Below are positions 1 to 64,000 of a stretch of DNA of 64,000 nucleotides, one piece after another. The notes below the pieces were generated by a model. It did not search any database. It was not told the DNA's origin and saw only the letters and a list, made by a program, of their open reading frames with translations. Source of the stretch: Alphaproteobacteria bacterium (lineage in GTDB: Bacteria > Pseudomonadota > Alphaproteobacteria > Micavibrionales > Micavibrionaceae); NCBI GenBank assembly GCA_021775955.1, contig JAJFGU010000011.1, positions 62,001 through 126,000 on the forward strand. The letters run 5' to 3'. A program made the position numbers and the translations under genes. Position 1 is the stretch's first letter. Each line of letters opens with the position of its first letter.

Positions 1-1457
1 CCTTCATCCGGGAGTTCTTCGTAATCAAGCCCGGCCTGTTTTAACGCCGCGCGCAAGCCTTCCTCGGCCCGGTCCCAGATATCATCGTCTCCGGCGCGCA
101 CTTCGGGGCGTAGCGCCAGCTTAACCACCAGATCATCAAAGCCGAGATCGGTGTAAACATTGCGCAGCAATTCACAAAACGCCACGCTTTCATCCGTGAT
201 CTGATCTTCACGGCAAAAAATATGCGCATCGTCCTGCGTCATTTGCCGCACGCGCATCAAACCATGCAGCGCACCGTGAGCTTCGTTGCGGTGACAGCAG
301 CCAAACTCTGCCATGCGGATCGGCAGATCGCGGTAGGATGTGATGCCCTGTTTGAAAATCTGCACATGGGCCGGACAGTTCATCGGTTTAAGCGCCATCA
401 GCTTTTCAAACGCCTTGTCGCTTAAAACCGGGCCATCGTCTTCGCCACTGGGCACCTCATCCGGCACGACAAACATATTCTCGCGGAACTTGCCCCAGTG
501 ACCGGATTTCTCCCAGAGCTTGTTATCAATCAGCATCGGGGTTTTGACTTCCTGATAGCCAGCGTTATCGAGACGGCGGCGGATATATTGCTCCATCTGG
601 TTGTAAATCGTGAATCCTTTCGGATGCCAGAAAACGGACCCTTGTGCTTCGTGCTGGAAGTGAAAGAGATCCATCTCTGCGCCCAGTTTGCGGTGATCGC
701 GCTTTTCGGCCTCTTCAAGCTGCAGCAAATAGGCCTTGAGTTCCTTGTCATCGCGCCAGGCGGTGCCGTAAATCCGGGTCAGCATGGCTTTTTTTGAATC
801 ACCACGCCAATAGGCGCCGGCAACCTTCAGGAGTTTAAACGCACCGCCAACATGCCGCGTGCTCGGCATATGCGGCCCGCGGCAAAGATCTAACCATTCG
901 CCCTGTTTATAAACTTTAATCTCTTCCTCTTCGGGCAAATCTTCAATCAACTCGGCCTTGTACATCTCGCCTTTATCTTTAAAAAACTTGATCGCCTCAT
1001 CACGGCTCCAAACCTCACGGGTAAAAGCATCGCCACGCTCGACAATCTTGCGCATTTCTTTTTCGATGACCGCAAGGTCTTCCGTGCCGAAGGGTTCATT
1101 ACGCGCGAAATCATAGTAAAAACCGTTTTCGATATTCGGCCCGATGGTGACCTGCGTACCGGGGAATAATTTTTGCACGGCTTCAGCCATCACATGGGCC
1201 GTATCATGGCGGATCATCTCTAACGCTTCTTCATTATCGCGTTTAAGGATCTCAAGCTTTGCATCGGATTCAATAGGCAATGATAAATCACTGAGCTCTC
1301 CATCAATGCGCACGGCGATGGCCGCTTTCGCCAGCGACTTGGAAATGTCAGTGGCGATTTCCATGCCACTCACCCCCGCGCCGTAGGTCCGCACAGAGTT
1401 ATCGGGAAAGGTTATATTTACTTCGCTCATAACAGCAGGTTGTTCATTAGATTTCAT
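1..1457 (-). CDS. thrS: Threonyl-tRNA synthetase, 3' end cut by window
   Basis: Charges tRNA-Thr with threonine in the cytoplasm. Translating the minus strand gives an N-terminal TGS-like domain (start [17 protein letters not shown]), then the second additional (editing) domain with [10 protein letters not shown], and then the class II catalytic core with KPMNCPAHV and [16 protein letters not shown], all typical of ThrRS. The C-terminal anticodon-binding domain lies beyond base 1. Two in-frame ATG starts exist, 1457 and 1430. Neither has a clear Shine-Dalgarno sequence, and I list the longer. The start lies 11 bp after the HlyD stop on the same strand, so thrS may be read from the secretion operon as well as from its own promoter. 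That position is unusual for a housekeeping synthetase. Identity is secure; only the start is open. Confidence 0.96.
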
Positions 1458-1468
1458 GGGATTTATGG

Positions 1469-2884
1469 TTAACGCTCGTTCAACGCGTTGTCCAGCGTTT
1501 TGATAAAAGGCTTGAGCAAATATTGCATCACTGTCTTCTTACCCGTCAGGACATCAACACTGGCGACCATACCGACTGTAATGTCTTTGCGCTCGCCTTT
1601 ATGGATGAGATGGGTTTCATCGGTCTGCAAACGCACACGGTAAAAGATATTGCCCTGCTCATCTTCGAATGTGTCTTGTGAAATATAGGTCAGTTCACCG
1701 TCCAGCCCGCCATAGATGGAAAAATCATAGGCTGTGATTTTAATCACGGCTTTCTGGCCGGGATGGATAAAAGCGCGGTCGGACGGGCTAACCTTGGCCT
1801 CGATGATAAGCTGGTCCCCTTCCGGCACGACTTTAATAATATCTTCGCCCGGGCGGGTGACGCCGCCAATGGTGTTAATTGTAATTTCCTGAATAATGCC
1901 ATCCACCGGTGAGGTAATTTCCTTGCGGTTTTTGCGCTCTTTCAAGGCGGATACTCTTTCCTTTGCTTCGTTCATCTCAATAAGCTTGGCCGCCAGTTCG
2001 GTTTGCGCCTGGGCCTGGGCAGAGCTGACAATGTCGTCAATGCGCGCCTGTGCTTCACTGATCGCAGATTTGGCCCGGGGAAGGCTGGAAAGAACGCCGT
2101 TGAGCTCGGTGCTTCTTTCTTTCAGGCTGCGCTCGAGCTGCAGCAATTCCATTTTCGGCGCCGAGCCCCTTGCGACCAAAGGCTCAACCATTTCCATTTC
2201 CTCACGCTGCAAACTGATGACACCGCGCAAGTCATTGGCCCGCATTTCAAGCTCACGCACTTCCTGTTCACGCTGCGCCAGTTGCTGCAGAAAAATATTC
2301 ATCTGTCCCTGGATTTGTTGCTGGTTAGCACGGAACGCATTCATTTCTTCGGTGACGCTGCCTGGCGCTCCTTCCATGATCTCCTTGGGAAACTCAACCC
2401 GCATTTTGCCCTCGGCCTCGGCCTGCAGACGTGTGATAGAGGCCAGCAAGCCCATATAACGCGCCTGATTGGCACCCAAATCCGAAGAGGCCTCAATATC
2501 GGACAGGCGCATTAAAATCTGTCCGGCTTTAACGCGGTCCCCCTCTTTAACCAGAATTTCTTCGACAATCCCGGCATCCTCCCTTTGCACCGCCTGGACA
2601 TCGCCGGGCGGAATAACCTTGCCGTCGCCACGTGTGACTTCATCCAGTGCAGCAAAATTGGCCCAGACGATAAAAATAGTGAAAAACAGCGCAATAAAGA
2701 CCAGCAGCAAATGCCGGGACAGCGGCAAATCATCATCAGTTTCGAAATAGGACAGAGCATAGGCCGTGGCCATATCGGCTTGCTCCTTCGCCCAACTCTG
2801 ACGGATATCACCCCAGTCAGAGTCCTTGTTAATGCTGTCGGCCTCTTTCTTCACAGGATCAATTTTTCCAATCGGTTCAGCCAT
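1469..2884 (-). CDS. HlyD-family type I secretion membrane-fusion protein
   Basis: Periplasmic adaptor that joins the inner-membrane ABC exporter to the TolC-type channel. The 471-aa protein has a cytoplasmic N-terminus of about 55 residues, one membrane helix (about residues 58-78, [19 protein letters not shown]), a split lipoyl/barrel-sandwich domain whose first half is near residues 95-135 ([20 protein letters not shown]), a long coiled coil to about residue 320, the second lipoyl half with [10 protein letters not shown], and a C-terminal beta-barrel ([19 protein letters not shown]). This is the standard HlyD/LapC layout and length. It starts 2 bp after the ABC gene ends and is clearly co-transcribed with it. 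The likely substrate is the 2,641-aa adhesin encoded upstream in the same direction. The two RTX proteins at 26.7-34.6 kb may share the exporter, but that is inference. Confidence 0.95.
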
Positions 2885-2886
2885 AT

Positions 2887-5232
2887 CTAAACATCCGTAT
2901 TCTCTGCCTGCGTGCCGTATTGGCGCGCCTGCAGCTTGCTGATCACGTCATCTTTCGGCCCAAAGGCCACAAGGCGACCGCGATCAATCAGGATCAACTT
3001 GTCAACCAAAGCCAGCATCGAGCCCTTATGCGTAATTAATATCGTGGTTTTATCCCGGCACAAATCCACCAGTCTTTTCTTCAGGCGGTTTTCCGAGGCC
3101 GGGTCCATAGAGGCCGTGGGCTCATCAAATATCATAATCGGCGGATCATATAAAAGTGTACGGGCAATGGCTACCGCTTGTCGCTGCCCACCAGATAAAG
3201 CCTCACCGCGTTCACCGACCTGCGTGTCCAAACCGGCGGAGGAATCCTTCAAAAACTCCAGAACACCCGACATCTCAGCTGCTTTCAAAACCGCCTTATC
3301 CGGCGCAGTTTCATGGCCCATCGTAATATTATGGCGCACAGAGCCATAGAAAAGCTGCGGGCTTTGCTGGACCGCGCCGACATTGCGGCGTAAATCACCT
3401 GGGTTGATCTGACGTACATCCGTGCCGTCAATCTGCACAGAACCGCTTTCAGGTTCATAAAGATTAATCAAGAGTCTTTCGATGGTTGTCTTGCCGGAGC
3501 CAACAGCGCCGATAATGCCGACCTTCTCACCGGGTTCAATGATAAAGCTTATATTATTAAGAGCGGGTGTTGATTGCTCAGGGTAATGAAATACAACGTC
3601 ACGAAACTCTACCCTGCCTTCAATATGCGGCAGGGTAATGAAATTCTTGCCAGTGGGACGCTCGACCGGTTTTCTCATCATCTCATCGAGCTGATCCAGA
3701 GACTGACGAGACTGGTTAAGCCGTACCAGCAACCCTGCCACCTGCGCCAGCGGCCCCATCGCACGGCCGGACAAAATCACGCAGGCAATCAGCCCGCCCA
3801 TCGACAGATCACCGTTGCTGATGAGGTAAACCCCGACAATCACAATGGCGACGCTGACCATTTGCTGTACATATGTGGCCCAGTGCTGGGCAAAAGCGGA
3901 AATGCGCCGTGATTTAACGGCGGTGCGGGACGCTTTTTCCGCAAGCTCCTCCCAGCTGCGCTGGACATGGCCTTCAGCAGCCTGCACCTTGATGGTCTCT
4001 AAACCGATAATGGTTTCAAACAAAAGCGCATTCTTAAGGGCGCTTTCATGCAGGGATTCCCTGATAATTTTTTCCAGCGGCTTTTGCAAAAGCCAGCCCA
4101 CACCGATAATCAACGGAATCGCGGCCAACGGCACAAAGGCAATAGGTCCGCCAATAATGGCGATAATCACAATATAGAGCAGCACAAAAGGCAAATCGAT
4201 CAGGGCGGTCATGGTGGCCGAGGTAAAGAAATCACGCAGGGTTTCAAATTCCTTCATATTGCTGGCCAGCACCCCGGCACTGGCGGGCCGCGCCGTCATG
4301 GTCATACCCATGAGCTGCTCAAACAGGGAAGCCGATATTTTTACGTCGGCCTTACGTCCGGCATAATCGAGAAAATGCGCCCGCAATGTGCGCAGCAAAA
4401 AATCAAAGACATAGACAAGCATAACCCCGGCTGCGAGTGCCCAAAGTGAATACAGCGCCGCCTCACCATTGGGCACCACCCGGTCATAGACATTCATAAT
4501 GAAGATCGAGCCGGCCAAGCCGAAAATATTGATCATAATGGCCGTAACAACTACTTCGCCGTAAAGAACACGGTGCTTTTTGAAATTCGACCAAAACCAG
4601 TCACGGCCTGTGTCAATTTCAGCCGGTCCGGCACGATCATCCACCCGCGCCACCGGACGTACAAAGAAGGCATAGCCGACATAGAGCTTTTGCAGCTCCT
4701 CCAGCGTCATGGATTGCTTTTCTTCTTTTGTCTCGGGGAACTGCACCAAAAATTTGGTTTCCGGATGAATCTCGACGTCCTTGCCTTTTTCTTTTTTCGG
4801 CGCTTTTTTCTCAGGATACTGAACCTCCCATAAAATACAGGCCTGTCCGTGTTCGAGCGTCAGAATACAGGGCAAATTGGGTGCGATCGCAAGAGATTCC
4901 AGTGAACGCTCCGCCAGCTGCGCGTGCATATCCGCGCGCTCGGCGGCCCGTATAAAGAGAGAAGGTGTAATACCAGCTTGGGGAATAGGTAGCCCGGCGG
5001 TTAAAGACGCTGTGCTTGTGCGGCGACCGTAATGACCGGCCATCAAGCCCAGACAATCAACCAGCCCGTTTTGAATGGCCATACGATCCGCCTGAAGCGG
5101 CCAGCCATCAGGCCGTTCCGCTTTATCGCTTTGCTCTTCTTCTTGAGTGACTTCCGGGGTGTTTTGGTTCTCGTCAGCAAGACCTGCTGTTCCGGCTTTA
5201 GCTTCTTCCGCTTGTTTCTTTTTTTTGCTCAC
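2887..5232 (-). CDS. Type I secretion ABC transporter, LssB/LapB type with C39-like domain
   Basis: Inner-membrane ATPase/permease that exports RTX adhesins. The 781-aa protein has a charged N-terminal tail, a C39-peptidase-like domain (about residues 45-190), a six-helix membrane domain (about 220-490) and a nucleotide-binding domain with Walker A GAVGSGKTT near residue 574, signature LSGGQRQ near 676, Walker B IMIFDEP near 698 and the H-loop ITHKG near 734. By eye, the only Cys of the C39-like motif (VDCLGLMAGHYG) aligns with the second, non-catalytic Cys of true C39 peptidases, and the catalytic position is Gly. The domain is therefore probably a substrate-binding, non-cleaving one, as in HlyB and LapB. 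It lies between the TolC-like gene (37 bp upstream) and the HlyD gene (2 bp downstream). Confidence 0.95.
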   Translation of the reverse strand: MSKKKKQAEEAKAGTAGLADENQNTPEVTQEEEQSDKAERPDGWPLQADRMAIQNGLVDCLGLMAGHYGRRTSTASLTAGLPIPQAGITPSLFIRAAERADMHAQLAERSLESLAIAPNLPCILTLEHGQACILWEVQYPEKKAPKKEKGKDVEIHPETKFLVQFPETKEEKQSMTLEELQKLYVGYAFFVRPVARVDDRAGPAEIDTGRDWFWSNFKKHRVLYGEVVVTAIMINIFGLAGSIFIMNVYDRVVPNGEAALYSLWALAAGVMLVYVFDFLLRTLRAHFLDYAGRKADVKISASLFEQLMGMTMTARPASAGVLASNMKEFETLRDFFTSATMTALIDLPFVLLYIVIIAIIGGPIAFVPLAAIPLIIGVGWLLQKPLEKIIRESLHESALKNALLFETIIGLETIKVQAAEGHVQRSWEELAEKASRTAVKSRRISAFAQHWATYVQQMVSVAIVIVGVYLISNGDLSMGGLIACVILSGRAMGPLAQVAGLLVRLNQSRQSLDQLDEMMRKPVERPTGKNFITLPHIEGRVEFRDVVFHYPEQSTPALNNISFIIEPGEKVGIIGAVGSGKTTIERLLINLYEPESGSVQIDGTDVRQINPGDLRRNVGAVQQSPQLFYGSVRHNITMGHETAPDKAVLKAAEMSGVLEFLKDSSAGLDTQVGERGEALSGGQRQAVAIARTLLYDPPIMIFDEPTASMDPASENRLKKRLVDLCRDKTTILITHKGSMLALVDKLILIDRGRLVAFGPKDDVISKLQARQYGTQAENTDV

Positions 5233-5269
5233 CTAACTATAGAACCTATCCTAGGATCGTGAGGGCCTT

Positions 5270-6664
5270 TTAGCGTGCCTTCATTTTTTCTTCCGTTGAC
5301 CAGTTGTCATCAGAAGCGACTGTGCTTTCCCTAGGATACTCCAGGCCCAGCGTTGTAAGCAAGGAGCCTTTTAGGCCCAGCAGACGATAAACAGCGAATA
5401 TTTCAAGAAATTCTGCATTCACTGTATTAGAGCGGGATACGAATAATTCATTTTGAGCATCCAAAACATCCAGAAGTGTCCGGCGGTCCAAAGAAAACTG
5501 GTCTTTGTAAGCTTTTACAACTTCGGTGTTGGCATCAGCCTGTGCAGAGAACTGACGCGCACGCTCACCGGCGGACACCATAGAGGCCCAGGTCTGGCGT
5601 ACGTCTGTTTCAACCGCGCGGCCTGCTTCGGCCCTGGCTTCTTTTGTTTGCTGGTGACGGTGAATAAACTCACGTGAGCGTGCCATATCGGCGCCGCCAC
5701 GATAGAGATTCCAGTTCATCACAACCAGAGCAGATGCACTGCGGTCACGGCCTTCAACGCCGTTGACATCGTGACCCTGGCGGGCATTGAGCTGAAGATC
5801 AAATTGCGGGTAAAATGTTGATCTTGTCCCTTGCGCCTCGGCGTAAGCCACTTCGATATCAGATTCAAAAATATCCAGTGTCGGGCTGTAAGCCAGCGCC
5901 TTGAGAACTTCCTCTTCAACATCTGCTGTCAGTGAGTCGTAAGGAATAACCGGTAATGTTAGCTGGCCCGGCGGGTCGCCAACTTCACGGCGGTATTGTG
6001 CTTCCGCATTACGCAAAGCCTGACGCGTGCTAGATTCTGTTGCCCGTGAAGATGCCAGACGAGCTTTCGCCTGCTCCATATCGGCTTGTGTCGAGCGGCC
6101 GGCACTAACGCCGTCCTGAATCTGTTCAAGAATAGAAATATGGTCAGCTACATTTTGACGCGAGATGTCAAGCAGTTGACGTTGGCGCATCACTTCCAGA
6201 TAGCCTTCGACGATAGACAGTCCAACCAGTTCCGCTGTCTCGCGAACGCGGTGGGCCGAAGATTGAACACGTGCCTGCTGGCGACGCACTTCATATGTGC
6301 TTTCCCAGCCATCAAAAAGCATCTGGGTCAGTGTGGCAGCTGCTTCATAGCGCCATAATTCTTCAGTATCATCACCAGGCCCGGAGCGTGTCGCCGGGTC
6401 ATCGCTATGTTCAATTCCTGTATCGGCGCGGATGTCGACAGAAGGAAGGAACAAAGCTTCGCCTTGTTCAAGCTCCTCATCTGTGGCGCGGCGGCTCGAA
6501 GCCACAATGCCATATTCAGGGTTGGTCGATATGCCAACGGCCATCGCATCCTGAAGTGTAATTGTTGTATTTTCCTGAGAATCAACCGGTCCGGCGCTTA
6601 ATATAAGCAGCGCAGATACAGCAGTTGTAAGGCACAAAGTGCGCATTTTTTTAGTCGAAATCAC
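5270..6664 (-). CDS. TolC/LapE-family outer membrane channel of type I secretion
   Basis: Outer-membrane exit duct of the exporter. I choose the GTG start at 6664 because a strong Shine-Dalgarno GGAGAGG lies 8 bases before it and the product then begins with a clear signal peptide (n-region KK, hydrophobic core LTTAVSALLILSA, cleavage near VDSQ). An upstream GTG at 6712 and an ATG at 6646 are alternatives. The mature part holds the duplicated OEP fold: long helices rich in Ala, Gln and Arg, with repeats beginning TITLQDAMAVG and, later, KALAYSPTLDIFESDIEVAYAEA. At about 464 aa it matches the family. It lies downstream of the giant adhesin and upstream of the ABC and HlyD genes, so the four genes form one transport unit. 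Confidence 0.94.
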   Translation of the reverse strand: MISTKKMRTLCLTTAVSALLILSAGPVDSQENTTITLQDAMAVGISTNPEYGIVASSRRATDEELEQGEALFLPSVDIRADTGIEHSDDPATRSGPGDDTEELWRYEAAATLTQMLFDGWESTYEVRRQQARVQSSAHRVRETAELVGLSIVEGYLEVMRQRQLLDISRQNVADHISILEQIQDGVSAGRSTQADMEQAKARLASSRATESSTRQALRNAEAQYRREVGDPPGQLTLPVIPYDSLTADVEEEVLKALAYSPTLDIFESDIEVAYAEAQGTRSTFYPQFDLQLNARQGHDVNGVEGRDRSASALVVMNWNLYRGGADMARSREFIHRHQQTKEARAEAGRAVETDVRQTWASMVSAGERARQFSAQADANTEVVKAYKDQFSLDRRTLLDVLDAQNELFVSRSNTVNAEFLEIFAVYRLLGLKGSLLTTLGLEYPRESTVASDDNWSTEEKMKAR

Positions 6665-6860
6665 TGAGTTTTCCTCTCCAAAATATTTTACCAAGTAAAA
6701 GAAGTTATCCACAACCTAACTCTGACCTACTTATGCCCTTTTTGACAATGAGATGCAAGCATCTTCCATAATTTTTTCAACGGTATATCTAAATAGTTAA
6801 TATTTTAATAAATAAAAACCAGGCGGTCCGTTAAATATTCCCACACATAACGAAACCCGC

Positions 6861-6918
6861 CCGGTTCCTTACATATTCTTCCGTAAAGACCGGTTCCTTA
6901 CATATTCTTCCGTAAAGA
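6861..6918. repeat. Perfect 29-bp tandem duplication downstream of the adhesin
   Basis: Bases 6861-6889 and 6890-6918 are identical. The second copy and the bases after it form an imperfect hairpin (6896-6906 pairing with 6919-6929, one G-T wobble, 12-base loop). It sits in the 0.3-kb AT-rich gap between the adhesin stop and the tolC-like start, where a processing or attenuation structure could lower exporter expression relative to the adhesin. No T-run follows the hairpin on either strand, so it is not a classical terminator. Confidence 0.85.
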
Positions 6919-6969
6919 AATGTGTAAGGATATTAAAACAATCTCTGGCCTAAACCCTCTGTGGCTATC

Positions 6970-9900
6970 TTATACGACAACCTGACCGTCATTCGTCGCA
7001 AGCTCGAGATCAAGTCCGGTAATACCTTCCAGCATCGCGATGGCCGTGGCGTTGGCAATATTGCCGCTACCGTTTTCATCGATTGAGATGGTGGTATCAC
7101 CAGCGTTTTCCGTCTTGAACACAAAATCATTAATGCTGTCCTGGATCGGATTATACTGGGTCAGCAGGGCTGAGATATCCAGCAAATCGCCTTCCGACAG
7201 ATCAAAATCTTTAATTGTGTCCAGACCGTCAAGAAGCGCTTCATATAAGAAAGCATCAGCACCGGAGCCACCATAAAGCTCGTCGTTGCCGGAGCCACCA
7301 TTGATGACGTCATCACCTTCCTGACCAAAGATCAGATCATTGCCAGCGCCGCCTGAGATGATGTCATCACCTCCGGTACGGCCCTCGCCCTGGCTGTCTT
7401 CCGATTCCTCGGACAAAGCCACAGCATTGGCGCGGATGTAAGCGATTGTATCGTCACGATCCCATGAAGCCGTATTGCCTTCACCGTTTTCAAGACGTTC
7501 AAACACTTCCCAGCCAGCGCCACCGTTGGTTGGTAAACCTTCTGCGGAAGCCAGGTCATCAGTAAAGAGAACATCACCAAAGATAATCTCGTCACCGTCT
7601 TTGCCCTGAAGCTCGTCGCCACCGGCAGCTGCCAGCAAGTTAAGCGGATTGGTGTTTTGCAAAGTATCATCAAGATCCATCGGATCATCAATTACGATCG
7701 CATCACCGGTTGCAATTTCATCCAACACATCTGCATCACTGACCGGAATATCAACACCGATGGCGATGACTTCACCGAAAGACTGCAAGCCACCGATTTC
7801 ATCCGTATTATCACCGAACGTGCCGTCACTGGTCGTAACATCGGTACCGGTAAGCTCAGCCAGAATAATAGCTTCTTCCTCAGCATTGTTACCCGGAGGA
7901 TTCTGCGCATTGCCATTGTCATCAGCATAACGGTTCGGCTGATCATCAGAGATGAAGTATGTCGTGGTAATAGCGCTGCCGTTAATCGGGCCTGGACCGT
8001 TCAACCAACCCAGAGCATCCTGCATCGGTGATTCATAATTGGTCAGACCGGAACCGTCGAGATTATCCAGGAAGTTTATTGCATCGCTTAGCGCATCAGC
8101 ATCTGAGAAATCGATGGTGATCATATCTTTGACATTGGTGCTGAAAGACACCATGTGCACCACGATGTTACCAGTTTGATAATCATCGAATTGTTGCATC
8201 AGATTCTCAACCGCGTCAGCCAAAATAGAGATTTTGGAGTTTGCATCTGTATTGCTACCCATGGAACCACTGGCATCCAGAATAAAGACAAAGTTGAAAT
8301 CCTGGTTCTGCTGCTCGCGGAAAGACCCACCGGCGTCACCGACAAGAATGTCATTGCCTTTCATGCCCATGATGATGCCTTCATCACCATTGACAAGATG
8401 CGGAACTTGCGAGCCCTCAACATCGTCAACATTGCGACCAACAATCAATTTCGGTGCAGCGCCCCATAGAGCCAGCTCTGCAACACTGCTGTCACCATCA
8501 TTATCTGTCAGAGTGTAATTAAAGACATCATGTGTTTCTGAAACCGGCGTGCCTTCAGTCTCTGCCCATACATTGTTGAGCAGCATGGAAGCGGCATCAT
8601 AATCACCGTCATTAGTAGATGAAATATTAACACTTTCAATCAGATCACCGAAATCGGAAGCATTAAGAGTGAACTCAAACATGCCGTTGTTGATTTCATT
8701 CGGTACGAATTGCTGCTCTCCGACCACTGTGGTGCCATCGGCAAGGGTGACGATGTAATCAACACCATGGTTGCCATCGTCGTTGTTGTCGCCAAGCTCA
8801 GCAATTTTAATGGTCACTTTACTGACATCTTCTGCAAAAGAAATGTCAAAGGCTTCACCTGCGGGCCAGATTTTTGTGCTGTCACCAGTATCGAGATTAT
8901 CAATACCAAGACCGGAGCCGGCAGATGTATCAACCCAGGAAATATCGAAGTTTCCTTGGTTGGCAACAGTAACAGTGACGCCATCTTTGGTAATTGAAGT
9001 CTGTTGACCGTTGGCATCGGAAGCAACCGGATCAAGATGGAACATCTCACCCTGTTCGCCAACAAGTGCGTCATTAAACAATGTGTAGTTATAGGTACCA
9101 TCGGAGAATATTTCCAGCTCACCGAAATCGCCGTCAATGGTAATTGACCCACCATCTGGTACATCTTTAACCGTTGCACCGAAGGAAACTTTCGTCACGG
9201 TGTTCGGCATATCGTTGCTGAGATCGTCTGCAGCGCCGGGGCCGCCATTGGCACCGGAGACCACATTGCCGTCCGTGCCGCCATCATCGGTATTGAACAT
9301 GTTCATGTCATCATGAGCGGTCAAGCCGTCATCAAGGACATTGACCGTGATAATACCAGTATCCGTATCGCCATCGCTGTCTGTTGCGGTGATGCCGAAC
9401 TCCATTGGAATATTATCGTTGTGGTCATTGGTATCAGGGTGATCCAGAACACCTTCGAGGGTGAATTTGTAATCACCGTTAGACTCGATCTTCAGGGTAA
9501 AGATAGTGTCACCACCGGCGCTACCAGTGTAAGTACCGGTACCGGCATTAAAACCAACATTCACCGGAACGCCATCACTTGTCAGGGCAATGCCGCTGAA
9601 GAATCCGCCATTTCCAGAGAAGCTTCCCGGTGTGTCAGCACCGAAATTAGCCTGAATTGAATCGCTGATCATCGTTGTCGGTGCCAGATTGGTTTCATCA
9701 ACCGTCACTTCTTCCGGCTGGACAAGAACAGGATCATCATCGGGCGTGACCCGCAGTACAATTTCACCAAACGCACTGGCGCGATTGTCGGTAAGATCTT
9801 TTTCGATGCCGTTGGTGTTTTGTTCAAACGCAACAGTCTCAACCTTCAGCGTGAAGCTGCCTGTGACGCCATCAGGAACATTAATACCCAGGCCAACAAG

Positions 9901-12900
9901 CTCGGCTGGCGTTAAAGTCCAGACACCGGCATTTTCAACACCGGCCGTCAACGTTGCACCCGGCGGCAGATCAGAAATTTTGATCGCTTCAATCACTTCC
10001 GAACCATCTGTGTCGTTTACAGACGTTGAGACTGTCAAAGAAATTAGAGAACCTTCCTCACCGTTTGCATTGCTTGTGTTCAGATTTGGAACATCGGCAA
10101 CCGCGTCAACGATGACATTAAATGAGTCTGTCGCTTGCGCTGTCAGATCTGGATTAGGACCAGGATCGGTCGCAGTCGCCGTGGCCACCATGCCTGTCAG
10201 ATCAATGTCACTGTCAGGATTTGGTGTGAACGTAAATACTGTGTTCAGGCTCGCGCCCGGCGCCAGTGTAATGCTCCAGGTTTGCGTGCCGGGGTTGTAA
10301 TTGCCAATCGGCGCAAAGAACGTACCCCAGGCTGGGTCAATACCGGTTACTTCAACCGTCAGGAACTCGCCCTGCGCAGGGTTAGCACCGAGGACAGCCG
10401 TAATCGGAACATCAACCGTGCCGTCTTCCTTGACACAAACATCTTCCACGCCGTTATTGACTTCAATTTCAGGTGGATTGATCTGTGGTTTCCAGGTCAG
10501 TTTGAATGGATCGGTTGCTTCATTGTTGTTATCTGCAAGATCAAACTCACCATCTGACACAGGATTTTCTGTGGTCAGAACTTTTGCCGTCAGATTCAGC
10601 ATACCGGAGAAATTCGGATCATCCGGTGTAATCGTCAGACCGATAATTTGTGCCGGGGTAAATGCCCAGGTACCGCCGCCTTGATCCGCACCCTGATTAA
10701 AGCTAAATCCGTTAAGCGGAACACCAGAGATTTGATATCCGGTGATACTTTCAGAACCGTCGAAATTATCGGTTCCCAACATGCCGACAACATCAACATC
10801 CAGCGTTGCGCCTTCCGCACCCATATCGTCATCAGCAACGATAGAAGGATCATCGGCAACAGCGTCCGTCGTAATGTTAAAGCCATCACTGGTTGAAGCA
10901 CTGTCACCAGGATTCGGGCCGCTTACTGTGGCTGTTACGTTCAAACCGTTCAGGTCAAGATCGCTCTCGGCCGGTGGTGAGAAGGTAAAACCATCATTAT
11001 AGTTTTGCTGACCAACAGGCAGTACCAGCTCAAATTCGCCCGGATTGCCAGTCGGAACCCATCCGGCACCGACAAAGCCCCAGCTTGGGTCAACACCATC
11101 TAAAGTAAGTGTCAGTGTTTCGTTTCCGTTACCACCTGCATAACCGGCAGTGACAGGAACAAAGACAGAGCCGTCTTCTTTTACTTGCACATCGTCAACA
11201 GCGTTATTGACTTCCAGCCTGACATCAACCGGTGGGAAGCCACCTTTTAATGTCAGCAGAGCTGTATCGGTATCAAAATCACCATCCTGCAGCGTATATT
11301 CAAACTGATCCTGCAGACATTCCGGTGCGTGATTTACAATCTCGACATCGTTCAAAATGAAAGAAGCGGGCTCAGTTGTTGAGAACACATCAAATCCAAC
11401 GATCTGATCGCCGAAGTCAGCAGCGCTCAGTTCAATCGTGATTCTGCCGTTAACCGGCACGGTCGTTCCGATATCAAACAGGAACGGAACGGCTGTGTTT
11501 GGATCACTTGCCAGATAGACATTAAAGTCGATAGAGTCATCGAGATTGTTCTGACCGATATCGGCCAGCGTAACAAGCACGACATCAGAAGCTGCAAATT
11601 CAACCTCGATTGTTTCACCAGAAGGCCATACCTTGTCAGAGCCACCAGCAACACCAATACCGTTTCCATCAGTTGGCACCCATGTCAGGTCTGATCCGTC
11701 ATCAGTAGAAACGGTAATACCGTTCTTGGTGAAGGAATCGGCAATCTGCGGAGAAACATCGCCTTCCACAGGGTTCAAAGATGTCGAGCTACCACCAGGA
11801 TTGGGGAACAATGTGTAGGTATATGTCCCGTCCGAAAACAGCTCAAGCTGGCCAAAATCACCATTAACGGTGTTAGAGCCGCCATCAGGAATAATAACCG
11901 CCGGGTTGCCACCAAAACTAACTTGCGTAACGGTGTTATCGACGTCTTCGCTGAGATCATCAGCAGCACCGGGGCCACCATTCAGACCGGTAACGACGTT
12001 ACCGTCGGTACCGCCATCAGCAACATTATAGTTGTTAAAGTCGTCATTGGCAGTCACAGCATCATCGGCAACGTTAACCGTAATCGTACCGCTGGCCGTA
12101 TCGCCATCATTGTCTACAATTTGAACACCGAATTGCAGAGAAATAACATCGTTAGGGTCATTCGGATCGTTGTGATCGAGCTGCTCAAATTGAGTAAAGC
12201 TGTAATCGCCATTGGCAGGATTAACCGTGATTTCAAAAACTTTGATGCCACCGGCAAAACCTTCATAGCCGCTGGTACCCACAGGGCTCACCACAATAGG
12301 TGTGCCGTTATGAGTCAGATTGCCACCAAGCAGTGAACCACCTTCGGCGAAATTGCCGTCAATCGTAACAGCGCCCGCACCATCATTACCAAAATCAACA
12401 TTCAGTGAGCCAGCAACATTGATCGGGCCGAGATTGGTTTCATCAATATTTTCAATACCGGAACCGATATCAGGCTGTCCCGGGAATTCAGGGCGATCAT
12501 CGATCACATTAATAACGATGTCAGTATCGACTGTATCGCCATCAAAATCTTCAACTTCAACACCAAAGTTCAGGGTAATCGTGTCACCAGGATTGGAGTG
12601 ATCAAGAGGCTCTAGCAAGGTAAATTCGTAATCGCCTGTATTACCATCAATTGTAATCTCAAATACGGGCGTAGCACCGGCCATACCAACATAGCCGCCA
12701 GGCGTTGCTGAAATAATCACAGGCACGCCGTTTGAACTTAAAACACCGCCTTCAAGATCGCCACCGGCGCTTGATGTGCCATTCTGGTTCAAGGAACCGG
12801 CACCGTCTTCACCAAAGTCGTGAACTACAGTTCCGTTGACAGCCGCAGGGCTCAGATTGTCTTCATCAACATCCAAAGCTGGAGGCTTAACGATAGAAGG

Positions 12901-14895
12901 AATGTCATCGGCAACAATAATCGTGATGGTTCCTGTATCGCTATCGCCATCACTGTCTTCAATCTGAACACCAAAGACCAATGAAATGACATCATTCGGG
13001 TCGTTCGGATCAGCGTGATCAAGAGGCTTAATAAGAGTAAATTCGTAATCGCCATTGGCAGGATTAACCGTCAACGTAAAGACGTCCATACCACCAGCCT
13101 GACCGACATAACCGCCGGCATTTGCTGTAACGATGACAGGAACGCTATTTGACGTCAGATTGCCGCCAAGCAGTGAGCCGCCTTCAAAGAAACTACCATC
13201 CGGCGTTACGCCGCCCGGGCCGTCACCACCGAAATCAACATTCAGTGAGCCACCGACAACAATCGGGCCGAGATTGGTTTCATCGATACTTTCAATACCG
13301 GCACCAATTTCTGGCTCCTCATCAACGAAACGAGGGCCATCGTCTTTTACTTCAATCATGACTGTGGTTTGATCGGTGTCACCATCGAAATCGGTAATCT
13401 GCACACCAAAGCTCAGCATGATAACATCACCCGGATCGCTGTGATCCAAAGGCTCATGCAGCGTAAAGATGAAATCGCCGTTGCTCGGATCGATCGTAAT
13501 ATCAAAGACAGGCGTAGCACCGGCCACACCTTCATAACCATCTGCGGTTTGTGAAATAATAACAGGAACGCCACCGGAGCTTAAAACGCCGGCTTCCAGA
13601 TCACCGCCGGCGCCAGATGTGCCGTCCGGCTCAATAGAGCCCGCACCGTCTTCACCAAAGTCATGTACGATGCTGCCGTTAACAGCTGTCGGGCCGCCGA
13701 GATTGTCCTCGTCCACCATTTCTGTAGCGGGCTTTTCAATAGAAGGTATGTCATCTGCGACATTCACAATAACTTCTGTGGTGACTAAATCATTGTCGCT
13801 GTCTTTGATGTCAAAACCAAAGGTCAACGTAATAATGTCATTCGGGTCATTCGGATCGTTATGATCGAGCTGCTCGAATTGTGTAAAGGTGAAGTCTCCG
13901 GTGATAGGATCATCAATAACGATGTCGAAAACTTTTGTACCGCCGGCAAAACCTTCATAGCCTGTGCCGGTATCGCTCACGATAACGGGAACGCCGTTTG
14001 ATGTCAGATTGCCGCCAAGCAAAGAACCGCTTTCGCTAAAACTGTTGTTGGACATGACCGAACCGGGGCCATCATTGCCAAAATCAAAATCCAGTTGATC
14101 AGAAATTGAAATCGGGCCGAGATTGGTTTCATCGATTGATCTTTCAATCGGGTCGCCTGCCTCAGGTGAGTCGTCGCGCGGACCTTGCGGCTCGTCCTCA
14201 TCCGGTAATAGCGTGTCGTTTTGAAACTCAACGCCATATTGAAGCTGCGTTGGATCAATCGGGCCGACATCTTCAATAGGATTAATCGGACCAGCGGCAA
14301 AACGGCTTTGAATGCCGTAGCCTGTATTTGAATTACCGTCATCACCGGCAGCGGGCTCAATTTCAGCAACACGCTCAGCAGTTTCTTCTTCGCCAGCGGC
14401 AGGCTCAATTTTTGCAACTTGCTCGGCTTGTGTATCTGCTTCTACCTGTTCGCTAACATCTGCTTCGGGTGCTACTTCAGCTGTACGAATTTCGGCCTGT
14501 GGTTTTTCCAGAAGCTCTTCGTCAGGTTCATCCTGCGCCATGCTTAAGGTCGTAATAAGTTCAGTCGGAGAAATAACTGTGCCATCAGCTAACGTTAAAG
14601 CGGGAGGAAATTCATCGCCAAGTGCGCCTTCAAAATCTTTCAATGTGACTGAGGAGTTATTTGAAAACTTTATAAGAAGGTCGCCATCTTGCTCGTAAGT
14701 TGATTTCACAACGTCCGGCTCAAAATCAAAAATATAGGTTTGACCAGGCTCAACCGTAATAGGAGGCATGTCCATATTGTCACCCGGCTGGGTGATGATA
14801 ATAGGAGCACCTGTATATATAGGTGCTTCTTGGTTTGCCACTATTTCTATGTTGGTTGTTTCTTCAACAGATTGTGTATTTTTTTCCTCAGCCAT
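6970..14895 (-). CDS. Giant LapA-like RTX adhesin with VWA domain
   Basis: A 2,641-aa acidic, Asp/Gly/Asn-rich surface adhesin, inferred to be exported by the type I system encoded just downstream. In order it shows an N-terminal prefix domain (about residues 20-115, ending VISPTELITTL); an acidic linker with PAAG at residues 165-168 and 181-184; five tandem repeats of about 140 aa beginning IDETNLGP or VDEDNL (about 253-950), resembling T1SS-143/VCBS repeats, with a further DETNLAP unit near 1729; two long VCBS-like units starting DDAVTANDDF and DDGLTAHDDM; Ig-like units with VKEDG; a VWA domain (about 2195-2385) with MIDAS motif DASGS; RTX nonapeptides (GGAGNDLIFG) near 2514; and a VCA0849-type C-terminal secretion signal. 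The start has Shine-Dalgarno AAGGAGAG. PAAG resembles the dialanine motif that LapG cuts in LapA adhesins, but no lapG or lapD gene is in the window. Confidence 0.94.
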   Translation of the reverse strand: MAEEKNTQSVEETTNIEIVANQEAPIYTGAPIIITQPGDNMDMPPITVEPGQTYIFDFEPDVVKSTYEQDGDLLIKFSNNSSVTLKDFEGALGDEFPPALTLADGTVISPTELITTLSMAQDEPDEELLEKPQAEIRTAEVAPEADVSEQVEADTQAEQVAKIEPAAGEEETAERVAEIEPAAGDDGNSNTGYGIQSRFAAGPINPIEDVGPIDPTQLQYGVEFQNDTLLPDEDEPQGPRDDSPEAGDPIERSIDETNLGPISISDQLDFDFGNDGPGSVMSNNSFSESGSLLGGNLTSNGVPVIVSDTGTGYEGFAGGTKVFDIVIDDPITGDFTFTQFEQLDHNDPNDPNDIITLTFGFDIKDSDNDLVTTEVIVNVADDIPSIEKPATEMVDEDNLGGPTAVNGSIVHDFGEDGAGSIEPDGTSGAGGDLEAGVLSSGGVPVIISQTADGYEGVAGATPVFDITIDPSNGDFIFTLHEPLDHSDPGDVIMLSFGVQITDFDGDTDQTTVMIEVKDDGPRFVDEEPEIGAGIESIDETNLGPIVVGGSLNVDFGGDGPGGVTPDGSFFEGGSLLGGNLTSNSVPVIVTANAGGYVGQAGGMDVFTLTVNPANGDYEFTLIKPLDHADPNDPNDVISLVFGVQIEDSDGDSDTGTITIIVADDIPSIVKPPALDVDEDNLSPAAVNGTVVHDFGEDGAGSLNQNGTSSAGGDLEGGVLSSNGVPVIISATPGGYVGMAGATPVFEITIDGNTGDYEFTLLEPLDHSNPGDTITLNFGVEVEDFDGDTVDTDIVINVIDDRPEFPGQPDIGSGIENIDETNLGPINVAGSLNVDFGNDGAGAVTIDGNFAEGGSLLGGNLTHNGTPIVVSPVGTSGYEGFAGGIKVFEITVNPANGDYSFTQFEQLDHNDPNDPNDVISLQFGVQIVDNDGDTASGTITVNVADDAVTANDDFNNYNVADGGTDGNVVTGLNGGPGAADDLSEDVDNTVTQVSFGGNPAVIIPDGGSNTVNGDFGQLELFSDGTYTYTLFPNPGGSSTSLNPVEGDVSPQIADSFTKNGITVSTDDGSDLTWVPTDGNGIGVAGGSDKVWPSGETIEVEFAASDVVLVTLADIGQNNLDDSIDFNVYLASDPNTAVPFLFDIGTTVPVNGRITIELSAADFGDQIVGFDVFSTTEPASFILNDVEIVNHAPECLQDQFEYTLQDGDFDTDTALLTLKGGFPPVDVRLEVNNAVDDVQVKEDGSVFVPVTAGYAGGNGNETLTLTLDGVDPSWGFVGAGWVPTGNPGEFELVLPVGQQNYNDGFTFSPPAESDLDLNGLNVTATVSGPNPGDSASTSDGFNITTDAVADDPSIVADDDMGAEGATLDVDVVGMLGTDNFDGSESITGYQISGVPLNGFSFNQGADQGGGTWAFTPAQIIGLTITPDDPNFSGMLNLTAKVLTTENPVSDGEFDLADNNNEATDPFKLTWKPQINPPEIEVNNGVEDVCVKEDGTVDVPITAVLGANPAQGEFLTVEVTGIDPAWGTFFAPIGNYNPGTQTWSITLAPGASLNTVFTFTPNPDSDIDLTGMVATATATDPGPNPDLTAQATDSFNVIVDAVADVPNLNTSNANGEEGSLISLTVSTSVNDTDGSEVIEAIKISDLPPGATLTAGVENAGVWTLTPAELVGLGINVPDGVTGSFTLKVETVAFEQNTNGIEKDLTDNRASAFGEIVLRVTPDDDPVLVQPEEVTVDETNLAPTTMISDSIQANFGADTPGSFSGNGGFFSGIALTSDGVPVNVGFNAGTGTYTGSAGGDTIFTLKIESNGDYKFTLEGVLDHPDTNDHNDNIPMEFGITATDSDGDTDTGIITVNVLDDGLTAHDDMNMFNTDDGGTDGNVVSGANGGPGAADDLSNDMPNTVTKVSFGATVKDVPDGGSITIDGDFGELEIFSDGTYNYTLFNDALVGEQGEMFHLDPVASDANGQQTSITKDGVTVTVANQGNFDISWVDTSAGSGLGIDNLDTGDSTKIWPAGEAFDISFAEDVSKVTIKIAELGDNNDDGNHGVDYIVTLADGTTVVGEQQFVPNEINNGMFEFTLNASDFGDLIESVNISSTNDGDYDAASMLLNNVWAETEGTPVSETHDVFNYTLTDNDGDSSVAELALWGAAPKLIVGRNVDDVEGSQVPHLVNGDEGIIMGMKGNDILVGDAGGSFREQQNQDFNFVFILDASGSMGSNTDANSKISILADAVENLMQQFDDYQTGNIVVHMVSFSTNVKDMITIDFSDADALSDAINFLDNLDGSGLTNYESPMQDALGWLNGPGPINGSAITTTYFISDDQPNRYADDNGNAQNPPGNNAEEEAIILAELTGTDVTTSDGTFGDNTDEIGGLQSFGEVIAIGVDIPVSDADVLDEIATGDAIVIDDPMDLDDTLQNTNPLNLLAAAGGDELQGKDGDEIIFGDVLFTDDLASAEGLPTNGGAGWEVFERLENGEGNTASWDRDDTIAYIRANAVALSEESEDSQGEGRTGGDDIISGGAGNDLIFGQEGDDVINGGSGNDELYGGSGADAFLYEALLDGLDTIKDFDLSEGDLLDISALLTQYNPIQDSINDFVFKTENAGDTTISIDENGSGNIANATAIAMLEGITGLDLELATNDGQVVV

Positions 14896-14945
14896 TGAAA
14901 GCTCTCCTTACTTTGCAAATATAGGGTCTTATTAGGGACCCATCA

Positions 14946-15025
14946 TTAATCATTTCTTAACGGAATATACAAATTATTAATCATATGTTAAGGTCTTGTC
15001 AACTGTTATGTTAATAGAAAGTTAA
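14946..15025. promoter_or_regulatory. Three perfect CtrA-type boxes (TTAA-N7-TTAA)
   Basis: Perfect TTAA-N7-TTAA sites occur at 14946-14960, 14977-14991 and 15011-15025, with starts 31 and 34 bp apart, or about three helical turns. This is the full binding site of the alphaproteobacterial cell-cycle and motility regulator CtrA. The middle box overlaps the -10 and spacer of the predicted adhesin promoter, and the third lies just upstream of its -35. I searched the other larger intergenic regions by eye and found no other full box. The site pattern is seen directly; that CtrA binds here is inference. Confidence 0.7.
14974..15002 (-). promoter_or_regulatory. Predicted sigma70 promoter of the adhesin gene
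   Basis: On the minus strand there is a perfect -35 TTGACA (14997-15002), a 17-base spacer and a -10-like TAATAA (14974-14979). This would give a 5' leader of about 70 bases before the ATG at 14895. The spacer and -10 overlap the middle CtrA box, a geometry that would suit repression or tight switching. Confidence 0.6.
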
Positions 15026-15107
15026 ATTATTTTATATAATTATGTAAATCAATGGGTTACACCTATAAAAAATCTACCTTTTTAGGCCTTTCATTCTTAC
15101 GAATTAT

Positions 15108-15307
15108 GATTCGTTTTAGCGTTTTTTAGACGAATCACAGTTACGAATCCATCGATTCTACGATTTTTGCCCTTATAGCTGATTCGAATCCGGCTCGAAT
15201 CGCATCAAAAAGAGAGGAGAATCGATTCGATTTGATCAAGAATCGGCAAAAATAGATTCAGATTCGGGTTAAAAAGAATCAATTCCAGCTCGATTTTCTC
15301 CAGATTC
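15108..15307. promoter_or_regulatory. Cluster of 14 GANTC (CcrM-type) methylation sites
   Basis: GAATC or GATTC begins at 15108, 15132, 15145, 15154, 15181, 15186, 15197, 15219, 15224, 15240, 15255, 15261, 15276 and 15303. Five more GANTC sites begin at 15390, 15401, 15483, 15488 and 15502. About one is expected in 200 bp by chance. GANTC is the target of the cell-cycle methyltransferase CcrM in Alphaproteobacteria, so this stretch may report replication passage to the adjacent adhesin promoter. No open reading frame explains the repetition. Confidence 0.75.
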
Positions 15308-15353
15308 TGAAAAGAAAGTGATTTTTTTTGCCTCCTGCTAAATTTTTTTTTGC

Positions 15354-15373
15354 TGTGGACAAGCTGTGGGCAA
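15354..15373. promoter_or_regulatory. Two tandem DnaA-box-like 9-mers
   Basis: TGTGGACAA (15354-15362) and TGTGGGCAA (15365-15373) differ from the DnaA box TGTGGATAA by one and two bases, and start 11 bp apart. They lie beside the GANTC cluster and AT-rich DNA. They could be weak DnaA sites, or part of a regulatory or origin-like region. The mismatches keep this a weak call. Confidence 0.3.
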
Positions 15374-15535
15374 ACTTGTGATTAATTTTGATTCATAATG
15401 GAATCAGAAACATTTGATCATAGTAATAAAGTTTTAACAGGGCCTGTCGAAACGAAAAAAATTTACAAAATTTAAAAAAAAGGACTCGACTCCCGAATTC
15501 TGAATCATTAAATCTAAAACTGTCTTCAGGGCATC

Positions 15536-16060
15536 GCTTCATAACGAAGCAACTCAGTGACCTTCGTGAGGAGAGAGAGTTTGCCCAGACAGGGTGCATT
15601 GGTCTGCATCCGGGTTTTTGGAGCTACGAAGCCCCATTTTTTGTAAGACTTCGGTCTTTATAGAGATTGGGATTTTGCCAGAGGCTTAAAGGGAGCGTAA
15701 AGTATCACGCCTCGCCGTCGCTAAAAGAAGTAGACCTGTGGTCGCGCACAAAAAAACGTTAGATAGCACGGCAAGGGCGGATATGTTTGGAATATGCTCC
15801 TGAAACGCTAGTTCTTTCGCGTAGAGCTAGACGAGTGGTTGATCGCCACGATAAAATTACGGATGAGGGGTTCATTCGTGGGAAAGGGGAACTAAAACGG
15901 CCAGCTACCGCTGTTCCCCAGACCTGATCCGAGTATTCCTGCGGCCTTTAACTTGTTAAAGTACCCAGGAACATGCTTCCCAAAAAGGCCCCGGTGCCTT
16001 GTTCTGGATTTAATCTTCGGATCATATTTGGAACATGGGTGCCGGGGTTCTTTTATGCCT
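15536..16060 (+). ncRNA. Candidate structured non-coding RNA of about 0.5 kb, unknown family
   Basis: No convincing reading frame covers this stretch, but it contains many exact or near-exact helices: a UUCG-capped hairpin (15645-15658); 15714-15723 with 15764-15772; 15808-15815 with 15823-15830; 15860-15868 with 15923-15931 enclosing a 7-bp helix 15886-15892 with 15913-15919; a perfect hairpin 15946-15961; and a terminator-like stem at the end. I looked for the conserved motifs of tmRNA, RNase P RNA, SRP RNA, 6S RNA and group II intron domain V and did not find them. The plus strand is preferred because the last hairpin is followed by T-rich sequence. The 5' end is a guess. Confidence 0.35.
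15984..16053 (+). terminator. Long terminator-like hairpin
   Basis: The stem pairs roughly 15984-16004 with 16031-16053, with a core of CCCCGG against CCGGGG. TTCTTTTATGCCTTTTTT follows on the plus strand. The minus strand also shows a T-run after the stem, so it could act both ways, insulating the adhesin regulatory region from the response-regulator operon. Confidence 0.5.
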
Positions 16061-16224
16061 TTTTTCTGCCCCCCTTTTATCTAAAATACCCATTAGTATA
16101 TAATGCTTTAGTATGTGCAGCTTTAAATACGGCTTTGCACCTTCACCGCTATTCCTGTTATAATTATATGAATTGTTGAGTAGAAAAGCTGTGTCTTGAC
16201 CAGCGTTAGGCTATTAAAAGTAAT

Positions 16225-16719
16225 ATGGGATTTAAGTTTGAAAAATTAAACGTCCTGATCGTCGAAGACACGGCACCAATGTGCAAATTGGTTTGCTCCG
16301 TCCTGGAAACTTTAGGGGTTGGGACCGTCCACACGGCAGAGGACGGCGAAGAAGGCTTTATCAAATTCTGTAAGGAAAAGCCTGACATCGTTATTACAGA
16401 CTGGCATATGGTGCCAACCAATGGTTTGGATCTTGTTGAAAAAATACGAAAAGACAAAAAGTCTCCCAACAAAACGGTTCCCATTGTCATGATGACCGGC
16501 TACAGCGCGATGCCGCGCGTATCACAGGCGCGCGATTTCGGGACCACTGAATTTCTGGTAAAACCCTTTTCTGCAAATGATTTGGCAAGGCGCATTGCCT
16601 ATGTCATCAACAAGCCAAGAGACTTTATCGACTCTACTGATTTCTTCGGGCCTGACCGCAGGCGGCGCAAAATGGATAACTATAATGGACCACAGCGACG
16701 AACCGAGGATCCAAGCTAA
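16225..16719 (+). CDS. Single-domain CheY-like response regulator with GPDRRR tail
   Basis: A 164-aa receiver protein. Acidic-pocket residues E14/D15, phospho-acceptor D59 (VITDWHM), T91 (MMTG) and K113 (VKPF) are all present, so it should be phosphorylatable. There is no DNA-binding or enzymatic output domain. After the receiver, a basic tail holds FFGPDRRRRK and GPQRR. Tails of this GPDRRR kind are frequent in alphaproteobacterial proteins, but their role is unknown to me. The partner kinase is not in the window. The next gene, 52 bp downstream on the same strand, probably forms an operon with it. There is no strong Shine-Dalgarno sequence before the ATG. Output is likely through protein-protein contact. 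Confidence 0.9.
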   Translation: MGFKFEKLNVLIVEDTAPMCKLVCSVLETLGVGTVHTAEDGEEGFIKFCKEKPDIVITDWHMVPTNGLDLVEKIRKDKKSPNKTVPIVMMTGYSAMPRVSQARDFGTTEFLVKPFSANDLARRIAYVINKPRDFIDSTDFFGPDRRRRKMDNYNGPQRRTEDPS

Positions 16720-16771
16720 AGTGTAATAGATTAAAAGACACACATGTGTATACTAATTGCTGCTGCGTATC

Positions 16772-17287
16772 ATGGAAAATCAAACACATATCCAAATGAA
16801 CGAACCTTCCGAAGCGAAAGTCATAAAGGCTGATACCTCATTGCAATCCAGGGTCGGAACAGGGCCTCTGGATGAGCGTGTTGTTGAGAAATGCCAGGAT
16901 GTTATGGACAACAATGATGTTGATTTTGCACCGCTGGCGATGGAATTCCTCGATAAGCTGGCTGAAGCCATAAAAAACGCAAGAGCCGGTGATCTGGAGC
17001 TCGATAAGGCGGTGGGAGCGATGACGGAACCCGTCATGCAACTTAAGGCCAACGCCGCTACCTTTCGCTATAATCTGGTTGGAAATCTTGCCAATGTCAT
17101 GCTGAGCTTTCTGGAGGCCGTCAAGGAAATGGACAAAACGGTTCTTGATATCGTTGACGCACACCACAAAACGCTTTCTGCGATTGTTATCAAGAAAATG
17201 AGCGGTGATGGTGGCGCCCACGGCAAACAGCTTGAGGATGAGCTGAAAGGCGCGTGCAAGCGCTATTTCTCCAAGAAAACGGGCTAG
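16772..17287 (+). CDS. Hypothetical helical protein paired with a response regulator
   Basis: I do not recognise this 171-aa protein. I start it at the ATG at 16772 (MENQTHIQMNEPSEAK); an in-frame TTG at 16757 is less likely. The first 35 residues look disordered. The rest is predicted helical and amphipathic (FAPLAMEFLDKLAEAIKNA, VMLSFLEAVKEMDKTVLDIVDAHHKTLSAIV), with no signal peptide or membrane segment and a basic C-terminus. Its position after a stand-alone receiver gene suggests a signalling partner such as a scaffold or phosphotransfer-like protein. H149 and H150 in DAHHKTL are the only obvious paired histidines, and I do not claim they are phosphorylated. Confidence 0.8.
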   Translation: MENQTHIQMNEPSEAKVIKADTSLQSRVGTGPLDERVVEKCQDVMDNNDVDFAPLAMEFLDKLAEAIKNARAGDLELDKAVGAMTEPVMQLKANAATFRYNLVGNLANVMLSFLEAVKEMDKTVLDIVDAHHKTLSAIVIKKMSGDGGAHGKQLEDELKGACKRYFSKKTG

Positions 17288-17307
17288 AAGGGTCAAAACT
17301 CATAGCT

Positions 17308-18903
17308 TTAAAAGCTCAGCCTCGTGGCGCTTTCAATCTGCGGCAAATTGGCAATTTCTTCGAACAGATTATCCGACAGCTTTTCATCCAGGGAAATAAT
17401 GCAGACAGCCTCCCCGGTATCTTCTTTCCGGCCCAAACGAAAATCAGCAATATTTTGCCCGGCTTTACCCAAAATCGTACCAATCCCGCCAATAAAGCCC
17501 GGCTTATCATCATTGCGAATAAACAGCATATGGGGCGATAACGCCGCCTCAATCGGCACACCCTCGACATTGACGATGCGCGGCTCCTTGCCGGTAAACA
17601 ACGTGCCCTTCAGGCTGCGCTCGCGTTCTTCGGTCCTCACCGTTACTATAATCACGCTGCGCCAGTCTTCGGCGGAGCCCCTAAGCGTTTCCGACACATT
17701 GATCCCGCGCGCTTCCGTCACCGTTACGGCATTCACCATATTGATGGTATCGAGCTGGGGTTTCAGCAAACTCGCCACCAACATAGCCGTTAACGGCCTG
17801 GTGTTAAGGTCGGACACCGTGCCCTGATATTCCACACTAATGCTTTGAATAGCGTGTTCAGTAATCTGCCCGGCAAAGCTTCCCAATTGCTCGGCCAGTT
17901 TCATATAAGGCTTCAGACGCGGCGCATCTTCAGCAGAAATGGACGGACTGTTAAGCGCATTGGTTATCGCACCATTCACCAGGTAATCGGCCATTTGCTC
18001 GGCCACCTGAATGGCGACATTGACCTGCGCCTCTGTGGTTGACGCGCCCAGATGCGGAGTACAAATGACATTTTCATGACCGAACAACGCATTATCCGTT
18101 GCCGGCTCTTCCTCGAATACATCCAGCGCTGCGCCGCCGACATGGCCGCTATCCAGTGCTTCTTTCAAATCCGTCTCGACAATCAGCCCGCCGCGCGCGC
18201 AATTAATAATGCGCACACCCTCTTTCATCTTGGAAATGGCGTCCTTGTTAATAATATGTTTGGTGTGCTCGTTTTTCGGCACGTGCAGAGAAATAAAATC
18301 GGCATCTTCAAACAACGTATCAAGCTCGACTTTCTCAACGCCGATTTCAACCGCGCGCTCTTCTGTCAAAAACGGATCATAAGCCAGCACATCCATCTTC
18401 AGCCCCAGCGCCCGATCAGCCACAATAGAGCCGATATTGCCGCAACCAATCAGCCCCAGCGTTTTTTTGTAAAGCTCCTTACCCATGAATTTTGATTTTT
18501 CCCATTTGCCTTCATGGGTGGATTTATTGGCCTGCGGAATTTGCCGCGCCAAAGCGAACATCATTGCAATCGCGTGTTCGGCGGTGGTGATAGAGTTACC
18601 AAAGGGTGTGTTCATCACCACGATTCCAGCTTCGGTTGCGCATGCAATATCGACATTGTCGACACCGATCCCGGCGCGGCCGATGACTTTAAGATTTTTT
18701 GCAGCCTGGATCATTTCGGGCGTGACTTTGGTGGCGCTGCGGATCGCAAGGCCGTCATAATCGCCAATGATTTTGAGCTGCTCTTCCGGGGACAGGCCGG
18801 GTTTGAAATCAACCTTCACGCCTTTTTTTTCGAAAATTTCCGCCGCGAGCGGATCCAGCTTGTCGCTGATAAGGACCCTTGGCGGGTTTGTTGGCGGGGC
18901 CAT
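17308..18903 (-). CDS. serA: D-3-phosphoglycerate dehydrogenase
   Basis: Catalyses the first step of serine synthesis, 3-phosphoglycerate to 3-phosphohydroxypyruvate with NAD. At 531 aa this is the long form. It has a substrate-binding domain, an NAD-binding Rossmann domain with GLIGCGNIGSIVADRA, catalytic residues in NCARGGLIVE and the His of TPHLGASTTEAQ, the intervening allosteric substrate-binding domain (about 320-450), and a C-terminal ACT domain (HMLFIRNDDKPGFIGGIGTI) of the kind that senses serine. It lies downstream of serC on the same strand, but a nuclease-like gene and a palindromic repeat separate the two. With serC and serB it completes the pathway here. Confidence 0.97.
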   Translation of the reverse strand: MAPPTNPPRVLISDKLDPLAAEIFEKKGVKVDFKPGLSPEEQLKIIGDYDGLAIRSATKVTPEMIQAAKNLKVIGRAGIGVDNVDIACATEAGIVVMNTPFGNSITTAEHAIAMMFALARQIPQANKSTHEGKWEKSKFMGKELYKKTLGLIGCGNIGSIVADRALGLKMDVLAYDPFLTEERAVEIGVEKVELDTLFEDADFISLHVPKNEHTKHIINKDAISKMKEGVRIINCARGGLIVETDLKEALDSGHVGGAALDVFEEEPATDNALFGHENVICTPHLGASTTEAQVNVAIQVAEQMADYLVNGAITNALNSPSISAEDAPRLKPYMKLAEQLGSFAGQITEHAIQSISVEYQGTVSDLNTRPLTAMLVASLLKPQLDTINMVNAVTVTEARGINVSETLRGSAEDWRSVIIVTVRTEERERSLKGTLFTGKEPRIVNVEGVPIEAALSPHMLFIRNDDKPGFIGGIGTILGKAGQNIADFRLGRKEDTGEAVCIISLDEKLSDNLFEEIANLPQIESATRLSF

Positions 18904-19129
18904 GATTTTAACTCCTAGTTTTGTCTTGTTTAGGAAAACAGGCCTCCAGATGTAACAGGTCTGCGGGCGAATGCAAGCGGGATTTTGGCGCCTTATAGAT
19001 CATTGTTTTGGCTGATGAATTTGGCTTCGTCAGTTCATTCTCCGTTTTTAGGTGGGAGGGGGTGGGCATCAGGATTATGTCTATTTGTTCACTTTGAATT
19101 GCAAAAAACGGGTTTTCACAGTTTTTATC

Positions 19130-19210
19130 GTCATTGCGAGTAACGTAGTGACGAAGCAATCCAGCTTGTCCAGAAAAGCACTGGATTGCGTCGCTGGCGC
19201 TCGCAATGAC
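19130..19210. repeat. Palindromic intergenic repeat
   Basis: An 81-bp imperfect palindrome. GTCATTGCG (19130-19138) pairs with CGCAATGAC (19202-19210), and GCAATCCAG pairs with CTGGATTGC inside. Repeats with these CATTGCGAG...GCAATCCAG ends are widely dispersed in bacterial genomes. It lies in the 0.4-kb gap (18904-19304) between serA and the nuclease-like gene, where I see no credible coding sequence. An 83-aa minus-strand frame that crosses the repeat is probably spurious. Confidence 0.8.
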
Positions 19211-19304
19211 AGAGATTGGGGCGGGGCGGGGCGGGTCTGTGCGGCGGAAAACATGGGGAAACTATAGCACAAAGCCACTTTTTAATAAAGGAAATTATTC
19301 CTTT

Positions 19305-19751
19305 TTATTTAAGTTGCCTGTTTTTTTGCAGGCAGGGTTGGGAGAGAACTCTAATAATGTCCTCCTGTTTTACAAGCCATAACCCGGCACCCAATGTCTT
19401 GAAGGCTGGAAGAATCTCACTAACCGATTCAAAGTAGTGTTGGTTATCGGGAAGTACAACGCCCACATAATCCGGGTTATATCGAGCTATCATCCTTGGT
19501 ATGCAAGCAAAAGCAACATCCGTATTTTTTTGGCAATCTAGCTTTTTAAAAGGCTGGCCGTACCTTTTAGAATGAGTTGATTGAGACCCGCCCCCCTTTG
19601 CTTCAATACACATTGTTTTTCCATGGAGCCTCGCAACTATATCTGCTCCGGGAGTACGTCCCTTAGCCCTAGATAATATTTCCCAATTTTCACTAACTAA
19701 GTGATTAGTAAATATATCCGTAATTTTGTCTTCGGTTAAAAAAGTCGCCAA
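19305..19751 (-). CDS. Small PD-(D/E)xK nuclease-like protein
   Basis: A 148-aa protein with a restriction-endonuclease-like core. D37 (GADIVAR) is followed by E50-A-K52 (MCIEAKGGG), the D-x(n)-ExK arrangement of this superfamily, with an N-terminal helix before it. There is no helicase, methyltransferase or DNA-recognition domain, so the biological role is open: repair, defence remnant or an uncharacterised housekeeping nuclease. It starts 24 bp after serC and is read in the same direction, sitting between serC and serA. Its DNA looks more AT-rich than its neighbours, which with the flanking repeat suggests acquisition. I am fairly sure of the fold and unsure of activity. Confidence 0.75.
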   Translation of the reverse strand: MATFLTEDKITDIFTNHLVSENWEILSRAKGRTPGADIVARLHGKTMCIEAKGGGSQSTHSKRYGQPFKKLDCQKNTDVAFACIPRMIARYNPDYVGVVLPDNQHYFESVSEILPAFKTLGAGLWLVKQEDIIRVLSQPCLQKNRQLK

Positions 19752-19775
19752 GTCGTTATCTCCAGATAATAATAT

Positions 19776-20957
19776 TCAAGCCGCTTGCTTCTGCTGCTGT
19801 TCTTTTGTCGTGGTGTAGGCCCATTCCAGCCACTGCAGGAGCGCGGCCACATCACCAGGCTCTACGGTCGCGCCACACCAGATGCGCAAACCCGGCGGGG
19901 CGTCGCGATAACCCTTGATATCAAACGCCACGCCTTCCTTATCCAGGCTCTTGCACATCTCACCAATAAGCGAAGCCTGGTTTTCATCGTCTTGTGCTGT
20001 AAACCAGTCATCGGTTATTTTTAGACACACCGAAGTGGTGGAACGCGTTGCTGGTTCCGTTGCAAGAAAATCAATCCAATCCGTATCGTTTACCCAGCTT
20101 TCGATCGCCTGAAAGCTCGATTCTGATCGTGAGATAGTTTCACTGAGGCCACCAATGCTTTCGACCCAGTTCAGAGCGTCGAGACAATCTTCGACCGCCA
20201 ACATCGATGGTGTGTTGATGGTTTCACCGACAAAAATACCCTCAATGAGCTTGCCCTTCTTTGTGAGCCGGAAAATTTTCGGCAGCGGCCAGTTGGGTGT
20301 GTAGCTCTCCAATTTTTCCACCGCGCGCGGGCTTAAAACAATCATGCCATGGGCCGCTTCACCGCCCAGCACTTTTTGCCAGCTCCATGTCGTTACATCC
20401 AATTTGTCCCAGGGCAAATCATAGGCAAACACCGCCGAGGTCGCATCGCATAAAGTCAGACCGCTACGCCCTGCATTGATCCAGTCTCCATCCGGCACAC
20501 GTACACCCGAAGTGGTGCCGTTCCAGACAAAGACCACGTCATTGTCGAAGCTCACTTGCGACAGATCAGGCAGCTCTCCATAGCCCGCCTCATGGTAATT
20601 GGCATTTTCGAGCTTGAGCTGGTTCTTAATATCTCCCGCCCAACCGCTGGAAAAGCTCTCCCAGGCCAGAACATCGACGCCACGCGCGCCAAGCAGCGAC
20701 CACAGCGCCATTTCAAACGCTCCGGTATCAGAAGCCGGCACAATCCCGACCTTATAATCATCGGGAATTCCAAGGATTTTCCTTTGTTTTTCAATAACTT
20801 CCTTGAGTTTTGCCTTGGCCGGCCCGGCGCGGTGGGATCTTCCTGTCGTCGCGCCCTTCAGAGCATCCAGATTCCAGCCCGGCCTTTTGGCGCAAGGTCC
20901 TGAAGAAAAACAAGGATTTGCCGGTTTGACGTCTGGTTTGGGCAGGTTTTTTTCCAT
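19776..20957 (-). CDS. serC: Phosphoserine aminotransferase
   Basis: Converts 3-phosphohydroxypyruvate and glutamate to phosphoserine, using PLP. The 393-aa protein begins with [18 protein letters not shown], typical of the alphaproteobacterial/archaeal-type SerC. The PLP lysine is in [15 protein letters not shown] near residue 193. [11 protein letters not shown] and [13 protein letters not shown] supply other cofactor contacts, and the class V aminotransferase fold is complete. Start ATG 20957. The 100-bp gap to the divergent serB must hold both promoters. Downstream on the same strand are the nuclease-like gene and serA. Confidence 0.96.
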
Positions 20958-21058
20958 TTGTTAATCCATTTGGTGATAAAATTGACTATAGTCTCAGCAG
21001 ATAGGAAATTCCTCTGCTTCTGTCCAGCCTTTTATTAATTTAGATCCTAAAGAAAATC

Positions 21059-21958
21059 ATGTCCCACGTCCTTACGCTTGTCGCTTCACCGGGAAATCCG
21101 GATATCTCCAAAGCTCATATTAAGGAGATCAGAAAGCTCGCCGATTTTTATAATCTCGAGCTGGATAAACGCACGCATTGGCTGATGGATGGCCGCGCTG
21201 TTGATCTTGGCCCCTGCGGATCAGTGCAAAGCGCGATGATGACCCATCTTCATGATGTGCTGGCGGACGATAAAGTTGATGTCTTTTGTGTGCCTATTGA
21301 TGGACGGCGCAAAAAGCTGCTGATTGCCGATATGGACAGCACAATCATCGAGGAAGAAACGCTGGACGAGCTGGCCGCCTATGCCGGGATTAAGGAAGAG
21401 ATTGCCGCAATCACATGCGAGGCCATGGAAGGACGGCTGGATTTTCATGAGGCGCTGCATAAGCGGGTCGGTCTGCTGGAGGGGCTGGAAGAACAAAAGC
21501 TGCAGGAAACACTGGAGCGAATGAAGCTCAGTCCGGGCGCGGACGCTCTGGTGAAAACCATGGCGGAGAATAATGCGACCTGCGTGCTGGTCTCCGGCGG
21601 ATTTACATTTTTCACCGGGGCCATTTGCAAGCGCGCCGGGTTTCATCACCATCATGGCAATGCGCTGGAGATCGAAGGCGGCAAACTCACTGGGAAAGTG
21701 ATTGAGCCGATTCTTGATCAATATGCCAAGGTCGAATTTTTAAAACAGCATATGCAGGCGCTGGACTTAGGCGAAGAGAGCTGCCTTGCCGTGGGTGATG
21801 GTGCCAATGATATCCCGATGCTTAAAACCGCGGGTCTGGGTATCGGCTACCGTCCGAAACCAGCCGTACAGGACGAAATTAAGAACAATATCCTCCATGG
21901 CAACCTCATTGCCTGTCTGTATGCGCAAGGCTATAGAGATGAAGAAATCAATGGCTAG
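21059..21958 (+). CDS. serB: Phosphoserine phosphatase
   Basis: Last step of serine synthesis, hydrolysing phosphoserine. The 299-aa HAD-family enzyme has the DxDxT-type motif D91-M-D93-S-T (IADMDSTIIEEE), the Ser/Thr motif CVLVSGGFTFF and the acidic motif VGDGANDIPMLKTAGLG. The N-terminal 80 residues form a small regulatory-like domain. It is divergent from serC. Its stop codon overlaps that of the convergent GS-like gene by 4 bp (CTAG serves both strands). All three committed serine genes therefore lie within 4.7 kb. Confidence 0.96.
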   Translation: MSHVLTLVASPGNPDISKAHIKEIRKLADFYNLELDKRTHWLMDGRAVDLGPCGSVQSAMMTHLHDVLADDKVDVFCVPIDGRRKKLLIADMDSTIIEEETLDELAAYAGIKEEIAAITCEAMEGRLDFHEALHKRVGLLEGLEEQKLQETLERMKLSPGADALVKTMAENNATCVLVSGGFTFFTGAICKRAGFHHHHGNALEIEGGKLTGKVIEPILDQYAKVEFLKQHMQALDLGEESCLAVGDGANDIPMLKTAGLGIGYRPKPAVQDEIKNNILHGNLIACLYAQGYRDEEING

Positions 21959-23361
21959 CCATTGATATAATCAAGCGCGGGGCCGTGCGGATCATCTCTA
22001 AGAGCATGAAAAATCGTATATTTTCCGTTCTTGGTTTTTTCTGCGAAGGCCTTTTGCAGCCATTTATAGCGATTTTCCGGTCGTGCATTGAATGCAGCCA
22101 TCTGAAGAATTTTATCGTGTAAATCAGGCCTCAGCATTTCGTACCACATGCGGGAATCGTCAAAGCCTGCAACGGCAGCGCCAAAAGATTGATCCAGGCT
22201 TTCTTTATATCCCAGAAGCTGTTCATGGCTTTGAACTTTGTCCGCCTGCATTCCATGATACATCGCAGCCAGAGTGGCAGCCCAGTAAATCAGGCTATGG
22301 ACTTGTCCATGTCTTCCATGCCCCGGGTCAGCATGGCGTACTTCCATGTGGTTATCATCATGTGCACCAAAATCATCAAACCTGACAATAGCTCCATCAG
22401 AAGCTTTTTCTTTCCAGGTCTTTTTAATGATGCTGCCCGTTTTTTTCAGTTGAGAAATTTGCGCACTTCCGGGCGCGCTAAGTTCCCCATGCCCAATTCT
22501 TTCCCAGGAATCAATATGCGAAGCGAACGGAAGCATTGATGCATGCGTAGCTTCTAAAATACCCTGCGTGGCATTCCAAAAAAGACGGCTTCCTATATCC
22601 GGAAAGTCACCATCGTTGTTGAATAAATTCTCGGTGCCACTCATAATAGTAGCATTAAAATCTACGCCGTCTCCCGCAGCCCCAAGCATGTCAAAAGGTG
22701 CAAGCTCTCCCAAAAATAAATCCTCTAGACACGTGGCTTTAGCAATCTGGTTTTTTAAATCGGGACTTATCCCCTTCAGTTTTTCCACTTGTCTTTTTAT
22801 GCCATCCAGCACCGCTTGCTCAGATTTATGCGGGGAAAGTTTCAAGTAGGAATAGATATCAGGGATCGGACGCGGACCGGCATGGATATAGACGTTTCGG
22901 CCATTGAAGTTCCGCTTGAGCTTTTCATCAATGATGTCCATCATTTCATGAAGCGCGCGCGCTTTTTGCACTAGATGTCCCGGGCCATAATCCAAGGCAA
23001 GGTGATCAATAACAAGCTCAAGTTTGATAACACCCGGAATATGAATGCCCTGGCTTTTGTTATGATTAAAGCGCAGTAACGGAAACTCGGTATAAAACCT
23101 TTTAAAATAATGGCCGTATTGATTTTTATAGGGGTCTGTTGTGAACGTATGATTGATGAGATCAAGGACTTCTTTTTCCTCTTCCGGCTCAACACCAAAA
23201 ACAAAAAATTCATATTCCGATCCGACATTAAGCCTGCCATATTCATCCTGGATTTTCTGCGTGTATTCCTTAAGAATAGCCTCAGCAGACTCAATGAGGC
23301 CCGGGATCGCTGGGGTATAATCAACGCCTTTATAGGTTATATCCTTGGTATAATCTCTCAT
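21955..23361 (-). CDS. Glutamine-synthetase/glutamate-cysteine-ligase-like protein, function unknown
   Basis: A 468-aa protein that I cannot assign to a named family. I start it at ATG 23361 (MRDYTKDITYKG), which has AAGG five bases upstream. A TTG at 23430 would add 23 residues. Features resemble the carboxylate-amine ligase fold: GSEYEF (metal/ATP-type ExE strand) near residue 47, HNKSQGIHIPG, and a late HMEVRHADPGHGRHGQ with acidic and basic residues suited to a phosphate-binding strand. There is no signal peptide or membrane segment. It lies between serB and a ClpB-like AAA+ gene followed by cysteine synthase, so a role in amino-acid, thiol or peptide ligation is plausible but unproven. 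Confidence 0.7.
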   Translation of the reverse strand: MRDYTKDITYKGVDYTPAIPGLIESAEAILKEYTQKIQDEYGRLNVGSEYEFFVFGVEPEEEKEVLDLINHTFTTDPYKNQYGHYFKRFYTEFPLLRFNHNKSQGIHIPGVIKLELVIDHLALDYGPGHLVQKARALHEMMDIIDEKLKRNFNGRNVYIHAGPRPIPDIYSYLKLSPHKSEQAVLDGIKRQVEKLKGISPDLKNQIAKATCLEDLFLGELAPFDMLGAAGDGVDFNATIMSGTENLFNNDGDFPDIGSRLFWNATQGILEATHASMLPFASHIDSWERIGHGELSAPGSAQISQLKKTGSIIKKTWKEKASDGAIVRFDDFGAHDDNHMEVRHADPGHGRHGQVHSLIYWAATLAAMYHGMQADKVQSHEQLLGYKESLDQSFGAAVAGFDDSRMWYEMLRPDLHDKILQMAAFNARPENRYKWLQKAFAEKTKNGKYTIFHALRDDPHGPALDYING

Positions 23362-23585
23362 TTTAGCCTTACACAATATTAATTTTTCATAAAAAATAAG
23401 TTTATACACGTTACAACGTGCTATTGTCAATAAATACAGTGATTAAGCTTAGAATATAAATTACGGAAACCCTAAAAAGAAAGTATTAACCTTCTGCCTA
23501 TAGGATAGGAGAGCGAAAACAATAATAATATCCAATAATCACTGCGTTTTCTTTCTGAGAGCATTCAAATCATTAAAGGGCGGAT

Positions 23586-24542
23586 ATGTCGGAAAACTGG
23601 AAATATGTGGTGACCAATGAGGAGCTTGAAGACCTCTTCATGAATTATTGCGTCGATTTCACGCAGCTGGCGAAAGAGGGCCGCTATGGCCCGATCACGG
23701 GCCGCGATAAGGAAGTCGACGAAACCATCCTCATTTTGCTGCAAAAGGGCCGTAAAAATGCCGTGCTTCTGGCACCTGCCGGGGTTGGTAAAACCGCTAT
23801 GGTTATCGCTCTGGCGCAAAAAATTGCCGATGACGATGTGCCGGAATATTTGAGAGATGCCCGCCTTCTTGAAGTCGAGCTGGCCCGTATGGCCGCCGGA
23901 ACCAGCAGCGCCGCTGAATTTCAGGAGCGCTTTATACCGCTTTGTAAAGGCGTGGCCGAGCGCTACCACAATCCCGATAACCCGCGCACCATTTTATTTA
24001 TTGATGAGATTCACCAGATCATGCCCAATTGTGAGGGCAGCTCTTATAAAGGCCTGTCCGATGTGATGAAGCCTTACTTAACCGCCGGAGATTTGATGGT
24101 GATCGGGGCGACGACACTGGATGAGTTTCGCATGTATGTCGCCACAGACCCGGCGATGGACAGACGCTTTCAAAAAGTGTTCCTCAAAACGCCGGATACA
24201 ATTGAAACCTATAACATTTTAAAATCGCTGCGCCCAGGTTTTGAAAAGCACCACGGGGTAACGATGTCGAATAATTCCCTGATGCTGATTGTGCAACTGA
24301 CCGATGAGCATATGCGCAAAAGAAACCAACCCGATAAATCGATTATCACCATGGATTCGTCCATGGCTTATCACGTGAAACAGAATGGAACCAATCAGGA
24401 AGTTTCGCTGGAATCTATTTATTACATGGTCGGGCGCGAAACCGGACTCAACAAAGCCGCGCTGCATGATGATAAAAAAGTGCGGCGCATTATTGAAGAA
24501 GTTACCAAGCTCGAAGGCCTGGGCTACGTTTATTCGGTTTAG
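23586..24542 (+). CDS. Stand-alone ClpA/ClpB D1-like AAA+ ATPase
   Basis: A 318-aa single-module AAA+ protein. YGPITGRDKEVDETI matches the box before Walker A in ClpA/B. Walker A is APAGVGKTA, Walker B is ILFIDEIHQI, sensor 1 is IGATTLDEFRMY and the arginine finger region is DRRFQKVFL. Then comes the small helical lid domain. Full Clp ATPases carry an N-domain and usually a second AAA module. Both are absent, and there is no ClpP-binding loop motif that I can see. AAAGGG lies five bases before the ATG. It is followed 17 bp later by cysK in the same direction. It may be a remodeller for a specific partner, perhaps the neighbouring GS-like protein. Confidence 0.88.
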   Translation: MSENWKYVVTNEELEDLFMNYCVDFTQLAKEGRYGPITGRDKEVDETILILLQKGRKNAVLLAPAGVGKTAMVIALAQKIADDDVPEYLRDARLLEVELARMAAGTSSAAEFQERFIPLCKGVAERYHNPDNPRTILFIDEIHQIMPNCEGSSYKGLSDVMKPYLTAGDLMVIGATTLDEFRMYVATDPAMDRRFQKVFLKTPDTIETYNILKSLRPGFEKHHGVTMSNNSLMLIVQLTDEHMRKRNQPDKSIITMDSSMAYHVKQNGTNQEVSLESIYYMVGRETGLNKAALHDDKKVRRIIEEVTKLEGLGYVYSV

Positions 24543-24559
24543 ATAAGAAAGAATCATTT

Positions 24560-25615
24560 ATGAACACGCCGCCTAAAGAAACAAAGGTTAAGAAAACGGA
24601 AGAGGGCAAAGCTGCCGGGAAACCTGCTGAGTCCAAGACCGCAAAGATTCAAATCGAGACACAACCGCGCGGGCAAATCTTTGATGATATTTTAAAAACA
24701 ATTGGTGCCACGCCTTTGGTGCGCCTTCCCAATATAAAGGCAGAAAACGGGCTGGAAGCCGATATCCTTGCCAAGCTGGAATCATTTAATCCTTTGGGCT
24801 CTTCCAAGGACCGCGTCGCGCTGGCGATGATCGAAGATGCCGAAGCGGCAGGAAAAATAACACCGGGCAAGTCCGTTTTAATCGAGCCGACGGCCGGTAA
24901 CACAGGTGTGTCGCTGGCTTTTATTGCCGCGTCTAAACGCTACCGCCTTATCCTCACCATGCCCGAAAGCGTGCCGTTTGAGCGGCGCAAGTTGCTTGGA
25001 TTTTACGGTGCAGAAATATTTTTGACCCCGGCCGATCGCGGCATGAAGGGCGCTATTGAAAAAGCTGATGAGCTTATGAAGGAACACAACGAAGACGGCT
25101 ATATGTTCAAGCAGTTTGAAAATCCGGCCGGGAAAATGGTGCATGCACAAACAACAGCGAAAGAAATCTGGGAAGACACGGGTGGCAAAATTGATATTCT
25201 GGTTGCCGGGGTTGGAACCGGCGCGACCATCACCGGTATCGCCCATGTTCTGAGCCAGCAAAACAAAGATTTAAAAGTTTATGCGGTAGAGCCGGAAGAA
25301 AGTGCAGTTCTATCGGGCGAAGCGCCAACGCAGCATAGAATTGAAGGCATCGGCGCCGGTTTTGTGCCGCCCGAACTGGATATGAAGCTGCTCACCGGGA
25401 TCATCAAAATCGATAGTGACCGGGCGTTAGAGACGGCCCGTAAAGCGGCACAGCTCGAAGGCATCCCCTGTGGTATATCCTCGGGCGCTGCGCTGGCTGC
25501 GGCCATTGATCTTGCGGGCGAGGCTGAAAACAAAGGCAAGATGATTGTTGTGATCTTTCCCTCAGGCGCGGAGCGTTATATTTCGACAGAGCTTTTCGAA
25601 GGCGCCGGGAAATAG
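24560..25615 (+). CDS. cysK: Cysteine synthase (O-acetylserine sulfhydrylase) family
   Basis: PLP enzyme that makes cysteine from O-acetylserine and sulfide. The 351-aa protein has a Lys-rich N-terminal extension of about 40 residues not usual in CysK, then GATPLVRLPNI, the PLP lysine in NPLGSSKDR, the substrate loop PTAGNTGVSL, the PLP phosphate loop GVGTGATITG and a C-terminal Ser in PSGAERY. The usual motif is NPxxSVKDR; here Ser replaces Val before the Lys. A related cystathionine beta-synthase-like activity cannot be excluded. With serA, serC and serB nearby it links serine to cysteine, although no cysE is in the window. Confidence 0.92.
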   Translation: MNTPPKETKVKKTEEGKAAGKPAESKTAKIQIETQPRGQIFDDILKTIGATPLVRLPNIKAENGLEADILAKLESFNPLGSSKDRVALAMIEDAEAAGKITPGKSVLIEPTAGNTGVSLAFIAASKRYRLILTMPESVPFERRKLLGFYGAEIFLTPADRGMKGAIEKADELMKEHNEDGYMFKQFENPAGKMVHAQTTAKEIWEDTGGKIDILVAGVGTGATITGIAHVLSQQNKDLKVYAVEPEESAVLSGEAPTQHRIEGIGAGFVPPELDMKLLTGIIKIDSDRALETARKAAQLEGIPCGISSGAALAAAIDLAGEAENKGKMIVVIFPSGAERYISTELFEGAGK

Positions 25616-25628
25616 TCTGGGAAGTAAA

Positions 25629-26657
25629 TCACTTCACCGCACAAAAAACTTTAAAACCACCGCCTTCAAATATTTTGCGGCAGGTTTTAAATTCTTCTTC
25701 CAGGATTCTCTCATAGGGCAGCCGCGCATTGGCCACCATCCACAATTTTCCCTCTGACCGTAAAGAGTTATGCGCCGTATGAATAAACGCCTTTCCGATA
25801 TCGGCATCACTTTGTTTGCCTTCGTGAAAAGGCGGGTTCATTACAATCCAGTCAAGGCCCTGCAAACTGACCATTGGCTTCGTCAGGTCTTCCCAGAAGC
25901 AACGGGTTTGCGCCGGATGATCCAGTCTCTTTAGATTTTTCTGACAGAGTTTGACGGCCCTGTAATCGGCATCGATACAGGTCAGCGCTTCTATGCCCAG
26001 ATTATGCTGCAATAAGAAATCCGATAAATAACCCCAGCCGCAGCCGAAATCAGCACCGCTACCGGTCAGGTCAGACGGCAAATGCTGCGTTAAAATTTCT
26101 GAACCTGTATCGATTTTATCCCAGCCAAACAGGCCGGGCATGGAGCCAAATTTGCCGTCTAGAATTTCCTGCTCGGCTCCTGCCTCGCTCCAGTTTTCAA
26201 GAACAGCCCCGTTAATACCAGCGTCTTTTTGCGCCCAAACCACACGAGCCTTGTTTTTTGAGGTTTCTTCAACATCCTCAAAACCCAGCTCAGCCATAAA
26301 GCCTTTAAGACGATTGCCGCCGGCATTATTCGAGGCGGCGCACATTAATACCCCACCACCACGCAGCAATTTCGTCCCTTGCGCGATCAAATATTGTGTC
26401 TCGGTTTTGTTCTTTGGCGCGAGGATGAAAACAGTGTCAAAGCTTTCCTCATTTTGCGGCAGATCCGAAGCCACCGCACACCCGCGGCTTTGCAGATCAT
26501 ACGCATAGGGCTTGAAATATTGTTGTAAAACAACATGATAGTTCTCGATAGCATCATCATAGACCGCATTCAGAAACAGATTTTGAGCGCCCTGCTCCGG
26601 CGGCGGAATCAATCCCTTTTCCAACGGGTAGAATAATGTTGCGGTAATATCTTTCAT
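25629..26657 (-). CDS. Class I SAM-dependent RNA guanine-N2 methyltransferase, RsmC-like
   Basis: Likely methylates a guanine of 16S rRNA. The 342-aa protein has the two-part RsmC/RlmG layout: a degenerate N-terminal methyltransferase-like half and a catalytic half with the SAM loop GADFGCGWGYLSDFLL, acidic CIDADYRAVKLC and active-site MNPPFHEGKQSD (N274-F277). I start at ATG 26657; the in-frame TTG 18 bases upstream is less likely. It converges on cysK with 13 bp between the stops. Methyltransferase identity is secure; the exact rRNA site is inferred. Confidence 0.88.
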   Translation of the reverse strand: MKDITATLFYPLEKGLIPPPEQGAQNLFLNAVYDDAIENYHVVLQQYFKPYAYDLQSRGCAVASDLPQNEESFDTVFILAPKNKTETQYLIAQGTKLLRGGGVLMCAASNNAGGNRLKGFMAELGFEDVEETSKNKARVVWAQKDAGINGAVLENWSEAGAEQEILDGKFGSMPGLFGWDKIDTGSEILTQHLPSDLTGSGADFGCGWGYLSDFLLQHNLGIEALTCIDADYRAVKLCQKNLKRLDHPAQTRCFWEDLTKPMVSLQGLDWIVMNPPFHEGKQSDADIGKAFIHTAHNSLRSEGKLWMVANARLPYERILEEEFKTCRKIFEGGGFKVFCAVK

Positions 26658-26699
26658 CACAGGGCACTGTAACAAAGAACTGGAAAAAACTTAATATCT

Positions 26700-29600
26700 T
26701 TAAACGATGATGCTTTGATCGGTAATGAGGTTGCCTCCGCTGACAAGATCGTTAATGCTGAGGCCGACATTCGTGTCTTTCAGGATTGCCACGGTTTCGA
26801 AGTCATCACCGGCACCGTCAGCATTGATCTGCACTTCAGTATCATCACCATTGGTGACAAGCTGGATAAAGTCATTCAGGTCATCGCCAGCGTCAAAGCC
26901 TTCGAGAACATCAGTGATATTGAGAGCATCGCCCTCACCCAGATCGAAATCGGTAATTTCATCGGTGCTGCCGTCGATTTGCTGGAAGACAAACTGGTCG
27001 GCCCCTGCGCCGCCGGTCATGATATCCAGGCCGGTGCCGCCAATAAGGATGTCATCGCCATTGCCGCCATCAAGAACATCATTCAGCGTAAATTCTTCGG
27101 TGGTATAAGTACCTTCGATGAATTCTATGTGATAATCACTGCCGCGTTCCTCGGCAAAGAACAATATGCTGTCAAAACCGCCAGCGACAATAATATCAAA
27201 TTCAACTTTGCCGTCGGTTTGTGAACCGTGGATCGGATCGATTGCATCGACAGAGCCACTCGCCACAACATCACCATCGCGCAGAGCAACCCAGTCGGCT
27301 GTTTCCACGCCATCAGCAACGCCTTCGAGGAACAAGGAGCGCAGACCAACTGTAGCCTGATCAACCAACAATCCACCAAAGTCGACTAAAATACCTTCAC
27401 CATCGTCTAACTCGCTGTCACCATGGCCTTTTACGCCAATACCGCGATTAATTCCGTGGCGTACATCTGTGGCGCCTCTGCCGAGCTTGCCGTTATCCAA
27501 ATCCTTGAAGAAATCGACATCGACCTGATGGCCATCAAGATTTTGTAGCCACAGCTCACCAAATTTGAAATCTCTCTTGCCGACGTCTTTGCCACCGAGC
27601 AGGAAGGTTTTTTCGGTGATAACCGGAGCGATTACTTCATCGCCGCCGTAGAGAATATCGTTGCCGTTTTCACCAAAGATCAAATCATTACCCGCGCCGC
27701 CATCAAGAATATCGTCGCCGCCCGGATTGGTGTCTCCGCCCATAACCATGGTCTCGGTTTCCTGATTGGCTGTGTCGAACCAGCCTTGCTTGCTGTAATT
27801 CCATTTGGTCAGGAAGCCATCGTCATTATAATCGGTTTTGAGATTGGCCATCGGGTGCAACCACACGCCGATCATGTCTTCAAAGGACACGCCGGTCCAG
27901 TCGGACGAATCGCCGTGCAAAGGCACATGATCAACAACGTCGCTGGCATCCATGGAGAAACTAAAGACATGATGACCGTCTCCATTCACTGTGGCCGAGA
28001 TATCGATAAACGGATTATCATCCGCCAGAGATGTTAAAATCTGATCCGGGGCCTGTTTACCTCTGGCTGAATCACCATCCTTAAAGGAAGAGAAATTGTT
28101 TTTACCGTTATAGCCATAGGCGCTGACAACCGGCTCTCCGCCGCTGTTATCGAAGTAAAACAGTGCCATTTCGCCGGCATGGCCTTTCGGATTGGGGCCA
28201 TCATTGATCGCCAGTGTAAAGCCATCGGTTGTCTTGCGGCCCGGTGCGTCGCTGATCACCATTTCAAAGCTGAATGAATCGGTTGTTTCGTTGTAATTGA
28301 TCGAAACATCCTTGATATCACCGGCGCGCGCGCTGCCCGGAGGGTTTTCGACATTATATTTATGAATAATTTCGGGACCGCCCGGCATACCCGGAATTGT
28401 CTGACCGGTTTCACCAAACAGTGTATCGTCGCCGTCCTGACCGTTGAGCATGTCGTTGCCACTATTGCCGAGCAGGATATCATCGCTCTCAAGACCGTAG
28501 ACCTCATCGTCACCGCCCAGCGCATCAATCACATCTTCTTCCGGCGTGCCGAAGAGAACGTCATCAAATTCCGTCGGGCCGACCGGGTCGATATCAACCG
28601 GACTAATTATAATATTGACGGTGCCGATATCGCTGCCGCCATTGCCATCGAGCAAAGTGTAATCAAAACTGTCAGCGCCATCAAAGCCGGCTGCCGGAGT
28701 ATAGGTGAAGTCACCATCCGCCAGCAATTCAACCGTACCGCCATTGGCGGTCGTAAACATGTCAGGCGTTACGCTAAGAATATCGCCATCAACATCGCTG
28801 TCATTGCCCAATACATTATCGCTTACAGCCATATCTTCATCGGTTGAGATATTGTCATCCTGCGCCACCGGATCATCATTGATTGCATTGACCGTGATGT
28901 TGACCGTGGCAAGATCCGAGCCGCCATTGCCGTCAAGCGCGGTGTAGCTAAAGCTATCCAGGCCATTGAAGTCAGCAGCAGGGGTATAGGTGAAATCGCC
29001 ATTGGCCTGCAGAACGACCAGGCCGCCATTAATTGTGCCGAGTGTTATTGGTGCAACGCTCAAAGTATCACCGTCGGCGTCGCTGTCATTGCTTAAGATA
29101 TTGCCACTAACGGCCATATCTTCATCGGTTGAGATATTGTCATCGAGCGCCACCGGATCGTCATTAATCAAAGCCACCGTAATGTTGACCGTTGCGGTAT
29201 CACTGGCGCCATTGCCATCCAGGACCGTGTAATCGAAGCTGTCTGCACCATTAAATTCAGCAGCCGGGGTGTAAGTGAAATCGCCATTGGCCAGTAACGT
29301 CACCATACCGCCATTGACGGTGGTTAATGTCTGCGGTGTAACAGTAAGCGTATCGCCATCAACATCGTTGTCATTGCCAAGGACGTTACCATTCGCTGTC
29401 GTGTCTTCATCGGTTGTAACAAAATCATCCTGCGCCACCGGATCATCATTAATGCCATCGAGCACGATATTGACCATAGCTGTATCGCTACCGCCATTGC
29501 CGTCAAGCGCGGTGTAGCTAAAGCTATCCAGGCCGTTAAAGTCGGCCACTGGTGTGTAAGTGAAATCACCATTGGCCAAAAGAACAACTGTACCGCCATG

Positions 29601-32510
29601 AAGCGTTGTTATGGTGTCCGGTGTCACGCTTAAGGTATCGCCATCGACATCGCTATCATTGGCCAGAAGATTGCCATTCACCTGCATATCCTCATCGCCG
29701 GTAAAGCTATCATCCTGTGCCACCGGTTCATCGTTTACCGGATTAATCGTGATGTTTACGGTTCCGGTATCAGAGCCACCCTGGCCGTCTATCAATGTGT
29801 AATCGAAGCTATCGGCACCATTAAAGTCGGCTGTTGGCGTGTAGGTGAAATTACCATTGGCAAACAGTGTGACCGTTCCGCCATTGGCCGTTGTTAAGTT
29901 CGCCGATATAACAGCCAGGCTATCACCATCAACATCGCTGTCATTGGTAATCACATTGCCGCTAACGGCAATGTCTTCATCGGTTGTCACCGCATCATTT
30001 TGTGCCACCGGATCATCGTTGACTGGATTGATTGTGATATCGACTGTTCCTGTGTCGCTGCCGCCCTGACCATCGATCACGGTGTAATCAAAGCTGTCTG
30101 CGCCGTTGAAATCGGCTGCCGGTGTGTACGTGAAATCTCCGTTGGAAAGTAATGTTACCGTTCCACCACCCACGGTGCTTAGTGTTGCAGGCGTAACGCT
30201 TAAGGTATTTCCATCAACGTCGCTGTCATTGGTTAAAACATTACCATCCGCAGACATATCTTCATCTGTGGTGATAGCATCATCGACCGCCACCGGATCA
30301 TCATTAATGGCATTAACCGTGATATTAACGGTGCCTGTATCACTGCCGCCATTGCCATCGATCACGTTGTAATCAAAACTATCAGCGCCATTGAAATCAG
30401 CGGCCGGCGTATAGGTGAAATCACCATTGGTCAGTAAATTTACGATACCGCCATTGGCTGTAAAGAATGTGGCCGGTGTTACGCTTAAAGAGGGGCTTTC
30501 AACATCGCTATCATTCGTCAGCACATTGCCGCCTGTTGCGACGTCCTCGTCTGTCGTAACGTTGTCATCCTGTGCGACCGGATCGTCATTAATCGGATTG
30601 ACAGTGATATTGACGGTTCCGGTATCAAAGCCACCATTGCCATCGACAAGTGTATAATCAAAGCTATCGGCGCCGTTAAAATCGCCCGCCGGAGTGTAGG
30701 TGAAATCACCATTCGCCAGTAATGTGACCGTACCGCCATTTGCCGTGCTCAGAGTCGTTGGTGTAACGCCAAGCGTATCACCATCGATATCGCTGTCGTT
30801 GCCCAGAACATTTCCATTTGTCGCGGTGTCTTCGTTGGTTGTTAGAGAATCATCCCCGGCGACTGGATCATCATTGATTGAATTGACCGTAATATTGACT
30901 GCGCCGAGGTCAATACCACCATTGCCGTCGACCAATTGGTAGACAAAGCTATCCACGCCGTTAAAGTCTGCCGCAGGCGTATAAGTAAAGTCGCCATTGG
31001 CAAGAAGCGTGACCGTGCCGCCACCCGTTGTCGTCAGAGAGGCCGGTGTTACGCTTAAGACATCACCATCAACGTCGCTGTCATTGCCCAGGACATTGCC
31101 ATTCGTGGCTGTATCTTCATTTGTTGTAACGCTATCATCACCAGCAACCGGGTCATCATTCACCGGAGCTATCGTAACCGTTACCATGCCGGTGTCACTG
31201 CCGCCATTGCCGTCGATGATCGTATAGTTAAAAATATCAATGCCGTTATAGTCAGGTGCCGGTGTATAGGTGAAGTCACCGTTTGCCAGCAATTCAACTA
31301 TGCCACCATTGGCCGTGGTGAAGCTCGCCGGAACAACGCTTAGAATATCGCCGTCAATATCGCTGTCATTTGTCACGAGATTTCCGCTACTCGCCGTGTC
31401 CTCTACTGTGTTCGAGGCATCAGCTTGCGCATGCGGATCGTCATTAACCGGATTGATTGTGATATTGACGGTTCCGGTATCGGAGCCGCCCTGGCCGTCC
31501 ACCACGATGTAATCAAAGCTGTCTGCTCCGTTGAAATCCGTAGCCGGTGTGTAAGTAAAGTCGCCACCGGCCAAAAGAACAACGATGCCGCCATTGGCCG
31601 TTGTAAATGAAGCAGGTGTCACGCTTAAAATGTCACCATCAGCATCCGTGTCATTACCCAAAACATTACCGTTTGCTTCGACATCTTCGTCAGTCGTTGC
31701 AACATCGTCCCCGGCAACCGGATCGGTATTTCCTTGCGGCGGTCCCTGTATGGTCCTCAGATCAAAAGTAGTGCCGTTTGAAAACTCAAGTGTGTCAATT
31801 CCGCTATCGGCTGCATCAAACTGGCCTTGAATGATAATCGTGCCAACGCCGCCAACCGTAATTTCAAGATTATTGCCGTTGGTTACAAAAGCAAGATTAG
31901 AAAACACTATGCCCGGAGGAAGTTCGATAACATTTGTGTCACTGCTGGAAGCTTCAATAACCGTGTCGTTACCGGTTCCGGCAACATACGTATCATCGCC
32001 TGTGCCACCAATCAGAATATCGTCTTCGGTACCACCGTCGAGCGTATCATTACCATCACCGCCGTTAATAATGTCATTGCCTGCTTCGCCGCCGAGAAAA
32101 TCATCGCCGGGACCACCGTCAAGAATATCTTCACCGGCGCCACCCAGAACAGTATCATTGCCAACATTGGCCCATAGAATATCATTACCAGCACCGCCCA
32201 GAATAACGATATCGCCCAGGGAAAAATTCGTGCTGGAAAGATCAATAATGTCGCCGCCATTACCAGCCAGGAACACCTCGATATTTGAAACCACCTGATT
32301 GCCCATATCATCTTCGATGAAAAGAGCGTCCCCTGCATTGGTCATGAAAAGTGTGTCAGTACCGCCTAAACCATCATAGATGAAGGAATTTACGTTCTTT
32401 GTTTCATTTACAATTTCAATGATTTCGCCGCTATAGGCATTGACCAATGTCGTCGTTAGCTGACCCAGTGTGCCGAAAAAGAATATGGTATCGTCATTAT
32501 TAGTAGCCAT
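26700..32510 (-). CDS. Large type I secreted RTX protein with eleven 95-aa tandem repeats
   Basis: A 1,936-aa acidic extracellular protein. In order: an N-terminal domain (MATNNDDTIFFFGTLGQ), RTX nonapeptides (about residues 90-185), eleven repeats of 95 aa (about 258-1310) each with T-x-E-D...GNVLGNDSDVDGD and FTYTPAADFNGADSF, which are cadherin/Ig-like tandem-95 repeats, RTX again (about 1312-1370), an unrecognised domain with DGPNPKGHAGEMALFYFD (about 1375-1580), RTX, another unrecognised domain (about 1635-1800, GGKDVGKRDFKFGELWLQ), and final RTX plus a VCA0849-type secretion signal. Ends and internal domain match the next gene upstream (32944-34560). There is no PAAG motif, so it may be released rather than retained. 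Exporter presumed shared with 1.5-6.7 kb. Confidence 0.93.
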   Translation of the reverse strand: MATNNDDTIFFFGTLGQLTTTLVNAYSGEIIEIVNETKNVNSFIYDGLGGTDTLFMTNAGDALFIEDDMGNQVVSNIEVFLAGNGGDIIDLSSTNFSLGDIVILGGAGNDILWANVGNDTVLGGAGEDILDGGPGDDFLGGEAGNDIINGGDGNDTLDGGTEDDILIGGTGDDTYVAGTGNDTVIEASSSDTNVIELPPGIVFSNLAFVTNGNNLEITVGGVGTIIIQGQFDAADSGIDTLEFSNGTTFDLRTIQGPPQGNTDPVAGDDVATTDEDVEANGNVLGNDTDADGDILSVTPASFTTANGGIVVLLAGGDFTYTPATDFNGADSFDYIVVDGQGGSDTGTVNITINPVNDDPHAQADASNTVEDTASSGNLVTNDSDIDGDILSVVPASFTTANGGIVELLANGDFTYTPAPDYNGIDIFNYTIIDGNGGSDTGMVTVTIAPVNDDPVAGDDSVTTNEDTATNGNVLGNDSDVDGDVLSVTPASLTTTGGGTVTLLANGDFTYTPAADFNGVDSFVYQLVDGNGGIDLGAVNITVNSINDDPVAGDDSLTTNEDTATNGNVLGNDSDIDGDTLGVTPTTLSTANGGTVTLLANGDFTYTPAGDFNGADSFDYTLVDGNGGFDTGTVNITVNPINDDPVAQDDNVTTDEDVATGGNVLTNDSDVESPSLSVTPATFFTANGGIVNLLTNGDFTYTPAADFNGADSFDYNVIDGNGGSDTGTVNITVNAINDDPVAVDDAITTDEDMSADGNVLTNDSDVDGNTLSVTPATLSTVGGGTVTLLSNGDFTYTPAADFNGADSFDYTVIDGQGGSDTGTVDITINPVNDDPVAQNDAVTTDEDIAVSGNVITNDSDVDGDSLAVISANLTTANGGTVTLFANGNFTYTPTADFNGADSFDYTLIDGQGGSDTGTVNITINPVNDEPVAQDDSFTGDEDMQVNGNLLANDSDVDGDTLSVTPDTITTLHGGTVVLLANGDFTYTPVADFNGLDSFSYTALDGNGGSDTAMVNIVLDGINDDPVAQDDFVTTDEDTTANGNVLGNDNDVDGDTLTVTPQTLTTVNGGMVTLLANGDFTYTPAAEFNGADSFDYTVLDGNGASDTATVNITVALINDDPVALDDNISTDEDMAVSGNILSNDSDADGDTLSVAPITLGTINGGLVVLQANGDFTYTPAADFNGLDSFSYTALDGNGGSDLATVNITVNAINDDPVAQDDNISTDEDMAVSDNVLGNDSDVDGDILSVTPDMFTTANGGTVELLADGDFTYTPAAGFDGADSFDYTLLDGNGGSDIGTVNIIISPVDIDPVGPTEFDDVLFGTPEEDVIDALGGDDEVYGLESDDILLGNSGNDMLNGQDGDDTLFGETGQTIPGMPGGPEIIHKYNVENPPGSARAGDIKDVSINYNETTDSFSFEMVISDAPGRKTTDGFTLAINDGPNPKGHAGEMALFYFDNSGGEPVVSAYGYNGKNNFSSFKDGDSARGKQAPDQILTSLADDNPFIDISATVNGDGHHVFSFSMDASDVVDHVPLHGDSSDWTGVSFEDMIGVWLHPMANLKTDYNDDGFLTKWNYSKQGWFDTANQETETMVMGGDTNPGGDDILDGGAGNDLIFGENGNDILYGGDEVIAPVITEKTFLLGGKDVGKRDFKFGELWLQNLDGHQVDVDFFKDLDNGKLGRGATDVRHGINRGIGVKGHGDSELDDGEGILVDFGGLLVDQATVGLRSLFLEGVADGVETADWVALRDGDVVASGSVDAIDPIHGSQTDGKVEFDIIVAGGFDSILFFAEERGSDYHIEFIEGTYTTEEFTLNDVLDGGNGDDILIGGTGLDIMTGGAGADQFVFQQIDGSTDEITDFDLGEGDALNITDVLEGFDAGDDLNDFIQLVTNGDDTEVQINADGAGDDFETVAILKDTNVGLSINDLVSGGNLITDQSIIV
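28580..31715 (-). repeat. Eleven tandem 285-bp units inside the RTX gene
   Basis: The tandem-95 repeats keep an exact 285-bp period at DNA level. Homologous sites recur on the plus strand at 28705, 28990, 29275, 29845, 30415, 30700 and 31270. The similarity should allow copy-number change by recombination or slippage without loss of frame. Confidence 0.9.
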
Positions 32511-32800
32511 TATTACACCCCACCTGGCTTTACGCTTTACTCTTTACTTTTGTTTAGTCCTAAATTTTGCAGGACTTTTCCCCGAAACATTAGTTTCTAT
32601 AATAATGTTAAGTGAATTTAGTTAATATTTTATGTAATTTATAGCGAGAATCTAATACTTTGGTATAGCACTGATTTTATTGACTTTTTTTGTATAAAAA
32701 ATGATGAAAATTGCAGCCGATTTGCCAAGCAAATCCAGCAATACTTAATATTTCCGGATATTTGACCGGAAAAGTTAACAATTTCGTGATTTCTTAAATA

Positions 32801-32944
32801 GGGCGTGCCATCAATTGAAGGATTTTGCGGCGAAAAGCGTGCGTTTCGAGAACCGGAAGCGTAAATGTATTAAACATACATGCGGACCGGAAGCGTAGAA
32901 ACGCGCGCTTTGTAGCCCAAAAGACAATAATTGATGGTACGTCC
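32801..32944. repeat. 144-bp nested palindrome between the RTX paralogues
   Basis: The outer arms 32801-32816 and 32929-32944 pair over 16 bp with two G-T wobbles. The inner arms 32834-32847 and 32898-32911 pair over 14 bp with one wobble. Two copies of ACCGGAAGCGTA (32852 and 32886) and a small central stem lie within. The right arm touches the stop codon of the smaller RTX gene. The rest of the gap (32511-32800) is AT-rich with no gene seen. It could be a terminator, an RNA stabiliser or an inserted palindromic element. Confidence 0.8.
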
Positions 32945-34560
32945 TAAAGAGGAACGGTCTGATCAATCACCAGATTGCCGTCACTAATAAGGTCGTTTAG
33001 ACCCGTGGCAAGGGCAATATCTGCCATCACCGCAATCGTCGTATAGGCCGCGCCGCTACCGCCAGTATCCACCTGAACTTCGGTATCGGTGCCGCTAATA
33101 ACAAATTGCAGGAAGTCATTCAGATCATCCACGCCCTCATTAAAGCCAGAGAGGATATCGGTTAAATTGAGAATATCATTGCCTGCACCGGATACAAAAT
33201 CGGCAATAGTATCGACATTGCCATCCAGTTGTTTAATCACGAATTGATCGGATCCTATGCCACCATTTAATATATCGGCTCCTGTGCCACCGATTAAAAT
33301 ATCATCGCCACCTTCACCAAAAAGCTGATCATCGCCCGCGCCACCAATTAATTTGTCGTTTCCGCCTGTCGTTGGATCATCCCCGCCCACAAAAACAGTT
33401 TGTGTAGCCGAGTTTATTGTGTCGTACCAGCCATGGCCCATCGAACTCCACCCAGTTAAAAATCCACTCCCGTCATATGCGCTCGTAAGATCCGCCATCG
33501 GGTGCAGCCATATTCCAACCAGTCCTTCAAAGGTCATACCTGTCCAGTCAGCAGGATCACCATAAAGCGGCACATGATTGATGATCGTGCTTGCATCCAT
33601 TGTAAATTGGAAGACATGATCGCCATTGGTATTAATAAGAGCTGATATATCCGTAAAGGGATGACCGGCGGCCAGTGATGTTAGTATCTGATCCGGCGCT
33701 TGTATGCCGGCAGCGGGATCACCATCTTTAAAGCTGGAAAAATTATTAAGCCCGTTATAACCGTAAACGCTGACAATCGGCGCTACGCCGCTATTATCAA
33801 AGTAAAACAGAGCCATTTCCCCGGCAACGCCTTTGGGATTCGGACCGTTGTTAAGAGCCAGCGTAAAGCCTTGCGATGTCTTACCCGGCGGATCGGTCAC
33901 GATCAGCTTAAAATGAAATTCATTGGTTGTGACATTATACCTCGTAGCAACATGTTGAATATCGCCACCCGCAGGATGGCTAACAGGATTATTGATCCCA
34001 AACTGATGGATCACTGCGGGGCCACCGGGTAAGCCAGGAATTGTAAAACCGGATTCTCCGTAAAGAATATCATCTTCAGACCCGCCATCGACGGTATCAT
34101 CGCCGGCGCCGCCTTTGATAATATCGACATCGGACTCACCGCCGACAAAATCGTTGCCCGGCCCGCCGTCAATAATGTCATTACCGGCGCCGCCCAAAAT
34201 AGTATCATTGCCGACATTGGACCATAAAATATCATCACCCGCGCCGCCCAGAATAACGATATCGCCCAGGGAGAAATTCGTGCTGGAAAGGTTGATAATG
34301 TCGCCACCATCTCCGGCCAGAAAAAGCTCAATGCTTGTGACAACCTGATTGCCCAGATTATCCTCAATAAAAAGCGCGTCCCCAAGGCTGCTCATAAAAA
34401 GTGTATCGTTGCCACCAAGACCGTCATAGATGAGGTTATTAACGTTCTTCTCTTCGTCTACAATTTCGATGATTTCGCCGCTATAGGCATTGACCAATGT
34501 CGTCGTCAGCTGACCCAGTGTGCCGAAAAAAAATATTGTGTCGTCATTATTAGTAGCCAT
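32944..34560 (-). CDS. Short RTX paralogue of the large secreted protein
   Basis: A 538-aa version of the 1,936-aa neighbour without the tandem-95 repeats. The first 170 residues are almost identical to it (same MATNNDDTIFFFGTLGQ start and RTX block). Then come the shared unrecognised domain (about 175-390, NGPNPKGVAGEMALFYFD...YGYNGLNNFSSFKDGD), a short RTX block (GGNDKLIGGAGDDQLFGEGG) and the C-terminal type I signal (FVIKQLDGNVDTIADFVSG). DNA identity at the 5' ends is also very high, indicating a recent duplication or gene conversion. It is read towards the larger gene, with the palindrome at 32801-32944 between them. Probably a secreted calcium-binding surface protein. Confidence 0.92.
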   Translation of the reverse strand: MATNNDDTIFFFGTLGQLTTTLVNAYSGEIIEIVDEEKNVNNLIYDGLGGNDTLFMSSLGDALFIEDNLGNQVVTSIELFLAGDGGDIINLSSTNFSLGDIVILGGAGDDILWSNVGNDTILGGAGNDIIDGGPGNDFVGGESDVDIIKGGAGDDTVDGGSEDDILYGESGFTIPGLPGGPAVIHQFGINNPVSHPAGGDIQHVATRYNVTTNEFHFKLIVTDPPGKTSQGFTLALNNGPNPKGVAGEMALFYFDNSGVAPIVSVYGYNGLNNFSSFKDGDPAAGIQAPDQILTSLAAGHPFTDISALINTNGDHVFQFTMDASTIINHVPLYGDPADWTGMTFEGLVGIWLHPMADLTSAYDGSGFLTGWSSMGHGWYDTINSATQTVFVGGDDPTTGGNDKLIGGAGDDQLFGEGGDDILIGGTGADILNGGIGSDQFVIKQLDGNVDTIADFVSGAGNDILNLTDILSGFNEGVDDLNDFLQFVISGTDTEVQVDTGGSGAAYTTIAVMADIALATGLNDLISDGNLVIDQTVPL

Positions 34561-34763
34561 GTTTTACCCCACTCGAGTGCACTCTTGGTTTTATTCTTCT
34601 GTTTTCCGGCTTAATCCTTCGTATAGAATTTATTACTGTCTTTTCATGAACAAATGAAATGTTTAAAAGGCGTGACATTTGATACAAATAAGTTAGGGTC
34701 TTGGCGCCCTGTATCTGCGTAAACGTTGCCATAAAAACACTCTAAAAGCAAGCCGTAAGCACT

Positions 34764-36152
34764 ATGAACAAAGAAAAACCGCTTTCCTATAACAATAAAG
34801 GCGATCTTACAAAAGGCCCTGTAAAACAACACCTTATACGGCTAACGATTCCGATGACATGGGGTATCCTGGCTATCATTAGTATGCAGCTGGTTGACAC
34901 TTATTACGTCTCTTTGTTAGGCACGCAGCATCTAGCAGCAATCAGCTTTACCTTTCCTGTTACCTATATGATTTTCAGCCTGCTTTTAGGCTTTGGTATT
35001 GCCATGTCTTCCGTTGCGGCGCGGCTGATTGGTGAAAAAGAAACGGATACGCTCCAGCGTCTTGTTTCGCACGGCCTTATTCTGGTGTGTTTAACAGGTA
35101 TTATGATTTCGATCCTTGGTATCCTTTTTCACGACTTTATTTTCAAGGCCATGGGTGCGGACGGCAATATGCTCTCACTCATCCGTGATTATATGATTGT
35201 CTATCTGGCAGGCAGTACCTTTCTTGCTTTGCTTCTTGTCAGCAATTCAGCAATGCGTGCCACCGGCGATACGCTGACACCGGCTTTGATAATCGGTGGT
35301 ATTGCTTTGGCAAATATCATTCTTGACCCCTTGTTGATTTTCGGACTTTTCGGATTTCCAAGGCTGGAACTGGAAGGCGCAGCTATCGCCACTGTCCTTG
35401 CCCATGCATGCGGTAGTTTCATAAGTTTGTATGTCCTGCACGCCCATAAAAAGATGGTTCGCCTGAAAAATATGATGCATTTCGGTTTATTCGGAGATTC
35501 CATCAGGCGACTTCTTTTTATTGCCGTTCCTGTTGGTCTGACAAACTCTATACAGCCCTTTGTAAATGGCGTCATCATCGCGCTTCTTGCCACATATGGT
35601 TCCGAAGCCGTAGCCGCATTCGGTGTTGTCACAAGAATAGAGGCCTTTGTTTTTGTTATTTTGATGGCTCTTTCAACCGGCATGGCCCCGATCATCGGGC
35701 AAAACTGGGGCGCAAAGAAATTTGGCCGCGTTCACGAAACGCTTAAGCTGGCGATGGGCTTTAATGTCGCCTGGTCTTTGTTGGTTGCCATTGTTCTGGG
35801 ACTACTGGCAAAGCCAATTGCCGGACTGTTTTCCGATGATCCCACTATCATCGGGCATGCGGCTCTGTTTTTCTGGATTGTGCCTATATCCTACGCCTTC
35901 AGCAACCTTATGATGGGATGGGCGTCGGCCTTTAATGCGATGGGCATGCCGCAGCGTTCATTTTTTATGATTGTGTTCAAGATGCTGGTGCTGATGGTTC
36001 CGGCGGTTTATATCGGCAACTGGCTTGGAGATATTAAAGGTATATTTCTGGCCATAGCCCTGGTCAGCGGAGCATCCGGAACCATCTTCCATATATGGAG
36101 CTGGCGCACATGTTTAGCCAGAGAAAAGACGATACAGGAACAGCCGGCTTAA
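34764..36152 (+). CDS. MATE-family multidrug/cation efflux protein
   Basis: A 462-aa inner-membrane protein with about twelve helices in two related halves. N-terminal GPVKQHLIRLTIPMTWGILAIISMQLVDTYYV and the second-half FVNGVIIALLATYGSEAVAAFGVVTRIEAF fit the NorM/DinF MATE fold. Such proteins exchange drugs or metabolites for Na+ or H+. The start is 204 bp from the divergent RTX gene. The stop overlaps the convergent AsmA-like gene by 4 bp (TTAA). The substrate is unknown. Confidence 0.93.
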   Translation: MNKEKPLSYNNKGDLTKGPVKQHLIRLTIPMTWGILAIISMQLVDTYYVSLLGTQHLAAISFTFPVTYMIFSLLLGFGIAMSSVAARLIGEKETDTLQRLVSHGLILVCLTGIMISILGILFHDFIFKAMGADGNMLSLIRDYMIVYLAGSTFLALLLVSNSAMRATGDTLTPALIIGGIALANIILDPLLIFGLFGFPRLELEGAAIATVLAHACGSFISLYVLHAHKKMVRLKNMMHFGLFGDSIRRLLFIAVPVGLTNSIQPFVNGVIIALLATYGSEAVAAFGVVTRIEAFVFVILMALSTGMAPIIGQNWGAKKFGRVHETLKLAMGFNVAWSLLVAIVLGLLAKPIAGLFSDDPTIIGHAALFFWIVPISYAFSNLMMGWASAFNAMGMPQRSFFMIVFKMLVLMVPAVYIGNWLGDIKGIFLAIALVSGASGTIFHIWSWRTCLAREKTIQEQPA

Positions 36153-36919
36153 TCTCCGAATAGACCTTTGACGCCTTCACCAAGATCATCCATATCTTTT
36201 TTGAAGTTCTCTTTGAGGCTTTGAATTTCACTGACGCCAACATCTTTCAAAGCATCTTCGGAAATGCCCTGGTAAAATCCGGCGCCGTTGGCGCTCTTGC
36301 TAACCGATTTTGAAATCCTGTTCCATATCTGGCCGATGGCCTCTTTAGCCAGCACGCCGTTTTCCTTGGTGCCAATACCGTTCAGATTAATGTCAGGAAT
36401 GGTAATCGGTGCCAAATCACCCAGCCCGGCCAAAAGAACGCTGGGATGAACACGCAGGCTTTCGATTTTCATCTTCTCGATAATCACCTTGATTTGTTGC
36501 GCTGCCTTGTCGCCTTTGGCCGCTTTGGAATTCACTGTCTTTTTAATGTCCGAGAGATTGGTACTGCTTTCACGCACCTCAAGATAAACATCCGATCCGT
36601 TGACACTGATATCGTTAAATTTCAAAAGCGCCTGTGACAAAGTTTCGGCCTTCATATGAACGCTTTGTATGGTTGCTGCATGCGATCCCTTATACCCCTT
36701 CGGATTACCCACGCGAATATTGGTAACCGTGACCGCCTTATCCTGCAATTTCACATCAATCTTGCCAATGGAAACCGAAACGCCCAGGGTTTCACTGGCG
36801 ACTTTCTGCGCTATATTTTTGGCAATATCGCCCATATTCATGAAGACAAAAACACCACCGCCAAAGAGCAAAGCCATGGCGACAGAGGAAACAGTAAAGA
36901 CAGTTTTCGTAGCAGACAT
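36149..36919 (-). CDS. Membrane-anchored AsmA-like hypothetical protein
   Basis: A 256-aa protein with one N-terminal membrane helix (TVFTVSSVAMALLFGGGVFVFMN) and a periplasmic part. The stretch VSVSIGKIDVKLQDKAVTVTNIRVGNPKGYKG recalls the start of AsmA/DUF748 beta-groove proteins, which act in envelope lipid or protein homeostasis, but it is far shorter than AsmA. The C-terminal 60 residues look helical (ALKDVGVSEIQSLKENFKKD). It is convergent with the MATE gene. Family assignment is by motif only and needs profile support. Confidence 0.75.
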   Translation of the reverse strand: MSATKTVFTVSSVAMALLFGGGVFVFMNMGDIAKNIAQKVASETLGVSVSIGKIDVKLQDKAVTVTNIRVGNPKGYKGSHAATIQSVHMKAETLSQALLKFNDISVNGSDVYLEVRESSTNLSDIKKTVNSKAAKGDKAAQQIKVIIEKMKIESLRVHPSVLLAGLGDLAPITIPDINLNGIGTKENGVLAKEAIGQIWNRISKSVSKSANGAGFYQGISEDALKDVGVSEIQSLKENFKKDMDDLGEGVKGLFGD

Positions 36920-37010
36920 AGCGAATTTCCAATCTATTTGTTTTTTATTTTGTAACAGCTTGTATAGGCTTACGAATTATAGGTAAGAGAGGATTAAAAC
37001 AAAAGAGAAA

Positions 37011-37703
37011 ATGGATAGAACACTGGAACATATAAAAAGATGGCTGCCACTGGGAATTCTGGCCGGGCTGGTCATCACAGCCTATTTGAACGGCTGGCAT
37101 ACGCTGCTCAGCCTGGAAACATTACAGGCCCAGAAAGAACAATTTCAAAGCTACGCCGCTGAAAACCCTTTACTGGCATCAGGCTTGTTTATGGGGGCTT
37201 ATACGGCTGCGGTCTCGCTATCCCTGCCGATTGCAACACTACTCACCCTGCTCGGTGGATTTTTATTCGGCAAATGGCTGGGCACTTTCCTGGTTGTTAT
37301 CGGCGCAACAATAGGGGCCTGCGTTATTTTTACGATTGCCAAAACGTCTTTGGGCACCACTTTGCGGGAAAAAGCGGGACCGCTTTACAACAAGGTGTCA
37401 AAAAATATGGAAGACAATGCCCCGGGCTATCTTTTCTTCATGCGGCTGGTCCCTGTCTTTCCGTTTGTCCTTGTCAATATCGTCCCGGCTTTGTTTAATG
37501 TCTCTTTGCGGATTTTTGTTCTGACCACCTTCTTTGGAATTTTGCCTGCGACATTTGTCTATGTGAATGTCGGCGAAACACTGGGCGAAATTGAACAGCT
37601 CGGCGATCTGGTTTCAAAAGAAACATTGCTGGCTTTTGGCCTTCTGGGTGTTATTGCGTTGATTCCCACTTTATACAAACAATGGAAAGGCCGAACATCA
37701 TGA
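37011..37703 (+). CDS. TVP38/TMEM64-family (DedA-like) membrane protein
   Basis: A 230-aa inner-membrane protein. An N-terminal helix, then the VTT/SNARE-associated core: LPIATLLTLLGGFLFGKWLGTF with GATIGACVIF, and FFMRLVPVFPFVLVNIVPAL, which carries the conserved Arg of the re-entrant region. Members are thought to handle lipids or act as transporters. Its stop overlaps the next ATG by ATGA, so it is translationally coupled to the FAD oxidoreductase, a pairing common for this family. Confidence 0.92.
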   Translation: MDRTLEHIKRWLPLGILAGLVITAYLNGWHTLLSLETLQAQKEQFQSYAAENPLLASGLFMGAYTAAVSLSLPIATLLTLLGGFLFGKWLGTFLVVIGATIGACVIFTIAKTSLGTTLREKAGPLYNKVSKNMEDNAPGYLFFMRLVPVFPFVLVNIVPALFNVSLRIFVLTTFFGILPATFVYVNVGETLGEIEQLGDLVSKETLLAFGLLGVIALIPTLYKQWKGRTS

Positions 37704-39133
37704 GCGCTCCCCTTCATGTCGACATATGCGTTATCGGTGCCGGCTCCGGCGGGCTGTCGGTGGCCTCAGGTGCGGCGCAGCTTGGTATGGATGTCGCGCT
37801 GATTGAAAAAGGCGAGATGGGCGGCGATTGTCTCAATACCGGCTGCGTGCCGTCCAAATCCCTTCTGGCCGCTGCCAAAATCGCGCAGGGCTTTCGCAAA
37901 TCAAAAAAATTCGGCATTAAACCGGTCGAACCGGACATAAACTTTTCAGCCGTCAAAGATCATGTTTTTGATGTCATTGCCAAAATCGAGCCACATGATT
38001 CACAAGAGAGGTTTGAAGGTCTGGGCGTTAAGGTCTTTCGGGAGCATGGCGAGTTTATCGACAGCAAAACCATGAAAACCGGCGATCAGGAAATCACAGC
38101 CAGGTATTTTGTAATTGCCACCGGTTCGCGCGCCGCTGTCCCGCCAATTGAAGGGTTGGAAGCGGACAAAGTCCTGACCAATGAAACCATTTTTGAGCAG
38201 CGCGAAAAACCCGAGCACCTTATTGTTATCGGCGGCGGTCCCATAGGCGTTGAGATGGCACAAGCCCACAGGCGCCTGGGCTGCGACGTGACCGTTCTTG
38301 ATATCGGCTCTATCCTACCCAAAGATGACCCGGATCTTGTTGATATTGTTCGCACATCTTTAAAGGAAGAAGGGATTCGAATCCTGGAAAATATAAAAGT
38401 GACCTCGGTCACACATAAAGAAGATAGCAGTGTGAGTGTCGCAATAGAGCAGGACGGAAAAGCCAAAACCATCGAAGGCTCGCATCTTCTTGTTGCCGCC
38501 GGGCGGCAGGTTAACGTCGACAATCTCGGCCTTGAAAAAGCGGGTGTTGAATATGACCGCAAGGGTATTAAAACCGATAAACGTTTGCGCACATCACAAA
38601 AGCATATATTTGCGATCGGTGATGTGGCCGGCGGACCACAATTTACTCATGTTGCCGGATATCACGCTGGAATCATTATTAAGAACGTTATCTTTAAAAT
38701 CCCCGGCAAGATCGATTACACAGCCCTGCCCTGGGTGACATATAGTGACCCGGAGCTTGCCAATGTCGGTATGACCGAGGAGATGGCCAGGAAAGAATAC
38801 GGCGATACCATCAAAACGATTGAATGGAAGCTGAAGGAAAACGACCGCGCTTTGGCGGAAAACCGAACAGAAGGACTGATTAAAGTCATCATGGACAAAA
38901 AAGGTAGAATTCTTGGCGCGGGCATTGTCGGACCGGGGGCCGGAGAATTAATCAGTCTGTGGGGTCTGGCTATTTCACAAGGTCTAAAAATCGGTGCCCT
39001 GACCAATATGATTATTGCCTACCCAACTTTAAGTGAAATTAGTAAACGTGCCGCCGGATCTTATTTCACCCCCAGCTTGTTCAGTGACCGGACACGTAAA
39101 ATTACTTCTTTGCTGCGGAAGCTTCCTTTTTAG
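37700..39133 (+). CDS. Pyridine nucleotide-disulfide oxidoreductase, mercuric reductase/lipoamide dehydrogenase-like
   Basis: A FAD flavoenzyme of 477 aa. I start at ATG 37700, which overlaps the previous stop (ATGA), rather than 18 bases upstream. It shows the FAD loop VIGAGSGGLSVASGAAQLG, the redox disulfide GGDCLNTGCVPSK, the NAD loop VIGGGPIGVEMAQAHRRLG, the FAD motif FAIGDVAGG and a dimerisation domain. The usual catalytic His-Glu pair (HPTxSE) of lipoamide dehydrogenase is replaced by YPTLSEI, as in many MerA-like relatives, so it is probably not a lipoamide dehydrogenase. It lacks the MerA C-terminal Cys pair. The true substrate is unknown. Operon with the TVP38 gene. Confidence 0.9.
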   Translation: MSAPLHVDICVIGAGSGGLSVASGAAQLGMDVALIEKGEMGGDCLNTGCVPSKSLLAAAKIAQGFRKSKKFGIKPVEPDINFSAVKDHVFDVIAKIEPHDSQERFEGLGVKVFREHGEFIDSKTMKTGDQEITARYFVIATGSRAAVPPIEGLEADKVLTNETIFEQREKPEHLIVIGGGPIGVEMAQAHRRLGCDVTVLDIGSILPKDDPDLVDIVRTSLKEEGIRILENIKVTSVTHKEDSSVSVAIEQDGKAKTIEGSHLLVAAGRQVNVDNLGLEKAGVEYDRKGIKTDKRLRTSQKHIFAIGDVAGGPQFTHVAGYHAGIIIKNVIFKIPGKIDYTALPWVTYSDPELANVGMTEEMARKEYGDTIKTIEWKLKENDRALAENRTEGLIKVIMDKKGRILGAGIVGPGAGELISLWGLAISQGLKIGALTNMIIAYPTLSEISKRAAGSYFTPSLFSDRTRKITSLLRKLPF

Positions 39134-39254
39134 CAGGCTCTTTTTTCTTACCGGCTTTAGGGTCGTCATCCTTTGCCGATTCTTCCGATTCATTATCATT
39201 GTTACGCGGCGGCCAACCGGCCATTAAAAACAAAGGGGACCAACTCATACTCAT
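39102..39254 (-). CDS. Possible 50-aa small protein
   Basis: A short minus-strand frame from ATG 39254 (MSMSWSPLFLMAGWPPRNN) with a hydrophobic start and a charged Asp/Glu then Lys/Ala-rich tail (DPKAGKKKEPAKKEASAAKK), ending inside the 3' end of the oxidoreductase gene. No Shine-Dalgarno sequence is obvious. The composition looks protein-like and it fills the otherwise empty gap before arsC, but evidence is limited to the frame itself. Confidence 0.4.
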   Translation of the reverse strand: MSMSWSPLFLMAGWPPRNNDNESEESAKDDDPKAGKKKEPAKKEASAAKK

Positions 39255-39403
39255 TGTAAATACTCATATGCTAAACACATTATGGGGCGAAGGTTGACGA
39301 CTTTTATCAGACCTGTCAAACAAGATCAGTGTTTACAGGTGCTTTACAACCTTCGGTATAGGTTTTTAGAGAAACAGCACAACCTGCAGAGGAATGCCCG
39401 CCA

Positions 39404-39751
39404 ATGAGCGCCAAAATTTATTACAACGGAAAATGTGGGACGTGCCGCAATACGCTGGCTCTTATGAATGAAGCCGGTGTAGAGCCGGAACTTATCAACT
39501 ATCTTCAGGACACCCCCACAAAAGAGGAGCTTTCAGCTCTGCTCGATCAAATGGGGCTAGAGCCACGCGATGCGATAAGAGCAAAAGAACAAGTGTACAA
39601 AGATCTTAATCTGGACAACCCGGAGCTTAGCCGTGAAGAGCTGATAGAGACGATGGTCGCCAATCCGATTCTGATCCAGCGCCCGATTGTGGTCACCGAT
39701 AAAGGCGCCGCCATCTGCCGCCCGGCGGAAAATGTAAAAGCCATTTTATAG
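39404..39751 (+). CDS. ArsC-family reductase (arsenate reductase or Spx-like)
   Basis: A 115-aa thioredoxin-fold protein. YYNGKCGTCRNTLALM matches the active-site CxxxR of glutaredoxin-linked ArsC (catalytic Cys in CGTCR). PILIQRPIVVTDKGAAICRP supplies the conserved Arg and cis-Pro region. Length is normal for the family. No arsB/acr3 or arsenic-responsive operator is beside it, so the substrate may not be arsenate. YffB-like members of unknown function look similar. Confidence 0.9.
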   Translation: MSAKIYYNGKCGTCRNTLALMNEAGVEPELINYLQDTPTKEELSALLDQMGLEPRDAIRAKEQVYKDLNLDNPELSREELIETMVANPILIQRPIVVTDKGAAICRPAENVKAIL

Positions 39752-39761
39752 GGAAAAATTA

Positions 39762-41156
39762 TCAGGCCTTCGCAGGTTTTCTTACCCGCGCAAGTGCCGC
39801 CCCAACAAAATACACGGCAAAGCCCGTGATCATGCCGGGCACAAGGTCGAGCAATTCCTTATGCAGCTCCAGCCCGTAGCGCCAAAACACCGTCACCGCA
39901 AAGCCGGACACCATCATGATAAGTGCATGTTTTTCTGATGGACGGCCGCCCAGAAGTTGTACGACAACCAGCGGCACAATCGAGCTTGCCATCCCGCCCC
40001 ACGCCAAAATGACAAGGCTGAGCACGCCTTTGCTGGCGACCATGGCAATGGCCACGACCATGGTAATAATAATCACCGTGCCGATTTTGGCGTAGAAATA
40101 AGAGTTGCGCCATTTTGGAATCAAATGCTGCGTCATTGCCGAACTTGCCGCCAGCAACAACGAATCCGCCGTCGACATGGTGGCCGAAAACAAACCTGCG
40201 ATGAGAAGGCCAACCAGAACCGGCGGCAATAAATCTTCCCACAAACGCGGAATGGATAGCTCGGGGTCAAACACGTCCGCCTCTGGAATCAAGAGCCTTG
40301 CAACAAGACCGCTCATCACCGCCAGCGCCAAAACCGTGACCCGCCAGGTCATGTAAATCCTCCGCGCCGAGATAATATCTTGATCGGAACGCGCGACCAT
40401 ATGGCGCACCATCAATTGCGGCTGTCCCAAAATACCGATACCAAAGAAAAACCAGCCCACTGCCACAGGCAGCATTTTAAACTGCCACGGGTCGGTCAGC
40501 TTGGGGTCAATCGCCGTAAGCTGCGCCCACATCGTGCCAATGCCACCAATCTCGCCCAGCCCCGCATAAATCAGCACCATCAGCGAAAACAAAATAATCA
40601 CCGCCTGCAGCGCATCGGTCCAGATAGAGGCGCGAATGCCGCCCGCCCAGCAATAAGCCAGCAATACCAGCGCACCAACCACGACAAAAATTTCAAAATC
40701 CCAGCCGAACAAAGCCTGCCCGACTTTGGCCCCGGCCACCAACTGCGCCGCGCAATAGGTGCCCATGAAAATAATGGTCAGAAAGGCTGTAACCAGGGTA
40801 ACCTTAGGAAATTCTTTATCCCCCAACTTGCCGACAAAAGACGGATAGGTATGAATGTTTTTTTCCTGGGTGATACGACGAATTTTTGTTCTTGCAATCA
40901 TCCACCCCAGATAATCGCCGATCATCAAACCTCCAACAGTATAAATCGCGGCAATGCCGGAATGATAAGCCAGCCCGGCAAAACCGATAAAAGTTGCGCC
41001 ACTGGAAATTGTTGCGCCGAATGATAAACCCACCAGCCAGGACGGCACTTCGCGGCTGGCAAGCAGATAATCCTCCACAGTCTTGCGCCGCCAAAACGCC
41101 GAGGCCACCCCGACCCCGGTAAACAGCGTAAAAAATAAAAAAAAGCTTATGAGCAT
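39762..41156 (-). CDS. Sodium:solute symporter family protein, copy 1
   Basis: A 464-aa inner-membrane Na+-coupled transporter with about 13 helices. It has VGLSFGATISSGATFIGFAGLAY in the first helices, GGIRASIWTDALQAVIILFSL and the helix 8 motif STADSLLLAASSAMTQHL that contributes to the Na2 site. It starts 10 bp after the stop of a paralogue of nearly the same length on the same strand, so the two form an operon. The closest known relatives carry proline, pantothenate or other organic acids; the substrate here is unknown. Confidence 0.92.
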   Translation of the reverse strand: MLISFFLFFTLFTGVGVASAFWRRKTVEDYLLASREVPSWLVGLSFGATISSGATFIGFAGLAYHSGIAAIYTVGGLMIGDYLGWMIARTKIRRITQEKNIHTYPSFVGKLGDKEFPKVTLVTAFLTIIFMGTYCAAQLVAGAKVGQALFGWDFEIFVVVGALVLLAYCWAGGIRASIWTDALQAVIILFSLMVLIYAGLGEIGGIGTMWAQLTAIDPKLTDPWQFKMLPVAVGWFFFGIGILGQPQLMVRHMVARSDQDIISARRIYMTWRVTVLALAVMSGLVARLLIPEADVFDPELSIPRLWEDLLPPVLVGLLIAGLFSATMSTADSLLLAASSAMTQHLIPKWRNSYFYAKIGTVIIITMVVAIAMVASKGVLSLVILAWGGMASSIVPLVVVQLLGGRPSEKHALIMMVSGFAVTVFWRYGLELHKELLDLVPGMITGFAVYFVGAALARVRKPAKA

Positions 41157-41166
41157 TTATATTTGC

Positions 41167-42552
41167 TTAAGTCTTACCTTTTAAAAAAGGAGCCGGGATA
41201 AAATAAATCAACAAACCGGCGACAATGCCGGGCAAGACATTATAAATATCACCGCTCAAGCCCGCCAGATCCCAACCAATACTGACTGCGACGCCTCCGA
41301 CCATCATCAGGACGGCATGGATTTGCGACGGTTTTTTGCCCAGAGAATAAATAAAAACCAGCGGTCCCAACCCAGCACCACCGACAGCCCAGCCATAGGT
41401 AGCCAGCTTAAAGACATTTTTATCGCCCGATAGTGCGATTCCCAAAGCCAGCAATGCTACTAGTAAAGTCCCGCCCTTGGTCCAGAGCAGGCTATCTTTA
41501 TAACGCGGTATCAGATCGCGGGTAAGGGCTGCTGAAGAGCTGAGCACTTGTGAATCCGCCGAGGACATGGCCGCAGCAAATAAGCCGGCCAAAAACATCC
41601 CGGATAAAATACCAGGCATAAGCTCCGACGATAAAATAGGCAGGCTAAGTTCGGCGTCTTCAAGCTCCGGAAATAAAACACGCGCGCATAAAGCACCAAG
41701 CATACATAAAGAAGTAAGAATGGTGACAAGTCCTGCATAATAAATCAGCACCTTTTTAACATTTTCAGCCTTATCAATGACCATGAAGCGCACCATGATA
41801 TGAGCCTGACCGAGTATACCCATCCCGGCAAAAAGCCAGCCAAGAAAAAAGGCCAGCATGCCGTATTTATAATCTCCCGCCATGATGTTCATGAGGTTGG
41901 GGTCAATCTCATTCAGCTTTTGTATCAAAGCGTTCAGCCCACCGATTTCATTCAGGCCAAAACCGACAATTAAAACCAGCGAAAGAAACATGACAACAGA
42001 TTGTACGGCATCGGTCCAGATAGTGGCGCGCAAACCACCGGCCAGACAATAGATAGCCACCATGAGAAATCCGATAATGGCCGCAATGTTCAGATCCACA
42101 CCGACCAAAACATTGAGCGCCTTGCCGCCGGCGCTTAATTGTGCAGCTGCATATATCGAAAGAAACACGATAATGATGATTGCCGAGAGGATGCGAACCG
42201 CTTTGTAGTCTTCGCCGGTCCACTGGCTCAACAGACCGCTATAGGTCTGTGCATTAACCGTGTCGTTATGCTCTCTTAAAACGCGCGCCGTGCGCCATAA
42301 AATCATAATCTCACCAACATACCAGCCAATTAATATCCAAAACGCCGATAGTCCCATGGAATAACCCATGCCGACAAAAGCAACAAACATAAAACCACTG
42401 TTGTCCGTGGCAAAATATGAAAGCGCGGTCAGCCAGGGTTTGACGTTCTTTCCGGCCAGTAAATAATCTTCGGTAGTTTTTTTGCTGTAGCGGGACGACG
42501 CCACCCCGACCAGAATAAAAAAGATAAGAAAAACTGCAAAACTGTAGATCAT
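41167..42552 (-). CDS. Sodium:solute symporter family protein, copy 2
   Basis: A 461-aa paralogue of the next gene downstream. Equivalent motifs are ALSYFATDNSGFMFVAFVGMGY, GGLRATIWTDAVQSVVMFLSL and SSADSQVLSSSAALTRDL. The first helix motif differs (TDNSGF versus TISSGAT), which may mean a different substrate. Tandem SSS paralogues could function separately or together. It is the first gene of the pair; the 94-bp gap upstream to the MBL gene has no visible terminator. Confidence 0.92.
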   Translation of the reverse strand: MIYSFAVFLIFFILVGVASSRYSKKTTEDYLLAGKNVKPWLTALSYFATDNSGFMFVAFVGMGYSMGLSAFWILIGWYVGEIMILWRTARVLREHNDTVNAQTYSGLLSQWTGEDYKAVRILSAIIIIVFLSIYAAAQLSAGGKALNVLVGVDLNIAAIIGFLMVAIYCLAGGLRATIWTDAVQSVVMFLSLVLIVGFGLNEIGGLNALIQKLNEIDPNLMNIMAGDYKYGMLAFFLGWLFAGMGILGQAHIMVRFMVIDKAENVKKVLIYYAGLVTILTSLCMLGALCARVLFPELEDAELSLPILSSELMPGILSGMFLAGLFAAAMSSADSQVLSSSAALTRDLIPRYKDSLLWTKGGTLLVALLALGIALSGDKNVFKLATYGWAVGGAGLGPLVFIYSLGKKPSQIHAVLMMVGGVAVSIGWDLAGLSGDIYNVLPGIVAGLLIYFIPAPFLKGKT

Positions 42553-42646
42553 AACACCATACTCCCTGTATTTTATACCAGTCTATTTATGATATTTTAT
42601 AGAGTCAATGCAGCCAAAATATAAGCAGCACGGCAATACTCTCATC

Positions 42647-43483
42647 CTAATCAAGATAGGCCGGGGCTTTGGGCATGGAGACAAAATCAGCGGGCTCATG
42701 CTGAATGACAAAGCGGGCTTCCGTTTCTTCCACCAGCGCCTTCATGCGCGCAAATGATGCCAGCGTTTCCTCGCGGTTCCAGTTAAAGTCCGGCATACGG
42801 CCATGTTCGAAATTATCCGTGAAATGATACAGATCACCGCTTAGGATCACCGGCCCGGCATTTTTTAAATTCACCTGCAAGGACATATGACCTTGTGTAT
42901 GACCCGGCATCGAAAGCATAACAACCGACCCGTCACCAAACACATCATGATCGCCGGTAATTTTTTTGACGTTTTCGCCATCGCTCCATTCGTTTAGGAA
43001 TGCGGGATGCAGTCCTTCGGCCACTTCTTCGCTCGCAAAAAGCGCGTCAAAATCCGCCGCACCGATAAAAAGCTCGGCATCTTTAAAAACATTGGCCTGA
43101 CCGATGTGATCAAAATGGTTGTGGCTGATACCAATTTTATCAATGTCAGAAACGGAAAGATTAATCTCTGCGATTGACTGGGCAATTGTTTTTTCAATTT
43201 TGGGCTGGAACATGTCGGTGTCTTTAGCGCCCTTGATGGCCTCTGGATTAAAACCCGCATCCCAAAGCATATATTGATCGCCGTGCTGAATCACATAACA
43301 GGATGCCACCAAATTGAGTGAACCGGTATAGGAGTCTGTGTCATCCATGATATTGGCATCAAGCACTTTGACTTTGCCGCAATCGAGTGTGTAAAGACGT
43401 AAGGTGGGTTCTTCTGCCTTTACGCTTTGCAGCCCGGATGCCACCAAAACGACCGTTATCAAAACCAGCATCAAGCGAAACAT
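42647..43483 (-). CDS. Exported metallo-beta-lactamase-fold hydrolase, AHL-lactonase-like
   Basis: A 278-aa protein with a signal peptide (MFRLMLVLITVVLVASGLQSVKA) that should place it in the periplasm. Zinc ligands are clear: SHNHFDHIGQ (HxHxDH), MPGHTQGHMSL, GDLYHF and a late IQHEP. The TLDCGKVKVLDANIMDDTD N-terminus resembles AttM/AiiA-type N-acyl-homoserine lactonases, so lactone opening (quorum quenching or detoxification) is plausible. No luxI/luxR is in the window. Other MBL hydrolase roles remain possible. Confidence 0.88.
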   Translation of the reverse strand: MFRLMLVLITVVLVASGLQSVKAEEPTLRLYTLDCGKVKVLDANIMDDTDSYTGSLNLVASCYVIQHGDQYMLWDAGFNPEAIKGAKDTDMFQPKIEKTIAQSIAEINLSVSDIDKIGISHNHFDHIGQANVFKDAELFIGAADFDALFASEEVAEGLHPAFLNEWSDGENVKKITGDHDVFGDGSVVMLSMPGHTQGHMSLQVNLKNAGPVILSGDLYHFTDNFEHGRMPDFNWNREETLASFARMKALVEETEARFVIQHEPADFVSMPKAPAYLD

Positions 43484-43514
43484 TGTTTTCTCCTTTAACG
43501 ATTAATAATGGCCT

Positions 43515-43626
43515 GCCACCCGAAGCAGTTAGCACCTTGAATTTGCCAGCCCCCCTTCGCTAAAGCTTCGGGGGACACTCCTGCTCGTAAGCTCTACCAA
43601 GAGGCTCGCTAACTGCGCAGGGTGGC
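43515..43626. repeat. Long palindromic element abutting tRNA-Ser
   Basis: GCCACCC and GCAGTTAGC (43515-43533) pair with GCTAACTGC and GGGTGGC (43608-43626), with further partial pairing inside. The right arm overlaps the encoded CCA end of tRNA-Ser. It could be a processing or termination structure for the tRNA transcript, or an inserted palindromic repeat. Confidence 0.65.
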
Positions 43627-43713
43627 GGTGACGGTGGGATTCGAACCCACGATACGCTATAAACGTATACACGCTTTCCAAGCGTGCGCCTTCAGCCACT
43701 CGGCCACGTCACC
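43623..43713 (-). tRNA. tRNA-Ser (anticodon GGA)
   Basis: The minus strand folds as a complete type II tRNA of 91 bases with encoded CCA: acceptor GGTGACG/CGTCACC with discriminator G, D-arm GCCGAGTGGCTGAAGGC, anticodon arm CACGC-TTGGAAA-GCGTG (anticodon GGA reading UCC/UCU), a long variable arm and T-arm GTGGG-TTCGAAT-CCCAC. Confidence 0.97.
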
Positions 43714-43780
43714 ATACTTAAGTACCTTCAAACCAATAAAGCTGAAGGCTTTTTAATTTTTGTGCGCTTGCGCGCACGGG

Positions 43781-43861
43781 CAGCCACTCGGCCACGTCAC
43801 CTAAAGGTGGCACGGCCTCGCCTTTTAAGCTTGTTTGCTGCGCAAACGGGGCCACGTCACC
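43781..43861 (-). repeat. Truncated copies of the tRNA-Ser 5' end
   Basis: Bases 43781-43801 repeat exactly the first 21 bases of tRNA-Ser (43693-43713), and 43850-43861 repeat the first 12. In the tRNA direction each is followed closely by a perfect hairpin, GTGCGC-GCAA-GCGCAC and GTTTGC-GCA-GCAAAC. They lie in the tRNA leader region. They may be scars of element insertion or decayed tandem tRNA copies. Confidence 0.8.
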
Positions 43862-43980
43862 TTTTAAGACCCGCACCCTAGCTCTGGAAAGTAAAAAATT
43901 CAAGTATTTGAGGACTTTTCGTTAAGGTCATTCATTGTTACACTAGGGCTGGAGTTTTAACGAAAACCGGGATTTATCAA

Positions 43981-44427
43981 ATGCAAGGTCTTACCCTTTT
44001 AATGTTTGTTCTGCTGTGGCCCGCCCTTATAGCGCTCGGCCATGATGTCTATCTTTTCTATATCAATGAAGGGATGCAATCGGCGCAAGGGCTGTTACAG
44101 GGGCAAACCCCCAACGACAAGGGGTTTCTATCGTTATTCGCCTCGCTGGGCTTCATCTGGACGGCCTATCACCCGGAAAGCTACAAATTCACCGTGGAAA
44201 GCGTCGACAAAGAGACATGGGCCTATATCAACCTGCTTTTGAAACAAAAAGCAGTCTTCGTTGGTCTGGCCTTTGCCGGATTTTCCTATGTCATTATATT
44301 AATCGTGAAGCTCTTATCCGTAGGCGGCAAAAAATACGACGCTCCGGGTTTTAAAAAGATAGGCCCCAGAGGGGATGATTTAATTTCCAGAGAAAAACCT
44401 GGCGCTTACAGATATAATAAAAAATAG
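43981..44427 (+). CDS. Hypothetical two-helix membrane protein
   Basis: A 148-aa protein not assignable to a family. It has an N-terminal helix (GLTLLMFVLLWPALIALGHDVYLFYI), a periplasmic-sized central part with FLSLFASLGFIWTAYHPESYKF, a second helix (AVFVGLAFAGFSYVIILIVKLL) and a basic C-terminal tail (GPRGDDLISREKPGAYRYNKK). Codon use looks native. It is convergent with the hydrolase gene 10 bp away. Confidence 0.8.
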   Translation: MQGLTLLMFVLLWPALIALGHDVYLFYINEGMQSAQGLLQGQTPNDKGFLSLFASLGFIWTAYHPESYKFTVESVDKETWAYINLLLKQKAVFVGLAFAGFSYVIILIVKLLSVGGKKYDAPGFKKIGPRGDDLISREKPGAYRYNKK

Positions 44428-44437
44428 GGTCTGCTTT

Positions 44438-45211
44438 TTATGAAGCTTCTGTAATCCCTGAAACACCTTTAATTTCCCGGTCAATAAGCGCAAGGTCCTC
44501 AGGGCGCGACAAAGAATGATCGCCATCTTCAATAAGGACGATATCGGCGACGCAGTCTTTAAAAGCCTTTTCAATCTTTAACGCGGTCTGCCAGGGCACC
44601 TGCACATCTTCTTCGCCCTGAATAAGGCGCAAAGGCACGGCTATATTATGCTGCCTGTCTAGCAAACAATGCTCCTTACCATCTTCAATCAAGTCTCTTG
44701 TAATAATATAAGGCTCATCGTAATCGCTGGGCAGCTCGGTATGGCCCTTTTCTTTCATTTCCTGCTTTTGTTCATCGGTTAAATAATTGTGATACATGTC
44801 TTGCGTAAAATCCGGCGCCGCTGCGATACCGACAATCGCTTTAATATGATCCGGCTTTTCCAGGGCAAGCAGAAGGGCAATCCAGCCACCCATAGACGAG
44901 CCCACCAATAGGGCCGGCTCTTTCACCATATGATTAAAAACAGCCAGCGCGTCTTCTTTCCAGCGTCCAATGGTTCCGTCTATAAACGCACCTTCTGACA
45001 AGCCATGGCCGGAATAATCAAAGCGCAGGAATTCCTGGCCGCGCGCGCTGCACTGCTCTTCAAGATATGTTGCCTTGGTGCCGTGCATATCCGACATAAA
45101 GCCACCCAAAAACATAACGGGCGGATATCCCCCGCCTTTTTCCTGTGCGGGCGTATGAATATAAGCCAGTTTCGGCTTGTTTTCGCGTGATAGATATTGC
45201 GGCTTGGACAT
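44438..45211 (-). CDS. Alpha/beta hydrolase
   Basis: A 257-aa cytoplasmic serine hydrolase. The nucleophile elbow is VGSSMGGWIALLLAL (GxSxG), the oxyanion region VMFLGGFMSDMHGTKA, the acid is probably in QGEEDVQVPW and the His in EDGDHSLSRPEDL. The family includes palmitoyl-protein thioesterase-like ABHD10 proteins and esterases, so the substrate is unknown. It is divergent from the glycosyltransferase gene with 46 bp between starts. Confidence 0.9.
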   Translation of the reverse strand: MSKPQYLSRENKPKLAYIHTPAQEKGGGYPPVMFLGGFMSDMHGTKATYLEEQCSARGQEFLRFDYSGHGLSEGAFIDGTIGRWKEDALAVFNHMVKEPALLVGSSMGGWIALLLALEKPDHIKAIVGIAAAPDFTQDMYHNYLTDEQKQEMKEKGHTELPSDYDEPYIITRDLIEDGKEHCLLDRQHNIAVPLRLIQGEEDVQVPWQTALKIEKAFKDCVADIVLIEDGDHSLSRPEDLALIDREIKGVSGITEAS

Positions 45212-45257
45212 GGTAGATTCTCTGGCTTTTTTGGGTTTATCGCCTTATATAGTAACG

Positions 45258-46481
45258 ATGAATTCTTACTCCGCGCAACCTGTGATTATGCAGATCATTC
45301 CCGAACTTGGCCCCGGCGGCGCCGAGCAGGGCTGCATTGATATGGCCGGAGCGCTGATGCGCGCCGATGCACAGGCCATTGTGGTTTCAAATGGTGGCTC
45401 ACGCGTCCATGAGCTGGCACGTATTGGTGCGGTTCATATTGACTTGCCGGTTCATAGCAAGAATCCGTTCGTTATGTGGCGAAACGCCGCAAAGATCCGC
45501 AAAATTATCCGGCGCTATAGTGTTAATATCGTCCACGCCAGAAGCCGCGCCCCGGCCTGGAGCGCCTGGCAGGCCTGTAAAAAAACCAATGCACATTTTG
45601 TTACCACATGCCATGCGCCGTATAATATAGCCAATGAAACCAAACGTTTTTACAACAGCTCGATTGCCCGCGCTGAAATCGTCATTGCGATTTCCAATTA
45701 TGTCGCAAGCTATCTAAAGAATAATTACAGGATTGACGATTCCAGGATACGTGTTGTTCATAACGGTATTGCGTTAGAAAAATTTCATCCCACCGCCGTT
45801 TCACCCGAGCGCCTGATTACCCTGTCCCGGCAATGGCGCATTCCTGATGGCGCCAATATTGTGATGATGCCGGCACGGATAACACGCTGGAAAGGTCATC
45901 ATGTTTTGATCGAAGCAATTAATGGCCTGCACCGCACGGATATATTTTGCGTTCTCATAGGGTCGGATCAGGGGCGAAGCGAATACAGGCAGGAACTGGA
46001 ACAAACAATCCGTTCAAAAAATCTTGGTGGGCGGGTACGCATTGTCGATCATTGTAGTGACATGCCGGCTGCTTACATGCTGGCCGGGGTTGTGGTATCC
46101 GCCTCCACCGATCCGGAAGGGTTCGGACGCGTTCCCGTCGAAGCGCAAGCCATGGGACGACCCATCATCGCCACAGATCATGGTGGCGCGCAGGAAACGA
46201 TTGTACGGGGAGAGACGGGCTGGCTGGTCCCACCGGGGGATGCACCTGCTCTTACCAGAGCAATTGATGAAGCGCTGGCTCTGCAACCTTCGCAACGCTC
46301 TATTCTTGCCACCAGGGCGATGGCTCATATCGCCCAGAATTTTACACGCGAACAAATGACCGATGGGACCCTCGATGTTTATGCCGAAGTGTTAAAACGT
46401 GAAATCGGCAGCGATGCAGCTTCAAGCCAGCCCTTTCATGCAGGGACAAAAGCCGGCCATGTCAAAACGGCAGCAGAATGA
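45258..46481 (+). CDS. Family 4 glycosyltransferase
   Basis: A 407-aa GT-B enzyme, probably adding a sugar to LPS core or another envelope glycan. I start at ATG 45258 (MNSYSAQPVIMQII). Upstream in-frame codons would run into the divergent gene. It has the N-terminal ELGPGGAEQGCIDMA loop, MMPARITRWKGHHVLIEAI and the nucleotide-sugar site STDPEGFGRVPVEAQAMG with EX7E-type spacing, then ATDHGGAQETI. Its stop overlaps the next start (ATGA), so it is coupled to a family 9 transferase. Confidence 0.92.
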   Translation: MNSYSAQPVIMQIIPELGPGGAEQGCIDMAGALMRADAQAIVVSNGGSRVHELARIGAVHIDLPVHSKNPFVMWRNAAKIRKIIRRYSVNIVHARSRAPAWSAWQACKKTNAHFVTTCHAPYNIANETKRFYNSSIARAEIVIAISNYVASYLKNNYRIDDSRIRVVHNGIALEKFHPTAVSPERLITLSRQWRIPDGANIVMMPARITRWKGHHVLIEAINGLHRTDIFCVLIGSDQGRSEYRQELEQTIRSKNLGGRVRIVDHCSDMPAAYMLAGVVVSASTDPEGFGRVPVEAQAMGRPIIATDHGGAQETIVRGETGWLVPPGDAPALTRAIDEALALQPSQRSILATRAMAHIAQNFTREQMTDGTLDVYAEVLKREIGSDAASSQPFHAGTKAGHVKTAAE

Positions 46482-47431
46482 CGCGCAACAATAACAAAGA
46501 GAGCATACTGGTTATAAAGCTTGGTGCCCTCGGTGATTTCCTCCAGGCCCTCGGTCCGATGGCCGCAATCCGTAAGCACCATAAGGACGCCGCGATAACA
46601 CTCCTGACCACCGCTCCGTTTCAGGAACTGGCAGAAAAATGCGGGTATTTTGATCAAATCTGGATCGATGAAAAACCCGGACGGTTTGATATTCCACGGT
46701 GGTTGAAACTGCGCAAAGGATTGAACGAAAGAAATTTCACACGTATTTACGATCTGCAGAACAATGACCGCACTTGTTTTTATTTTAAATTGCTTAAGTC
46801 TAAAAACAAACCGGAATGGGTCGGCGTGGCAAAAGGTGCATCACACAGAAACACTTCGCCGATGCGCATCGCCGGTCATGCCTTTGACGGCCATGTTCAG
46901 ACACTGGCACTGGCTGATATTCAAGGCGTAGAGATCGATAGACTGGAATGGATGAAGGAAGATATTACCGGTTTTTCTCTACACAAGCCTTACGTCCTGC
47001 TTATTCCCGGTTCGGCGCCGAACCGCCCGGAAAAGCGCTGGCCTGCAGAAAAATACGGACATCTTGCGCAAGAAATCAGCTCCCTTGGCTACCAGCCTGT
47101 TGTGCTGGGAACGGAAAGCGAAAAAGACAGTGCCGCGCAAATATTACAACTCTGCCCGAAAGCCCTTGATCTCACCGGACAGACATCTTTGTTTCAAATT
47201 GCGCAGCTGGCACGGGGCGCAGCAAGCGCCATTGGCAATGATACCGGGCCCATGCATCTTATTGCGGCCACCGATTGTCCCTGCGTCGTTTTATTTTCAA
47301 AGCACAGCAACCCTGTAAGACATGCGCCGCGCGGGAAGCAAGTTCAAATTATACAAAAAGAAAACCTGCCGGATTTAAATCCAGAAGATGTGCTTGAAAA
47401 ATTTTTCCTGGGGAACGACGGAAAAAAATAG
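46478..47431 (+). CDS. Family 9 glycosyltransferase (heptosyltransferase-like)
   Basis: A 317-aa protein like ADP-heptose:LPS heptosyltransferases. ILVIKLGALGDFLQALGPMAAI is the classic N-terminal loop, LIPGSAPNRPEKRWPAEKYGHLA is the ADP-sugar site and AIGNDTGPMHLIAATDCPCVVLFS is the C-terminal GT9 motif. Overlap with the GT4 gene by ATGA suggests the pair builds one core oligosaccharide. The convergent ArsR gene begins right after its stop. Confidence 0.92.
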   Translation: MTRNNNKESILVIKLGALGDFLQALGPMAAIRKHHKDAAITLLTTAPFQELAEKCGYFDQIWIDEKPGRFDIPRWLKLRKGLNERNFTRIYDLQNNDRTCFYFKLLKSKNKPEWVGVAKGASHRNTSPMRIAGHAFDGHVQTLALADIQGVEIDRLEWMKEDITGFSLHKPYVLLIPGSAPNRPEKRWPAEKYGHLAQEISSLGYQPVVLGTESEKDSAAQILQLCPKALDLTGQTSLFQIAQLARGAASAIGNDTGPMHLIAATDCPCVVLFSKHSNPVRHAPRGKQVQIIQKENLPDLNPEDVLEKFFLGNDGKK

Positions 47432-47731
47432 CTAGCTCTTAGCGGCATAGATTTGACACAAAGTTTTTAGAATATCTTCTGTGTCCGTACAATCTATCGA
47501 GTAATAAATTGTCTGCGCATCGCGCCTTGTCTTGACCAGCCCGTCACGGCGCAGCCTTGCAAGATGTTGAGAAAGAGCCGACTGGCTTAAATCGACAATT
47601 TTCTCCAGCTGGCCAACACTTTTCTCGCCCGCATAAAGCGCGCAAACAATAACCAGTCGTCTTTCATTAGACAACGCTTTTAAAAGCGTAACGGCCGACT
47701 CAACATTATCCTCAACCTTTTTGATATCCAT
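47432..47731 (-). CDS. ArsR-family transcriptional regulator
   Basis: About 99 aa from the MDIKK start near 47731 (an upstream GTG would give 123 aa). Winged helix-turn-helix: LLKALSNERRLVIVCAL, then the recognition helix QSALSQHLARLRRDGLVKTRR and the wing AQTIYYSI. No metal-binding CxC motif typical of ArsR/SmtB (ELCVCDL) is present, and Cys occurs only in VCAL, DCTD and LCQ. It may therefore sense something other than metal, as BigR/SoxR-like members do. Its target is unknown. Confidence 0.9.
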   Translation of the reverse strand: MDIKKVEDNVESAVTLLKALSNERRLVIVCALYAGEKSVGQLEKIVDLSQSALSQHLARLRRDGLVKTRRDAQTIYYSIDCTDTEDILKTLCQIYAAKS

Positions 47732-47850
47732 AATATCATGCCTTCTATGCTCCTGATGCACTACGAGTAAAGAATCGTAGGAAAAAACGCAGAAAACGTA
47801 CACGCAGTTATGGCACTCCTCGGTATTTCAATACTTTATTTATGGCCTTG

Positions 47851-48651
47851 TCAAGTTTCCGAAGACTTGGCAGGCGTCCACCTAAGAATAATCTGGGCCA
47901 GGAAATCAGGCAAGACTGCAAAAGCCCAGGCAAACAAAAAAGCCCGGAAAGGAAAGCATATCCGGCCTTTGTTTTTCTCGAGCCCCCTGGCAATAATCTG
48001 TGCCGCGCGCTCTGCGCTCATTAGAAACGGCATCGTGAAGTCATTCACCGCTGTGATCCGCGATTCGACAAAGCCGGGGCAGATAACGTTCACGCCAACG
48101 CCGGTTTGCTCCAGCGCGCCGCGCAGGCCCTCGCCATAGGTTTTGACCGCTGCCTTCGAGGCACAATAGGCAGGAGCGCCGGGCCAGCCGCGAAAGCCCG
48201 CCAGCGAGCTCATCAGCGCTATTTGCCCTTTTCCGCGCCCTATCATATTGGCCAAAATTGGCTCAATCGTGTTGAAAACCCCGGTCACATTGATATCAAA
48301 TAAAAGCCGTGCCTGCTCCACCGGCTCACCGGTTTTGCTGCCGCCCGTCCCGGATGATATCCCAGCATTGGCGATCACCAGATCAATCGGCTGTTTTGCA
48401 TCGCATTCGTGCAAAAAATCACCCAGGGCCTGTTGATCCGTCACATCGACGATGGCCGTGTGGACGCTTGCGCCCTTTTGCTGACATGATTGCGCGATAG
48501 CTTTAAGTCTTTCCTCATTCCGGCCCGTCAACGATAGAATCATGCCCTCATCCGCATAAAACAGCGCCAAAGCCTCGCCAATACCGCTGGAAGCGCCTGT
48601 GATAAAAATATGTTCAAATTTCGTATGTGACTTGGTCATTGATCCCAACAT
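47851..48651 (-). CDS. Short-chain dehydrogenase/reductase
   Basis: A 266-aa NAD(P)-dependent oxidoreductase. ITGASSGIGEALALF is the cofactor loop (TGxxxGIG), VIANAGIS the NNAG-like motif, MSSLAGFRG carries the catalytic Ser and YCASKAAVKTY the Tyr-x-x-x-Lys. The C-terminal 40 residues are hydrophobic and basic (ICFPFRAFLFAWAFAVLPDFLAQII) and may attach to the membrane. Starts at 48651 or 48639 are both possible. Divergent from gmk, 42 bp apart. Confidence 0.92.
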   Translation of the reverse strand: MLGSMTKSHTKFEHIFITGASSGIGEALALFYADEGMILSLTGRNEERLKAIAQSCQQKGASVHTAIVDVTDQQALGDFLHECDAKQPIDLVIANAGISSGTGGSKTGEPVEQARLLFDINVTGVFNTIEPILANMIGRGKGQIALMSSLAGFRGWPGAPAYCASKAAVKTYGEGLRGALEQTGVGVNVICPGFVESRITAVNDFTMPFLMSAERAAQIIARGLEKNKGRICFPFRAFLFAWAFAVLPDFLAQIILRWTPAKSSET

Positions 48652-48693
48652 ATTCTATCTTTAAGTTGGATAAAACAACTCGAGGATTTTGTT

Positions 48694-49335
48694 TTGAATA
48701 GTCTTAAACGCCGCGGTCTTATGTATGTGTTGTCATCGCCCTCCGGCGCCGGCAAAACCACGATCACGCGCGCGCTTTTGAAGAATAACGACGATGTGAT
48801 CGTTTCTATATCGGCCACTACGCGCCCGCGCCGCGCCGGTGAAGTCCAGGGCCAGGATTATTACTTCGTCAACAAGGATGAATTTCGTGACATGATCGAC
48901 AATAGCGAAATGCTGGAGCACGCCAAAGTGTTTGATCATTATTACGGCACGCCGCGCCAACCGGTGGAGCAGGCTTTGTCCGAGGGCAAAGATGTCCTCT
49001 TCGATATTGACTGGCAGGGCACGCAGCAGCTTTCAGAAATTTCCCGCGATGATCTGGTGACGGTTTTTATTCTGCCGCCTTCGCGCGGAGAGCTGGAAAA
49101 ACGTTTGCGCAATCGCTCCCGTGACACCAGAGAAAGCGAAGAGGAGATTCGCGGCCGCATGGGTAAAGCCGCCGATGAAATGTCGCATTATTCCGAATAT
49201 GATTACGTGATTATCAACACCGATATTGATGCGGCGATTGCCAAAGCCCAGCTCATCCTTGATGCCGAGCGCATCAAACGCCGCCGTATTGTTGGCCTGT
49301 CAGAGTTTGTGCGCGGCCTCAAAGAGGGGCTTTAG
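48694..49335 (+). CDS. gmk: Guanylate kinase
   Basis: Phosphorylates GMP to GDP. The 213-aa protein has P-loop SSPSGAGKTT, GMP-binding SATTRPRRAGEVQGQDYYFV and DIDWQGTQQL. The start is a TTG at 48694 supported by Shine-Dalgarno GAGGA seven bases upstream; it gives the usual N-terminal length (MNSLKRRGLMYVLSS). The next ATG at 48721 would remove the first beta-strand residues. The rare start may keep expression low. The stop overlaps convergent rsmA by 4 bp. Confidence 0.96.
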   Translation: MNSLKRRGLMYVLSSPSGAGKTTITRALLKNNDDVIVSISATTRPRRAGEVQGQDYYFVNKDEFRDMIDNSEMLEHAKVFDHYYGTPRQPVEQALSEGKDVLFDIDWQGTQQLSEISRDDLVTVFILPPSRGELEKRLRNRSRDTRESEEEIRGRMGKAADEMSHYSEYDYVIINTDIDAAIAKAQLILDAERIKRRRIVGLSEFVRGLKEGL

Positions 49336-50153
49336 AGCCTGGCCAGACCAACATAATCCTCTATAACCAACTCCTCTGCCCTTAACGTTTCCTCAATGCC
49401 CAGCGCCTGTATTTGCGGCAGATAGGCTTTTAACGAAGAACGGATCATTTTGCGGCGCTGGTTAAAGGCGGCGGCCGTGACTTTTTCCATGGCTTCAAAA
49501 GACGGTGCGTTCGCCTCCAGCTTTTTCGGCACAAACTGCACAACGCTCGATGTGACCTTTGGCGGCGGGGTGAACGCAGCAGGCGGCAGATCGAAAAGAA
49601 GACTCACATCACACAGCCAGCCCACCATCACCGACAGACGCCCATAGGTTTTGTTGCCCGGCCCAGCCACCAGACGCTGCGCCACTTCTTTTTGAAACAT
49701 CAATGTCATGGATTGAAACGCGGCGGGGTCCTGCCTTATCTGCCGCAACCAGTTGATCAACAAAGGTGTTGCAATGTTATAGGGAAGATTAGCAACAATC
49801 GCGCGCGGCGCATCGGCCAGAGCGGTTAAATCCATCTCCAGCGCATCGCCCTCGATCACCTCGAGCCTCTCACCCGCCACCTGACGAAGGTCCTGCAGAG
49901 CCTCCACCGCGCGCGGATCAAATTCAATCGCTACAATTTTTTGCGCGTCCGTCTGCAAAAGAGAACGTGTCAACCCGCCCGGACCGGGACCGATTTCAAA
50001 AACATTCACATGTGAAAGATCACCGGCTTGACGGGCGATTTTATCGGTCAGGTTAAGATCAAGAAGAAAATTCTGGCCCAACGATTTTTGCGCACGCAGA
50101 TCATGTGTCGCGATTACCTCACGAAGAGGCGGCAGGTTATCAAGACCCGACAC
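49332..50153 (-). CDS. rsmA: 16S rRNA dimethyladenosine transferase
   Basis: Dimethylates A1518/A1519 of 16S rRNA (KsgA), a late step of 30S assembly. The 273-aa protein has KSLGQNFLLD, the SAM loop EIGPGPGGLTRSLL, acidic VAIEFDPRAVEAL, active site NLPYNIATPLL and C-terminal FNQRRKMIRSSL. It overlaps the upstream surA gene by 14 bp, so the two are coupled. In most Proteobacteria pdxA lies between them; it is absent here. Confidence 0.97.
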   Translation of the reverse strand: MSGLDNLPPLREVIATHDLRAQKSLGQNFLLDLNLTDKIARQAGDLSHVNVFEIGPGPGGLTRSLLQTDAQKIVAIEFDPRAVEALQDLRQVAGERLEVIEGDALEMDLTALADAPRAIVANLPYNIATPLLINWLRQIRQDPAAFQSMTLMFQKEVAQRLVAGPGNKTYGRLSVMVGWLCDVSLLFDLPPAAFTPPPKVTSSVVQFVPKKLEANAPSFEAMEKVTAAAFNQRRKMIRSSLKAYLPQIQALGIEETLRAEELVIEDYVGLARL

Positions 50154-51090
50154 GATTCTCGATAAAAGCTGTGGCTTTCAAATCCAGAAGATAACGCCTT
50201 TGAAGACGCTCCAGACGTTCCGTGCCGAGCGTGTTCACAATCTGATCCCGCGCGGGAATGGTTTCGTCGCTAATCGTTCTTTTCTCGCGCAGATATAAAA
50301 TATGATAGCCGGCCAGCGAGCGAATAGCGCTACTGACCTGATCTTTTTCCAAGGTCTTTAACACCACATCAAGCTCTTCCGGAAGCTGCCCTTGCTGGAT
50401 CCAGCCAAGGTCACCGCCCTGCGTAGAGCCTGCTGATTTGGAAAATTGCTGCGCCAGTTTGTAAAATGGCGACTTGCCGTTTTTAATCTGGCCAACCAAA
50501 CGGTTTGCCACTTGCCGGACATTGCTTTCCTGAGAGGTTTCGTCCACGGGCAGAAAAATTTCGGCAATCAGATATTCCTTGGTGCCTTTGTTGCCATGAA
50601 ATCTTTCAACCATATCGTCGACATCGGCGTCACTGACAATAACTTGCGGCCGCAATTGTCTTTGCACCACTTTCGACCAGGCAATTTGCGATTCAATCTG
50701 ACGCTTCATGGACTCAATACTGATCCCGCCTCTTTGCAACATGGTTTGAAATTTTTCTGGTGAAATTTTATTCTGTGCGGCAACAGTTCCAAATCCCTGG
50801 TCGATTTCTTCCTGAGCAACTGTGATCTCCAGCCGCCCGGCTTCCTGCATTTTGATTTGTTCTTCGATCAGCGAGCCAATGACTTGCGGGGTGAGCTTTT
50901 CACGAATTTCCTTGGAGTTGGGAAGACCGGACGAGCCGATAACCAGCCGCAAACGATCATTGACATCAGAGATTGAAATCGCATCCTCATTAACGATCGC
51001 AGCAATACGCTCGGTACTGGCACGGCCCTGAGGCGCAATGGCCGCCAAAGCCACCACAAACGTCAAAATTAATAGAAAAGTCCGTATCAT
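50140..51090 (-). CDS. surA: SurA-like periplasmic peptidyl-prolyl isomerase/chaperone
   Basis: A 316-aa exported chaperone for outer-membrane proteins. Signal peptide TFLLILTFVVALAAIAPQGRA, then the SurA N-terminal region (ERIAAIVNEDAISISDVNDRL) and one parvulin domain (SAGSTQGGDLGWIQQGQLPEEL...VSSAIRSLAGYHILYLREKR). E. coli SurA has two parvulin domains; one is usual in Alphaproteobacteria. It overlaps rsmA by 14 bp. No lptD is visible upstream, where the next gene is the NDUFA9-like one. Confidence 0.93.
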   Translation of the reverse strand: MIRTFLLILTFVVALAAIAPQGRASTERIAAIVNEDAISISDVNDRLRLVIGSSGLPNSKEIREKLTPQVIGSLIEEQIKMQEAGRLEITVAQEEIDQGFGTVAAQNKISPEKFQTMLQRGGISIESMKRQIESQIAWSKVVQRQLRPQVIVSDADVDDMVERFHGNKGTKEYLIAEIFLPVDETSQESNVRQVANRLVGQIKNGKSPFYKLAQQFSKSAGSTQGGDLGWIQQGQLPEELDVVLKTLEKDQVSSAIRSLAGYHILYLREKRTISDETIPARDQIVNTLGTERLERLQRRYLLDLKATAFIENRVGS

Positions 51091-51146
51091 CTAATTCATT
51101 TCCCTAACTTCAATGATATATATACCGCCTGTCGCCCGAGAGCAAC

Positions 51147-52118
51147 TCAGCAAGCCTGTTTTTCTTTGGCAATGGCACCACCAGCGCGGTAATGCTCGAG
51201 ATAACGCGGCAGGATAAGCCCCATTGCATTAGGTTTTACGCCGAGATCGGCAAAACCCTGCGCTTTTTTTGATACCACAGAATCGGTTTTGAGCGATTCC
51301 ACCTGATCCCTGGTTAGCGGCGGGTTGGGCAAAAGGCTTAAAAAGGCGGCATCGATCTTGGCAATCCACCAGGGCAAGGATACCAGCATGCGCGGTCGGC
51401 CTGTATAGTGGAAAAGGCTTTGATAAATTTCCTTGAAACTCACAATGTCAGGTCCGCCGAGCTCAAAGATTTTTCCCTGTGGATTGCTATCCCCCACGGA
51501 TGGAAGGGTTAACGCAGCCATAACCGCATCAGCAACATCACCGACATAGCAGGGCTGAAACCTGGTATGCCCACCGCCAATCAGCGGCAGGACCGGAAAA
51601 AACCGTGCGATTTCCGCAAACATATTAAAGAAATGATCGTCCTCACCGAAAATGACGCTGGGCCGTAAAATACTTGCCTGGGGAAACGCTTTGGTAACAG
51701 CCTTCTCCCCTTCCAGTTTTGACTTTCCGTACTTTGAGCCTGACTGGTCGGCACCGAGGGCAGAGATATGAACGAAACGCACCACCCCTTCCTTTTGACA
51801 GGCTTTGGCGATTGCACCCGGAAGATCAACATGAGCGAAGCCGAATTTCGACCGGCGCTTTTCAAACAAAATACCGATGCAGTTCACGACATATTCAGCC
51901 CCCTGAACGGCTTTTTGTATGCTTTTTTCATCACGGTAATCACACCGCACGGGCACCACTTGCCCGACCACGCCATGGGGCCGCAGGAAATACGCACTTT
52001 CCGGCACGCGAGTGGCCACTTTGACCGTAAAGCCGAGCTTTGCCAGCTCCCGCACCACCTGGCGTCCGACAAAGCCTGTGCCGCCAAAAACCGTCGCAAT
52101 TTTCTTGTTTATGGTCAT
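51147..52118 (-). CDS. NAD(P)-binding protein of the NDUFA9/complex I accessory family
   Basis: A 323-aa atypical SDR. I start at ATG 52118, preceded by AGGGG at seven bases, instead of the GTG five codons upstream. IATVFGGTGFVGRQVVREL is the NAD(P)-binding loop and FVHISALGAD and KSKLEGEKAV replace the classic YxxxK. This matches the alphaproteobacterial homologues of the mitochondrial complex I subunit NDUFA9. It may help quinone/complex I function; direct involvement is inference. Confidence 0.9.
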   Translation of the reverse strand: MTINKKIATVFGGTGFVGRQVVRELAKLGFTVKVATRVPESAYFLRPHGVVGQVVPVRCDYRDEKSIQKAVQGAEYVVNCIGILFEKRRSKFGFAHVDLPGAIAKACQKEGVVRFVHISALGADQSGSKYGKSKLEGEKAVTKAFPQASILRPSVIFGEDDHFFNMFAEIARFFPVLPLIGGGHTRFQPCYVGDVADAVMAALTLPSVGDSNPQGKIFELGGPDIVSFKEIYQSLFHYTGRPRMLVSLPWWIAKIDAAFLSLLPNPPLTRDQVESLKTDSVVSKKAQGFADLGVKPNAMGLILPRYLEHYRAGGAIAKEKQAC

Positions 52119-52190
52119 ATTCTTACCCCTCACCTTAAGGCTATAAATATAGAGTGAAACCTTCGCGCCGCAAAGACCGAATATAATGAT

Positions 52191-52913
52191 ATGACACGCA
52201 ATATTCTTTTATTGGCCCTGCTAATGGGTGTTTTTGGAGTTTGGGGACAAAGTGTGAAAGCCCAGAAAGACACGGGGCAACATCCGGTCGTCATCGAATT
52301 GTTCACCTCGCAAAGCTGTTCCTCCTGCCCGGCCGCCGACAAAGTTCTTGGTGAGCTGGTGCGCGAAAATAAAAACATTATCGCGCTGAGTTGCCATGTG
52401 ACGTATTGGGATCATTTGAGCTGGAAAGACACGCTTTCAAAACCCGAATGCACCCAGCGCCAATATGATTATGCCGAAGCCCTGGGCAATGGCCGCCGCG
52501 TTTACACCCCGCAAATGGTGGTCAATGGCACCGAGAATTTTGTCGGCTCCAGCCGCAGCAAAGCGAAAAAGGCGCTATCGGGCGCACATAAAATTCTTCC
52601 GATTTCTTTATCGCATCTGGACGAGCGTACTGTGAACGTGCAGCTCCCCACTTTGCCCGGCGGTGCTTATAAGCTGCAAATTTTTGGTTATAAGAGCAAT
52701 CATCAGGAGGACGTCAAACGTGGCGAAAACAGAGGCAAGCATTTACGCTATACCAACTCCGTGACTGCGATCGGCACACCGCAGGATTGGGACGGCAGCG
52801 CGGCAGAAAGGGCTCTTTCCCTCCCCGAAAGCCACCGCGATGGTATTACAGTTTTGGCTCAATCCCTTGAAAATGGGGCCATTTTCGCCGCCGGACAGAT
52901 TTCGACTCAATAA
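52191..52913 (+). CDS. DUF1223 thioredoxin-fold exported protein
   Basis: A 240-aa protein with signal peptide MTRNILLLALLMGVFGVWGQSVKA. VIELFTSQSCSSCPAADKVL is the DUF1223 hallmark with a CSSC redox-like pair, followed by SCHVTYWDHLSWKDTL and TPQMVVNG, the cis-Pro-like site. It is periplasmic by prediction. Function is not established for the family; a disulfide role is suggested only by the fold. Its divergent start lies 72 bp from the NDUFA9-like gene. Confidence 0.92.
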   Translation: MTRNILLLALLMGVFGVWGQSVKAQKDTGQHPVVIELFTSQSCSSCPAADKVLGELVRENKNIIALSCHVTYWDHLSWKDTLSKPECTQRQYDYAEALGNGRRVYTPQMVVNGTENFVGSSRSKAKKALSGAHKILPISLSHLDERTVNVQLPTLPGGAYKLQIFGYKSNHQEDVKRGENRGKHLRYTNSVTAIGTPQDWDGSAAERALSLPESHRDGITVLAQSLENGAIFAAGQISTQ

Positions 52914-52954
52914 ACTTTACATATTTGATATTTTTGGTGTACTCTCCCGCCATT

Positions 52955-53554
52955 ATGACGGAATTAAGTATGCGTTTGGTGCCCGTTCAGCGTGTCGAAG
53001 CCGAAGCTTCGCAGGAGCTTAGCGAGCACAAAGTTCTACAAACCGACAATCCCGGTGCTTTTAAACGTGCGCTTTCTAAGGGTTTCAGTGCCGCGATCCT
53101 ATCTAGAACGGCTGAACAGATACAACCACTTGAGACAATACTCGCTACCTATTTTGAAGATATCGCTAGCAGTGCATTCAGTATTATTACCATCAAACCA
53201 AAAAACATTTGCGAGGTTACCAAGGAGGTTTATGGATGGAGGGATTTTCAAGAACATATAAATGATCTGGCTTTGGTTTTTTCAAGAGCCGGAAATACAA
53301 AATCTATTTTCACTATAGCACACAAAGACAGAAATTTGGAAGAACGTACAGAGGACACTGTAATTTTACGCTGCCCGATAGGGGGTACGGTCATCCATTG
53401 TCAAGACGACAAAGGTAAAACCCTGACAGTAGCAAATGGTAATTTGATAATTTATAAGCCAGGTTTTAGAGCGTCTATTGAAACGAAAAGTGAAACAAAA
53501 AAGACCGCTGAAGGCCTTTTATTTTCGTTTTTTCCTAAACTCCCAGCACCCTAA
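52955..53554 (+). CDS. Hypothetical protein, possibly acquired
   Basis: I do not recognise this protein of about 199 aa (start MTELSMRLVPVQRVEAE at 52955; 52925 is an alternative). No signal peptide or membrane segment is clear. The C-terminal half is beta-rich (DTVILRCPIGGTVIHCQDDKGKTLTVANGNLIIYKPGFRASIET), a pattern seen in cupin- or jelly-roll-like domains. The DNA is more AT-rich than the flanking genes. Its stop overlaps the convergent helicase by 4 bp. Confidence 0.65.
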   Translation: MTELSMRLVPVQRVEAEASQELSEHKVLQTDNPGAFKRALSKGFSAAILSRTAEQIQPLETILATYFEDIASSAFSIITIKPKNICEVTKEVYGWRDFQEHINDLALVFSRAGNTKSIFTIAHKDRNLEERTEDTVILRCPIGGTVIHCQDDKGKTLTVANGNLIIYKPGFRASIETKSETKKTAEGLLFSFFPKLPAP

Positions 53555-55767
53555 GTCTTCTCAACAAAACTATCCATCACACGCTTCACCCCGGATTTCT
53601 CGAAGTTGATATCAAGCTTATGCCCATCAATATTGATGATCGAGCCATAGCCGAATTTATCGTGAAACACGCGCTCACCGCGCGCGAACACCGTGCCATC
53701 ATCACTCATAACCTTACGCTCGAAAATCTGTTTCCTCGGCGTTGGTTTAAAGCCCGCAGGCTTAAACCCCGATGAATCCCAATGCGAGGAACGTCCGGCC
53801 TGAATACCGGTATCGGAGCTGATATCAACATGCGCTTCGGGTAATTCGTCGACAAAACGCGAAGGAATGGAGTTCACCCAGTTGCCGTACATGCGCCGGT
53901 TGGCGGCAAAGGAAATATAAGCACGCCTGCGCGCACGCGTAATGCCGACATAAGCCAGCCGCCGTTCTTCCTCCAGCCCTTTTAACCCCTGCTCATCCAT
54001 GGTTCTTTGCGAGGGGAATAATCCTTCCTCCCAGCCCGGTAAAAACACCGCATCAAATTCCAGCCCCTTGGCGCCGTGCAACGTCATGATCGAAACCGTA
54101 TCGCTGCCTGCGCCTTCCTGGTTTTCCAGCACCAGTGCCACATGTTCCAAAAATTCCTGCAGGCCTTCATATTCCTGCATGCCTGAAACCAGCTCTTTCA
54201 AATTCTCAACACGGCCCGGCGCTTCGGGAGTTGTATCGGACTGCCACATCGCCATATAACCGGATTCATCCAGGATAAGCGCCGCCACCTCGGCATGGTG
54301 CGTTGTGCTGATCAACGAGCGCCAGCGCATAAAATCATCCATCAGTTTCATCAACGTGGCTTTGACCTTGGGCCGCAATTCATCGGTTTGCGTCAGATCA
54401 AGGATGGCGTCATGCAGGCTGATACCCTTGCTACGTCCATGGGCATAAAGCTTTTGCACTGTCGCATTGCCAAGACCGCGCTTGGGCGTGTTCATGATCC
54501 GCTCCAGCGCCAGATCATCGGCCGGCTGCGTCGTAATGCGCAAATAGGCCAGCGCATCGCGGATCTCCATGCGCTCGTAAAAACGCGGGCCGCCAATGAC
54601 GCGGTAAGACAATCCCAGCTGAATAAAACGCTCTTCAAATTCACGGGTCTGAAAACCGGCGCGCACCAGAACCGCGATTTGTTTTAAATTCCATTGCTTG
54701 CGCTGGAGCTGTTCAATTTCCTCGCCGACCCAGCGCGCTTCGGCCTGACCATCATAAAGACCATGCACGATAAGTTTTTCACCATCGCCTTCCTCCGACC
54801 ACAATGTCTTGCCAAGACGGCCTTCATTATTGGCGATGACGGCGGCGGCGGCATTCAAGATATGATTGGTCGAGCGATAATTTTGCTCGAGACGAATGAT
54901 TTTGGCGCCGGGAAAATCTTTTTCAAACTTTAGAATATTGCCGACTTCAGCGCCACGCCAGCCATAGATCGACTGGTCGTCATCACCAACGCAGCAGATA
55001 TTGTTTGATCCTTGTGCGAGCAGTCGCAGCCATAAATACTGCGCGACATTGGTATCCTGATATTCATCGACCAGAATATATTTAAAGCGCCGGTGATAAT
55101 CAGCCAGAACGTTTGCATTATCCGGGTTTTTAAAAATCGTAATCATGTGCAGCAAAAGATCGCCAAAGTCACAGGCATTTACGGCGCGAAGGCGTTCCTG
55201 ATAATTCTTATAAAGCAGCGGCAGTTTCCCCCCCGCAACATCCCCGGCATCATCGAGTGTAATCTGATCCGGCGTTAGCCCGCGATCTTTCCAGCGGTCT
55301 ATATAATGCAGCATGACCTTGGGCACCCATTTTTTGGCGTCGATATTCTCAAGCTCCATGATTTGCTTCAAAAGGCGCAGCTGATCATCCGGGTCCAGAA
55401 TGGTGAAATTGCTCGACAGCCCGACCAGATCGGCATGGGAGCGCAGCATGCGCGCGGCCAGAGAATGAAACGTGCCGAGCCACCAGCCTTCGACCGGTTG
55501 CCCGCCCAGCAAATTCGACACACGCTGGCGCATTTCCTGCGCCGCCTTGTTGGTAAAGGTCACAGAGAGAATCTGTCCCGGATAGGCTTTGCCAGTGTGA
55601 AGAAGATGCGACAGCCGAGTCGTCAGAACTCGGGTTTTGCCCGTCCCCGCCCCAGCCAGAACCAGCACCGGGCCATCCAGCGCTTCAACGGCTTCGCGCT
55701 GCGGCTGGTTCAGAGATTCAAAATAGGGGGCCTGCGCCGGCGCGGCGGGTAAAACATTTTCCTGCAT
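53551..55767 (-). CDS. uvrD: UvrD/PcrA-type DNA helicase
   Basis: A 738-aa superfamily 1A 3'-5' helicase for repair and replication conflict. LNQPQREAV is the Q-motif, AGAGTGKTRVL motif I, ILVDEYQDTN motif II, GDDDQSIYGWRGA motif III, RLEQNYRSTNHIL motif IV, TLHGAKGLEFDAVF motif V and ERRLAYVGITRAR motif VI. A C-terminal Tudor-like region (GERVFHDKFGYGSIINIDGHKLDINFEKSG) is of the kind that binds RNA polymerase. Length fits UvrD/PcrA. Confidence 0.97.
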   Translation of the reverse strand: MQENVLPAAPAQAPYFESLNQPQREAVEALDGPVLVLAGAGTGKTRVLTTRLSHLLHTGKAYPGQILSVTFTNKAAQEMRQRVSNLLGGQPVEGWWLGTFHSLAARMLRSHADLVGLSSNFTILDPDDQLRLLKQIMELENIDAKKWVPKVMLHYIDRWKDRGLTPDQITLDDAGDVAGGKLPLLYKNYQERLRAVNACDFGDLLLHMITIFKNPDNANVLADYHRRFKYILVDEYQDTNVAQYLWLRLLAQGSNNICCVGDDDQSIYGWRGAEVGNILKFEKDFPGAKIIRLEQNYRSTNHILNAAAAVIANNEGRLGKTLWSEEGDGEKLIVHGLYDGQAEARWVGEEIEQLQRKQWNLKQIAVLVRAGFQTREFEERFIQLGLSYRVIGGPRFYERMEIRDALAYLRITTQPADDLALERIMNTPKRGLGNATVQKLYAHGRSKGISLHDAILDLTQTDELRPKVKATLMKLMDDFMRWRSLISTTHHAEVAALILDESGYMAMWQSDTTPEAPGRVENLKELVSGMQEYEGLQEFLEHVALVLENQEGAGSDTVSIMTLHGAKGLEFDAVFLPGWEEGLFPSQRTMDEQGLKGLEEERRLAYVGITRARRRAYISFAANRRMYGNWVNSIPSRFVDELPEAHVDISSDTGIQAGRSSHWDSSGFKPAGFKPTPRKQIFERKVMSDDGTVFARGERVFHDKFGYGSIINIDGHKLDINFEKSGVKRVMDSFVEKT

Positions 55768-55829
55768 CGTTTATTGATAGGCGCTTTTGCCGGAGCGGCG
55801 CAAGAAATCAGTATGAAAAAATGAAAGAT

Positions 55830-56882
55830 TTACCCGGCTTCTTTCTTCTGGCCGGGCCCGGGCGCCGCGACAATCTGATTGCGGCCGTTATGCTTGGCGG
55901 AATACAGCGCCGAATCGGCGCGGCCGATTAAATCTTCAACCGACTCGCCTTCGGTATATTGTGCCACACCACCGGATAAGGTAATACGGCCCAGCTTATC
56001 GCCTGAGCTGCGGTTAACCACTTCCTTACTGGCGACAGCCAGACGTAAGGAGTCACCGACCTTAATGCCGCCCTGTAAATTGGTGTCAGGCAGCACAATC
56101 GCAAACTCTTCTCCGCCGTAACGGGCGGCCACATCTTTACCCTTCACCCCGTCAATCAGGGTTTTTGCAACCAGTCTTAAAACCTGATCGCCAACCTGGT
56201 GGCCGTAATTGTCATTAAAGGCTTTGAAATGATCAATATCCATCAAAATCAACGTAAACTCACTGCCTTCTTCTGTAGCCTCCAACGCAATCCTACGAAT
56301 TTCAGCATCAAAGGATTTGCGGTTGGCCAAATGCGTCAACCCATCCGTCATAGCTTCCTTACGGACGTCCTCCAGATCTTTTTGCATGTGTTCCATGGCC
56401 GCGGCAGACTTGCCGAGTTCTTCTTCAAGCTTGGAGTTTTGCGCCACCATGCTTTCAGTGTTGGAAAGGACCTCTTTTAAGACCACTCCTATTTCTTCCG
56501 CGCCCATATCCGGGCTTAGCTTTTCCGTCACATCTGACAAGCTCTCGCCATATTCAGACGTCGCATTTTTTACATCATCGACAATGGTATTGATATTCTT
56601 GATGGTTTCCTGGATCTCGCTACCGGCCTGACGAACGCGGTCATTTTCTTTGCCGTCGCTTAAGAAACGCTGATGCAACTCCTGGCACCGTTCATCGGTA
56701 ATATCCTGGCTGTTGCCAACCAAAATATCGATCGCCCGCACCACTTCCGGATTAAGCGAGGCATAGTACACATACCAAAGCTCGTAATTCTCCGGCGTCG
56801 GCGCCAAGTCTTCCTTATGCATGCGCTCAATAGCGTCGCTTGCATATTCATTGGCTTTTTCTATGGTGTGTGGATATTGCAA
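55830..56882 (-). CDS. GGDEF diguanylate cyclase with altered I-site
   Basis: A 350-aa cytoplasmic protein that probably makes cyclic-di-GMP. The N-terminal 90 residues (PTPENYELWYVYYASLNPEV) match an alphaproteobacterial domain found before GGDEF. A coiled coil (about 100-175) follows, then GGDEF with DGLTHLANRKSFD, DIDHFKAFND and catalytic RYGGEEFAIVLPD. At the inhibitory-site position the usual RxxD is KGKD, so product inhibition may be weakened. No transmembrane segment. In LapA systems c-di-GMP blocks adhesin release, which makes this enzyme relevant to the adhesin, though no LapD receptor is seen. Confidence 0.94.
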   Translation of the reverse strand: MQYPHTIEKANEYASDAIERMHKEDLAPTPENYELWYVYYASLNPEVVRAIDILVGNSQDITDERCQELHQRFLSDGKENDRVRQAGSEIQETIKNINTIVDDVKNATSEYGESLSDVTEKLSPDMGAEEIGVVLKEVLSNTESMVAQNSKLEEELGKSAAAMEHMQKDLEDVRKEAMTDGLTHLANRKSFDAEIRRIALEATEEGSEFTLILMDIDHFKAFNDNYGHQVGDQVLRLVAKTLIDGVKGKDVAARYGGEEFAIVLPDTNLQGGIKVGDSLRLAVASKEVVNRSSGDKLGRITLSGGVAQYTEGESVEDLIGRADSALYSAKHNGRNQIVAAPGPGQKKEAG

Positions 56883-57034
56883 GATATTAGACCTAATTTA
56901 ATAATGTTTAAACTGTAGCAGGATCATCTTTGCATAAAAAGATATAACCCCAATTCTTTTCATTATTGGTCGAAAAGCTTAATTTTACTATAAGAAAATC
57001 GGATTTTTACCATTAAAATCCAATGAATAAGAAC

Positions 57035-57997
57035 TTATGCCATCATCGTCGGTGCTGAAATCTTGTTTTGTATATCGGGCTTGAGATTGGGTTCTTTATC
57101 AAACGCTGCCTGTGCGATTTTGTTGGCTTCATTGAGCAATCTTTGTACGTCTGGAGACAATGGCTCCGCCGTCGTCATTCCTTTGGGTTCGCCACGAAAA
57201 TACTCAAATGATGGGCCTACAGATGCTACCTTCACCAAAAATTCTGCATTGTCGCTTTCGAAAGCAGCAGCAGTTTTATCAGCCGTTATTTTATCATCAT
57301 AATGGGCCTCATAAACACCGCGATCTTTATCCATGTCGTCGATGGCATCATACGCATCCGCAACCTCACGCATGACGGGATCCTGCTTAGGGTCGCGCTG
57401 AATAAAGTCAAGAAGCTGTTTGGGCGTTTGTATTTTATCAAAATTAAAATTGGTCTTGGGCCCGTACGCCGTATAACCCGCTTGCTGCGCCTGGACTGAT
57501 TCTTCGTGCAGCTTGGCTAATGTCTGTTCAAGGACTGCGTTAATCTTGGAGTCATCCGGCCTTTTGGATTCACTCCTAATAGCATTTATAACGGCAGCGA
57601 CTGACCCCATAATCCCTGTCGGATCTGCAGCTGTGGCAACGGCCTGAGATTTGGTTGCTTCCGCTTGCGGGAATATCGCTTTAAAAACAGCCGCACCATT
57701 CTTAGGATCAACCTCCTGCATAGTCTCGGCAATGACGTTCATTGCAATCTGGTTTTGTTTCAGATATTCCGATTCGACAGCGCCGACATCCTGACGATGG
57801 CGCGCTGTATCCTGCGGAGTTTGTGTAACTTTTAGATCGGGATTGATATCATTTTGCGGTGTTACATCAGGCACATGAAAGTTGGTGTTGGGCATGATAT
57901 CGGTCAGCGCTATTTGCGGGCCCGCGCTAGCCTCTGCCGCGGATAGCGATATATTTAAATTTTTTCCATAAGATGATTTATTGCCCGGATCACTCAC
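57035..57997 (-). CDS. Hypothetical cytoplasmic protein, unknown family
   Basis: A 320-aa protein that I do not recognise. The GTG start at 57997 has AAGG seven bases upstream. The first 70 residues are low-complexity and Pro/Asn-rich (NTNFHVPDVTPQNDINPDL). The rest looks helical and charged, with no signal peptide or membrane segment. It stands alone between the GGDEF and comM genes with 150-bp gaps on each side. Confidence 0.75.
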   Translation of the reverse strand: MSDPGNKSSYGKNLNISLSAAEASAGPQIALTDIMPNTNFHVPDVTPQNDINPDLKVTQTPQDTARHRQDVGAVESEYLKQNQIAMNVIAETMQEVDPKNGAAVFKAIFPQAEATKSQAVATAADPTGIMGSVAAVINAIRSESKRPDDSKINAVLEQTLAKLHEESVQAQQAGYTAYGPKTNFNFDKIQTPKQLLDFIQRDPKQDPVMREVADAYDAIDDMDKDRGVYEAHYDDKITADKTAAAFESDNAEFLVKVASVGPSFEYFRGEPKGMTTAEPLSPDVQRLLNEANKIAQAAFDKEPNLKPDIQNKISAPTMMA

Positions 57998-58142
57998 GTC
58001 TACACCTTCTAATTACCTAAAATTATTATCTTTTTTTTGTTATTATCTATTTTAGCGTAATCAGGGTGACTATTACAAATTTCGGACGCCTATAGCGCCT
58101 CTAAAACCATATTAAGATACTGATTTTATTGAATTTTTTTAC

Positions 58143-59666
58143 TTAAGATCCCATCGAAACACGGCGATAGCTCAAAGCCTCTGCGATATGGGTTTTGGTG
58201 AGAATCCCCGCCCCGCCATCCAGATCGGCAATCGTCCGAGCCACCCGCATAACCCGGAAATAAGCCCGGGCGGAGAGTTTGGCGCGCTCCATGGTTTTGT
58301 TGAGCAACGCGCGTGCATCGTCTTCCAGCGGCGCGATGTCTTCGAGAATTTTTCCATCGGCGTACGCGTTAACGCCATAGCCGCAATCTTCATATTGCGC
58401 ATAACGATCTTCCTGGATTTGGCGGGCCGCCTGAACCCGCTGCGCCACGACAGAGGATTTTTCGCCCGGCGTATCGTTTTCGAGATCGCTGACCTTCACC
58501 GCCGGCACATCGACCTGCATATCGATGCGGTCCATCATCGGCCCGGAAATTTTAGCCTGATAATCGGCGGCGCAGCGCGGCACTTTTGTGCACTCTAAAT
58601 CCGCATCACCGAGATGACCGCAGCGGCACGGGTTCATCGCCGCGATTAACTGGAAGCGCGCCGGATATTTCACATGGTTGTTCACCCGTGCGACCAATGC
58701 GTCACCTGTCTCTAACGGTTGGCGTAATGACTCGAGTGTCGCACGCGCAAATTCCGGCAGCTCATCGAGAAACAAAACGCCGTTATGCGCCAGGGAAATT
58801 TCGCCCGGCTTCACCTTATGCCCGCCGCCGATCAGTGCAGGCAGCGAAGCGGAATGATGCGGATCACGAAACGGACGGCGCTTGAGCAAACCGCCATCGG
58901 GCAGCGTTCCGGCCAGCGAATGAATCATAGAAACTTCCAGCGCCTCGCGCGGAGACAGTGGCGGCAAAATCCCCGGCAAACAACTGGCCAGCATGGATTT
59001 GCCCGAACCCGGCGGGCCGATCATCAGCAAATTATGCCCGCCCGCCGCCGCAATTTCGAGCGCGCGCTTGGCGGTTTCTTGGCCCTTAACCTCTGCCATA
59101 TCTGGCACCATCATCGGCCCCTGATCGCCCAATGTTGCCGTGGGACGTCCCATCACCTGCGTGCCTTTAATGTGGTTGATCAGTTGCAGCAAATCACGCG
59201 GCGCAAGAATATCGAGATCACCCGCCCAGGCCGCCTCGCCGCCGCAGCTTTCCGGACAAATCAAACGATTGTCATTGGCGGTGGCATGCATCGCCGCCGG
59301 TAAAATTCCGGCCACGGCGCGTATCCCGGCATCCAGAGACAGCTCGCCCAGCACCAGATATTCCTCCAGCTCTTCTTTGGGAATGACCTCCATCGCCGCC
59401 AGCAAGCCAAGCGCAATCGGCAAATCGTAATGACTGCCTTCCTTGGCAACATCGGCCGGGGCAAGATTAACGGTGAGGCGCTTCGGCGGCAGGGACAATC
59501 CGAGAGCATGCAGCGCCGCGCGCACGCGTTCCTTGCTCTCGGCCACGGCTTTATCGGGCAGGCCGACAATGTTAAACGCCGGCAGGCCGTTGGCGATCTG
59601 CACCTGCACATCGACAGTCTGGACATCGATTCCGTGAAAAGCGACCGTGTTAACGCGCGCGACCAT
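58143..59666 (-). CDS. comM: YifB/ComM-family Mg-chelatase-like AAA+ ATPase
   Basis: A 507-aa protein. An N-terminal Lon-protease-like fold (HGIDVQTVDVQVQIANGLPAF), then AAA+ with Walker A IGPPGSGKSML, GVLFLDELPEF and NPCRCGHLGDADLECTKVPRC, a Cys cluster probably binding zinc, then the MgCI-type C-terminus. ComM acts as a branch-migration helicase in natural transformation in other bacteria; here only conservation can be claimed. No competence genes are near. Confidence 0.94.
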   Translation of the reverse strand: MVARVNTVAFHGIDVQTVDVQVQIANGLPAFNIVGLPDKAVAESKERVRAALHALGLSLPPKRLTVNLAPADVAKEGSHYDLPIALGLLAAMEVIPKEELEEYLVLGELSLDAGIRAVAGILPAAMHATANDNRLICPESCGGEAAWAGDLDILAPRDLLQLINHIKGTQVMGRPTATLGDQGPMMVPDMAEVKGQETAKRALEIAAAGGHNLLMIGPPGSGKSMLASCLPGILPPLSPREALEVSMIHSLAGTLPDGGLLKRRPFRDPHHSASLPALIGGGHKVKPGEISLAHNGVLFLDELPEFARATLESLRQPLETGDALVARVNNHVKYPARFQLIAAMNPCRCGHLGDADLECTKVPRCAADYQAKISGPMMDRIDMQVDVPAVKVSDLENDTPGEKSSVVAQRVQAARQIQEDRYAQYEDCGYGVNAYADGKILEDIAPLEDDARALLNKTMERAKLSARAYFRVMRVARTIADLDGGAGILTKTHIAEALSYRRVSMGS

Positions 59667-59826
59667 AGCTCTGAATCCTCCACAACTTTCAAAAACCCCA
59701 GAAATACAGGGATTTCCCCGTTTTTATCGCACAGCATTGTCAAAAAAGAAAGCGCGTTAAGAGTTTGTTCATCTTTACCCTTTAAGAGAGAGGATACTGT
59801 GTAAATTTTAAATAGAGGATTGTGAC

Positions 59827-60417
59827 ATGCTTAATGACAAAGAAAATGCTCTTTTAAGGAGCAAATTACAGGTACCAATGGTGGTACGTGACATACTGGA
59901 TGAGCCATCGGCCATCGAAGACGACACCCATTACGGCCTTCATGAGATTATCAGCGATCTGCAGCCCGATTCTGCTCTGCTTTGCATTGCGCTGGCGGCA
60001 AAACAGATCGCCGCGCTTTCGGTTTATCAGAGCTCTACATTAAAGGTTCTCAACATGGAATGTGATCGTATCATCAGTGATTATGGTCCGCTCTGGTTGC
60101 GCCATGCGGAAAACAGCAATATCGACGAGGCAGATGTTCTCGATACGCTGGCCAATATCTGCGAAGACCTCGAAGGTATTGCGGAACTGCTTGAGATTAA
60201 TACTGATTTCCTGCGCGACCATGATGAAAAATCCGCCGTGCTTTGCAATATATTGCACATTCAGGCCAGCGCCCATGCCCTGATCGCCGAGGAATTTATT
60301 GGCGTACTGGATTCGGAAGAGGAAGAAGTAGAAACGCAAATTGTTGAAACGTCCGTAGAGTTTCATGACAATGTTGTTCCGTTTCCGGGCACTGTTTTGA
60401 TTACAGTTTCAGATTAA
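59827..60417 (+). CDS. Hypothetical helical acidic protein
   Basis: A 196-aa protein with Shine-Dalgarno GAGG eight bases before ATG. It is acidic and predicted mostly helical, with repeated [22 protein letters not shown] and [21 protein letters not shown]. There is no signal peptide or membrane helix. It ends within the last 17 bases of the convergent thioredoxin-domain gene. I cannot place it in a family. Confidence 0.75.
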
Positions 60418-62623
60418 CACTGGATGGAGCGAGGCAGGTATCTTCGCTGCAGGCCTGAAAACGGGTTTTGATTTTTATGGTTGTGAGATCGGCCCCGTCA
60501 TCTATCACATTTTCATCCGCCACATTCAAAACAATCTCGACTTTTCCTTTATAGACGGAAAGATCGCCCAGCGGCGTTTGCATTTTTTCAGGGTCAGGAT
60601 ATACCGGGCTCATTCCCGGCGCTGAGACTTCGGTGGGAATCAAAAAATCCATTGAGGCCGGATTGGCATTGATGTGCCAGCCTTCCTCTACATCCAAAAT
60701 AACTTTCGCACGACCATCTTCGATAACGACCGAAGATTTTACCCGGTCTTCGGATCGCATGCCGGGCGTGGTTTTTTGTTTGCGCAAAACCTCCAGCCGC
60801 ATTGCCGCATGGATTAAATGCGCAAAAGCCTGCGGGTTTTTGGCGACATCGCCCTGATAGGCTTTGGTAATTTTCGCCGCCTTGTCCAGCCATTCCGGAT
60901 CACGCATCGCTTCAAACAAATCGAGATAGGCATGCGCCAGAACAGATGTTCCCGATGGAATAGCGGCATCATGAGCGTTGACAATTTTAACATCCAACCC
61001 GTTGTCACCATCGCTCAGGGCATATTTTCCGCTTTCCTGCATAAACAGTTTTTCAGACCGCGCCGCCATGTCTTTTAAAATCGCCAGCCAAAACTCATCA
61101 TTGGTTTCCTTGTACAAACTTGCCAGCCCACCCATCATGAACGCGTAATCTTCAAAGAATGCTTTCTGATAGGCTTTGCCGCCGGCGTAAATGCGATAGA
61201 GGTTGCCGTCATCATCGCGCATTTCCGCCAGCACAAAACGCACCGCTTTTTCCGCTTGTTCAATCCGCCCGGCGCGCGCCAGTGCATCCACCATCAGACC
61301 GTTCCACCCCGAAATAATTTTGGTATCAATCCGCGGAAGTTTGCGCGCATCCCTTTTGCTTTTCAGTTTCCCAAAAATTGATTTGGTTTCCTGACGCAAA
61401 ACCTCTTCATCTTTGTTTAGCTCCTGCGCCATCACGGCGAAAGATTTCGGCTGGTAAATCACGCCACCATCGACATGTTTATGCCCGGGGATTTCCGGCA
61501 CGTCCGCCCGTTCATACCAATCAAAGACAAACCGGAATTCTTCGGCATTGAGCGCTTCGCGCAGATCAACTTCGCTCCAGACGTAATAAGCGCCCTCCAT
61601 TGCATCGGTTTCGGCGTCGATGGCCGATAAAAATGCGCCCTGATCATTGGTGAGAAGCTCGGCCGTAAAATCAAATATCCCGTCCGCGACATCTTTGTAA
61701 ACAGACTCCCCGGTGCGCTCAGCCAGTACCGTAAAGCTGCGCGCGAGCAGCGCCTGGTTATAAAGCATCTTTTCAAAATGCGGGACGCGCCACTTTTTAT
61801 CGACACAATAGCGGTGAAAGCCGCCGCCGACATGATCATGCAAACCACCCAGCATCATCTTATCCAAACTCATGCGCGCCATCGACAGCGCCTCATCATT
61901 TCCACGCAGCGCCGCATAATCGAGCAAAAACAACAACCCGCTCTCATCAGGGAATCTTGGACCCGACCCAAACCCGCCTTCCTCGCTATCATAATGCTGC
62001 TCAAGCCAACTAAAATGCCCGTCAATAATCTCGCCGGAGATATCTTCCTCACCCGCTACCCCGGCAGAAAGCAAACCCTGAATGGCGTTCATAACTTCCT
62101 TGGCCTGAGCTCTTATCGGCTTTTCATTCACCGTCCAGCCACCCGAAGCCTTGACGAGCATGTCCTTCCAGGCCTCATGCGGCATATAGGTCACGGCAAA
62201 AAACGGCTCCAGATCGGGGGTCAGCAGCACATTATTCGGCCAGCCACCACGCCCGGTCATCATTTGCGTGGCCAACATATAAACCTCATCAAGGTCCGGG
62301 CGCTCTTCGCGGTCAACCTTGATATTGATGAAATGCGCATTCATAATTTTGGCAACATCATCATGCTCGAACACTTCGCGCTCCATGACATGGCACCAGT
62401 AACAGGTGGAATAACCGACGCTTAAAATGATTGGCTTGTTTTCTTCTTTGGCACGCTTTAACGCTTCCTCGCCCCAGGGATACCAGTCGACGGGGTTGTA
62501 GACATGTTGCTGCAAATACGGGCTGGCGGAATCGGCCAGATGGTTTTTGGTTTCTTGCGCGTGAACAGGCTGTGTGCTCATGGTCATTAAGATAGCCCAA
62601 ATGGCGAAAAGAAAAACCTGCAT
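60401..62623 (-). CDS. DUF255 thioredoxin-domain protein fused to DsbD-like C-terminus
   Basis: A 740-aa exported protein. I start at ATG 62623, which yields a signal peptide ([22 protein letters not shown]). [29 protein letters not shown] and [18 protein letters not shown] (CYWC thioredoxin-like site) mark the DUF255/YyaL/SPATA20 family, followed by its (alpha/alpha)6 barrel. The last 130 residues ([19 protein letters not shown]...[17 protein letters not shown]) resemble the DsbD N-terminal domain with a Cys pair. The combination suggests a periplasmic thiol function. DUF255 members are often cytoplasmic and shorter. Confidence 0.9.
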
Positions 62624-62660
62624 GAATTCACTTTCGGTTGTTTTGCTTTTTTTAAACGCT

Positions 62661-63035
62661 TCACGCAGCTTCGCTGCTTCGAAGCATGGGCCCCAGCGCC
62701 TTACCGCCCAAAATATGGACATGGAAATGCGGCACTTCCTGCCCACCATTCACACCCGCATTGGCAATAGTGCGAAACCCGGAGTCTTTTAAGTCCTTTT
62801 CCCGGGCAATCAAAGCAATCGCCTTGTGAAACGCCGCGACCTCTTCAACCGGGGCATTGGCGCCGAAATCAGCGATATCGGTATAGCTACCTTTGGGAAT
62901 CACCAGCACATGCACCGGCGCCTGCGGCGATATGTCATTAAAGGCCAACACATGATCGTCTTCATAGACCTTGTCACAGGGGATCTCCCCACGCAGGATT
63001 TTCGCGAAAATATTGTCATTGTCATAGCTGCTCAT
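62661..63035 (-). CDS. HIT-family nucleotide-binding protein (HinT-like)
   Basis: A 124-aa purine nucleoside phosphoramidase-type protein. I start at ATG 63035 with GGAG upstream ([19 protein letters not shown]). [22 protein letters not shown] and the histidine triad [11 protein letters not shown] are diagnostic. An apparent longer frame to 63140 has no start signal. It is located 37 bp upstream of the DUF255 gene on the same strand. Confidence 0.94.
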
Positions 63036-63115
63036 GGCTCTCCCCCTTGACTTAACGTGGCAATGAAGCCAGATTACACACGAATATAGATGCTTCGTAA
63101 AGGGATTCCCGGCTG

Positions 63116-63472
63116 ATGCTATTGACCATGTTAAAGGCAAAAATACACCGCGCCACCGTAACCGGATCGGATATGGATTACGAGGGTTCGATTACGATTG
63201 ACCGCGACCTTATGGATCGTTCGGAAATGTTGCCTTATGAGCAGGTGGACGTTCTGAACATCAGCAATGGCGCGCGCTTTACAACCTATGTCATAGAAGG
63301 CAAGCGCGGCAAAGGCGATATCGGCATTCATGGCGCCGCGGCGCGGCTGGTCCAGAAGGGCGACAGAGTTATTATCTGCGCCTATGGTCAGGTCGAAAAG
63401 GAAAAGGCCCGCAACTATAAACCCACCGTCCTTTTGATGAACGAAGACAACACCGTTAAATCAGAATACTAG
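63116..63472 (+). CDS. panD: Aspartate 1-decarboxylase
   Basis: Makes beta-alanine for pantothenate/CoA. The 118-aa pro-enzyme has [12 protein letters not shown], the self-cleavage site Gly24-Ser25 in YEGSITID, which forms the pyruvoyl group, RFTTYVIEG and [18 protein letters not shown]. Start at 63116 gives the usual N-terminus. It stands alone, divergent from the HIT gene. Confidence 0.96.
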
Positions 63473-63540
63473 GCATTAATTCCTTTACAGAAAAACATAA
63501 ATAGGCTATGATAATTCTAGTCACAGCCGCTTTGCGTTCT

Positions 63541-63704
63541 TATAGTCATTCCAATTCAGAATCCGGCATTTAAACCTTCGTCATTCCCCGAATTTTGCTT
63601 CTCAAAATTCTAGGGGAATCCATGGATGGCCTTAGAATTTTTATTTAAAAATTCAGGCCATGACATCATTGATGTGTATCAGATTCTGAATTGGAATGAC
63701 TATA
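63541..63704. mobile_element. MITE-like element with 23-bp perfect terminal inverted repeats
   Basis: The 23 bp at 63541-63563 and 63682-63704 are perfect inverted repeats. Inside are two more hairpins: ATTCCCC/GGGGAAT with GAATTTT/AAAATTC, and TGGCCT/AGGCCA with GAATTTTT/AAAAATTC. At 164 bp it encodes nothing. Both ends read TA, compatible with a TA target duplication (IS630/Tc1-mariner type), which is inference. It fills the gap between panD and the last gene. The flanks 63473-63540 and 63705-63879 hold nothing else I can name. Confidence 0.85.
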
Positions 63705-63879
63705 AATTGCACCGGAATTTACAATTTATTTGCCATAGCTCATGATTCGTTCCCGCGTAAGTCATTGAAAAAACTGAACTATGAAGTTATGTAATAAAGT
63801 TATAAATACAAAAATTCCGTGATTCAAACTAAAGGACTACGTTTTTCTTTTTTAATTCAGCAAGTTACAGCGAAAAAGC

Positions 63880-64000
63880 CTAAGAATGAGCCAAATTCAA
63901 TTCGGCTGCTGCCTTTGCGCGGGCTTCTGTCAGTAAGTCCTTGACGGCCGCGCCACTGTCTCCAGCCACCACAGTACTTAAGACCTTATCCTTGGCACCA
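63880..64000 (-). CDS. C-terminal end of an unidentified protein, cut by window
   Basis: A minus-strand frame enters from the window edge and ends in TAG at 63880-63882. The 39 visible residues (VLSTVVAGDSGAAVKDLLTE...AELNLAHS) are Ala/Lys/Glu-rich and helix-like, with coding-like codon use. Too little is visible to name it. Confidence 0.5.
   Translation of the reverse strand, partial: GAKDKVLSTVVAGDSGAAVKDLLTEARAKAAAELNLAHS

Follow-up and report, generated by a model that had tools for sequence, protein, structure and literature searches.

Closest described systems

The effect of CtrA on a promoter goes along with the position of its motif in Caulobacter, where a motif over the -10 element is associated with repression and one near the -35 element with activation (PMC4287350). 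The sequence TTAACAT is the CtrA half motif in this genus, and a repressor class has been described for half motifs (PMC4287350). CtrA-repressed promoters of Caulobacter crescentus include ctrA P1 and mipZ P2, in which the motif lies across the -10 element of a sigma-70-type promoter (PMC4287350). The promoter described here shares this arrangement, but differs from ctrA P1 and mipZ P2 in that its TTAA-N7-TTAA boxes are complete and occupy up to three registers, and in its target, a giant adhesin; its repression is what we infer.

The closest described relative of the target is GMV0107 of M. aeruginosavorus ARL-13, a 2892-aa VWA/RTX protein, termed hemolysin-related protein in the original paper, with TolC, HlyB and HlyD genes directly downstream (PMC3189940). 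Its expression index was 16.9 in attached cells and 0.3 in the attack phase, and flagellar genes behaved in the opposite way (PMC3189940). The genome analysed here is Micavibrionaceae-like, and the Micavibrio-like group includes predators that attach to their prey. In the literature searched we found neither a regulatory explanation for the coupling of attachment and cell cycle in epibiotic predators nor a paper joining Micavibrio and CtrA, and the titles and abstracts retrieved contained no earlier report of CtrA control over an RTX or LapA adhesin.

The adhesin and its secretion genes

The analysed window, a stretch of 64,000 nucleotides, codes for a giant protein that combines T1SS-143/DUF5801 and RTX repeats with a VWA domain and has a C-terminus of the type I secretion kind; genes of the TolC, ABC and HlyD types come next (Table 1). 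Two EPAAG motifs are located in the N-terminal region of the giant protein, and a PAAG-like motif, [TPAS]AAG, is present in the first 330 aa of all 41 orthologs compared. The genome encodes a LapG-family peptidase (PF06035, 81.1 bits); the LapD profile PF16448 gave no match in this genome and none in the control genomes either. The first-pass annotation had called the protein LapA-like, and this description is borne out by the repeats, the VWA domain, the secretion C-terminus, the adjacent T1SS, the PAAG-like sites and the LapG homolog. Judged from these features, the adhesin is of the LapA type, with a predicted di-alanine cleavage site. Export of a repeat adhesin by a T1SS, the N-terminal di-alanine site and the LapG-family peptidase are shared with the LapA/LapG system, whereas the proposed transcriptional control by CtrA sets the present adhesin apart from it.

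GMV0107 is a likely ortholog by its architecture and gene order, as it too is a giant VWA/RTX protein whose gene is directly followed by those for TolC, HlyB and HlyD. Two more RTX-repeat proteins are encoded in the window (26700-32510 and 32944-34560, both on the minus strand), the larger of which has 1936 aa and eleven Ig/cadherin-like repeats.

Table 1. Positions of the features of the adhesin locus within the window.
Feature	Position	Strand	Remark
T1SS adaptor, HlyD-type	1469..2884	-	
T1SS permease/ATPase (LssB type)	2887..5232	-	
T1SS outer membrane component, TolC-type	5270..6712	-	
LapA-type RTX adhesin, 2641 aa	6970..14895	-	
CtrA box C	14946..14960	-	register +42, just past predicted start
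-10 TAATAA (predicted)	14974..14979	-	17 bp from -35
CtrA box B	14977..14991	-	register +11, over spacer and -10
-35 TTGACA (predicted)	14997..15002	-	
TTAACATAA element	15006..15014	-	kept in nearly all 41 promoters; fits CtrA half motif TTAACAT
CtrA box A	15011..15025	-	register -23 from first T of -35
Structured RNA candidate	15346-15899	+	covariation in 15 sequences

CtrA boxes at the adhesin promoter

All three TTAA-N7-TTAA sites of the promoter are perfect, and they are the only ones in the window. They precede the adhesin ATG by 51-130 bp, with the divergent gene about 1.2 kb away, and their spacing, announced as about three helical turns, measures 31 and 34 bp. The overlap of the middle box with the spacer and the -10 element of a TTGACA-17-TAATAA promoter is likewise present as annotated.

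That such a cluster is unlikely by chance holds true, while the background on which the first-pass annotation had based this statement needs correction. It had assumed DNA of 75% AT and one site per 2.5 kb; the window has about 50% GC, a content of about 73% AT applies to the promoter only, and the genome contains one site per 45 kb. When the 200 bp preceding the adhesin gene (27% GC) were shuffled by dinucleotides, the probability was 0.07 for at least one site, 0.003 for at least two and 0.0001 for at least three; the same treatment of the whole intergenic region gave 0.0008 for at least three. Shuffles of the whole window contained 1.1 sites on average and reached at least three in 8 of 100 cases, so the signal is the clustering and not the total of the window. 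The genome (2.32 Mb on 25 contigs, 99.96% complete) holds 51 sites, including the three at the adhesin promoter, as compared to 76 for the reversed pattern. A genome-wide excess of the motif is thus absent and was dropped as support; the genome-wide figures given here are search counts supplemented by sampled stretches. Most of the 20 genes examined next to other boxes have no Pfam family match. Perfect boxes (L188 985; L169 641, 698) also precede two other genes, one of them FtsK-like and the other with an N-terminal methylation motif.

A CtrA equivalog is encoded in the genome (NF045991, 416.6 bits at a cut-off of 350). It is one of four PF00486 regions, which leaves at least three further candidates, and binding of CtrA to the boxes is a prediction, so another OmpR-family regulator might use these sites. 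We regard this as improbable: several Alphaproteobacteria have TTAA-N7-TTAA as their CtrA motif, and in the NF045991 scan, which took in three of the four regions, the two other regulators remained far under the CtrA cut-off. We hold direct binding of CtrA to the adhesin promoter in this genome to be likely.

Conservation and registers in relatives

The N-terminal region of the adhesin has matches in 48 of 58 relatives; those that bear names are Micavibrio and further MAGs of Alphaproteobacteria. Of 32 genomes of the family, a sample with nearly one genome per genus, 23 have one or more perfect boxes (31 in total) within 300 bp upstream of the orthologous adhesin start. If the genus of the window is left aside, 19 of 28 genomes (23 boxes) remain, and in other families of the order four of nine genomes have a box. 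The starts in the 41 genomes were chosen as those preceded by a ribosome site; with a first, cruder set of starts, 19 boxes had been counted within 200 bp, whereas shuffles averaged 0.72 and never exceeded 5. The spacing is specific, since with any other spacer length between 0 and 20 the 32 family genomes yielded 0-6 boxes, versus 31 for N7. In G025 the response regulator has its closest relative far away from the adhesin gene, and it is the latter that keeps the boxes.

When the 41 promoters were aligned on TTGAC, with the first T of the -35 as register zero, the arrangement TTAACATAA-N3/5-TTGACA proved to be near-universal, and by inspection a -10-like hexamer follows 17 bp beyond the -35 in most of them. 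Three registers hold 31 of the 37 perfect boxes, namely -23 (6 boxes, just upstream of the -35), +10 to +12 (13 boxes, over the spacer and -10) and +42 to +45 (12 boxes, just after the predicted start), and six boxes are found elsewhere. The score used to choose the anchor counts an upstream CATA and, weakly, a TTA 3-6 bases past TTGACA, and therefore slightly favours register B where several TTGAC candidates compete; most promoters offer only one. Gene starts, transcription start and promoter are predictions here, and the sequences are mostly from MAGs. As a genome-wide regulon element, CATAA-N-TTGAC was discarded (26 matches, 15 in the reversed control). Conservation at orthologous promoters had been proposed as a check of the boxes, and they are indeed found in register across many genera. 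A low promoter GC content of 27% and the missing genome-wide excess would suit boxes that arose by chance in AT-rich DNA, but the N7-specific spacing and the fixed registers in many genera led us to reject this explanation, which we consider next to impossible.

A perfect box is absent from nine of the 32 family genomes. One of these is the complete genome G024 (2,458,610 bp, about 55% GC), judging from size, GC content and gene order probably that of M. aeruginosavorus strain EPB, where TTAACATAA and TTTGACT are kept in the adhesin promoter. In this respect GMV0107 would differ from the adhesin of the window, its published expression is not creditable to boxes B and C, and repression by these boxes is for the same reason inferred.

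Proposed control by CtrA

CtrA would bind the TTAA-N7-TTAA boxes, about three helical turns apart, and box B over the -10 together with box C just past the start would occlude RNA polymerase; boxes B and C suggest such an occlusion because motifs at the -10 go along with repression in Caulobacter (PMC4287350). In the motile, non-replicating cell, active CtrA would keep the adhesin off, and a drop of CtrA activity in the attached, growing cell would switch it on. The downstream T1SS genes may be switched along with the adhesin, provided that they are co-transcribed. The element TTAACATAA beside the -35, or a full box A, could serve as an activating half-site or raise occupancy. By analogy, the box geometry suggests that CtrA represses the adhesin in most genera, and a half-site might activate it. 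Taken together, it seems moderately probable that the promoter is a direct CtrA target with net repression through boxes B and C.

Box A and TTAACATAA also fit activation and in this regard count against net repression. CtrA might chiefly be an activator of the adhesin, by way of box A, of the half-site or of box B with a downstream start, and boxes B and C might only tune expression. TTAACAT near the -35 is an activating half motif in Caulobacter (PMC4287350), no element of the promoter is conserved as widely as TTAACATAA, and an alternative -10 is present in this genome as part of a second possible promoter, TTAACA-16-TATATT, which would set box B at its -35. By inspection, a promoter of this type was not seen at the other promoters with a B box. 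Further, 25 of the 31 boxes in register belong to registers B and C, the near-consensus -35 has no obvious need for an activator, and GMV0107, the likely ortholog, is switched off in motile cells (PMC3189940). We therefore hold predominant activation to be unlikely and prefer net repression.

The first-pass annotation had proposed that CtrA control of the adhesin would link attachment to the cell cycle, without giving a direction of control. This proposal gains support from the CtrA equivalog, the conserved boxes in register and the LapA-type target, and the presence of the boxes in most related genera suggests a coupling of surface attachment to the cell cycle, probably through repression. 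As most genera of the family have a conserved CtrA operator at the gene of a giant adhesin that is accompanied by a T1SS, the question of this coupling becomes testable and, if the proposal is true, the CtrA regulon extends to LapA-type adhesins.

The remaining intergenic region

The 1.3-kb intergenic region contains 16 GANTC sites in 15108-15405, all of them GATTC or GAATC, 15 of which fall within 300 bp. Outside the locus, sampled stretches of G000, G024, G002 and G003 never exceeded five per 300 bp. Other genera show the enrichment at the corresponding position, and over 15 loci the 320 bp next to the conserved structured element add up to 116 GANTC sites, while the counts for five further palindromic pentamers were 6-28 or fewer. 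Two GANTC sites abut at 15483-15492 (GACTCGACTC), and GTCGAGTC is invariant in 15 sequences. The genome encodes GcrA and a RAMA-domain enzyme of the CcrM type, which together with the dense GANTC sites are features of a CcrM/GcrA-type region. In addition, two DnaA-like boxes, TTGTCCACAG and TTGCCCACAG on the minus strand (15353-15373), are conserved in related loci.

The DnaA-like pair, the GANTC array and the AT-rich DNA share the intergenic region with the CtrA boxes, which could accordingly be part of a replication origin, as in Caulobacter, and not of a promoter. However, the GC skew keeps its sign across the locus in G000, G002, G003 and G006, in the complete G024 the switch lies near the contig start, about 100 kb off, and the box registers track the adhesin promoter. 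A chromosomal, Cori-like origin at this locus was rejected on the missing switch, and the boxes have only a very slight chance of belonging to one.

The structured RNA candidate has a consensus of 42 pairs with 95% of the cells paired and 22 pairs changed on both sides. Slid controls reached 35-46%, a contrast that is partly built in, as the pairs were derived from the same alignment. The energy is -28.5 versus a mean of -0.26 for shuffled columns, and 138 G-U as compared to 9 A-C cells point to the plus strand. No family in Rfam matches the region. A model of the 3' domain was found in 20 of 58 relatives and, across the class, in three of 289 genomes, all three in the family. Among the genomes searched, the candidate occurs only in Micavibrionales and near the adhesin, and we consider this putative RNA apparently new. 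Tentatively, and with considerable doubt, the intergenic region might act as a single cell-cycle switch of Micavibrionales, in which the multi-box CtrA operator silences the adhesin, a region controlled by DnaA and CcrM (DnaA-like pair, GANTC array and GTCGAGTC) drives a structured RNA on the opposite strand that is undescribed and restricted to the order, and prey attachment follows replication.

A 176-aa protein beside the response regulator (16757-17287, plus strand) has no Pfam or NCBIfam match. In the leader of the adhesin, box C and the ribosome site flank a short hairpin (14924-14941, minus strand), and a similar one is present in some congeners.

Follow-up and report, generated by a model that had tools for sequence, protein, structure and literature searches.

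The locus was analysed in a window of 64 kb (contig C3:62001-126000) of genome G000, an assembly of 2.32 Mb in 25 contigs with a completeness of 99.96%. Between the gene for a large repeat protein and the gene for a single-domain response regulator lies an intergenic element. It consists of a dense array of GANTC sites, a triplet of predicted DnaA boxes, a spacer bringing the boxes ~118 bp from a GACTCGAC(TC) core, and then a structured non-coding RNA. The coordinates are collected in Table 1. The response regulator has paralogues that form a small family, and genomes of the order contain as many as six members. At 26700-34560 two more large repeat proteins are encoded, RTX/VCBS-like and nearly identical at the N-terminus; they may be sibling adhesins.

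Table 1. Features at the locus, in window coordinates.
Feature	Position	Strand	Basis or remark
Large repeat protein/adhesin (DUF5801 repeats, VWA, RTX), left neighbour	6970..14895	-	neighbour only
Adhesin promoter, sigma-70-like (TTGACA-18-AATAAT); not within the array	14973..15002	-	promoter scan
GANTC array, 14 CcrM sites, all GAWTC	15108..15307	.	direct count
Predicted DnaA-box triplet, head to tail	15354..15385	+	TGTGGACAA 15354-15362, TGTGGGCAA 15365-15373, weak TGTGATTAA 15377-15385
GATTC (15390) and GAATC (15401), between DnaA boxes and core	15390..15405	.	both kept in same genus
AT-rich block GTAATAA(A/T)nTTTnAACAG...TTACAAAA...AAAAAA, probable promoter region	15423..15482	+	upstream of core, conserved in alignments
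Tandem CcrM sites GACTCGACTC, near-invariant core	15483..15492	+	at or just before the RNA start
Structured non-coding RNA, ~0.55 kb	15490..16057	+	conserved noncoding, covariance model R1, fold z; 5' end approximate
H-type pseudoknot	15737..15759	+	UGUG 15737-15740/CACA 15747-15750; GCG 15744-15746/CGU 15757-15759; A-rich loop between; covariation
7-bp hairpin	15859..15879	+	arms 15859-15865, 15873-15879; loop around GGGGUUC; 7/7 pairs covary
Long G+C-rich hairpin, then T-rich stretch; terminator-like	15983..16057	+	alignments and fold; shape kept, sequence changing
Single-domain response regulator, right neighbour	16225..16719	+	adjoins element in most loci
176-aa protein, no Pfam match, right neighbour	16757..17287	+	conserved beside response regulator

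The GANTC array and the proposed control region

The array was first noticed in a preliminary description of the window, and direct counting confirmed its site numbers. Fourteen GAWTC sites start within 200 bp, at 15108, 15132, 15145, 15154, 15181, 15186, 15197, 15219, 15224, 15240, 15255, 15261, 15276 and 15303. The total rises to 19 GANTC in 400 bp with those at 15390, 15401, 15483, 15488 and 15502. The back-to-back palindromes described earlier are both present as abutting pairs, GATTCGAATC at 15181 and GAATCGATTC at 15219. No open reading frame of 60 aa or more was found over 15108-15307, in agreement with the earlier view that the stretch is non-coding. The expectation of about one site that had been quoted was slightly generous, since the genome's own rate corresponds to ~0.4 per 200 bp; the excess itself is real. 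The other 200-bp stretches of the window held at most 3 GANTC away from the cluster. Distances of 11 bp and abutting sites were in excess among the spacings. Helical phasing was not robust for any of three periods (p ~0.03-0.05 for the best; 10.5 bp not significant). The DNA beside the array is AT-rich, with 23% GC at 15000-15100.

GANTC sites were counted per 200 bp over 1.59 Mb of the 2.32 Mb genome (69%; contig C17 to 100 kb). The motif is avoided genome-wide, with 2.09 sites per kb compared to 3.09 under a second-order Markov model. No other 200-bp stretch in this 69% of the genome is as dense as the array, whose 14 sites are followed by runners-up of 9, 7 and 6. In 1.5 Mb of second-order Markov sequence the maximum was 5. 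Triplets of GAWTC with gaps of up to 15 bp occur at 14 places in the whole genome, and 6 of these are inside the array. The second and third clusters adjoin cell-cycle genes. The second spans the start of ccrM (C19:227955; L001:1294-1495), and nine GANTC in 200 bp at this position suggest CcrM autoregulation. The third, with seven sites, lies in the rnpB-mraW gap (C15:80953-81120), upstream of mraW at the head of the division/cell-wall cluster. The fourth is found at C19:180413.

A canonical CcrM is encoded in the genome. The single N6_N4-type methyltransferase match is located beside rnhB, in the order rnhB-ccrM, has a RAMA domain at its C-terminal end and gave 511 bits against CcrMI of Caulobacter (PDB 6pbd). 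The presence of a CcrM homologue, on which the preliminary description had made its reading depend, is thus established, and the array sites are predicted to be CcrM-methylated. GcrA is also encoded (139 bits). The flanks of the core GACTCGACTC (other strand GAGTCGAGTC) break the rule of YGAKTCK, the GcrA motif of Caulobacter, which is matched by sites of the array, for example TGATTCG at 15107; a GcrA-dependent promoter would need such a site near the transcription start.

Two of the three DnaA boxes are imperfect. The middle box at 15365 lies 118 bp upstream of the core at 15483. Among 30 loci from related genomes, a box scoring 8/9 or 9/9 to TGTGGATAA was found in 26, and random 260-bp stretches reach a score of 8 in 2.3% of cases. 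In many cases the box belongs to a head-to-tail series of three TGTG units spaced at 11-12 bp. The GACTCGA core is present in 25 of the 30 loci, and its distance to the box is 116-119 bp in most of them, though the DNA between is poorly conserved. This fixed distance implies that array, boxes and RNA form one unit. The array would then be the distal part of a composite, conserved intergenic control region at 15108-15492, in which the boxes are predicted to bind DnaA. The promoter scan gave no convincing sigma-70 promoter at a fixed position at the core.

Over the 470 bp that precede the RNA core, the 30 loci hold 259 GANTC, compared to 20-67 for seven composition-matched palindromes. Among these controls TCNGA is the most frequent, but its count is raised by overlap with abutting GATTC/GAATC pairs. 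At least six GANTC in 200 bp were found in 15 of the 30 loci. In pairwise alignments GANTC sites were retained more often than other pentamers, with 10/19 against 14% for G000-G001 and 13/15 against 44% for G121-G031; the smallest gap was 5/8 against 55% for G010-G089. The methylation-state switch or protein-binding array proposed earlier would fit this conservation above background. A dense array is unnecessary for the RNA, because the f7 genomes, G035, G007, G009 and G061 carry the RNA with few sites (1-5).

The structured RNA and its distribution

A search of related genomes with 14900-16230 located the conserved part on the right side, at 15340-16057. Identity was 75-81% in three genomes of the same genus, and short anchored matches were obtained in other genera. 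The relatives with matches carry names of the type 'Micavibrio sp.' or are alphaproteobacterial metagenome-assembled genomes. Near-invariant blocks in the alignments are GACTCGACTC, GTGGTCGCGCAC-N3-AAAACG, CCACGATAAATAA, the GGGGTTC hairpin, CTTCCCAAAAGG and the terminator-like hairpin with its T-rich DNA. This last hairpin resembles an intrinsic terminator in the fold model and may form the end of the RNA. It is missed by a simple terminator scan because its interrupted stem falls outside the scan rule.

Compensatory changes support the helices, as in a structured RNA. In 30 sequences the pseudoknot and the 7-bp hairpin showed 98% standard pairs, 70 double-changed cells versus 17.3 for shuffled alignments and a score for covariation of 0.51 versus 0.23, where alignment A2 was fitted to a model already containing the hairpin and the GCG/CGU helix, not the UGUG/CACA stem. 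Shifting the pairing partners abolished the signal, and RNAalifold independently predicted the first pseudoknot stem and the hairpin. The fold z of the 572-nt plus strand was -5.2 and that of the opposite strand -3.6. One relative (L006, G012) has the pseudoknot motif twice, the additional copy (GTGGTTGCGCAC...AAAAAACG) being inserted in the RNA ~70-100 bp after its GTGTTCGCACAC motif.

No family among the Rfam 15 covariance models matched the RNA. RNase P RNA and tmRNA were rejected as identities, both being found elsewhere in G000, and a protein-coding reading of 15490-16057 was rejected on frames that are not conserved between relatives. We take the RNA as a new structured RNA family. Two RNase P RNA matches were obtained in G000, at C15:81163-81547 (-) and C13:3228-3661 (+) (L226, L227; 311 and 223 bits); the second is unusual and may come from a contaminant contig.

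Covariance model R1 of the RNA core matched 47 of 142 genomes of the order (Micavibrionales) at E <=0.01. Strong matches (E <1e-7) were found in 39 Micavibrionales genomes, in a single copy each. Over 385 genomes across the class, good scores were restricted to members of the order, with weak matches in G394 and G147. A pattern match in G047 (L075) was dismissed as chance without homology. The RNA motif also occurs in 28 named contigs, several of which (e.g. Pseudomonas, Burkholderia, Clostridia) lack all other features and likewise represent chance matches. Five complete or near-complete Micavibrionaceae genomes (G024, G080, G025, G026 and G027), including two single-contig g22 genomes, have kept the response regulator locus. 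RNA, array and DnaA boxes were all absent upstream of the orthologous response regulator in these five.

Proposed control of the RNA and alternative explanations

The position of the locus on the chromosome was examined by GC skew in five contig sets, of which four were informative (G073 was uninformative). The skew is negative throughout the window, without a flip at the array. On C3 the cumulative minimum lies at 172475, 95 kb from the array, and parAB-gidB-gidA is found at 158.5-163 kb. In G120, G125 and G002 the minus-to-plus flip lies ~50-90 kb from the element, on the same side. The locus is thus origin-proximal in four genomes, 50-95 kb from the GC-skew origin. The earlier suggestion of protected DNA near an origin stands as far as proximity is concerned and falls as regards a place at the origin itself. 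Hemimethylation in Caulobacter affects GANTC sites close to the origin in ~80% of cells, and those close to the terminus in less than 10% (PMC3973325). An array near the origin would therefore report the state of replication.

We consider it probable, with some reservation, that 15108-15492 is a methylation- and DnaA-linked control region governing the structured RNA at ~15490-16057. The proposal draws on the observed anatomy, conservation, co-occurrence, RNA structure and position and on the presence of ccrM and gcrA; from these we infer methylation, DnaA binding, promoter position, timing and any function of the RNA. Going by the layout, synthesis of the RNA would be turned on and off in time with replication of the chromosome. 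DnaA would start replication, and the fork would reach the origin-proximal locus early. The GANTC sites of the array would then turn hemimethylated and remain so until CcrM returns late in the cycle. A methylation-sensitive reader of the array, for which GcrA with sigma-70 is a known candidate and some other factor is conceivable, would set RNA transcription jointly with DnaA. The RNA would be made in a window of time tied to replication and terminate at its own hairpin. Points against the proposal are the core without a match to YGAKTCK, the variable density of the array, the lack of robust phasing and the lack of a fixed sigma-70 promoter at the core.

A more elaborate variant can be put forward as a tentative idea, rather doubtful in our estimate. 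A SeqA-like protein recognizing hemimethylated sites would coat the GANTC array after passage of the fork and, together with DnaA at its fixed distance, time the large pseudoknotted RNA, with feedback from this RNA to either replication or the predatory cell cycle of the Micavibrio-like bacteria.

A role of the locus in titrating DnaA or timing replication, comparable to datA or DARS and exerted by the DNA instead of the RNA, is unlikely. In that case, once the fork has passed, DnaA or a SeqA-like protein would be bound and set free again by the boxes and the array. Tandem DnaA boxes with CcrM sites, their conserved geometry and the closeness to the origin would suit such a locus, but there are about three boxes, the spacing to the RNA core is fixed and the adjoining 0.55 kb is under selection for RNA structure. 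The fixed spacing favours a promoter function.

Control of the RNA also accounts better for the array than the link to the adhesin made in the preliminary description. A methylation switch of the adhesin gene, with phase variation like that of pap, was considered because the edge of the array is 213 bp from the adhesin start and the left neighbour is adhesin-like in most loci. The adhesin gene, however, is preceded by a separate sigma-70-like promoter that does not overlap the array, and the fixed geometry faces the RNA side. In G015, G079, G028, G032, G055 and G043 the left neighbour is an aldehyde dehydrogenase, and the first four of these keep 7-14 GANTC without the adhesin (12 in G015 and 14 in G079). 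The array does not primarily belong to the adhesin, and the switch is disfavoured as quite improbable.

Still less credit can be given to the array being all or part of the chromosome origin (oriC) and containing an RNA like CcnA. A cluster of DnaA boxes, AT-rich DNA and GANTC sites are all present, and an RNA at the origin of Caulobacter provides a precedent (PMC8959179). The skew minimum is, however, not at the locus, parAB (C3:158.5-160.4 kb) is nearer to the flip, and several complete relatives have lost the element. An origin at the array was rejected by GC skew in all four informative contig sets; the locus is probably not oriC because the skew puts the origin 50-95 kb away.

That the array is a functionless by-product of relaxed GANTC avoidance or of local mutation bias in an AT-rich spacer is barely credible: the motif is avoided genome-wide and tolerated in intergenic DNA (PMC3973325), but the density is far above that of any other intergenic region in the 1.59 Mb read, matched palindromes are not enriched in the 30 loci and the sites are conserved above background.

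Comparison with known systems

A limited literature search, which is no proof of absence, found no Micavibrio RNA and no comparable GANTC array. New relative to the literature searched are the density of the array, the DnaA-box geometry and the RNA family.

The oriC of E. coli contains a cluster of Dam-methylated GATC sites bound by SeqA, and datA is a second E. coli locus for comparison. Dense methylation sites beside DnaA boxes are common to E. coli and the present locus. The difference is that Dam, GATC and SeqA operate in E. coli, whereas CcrM and GANTC are concerned here and the locus is not at the skew origin.

Accounts of CcrM control mostly deal with promoters that have a single GANTC or a few. 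The CcrM/GcrA promoters of Caulobacter (PMC7987155, PMC7403470) resemble the present locus in having GANTC upstream of a transcript in a genome encoding CcrM and GcrA; one or a few sites suffice there, compared to 14 in 200 bp here, and the core found here does not fit YGAKTCK. If the proposal is true, a conserved array of up to 14 sites per 200 bp, DnaA boxes at a fixed distance and a new structured RNA would make up a natural replication clock based on methylation density. In a lineage that is little understood and in part predatory, a large RNA without a known family would also become part of the cell cycle.

At the origin of Caulobacter lies CcnA, a non-coding RNA of the cell cycle (PMC8959179). 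Like the RNA described here, it is alphaproteobacterial, near the origin and associated with DnaA boxes. CcnA is 182 nt long, lies inside oriC and is controlled by CtrA (PMC8959179), whereas the present RNA is ~550 nt long, lies 50-95 kb from the origin and has a GANTC array. Compared by location and length, the two RNAs are not the same.

The repABC replicons of Alphaproteobacteria have a GANTC-rich promoter for the counter-transcribed RNA repE and a GANTC-rich origin (PMC6090056). In both cases CcrM sites crowd the control region of an RNA, which is regulatory and linked to replication in repABC and may be so here. The general kind of arrangement is already known, because the repE promoter (PMC6090056) and CcnA (PMC8959179) exist. 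repABC is, however, a plasmid or chromid origin with RepABC, whereas the element described here is chromosomal, has DnaA boxes and a long structured RNA, carries no rep genes and lies away from the origin.
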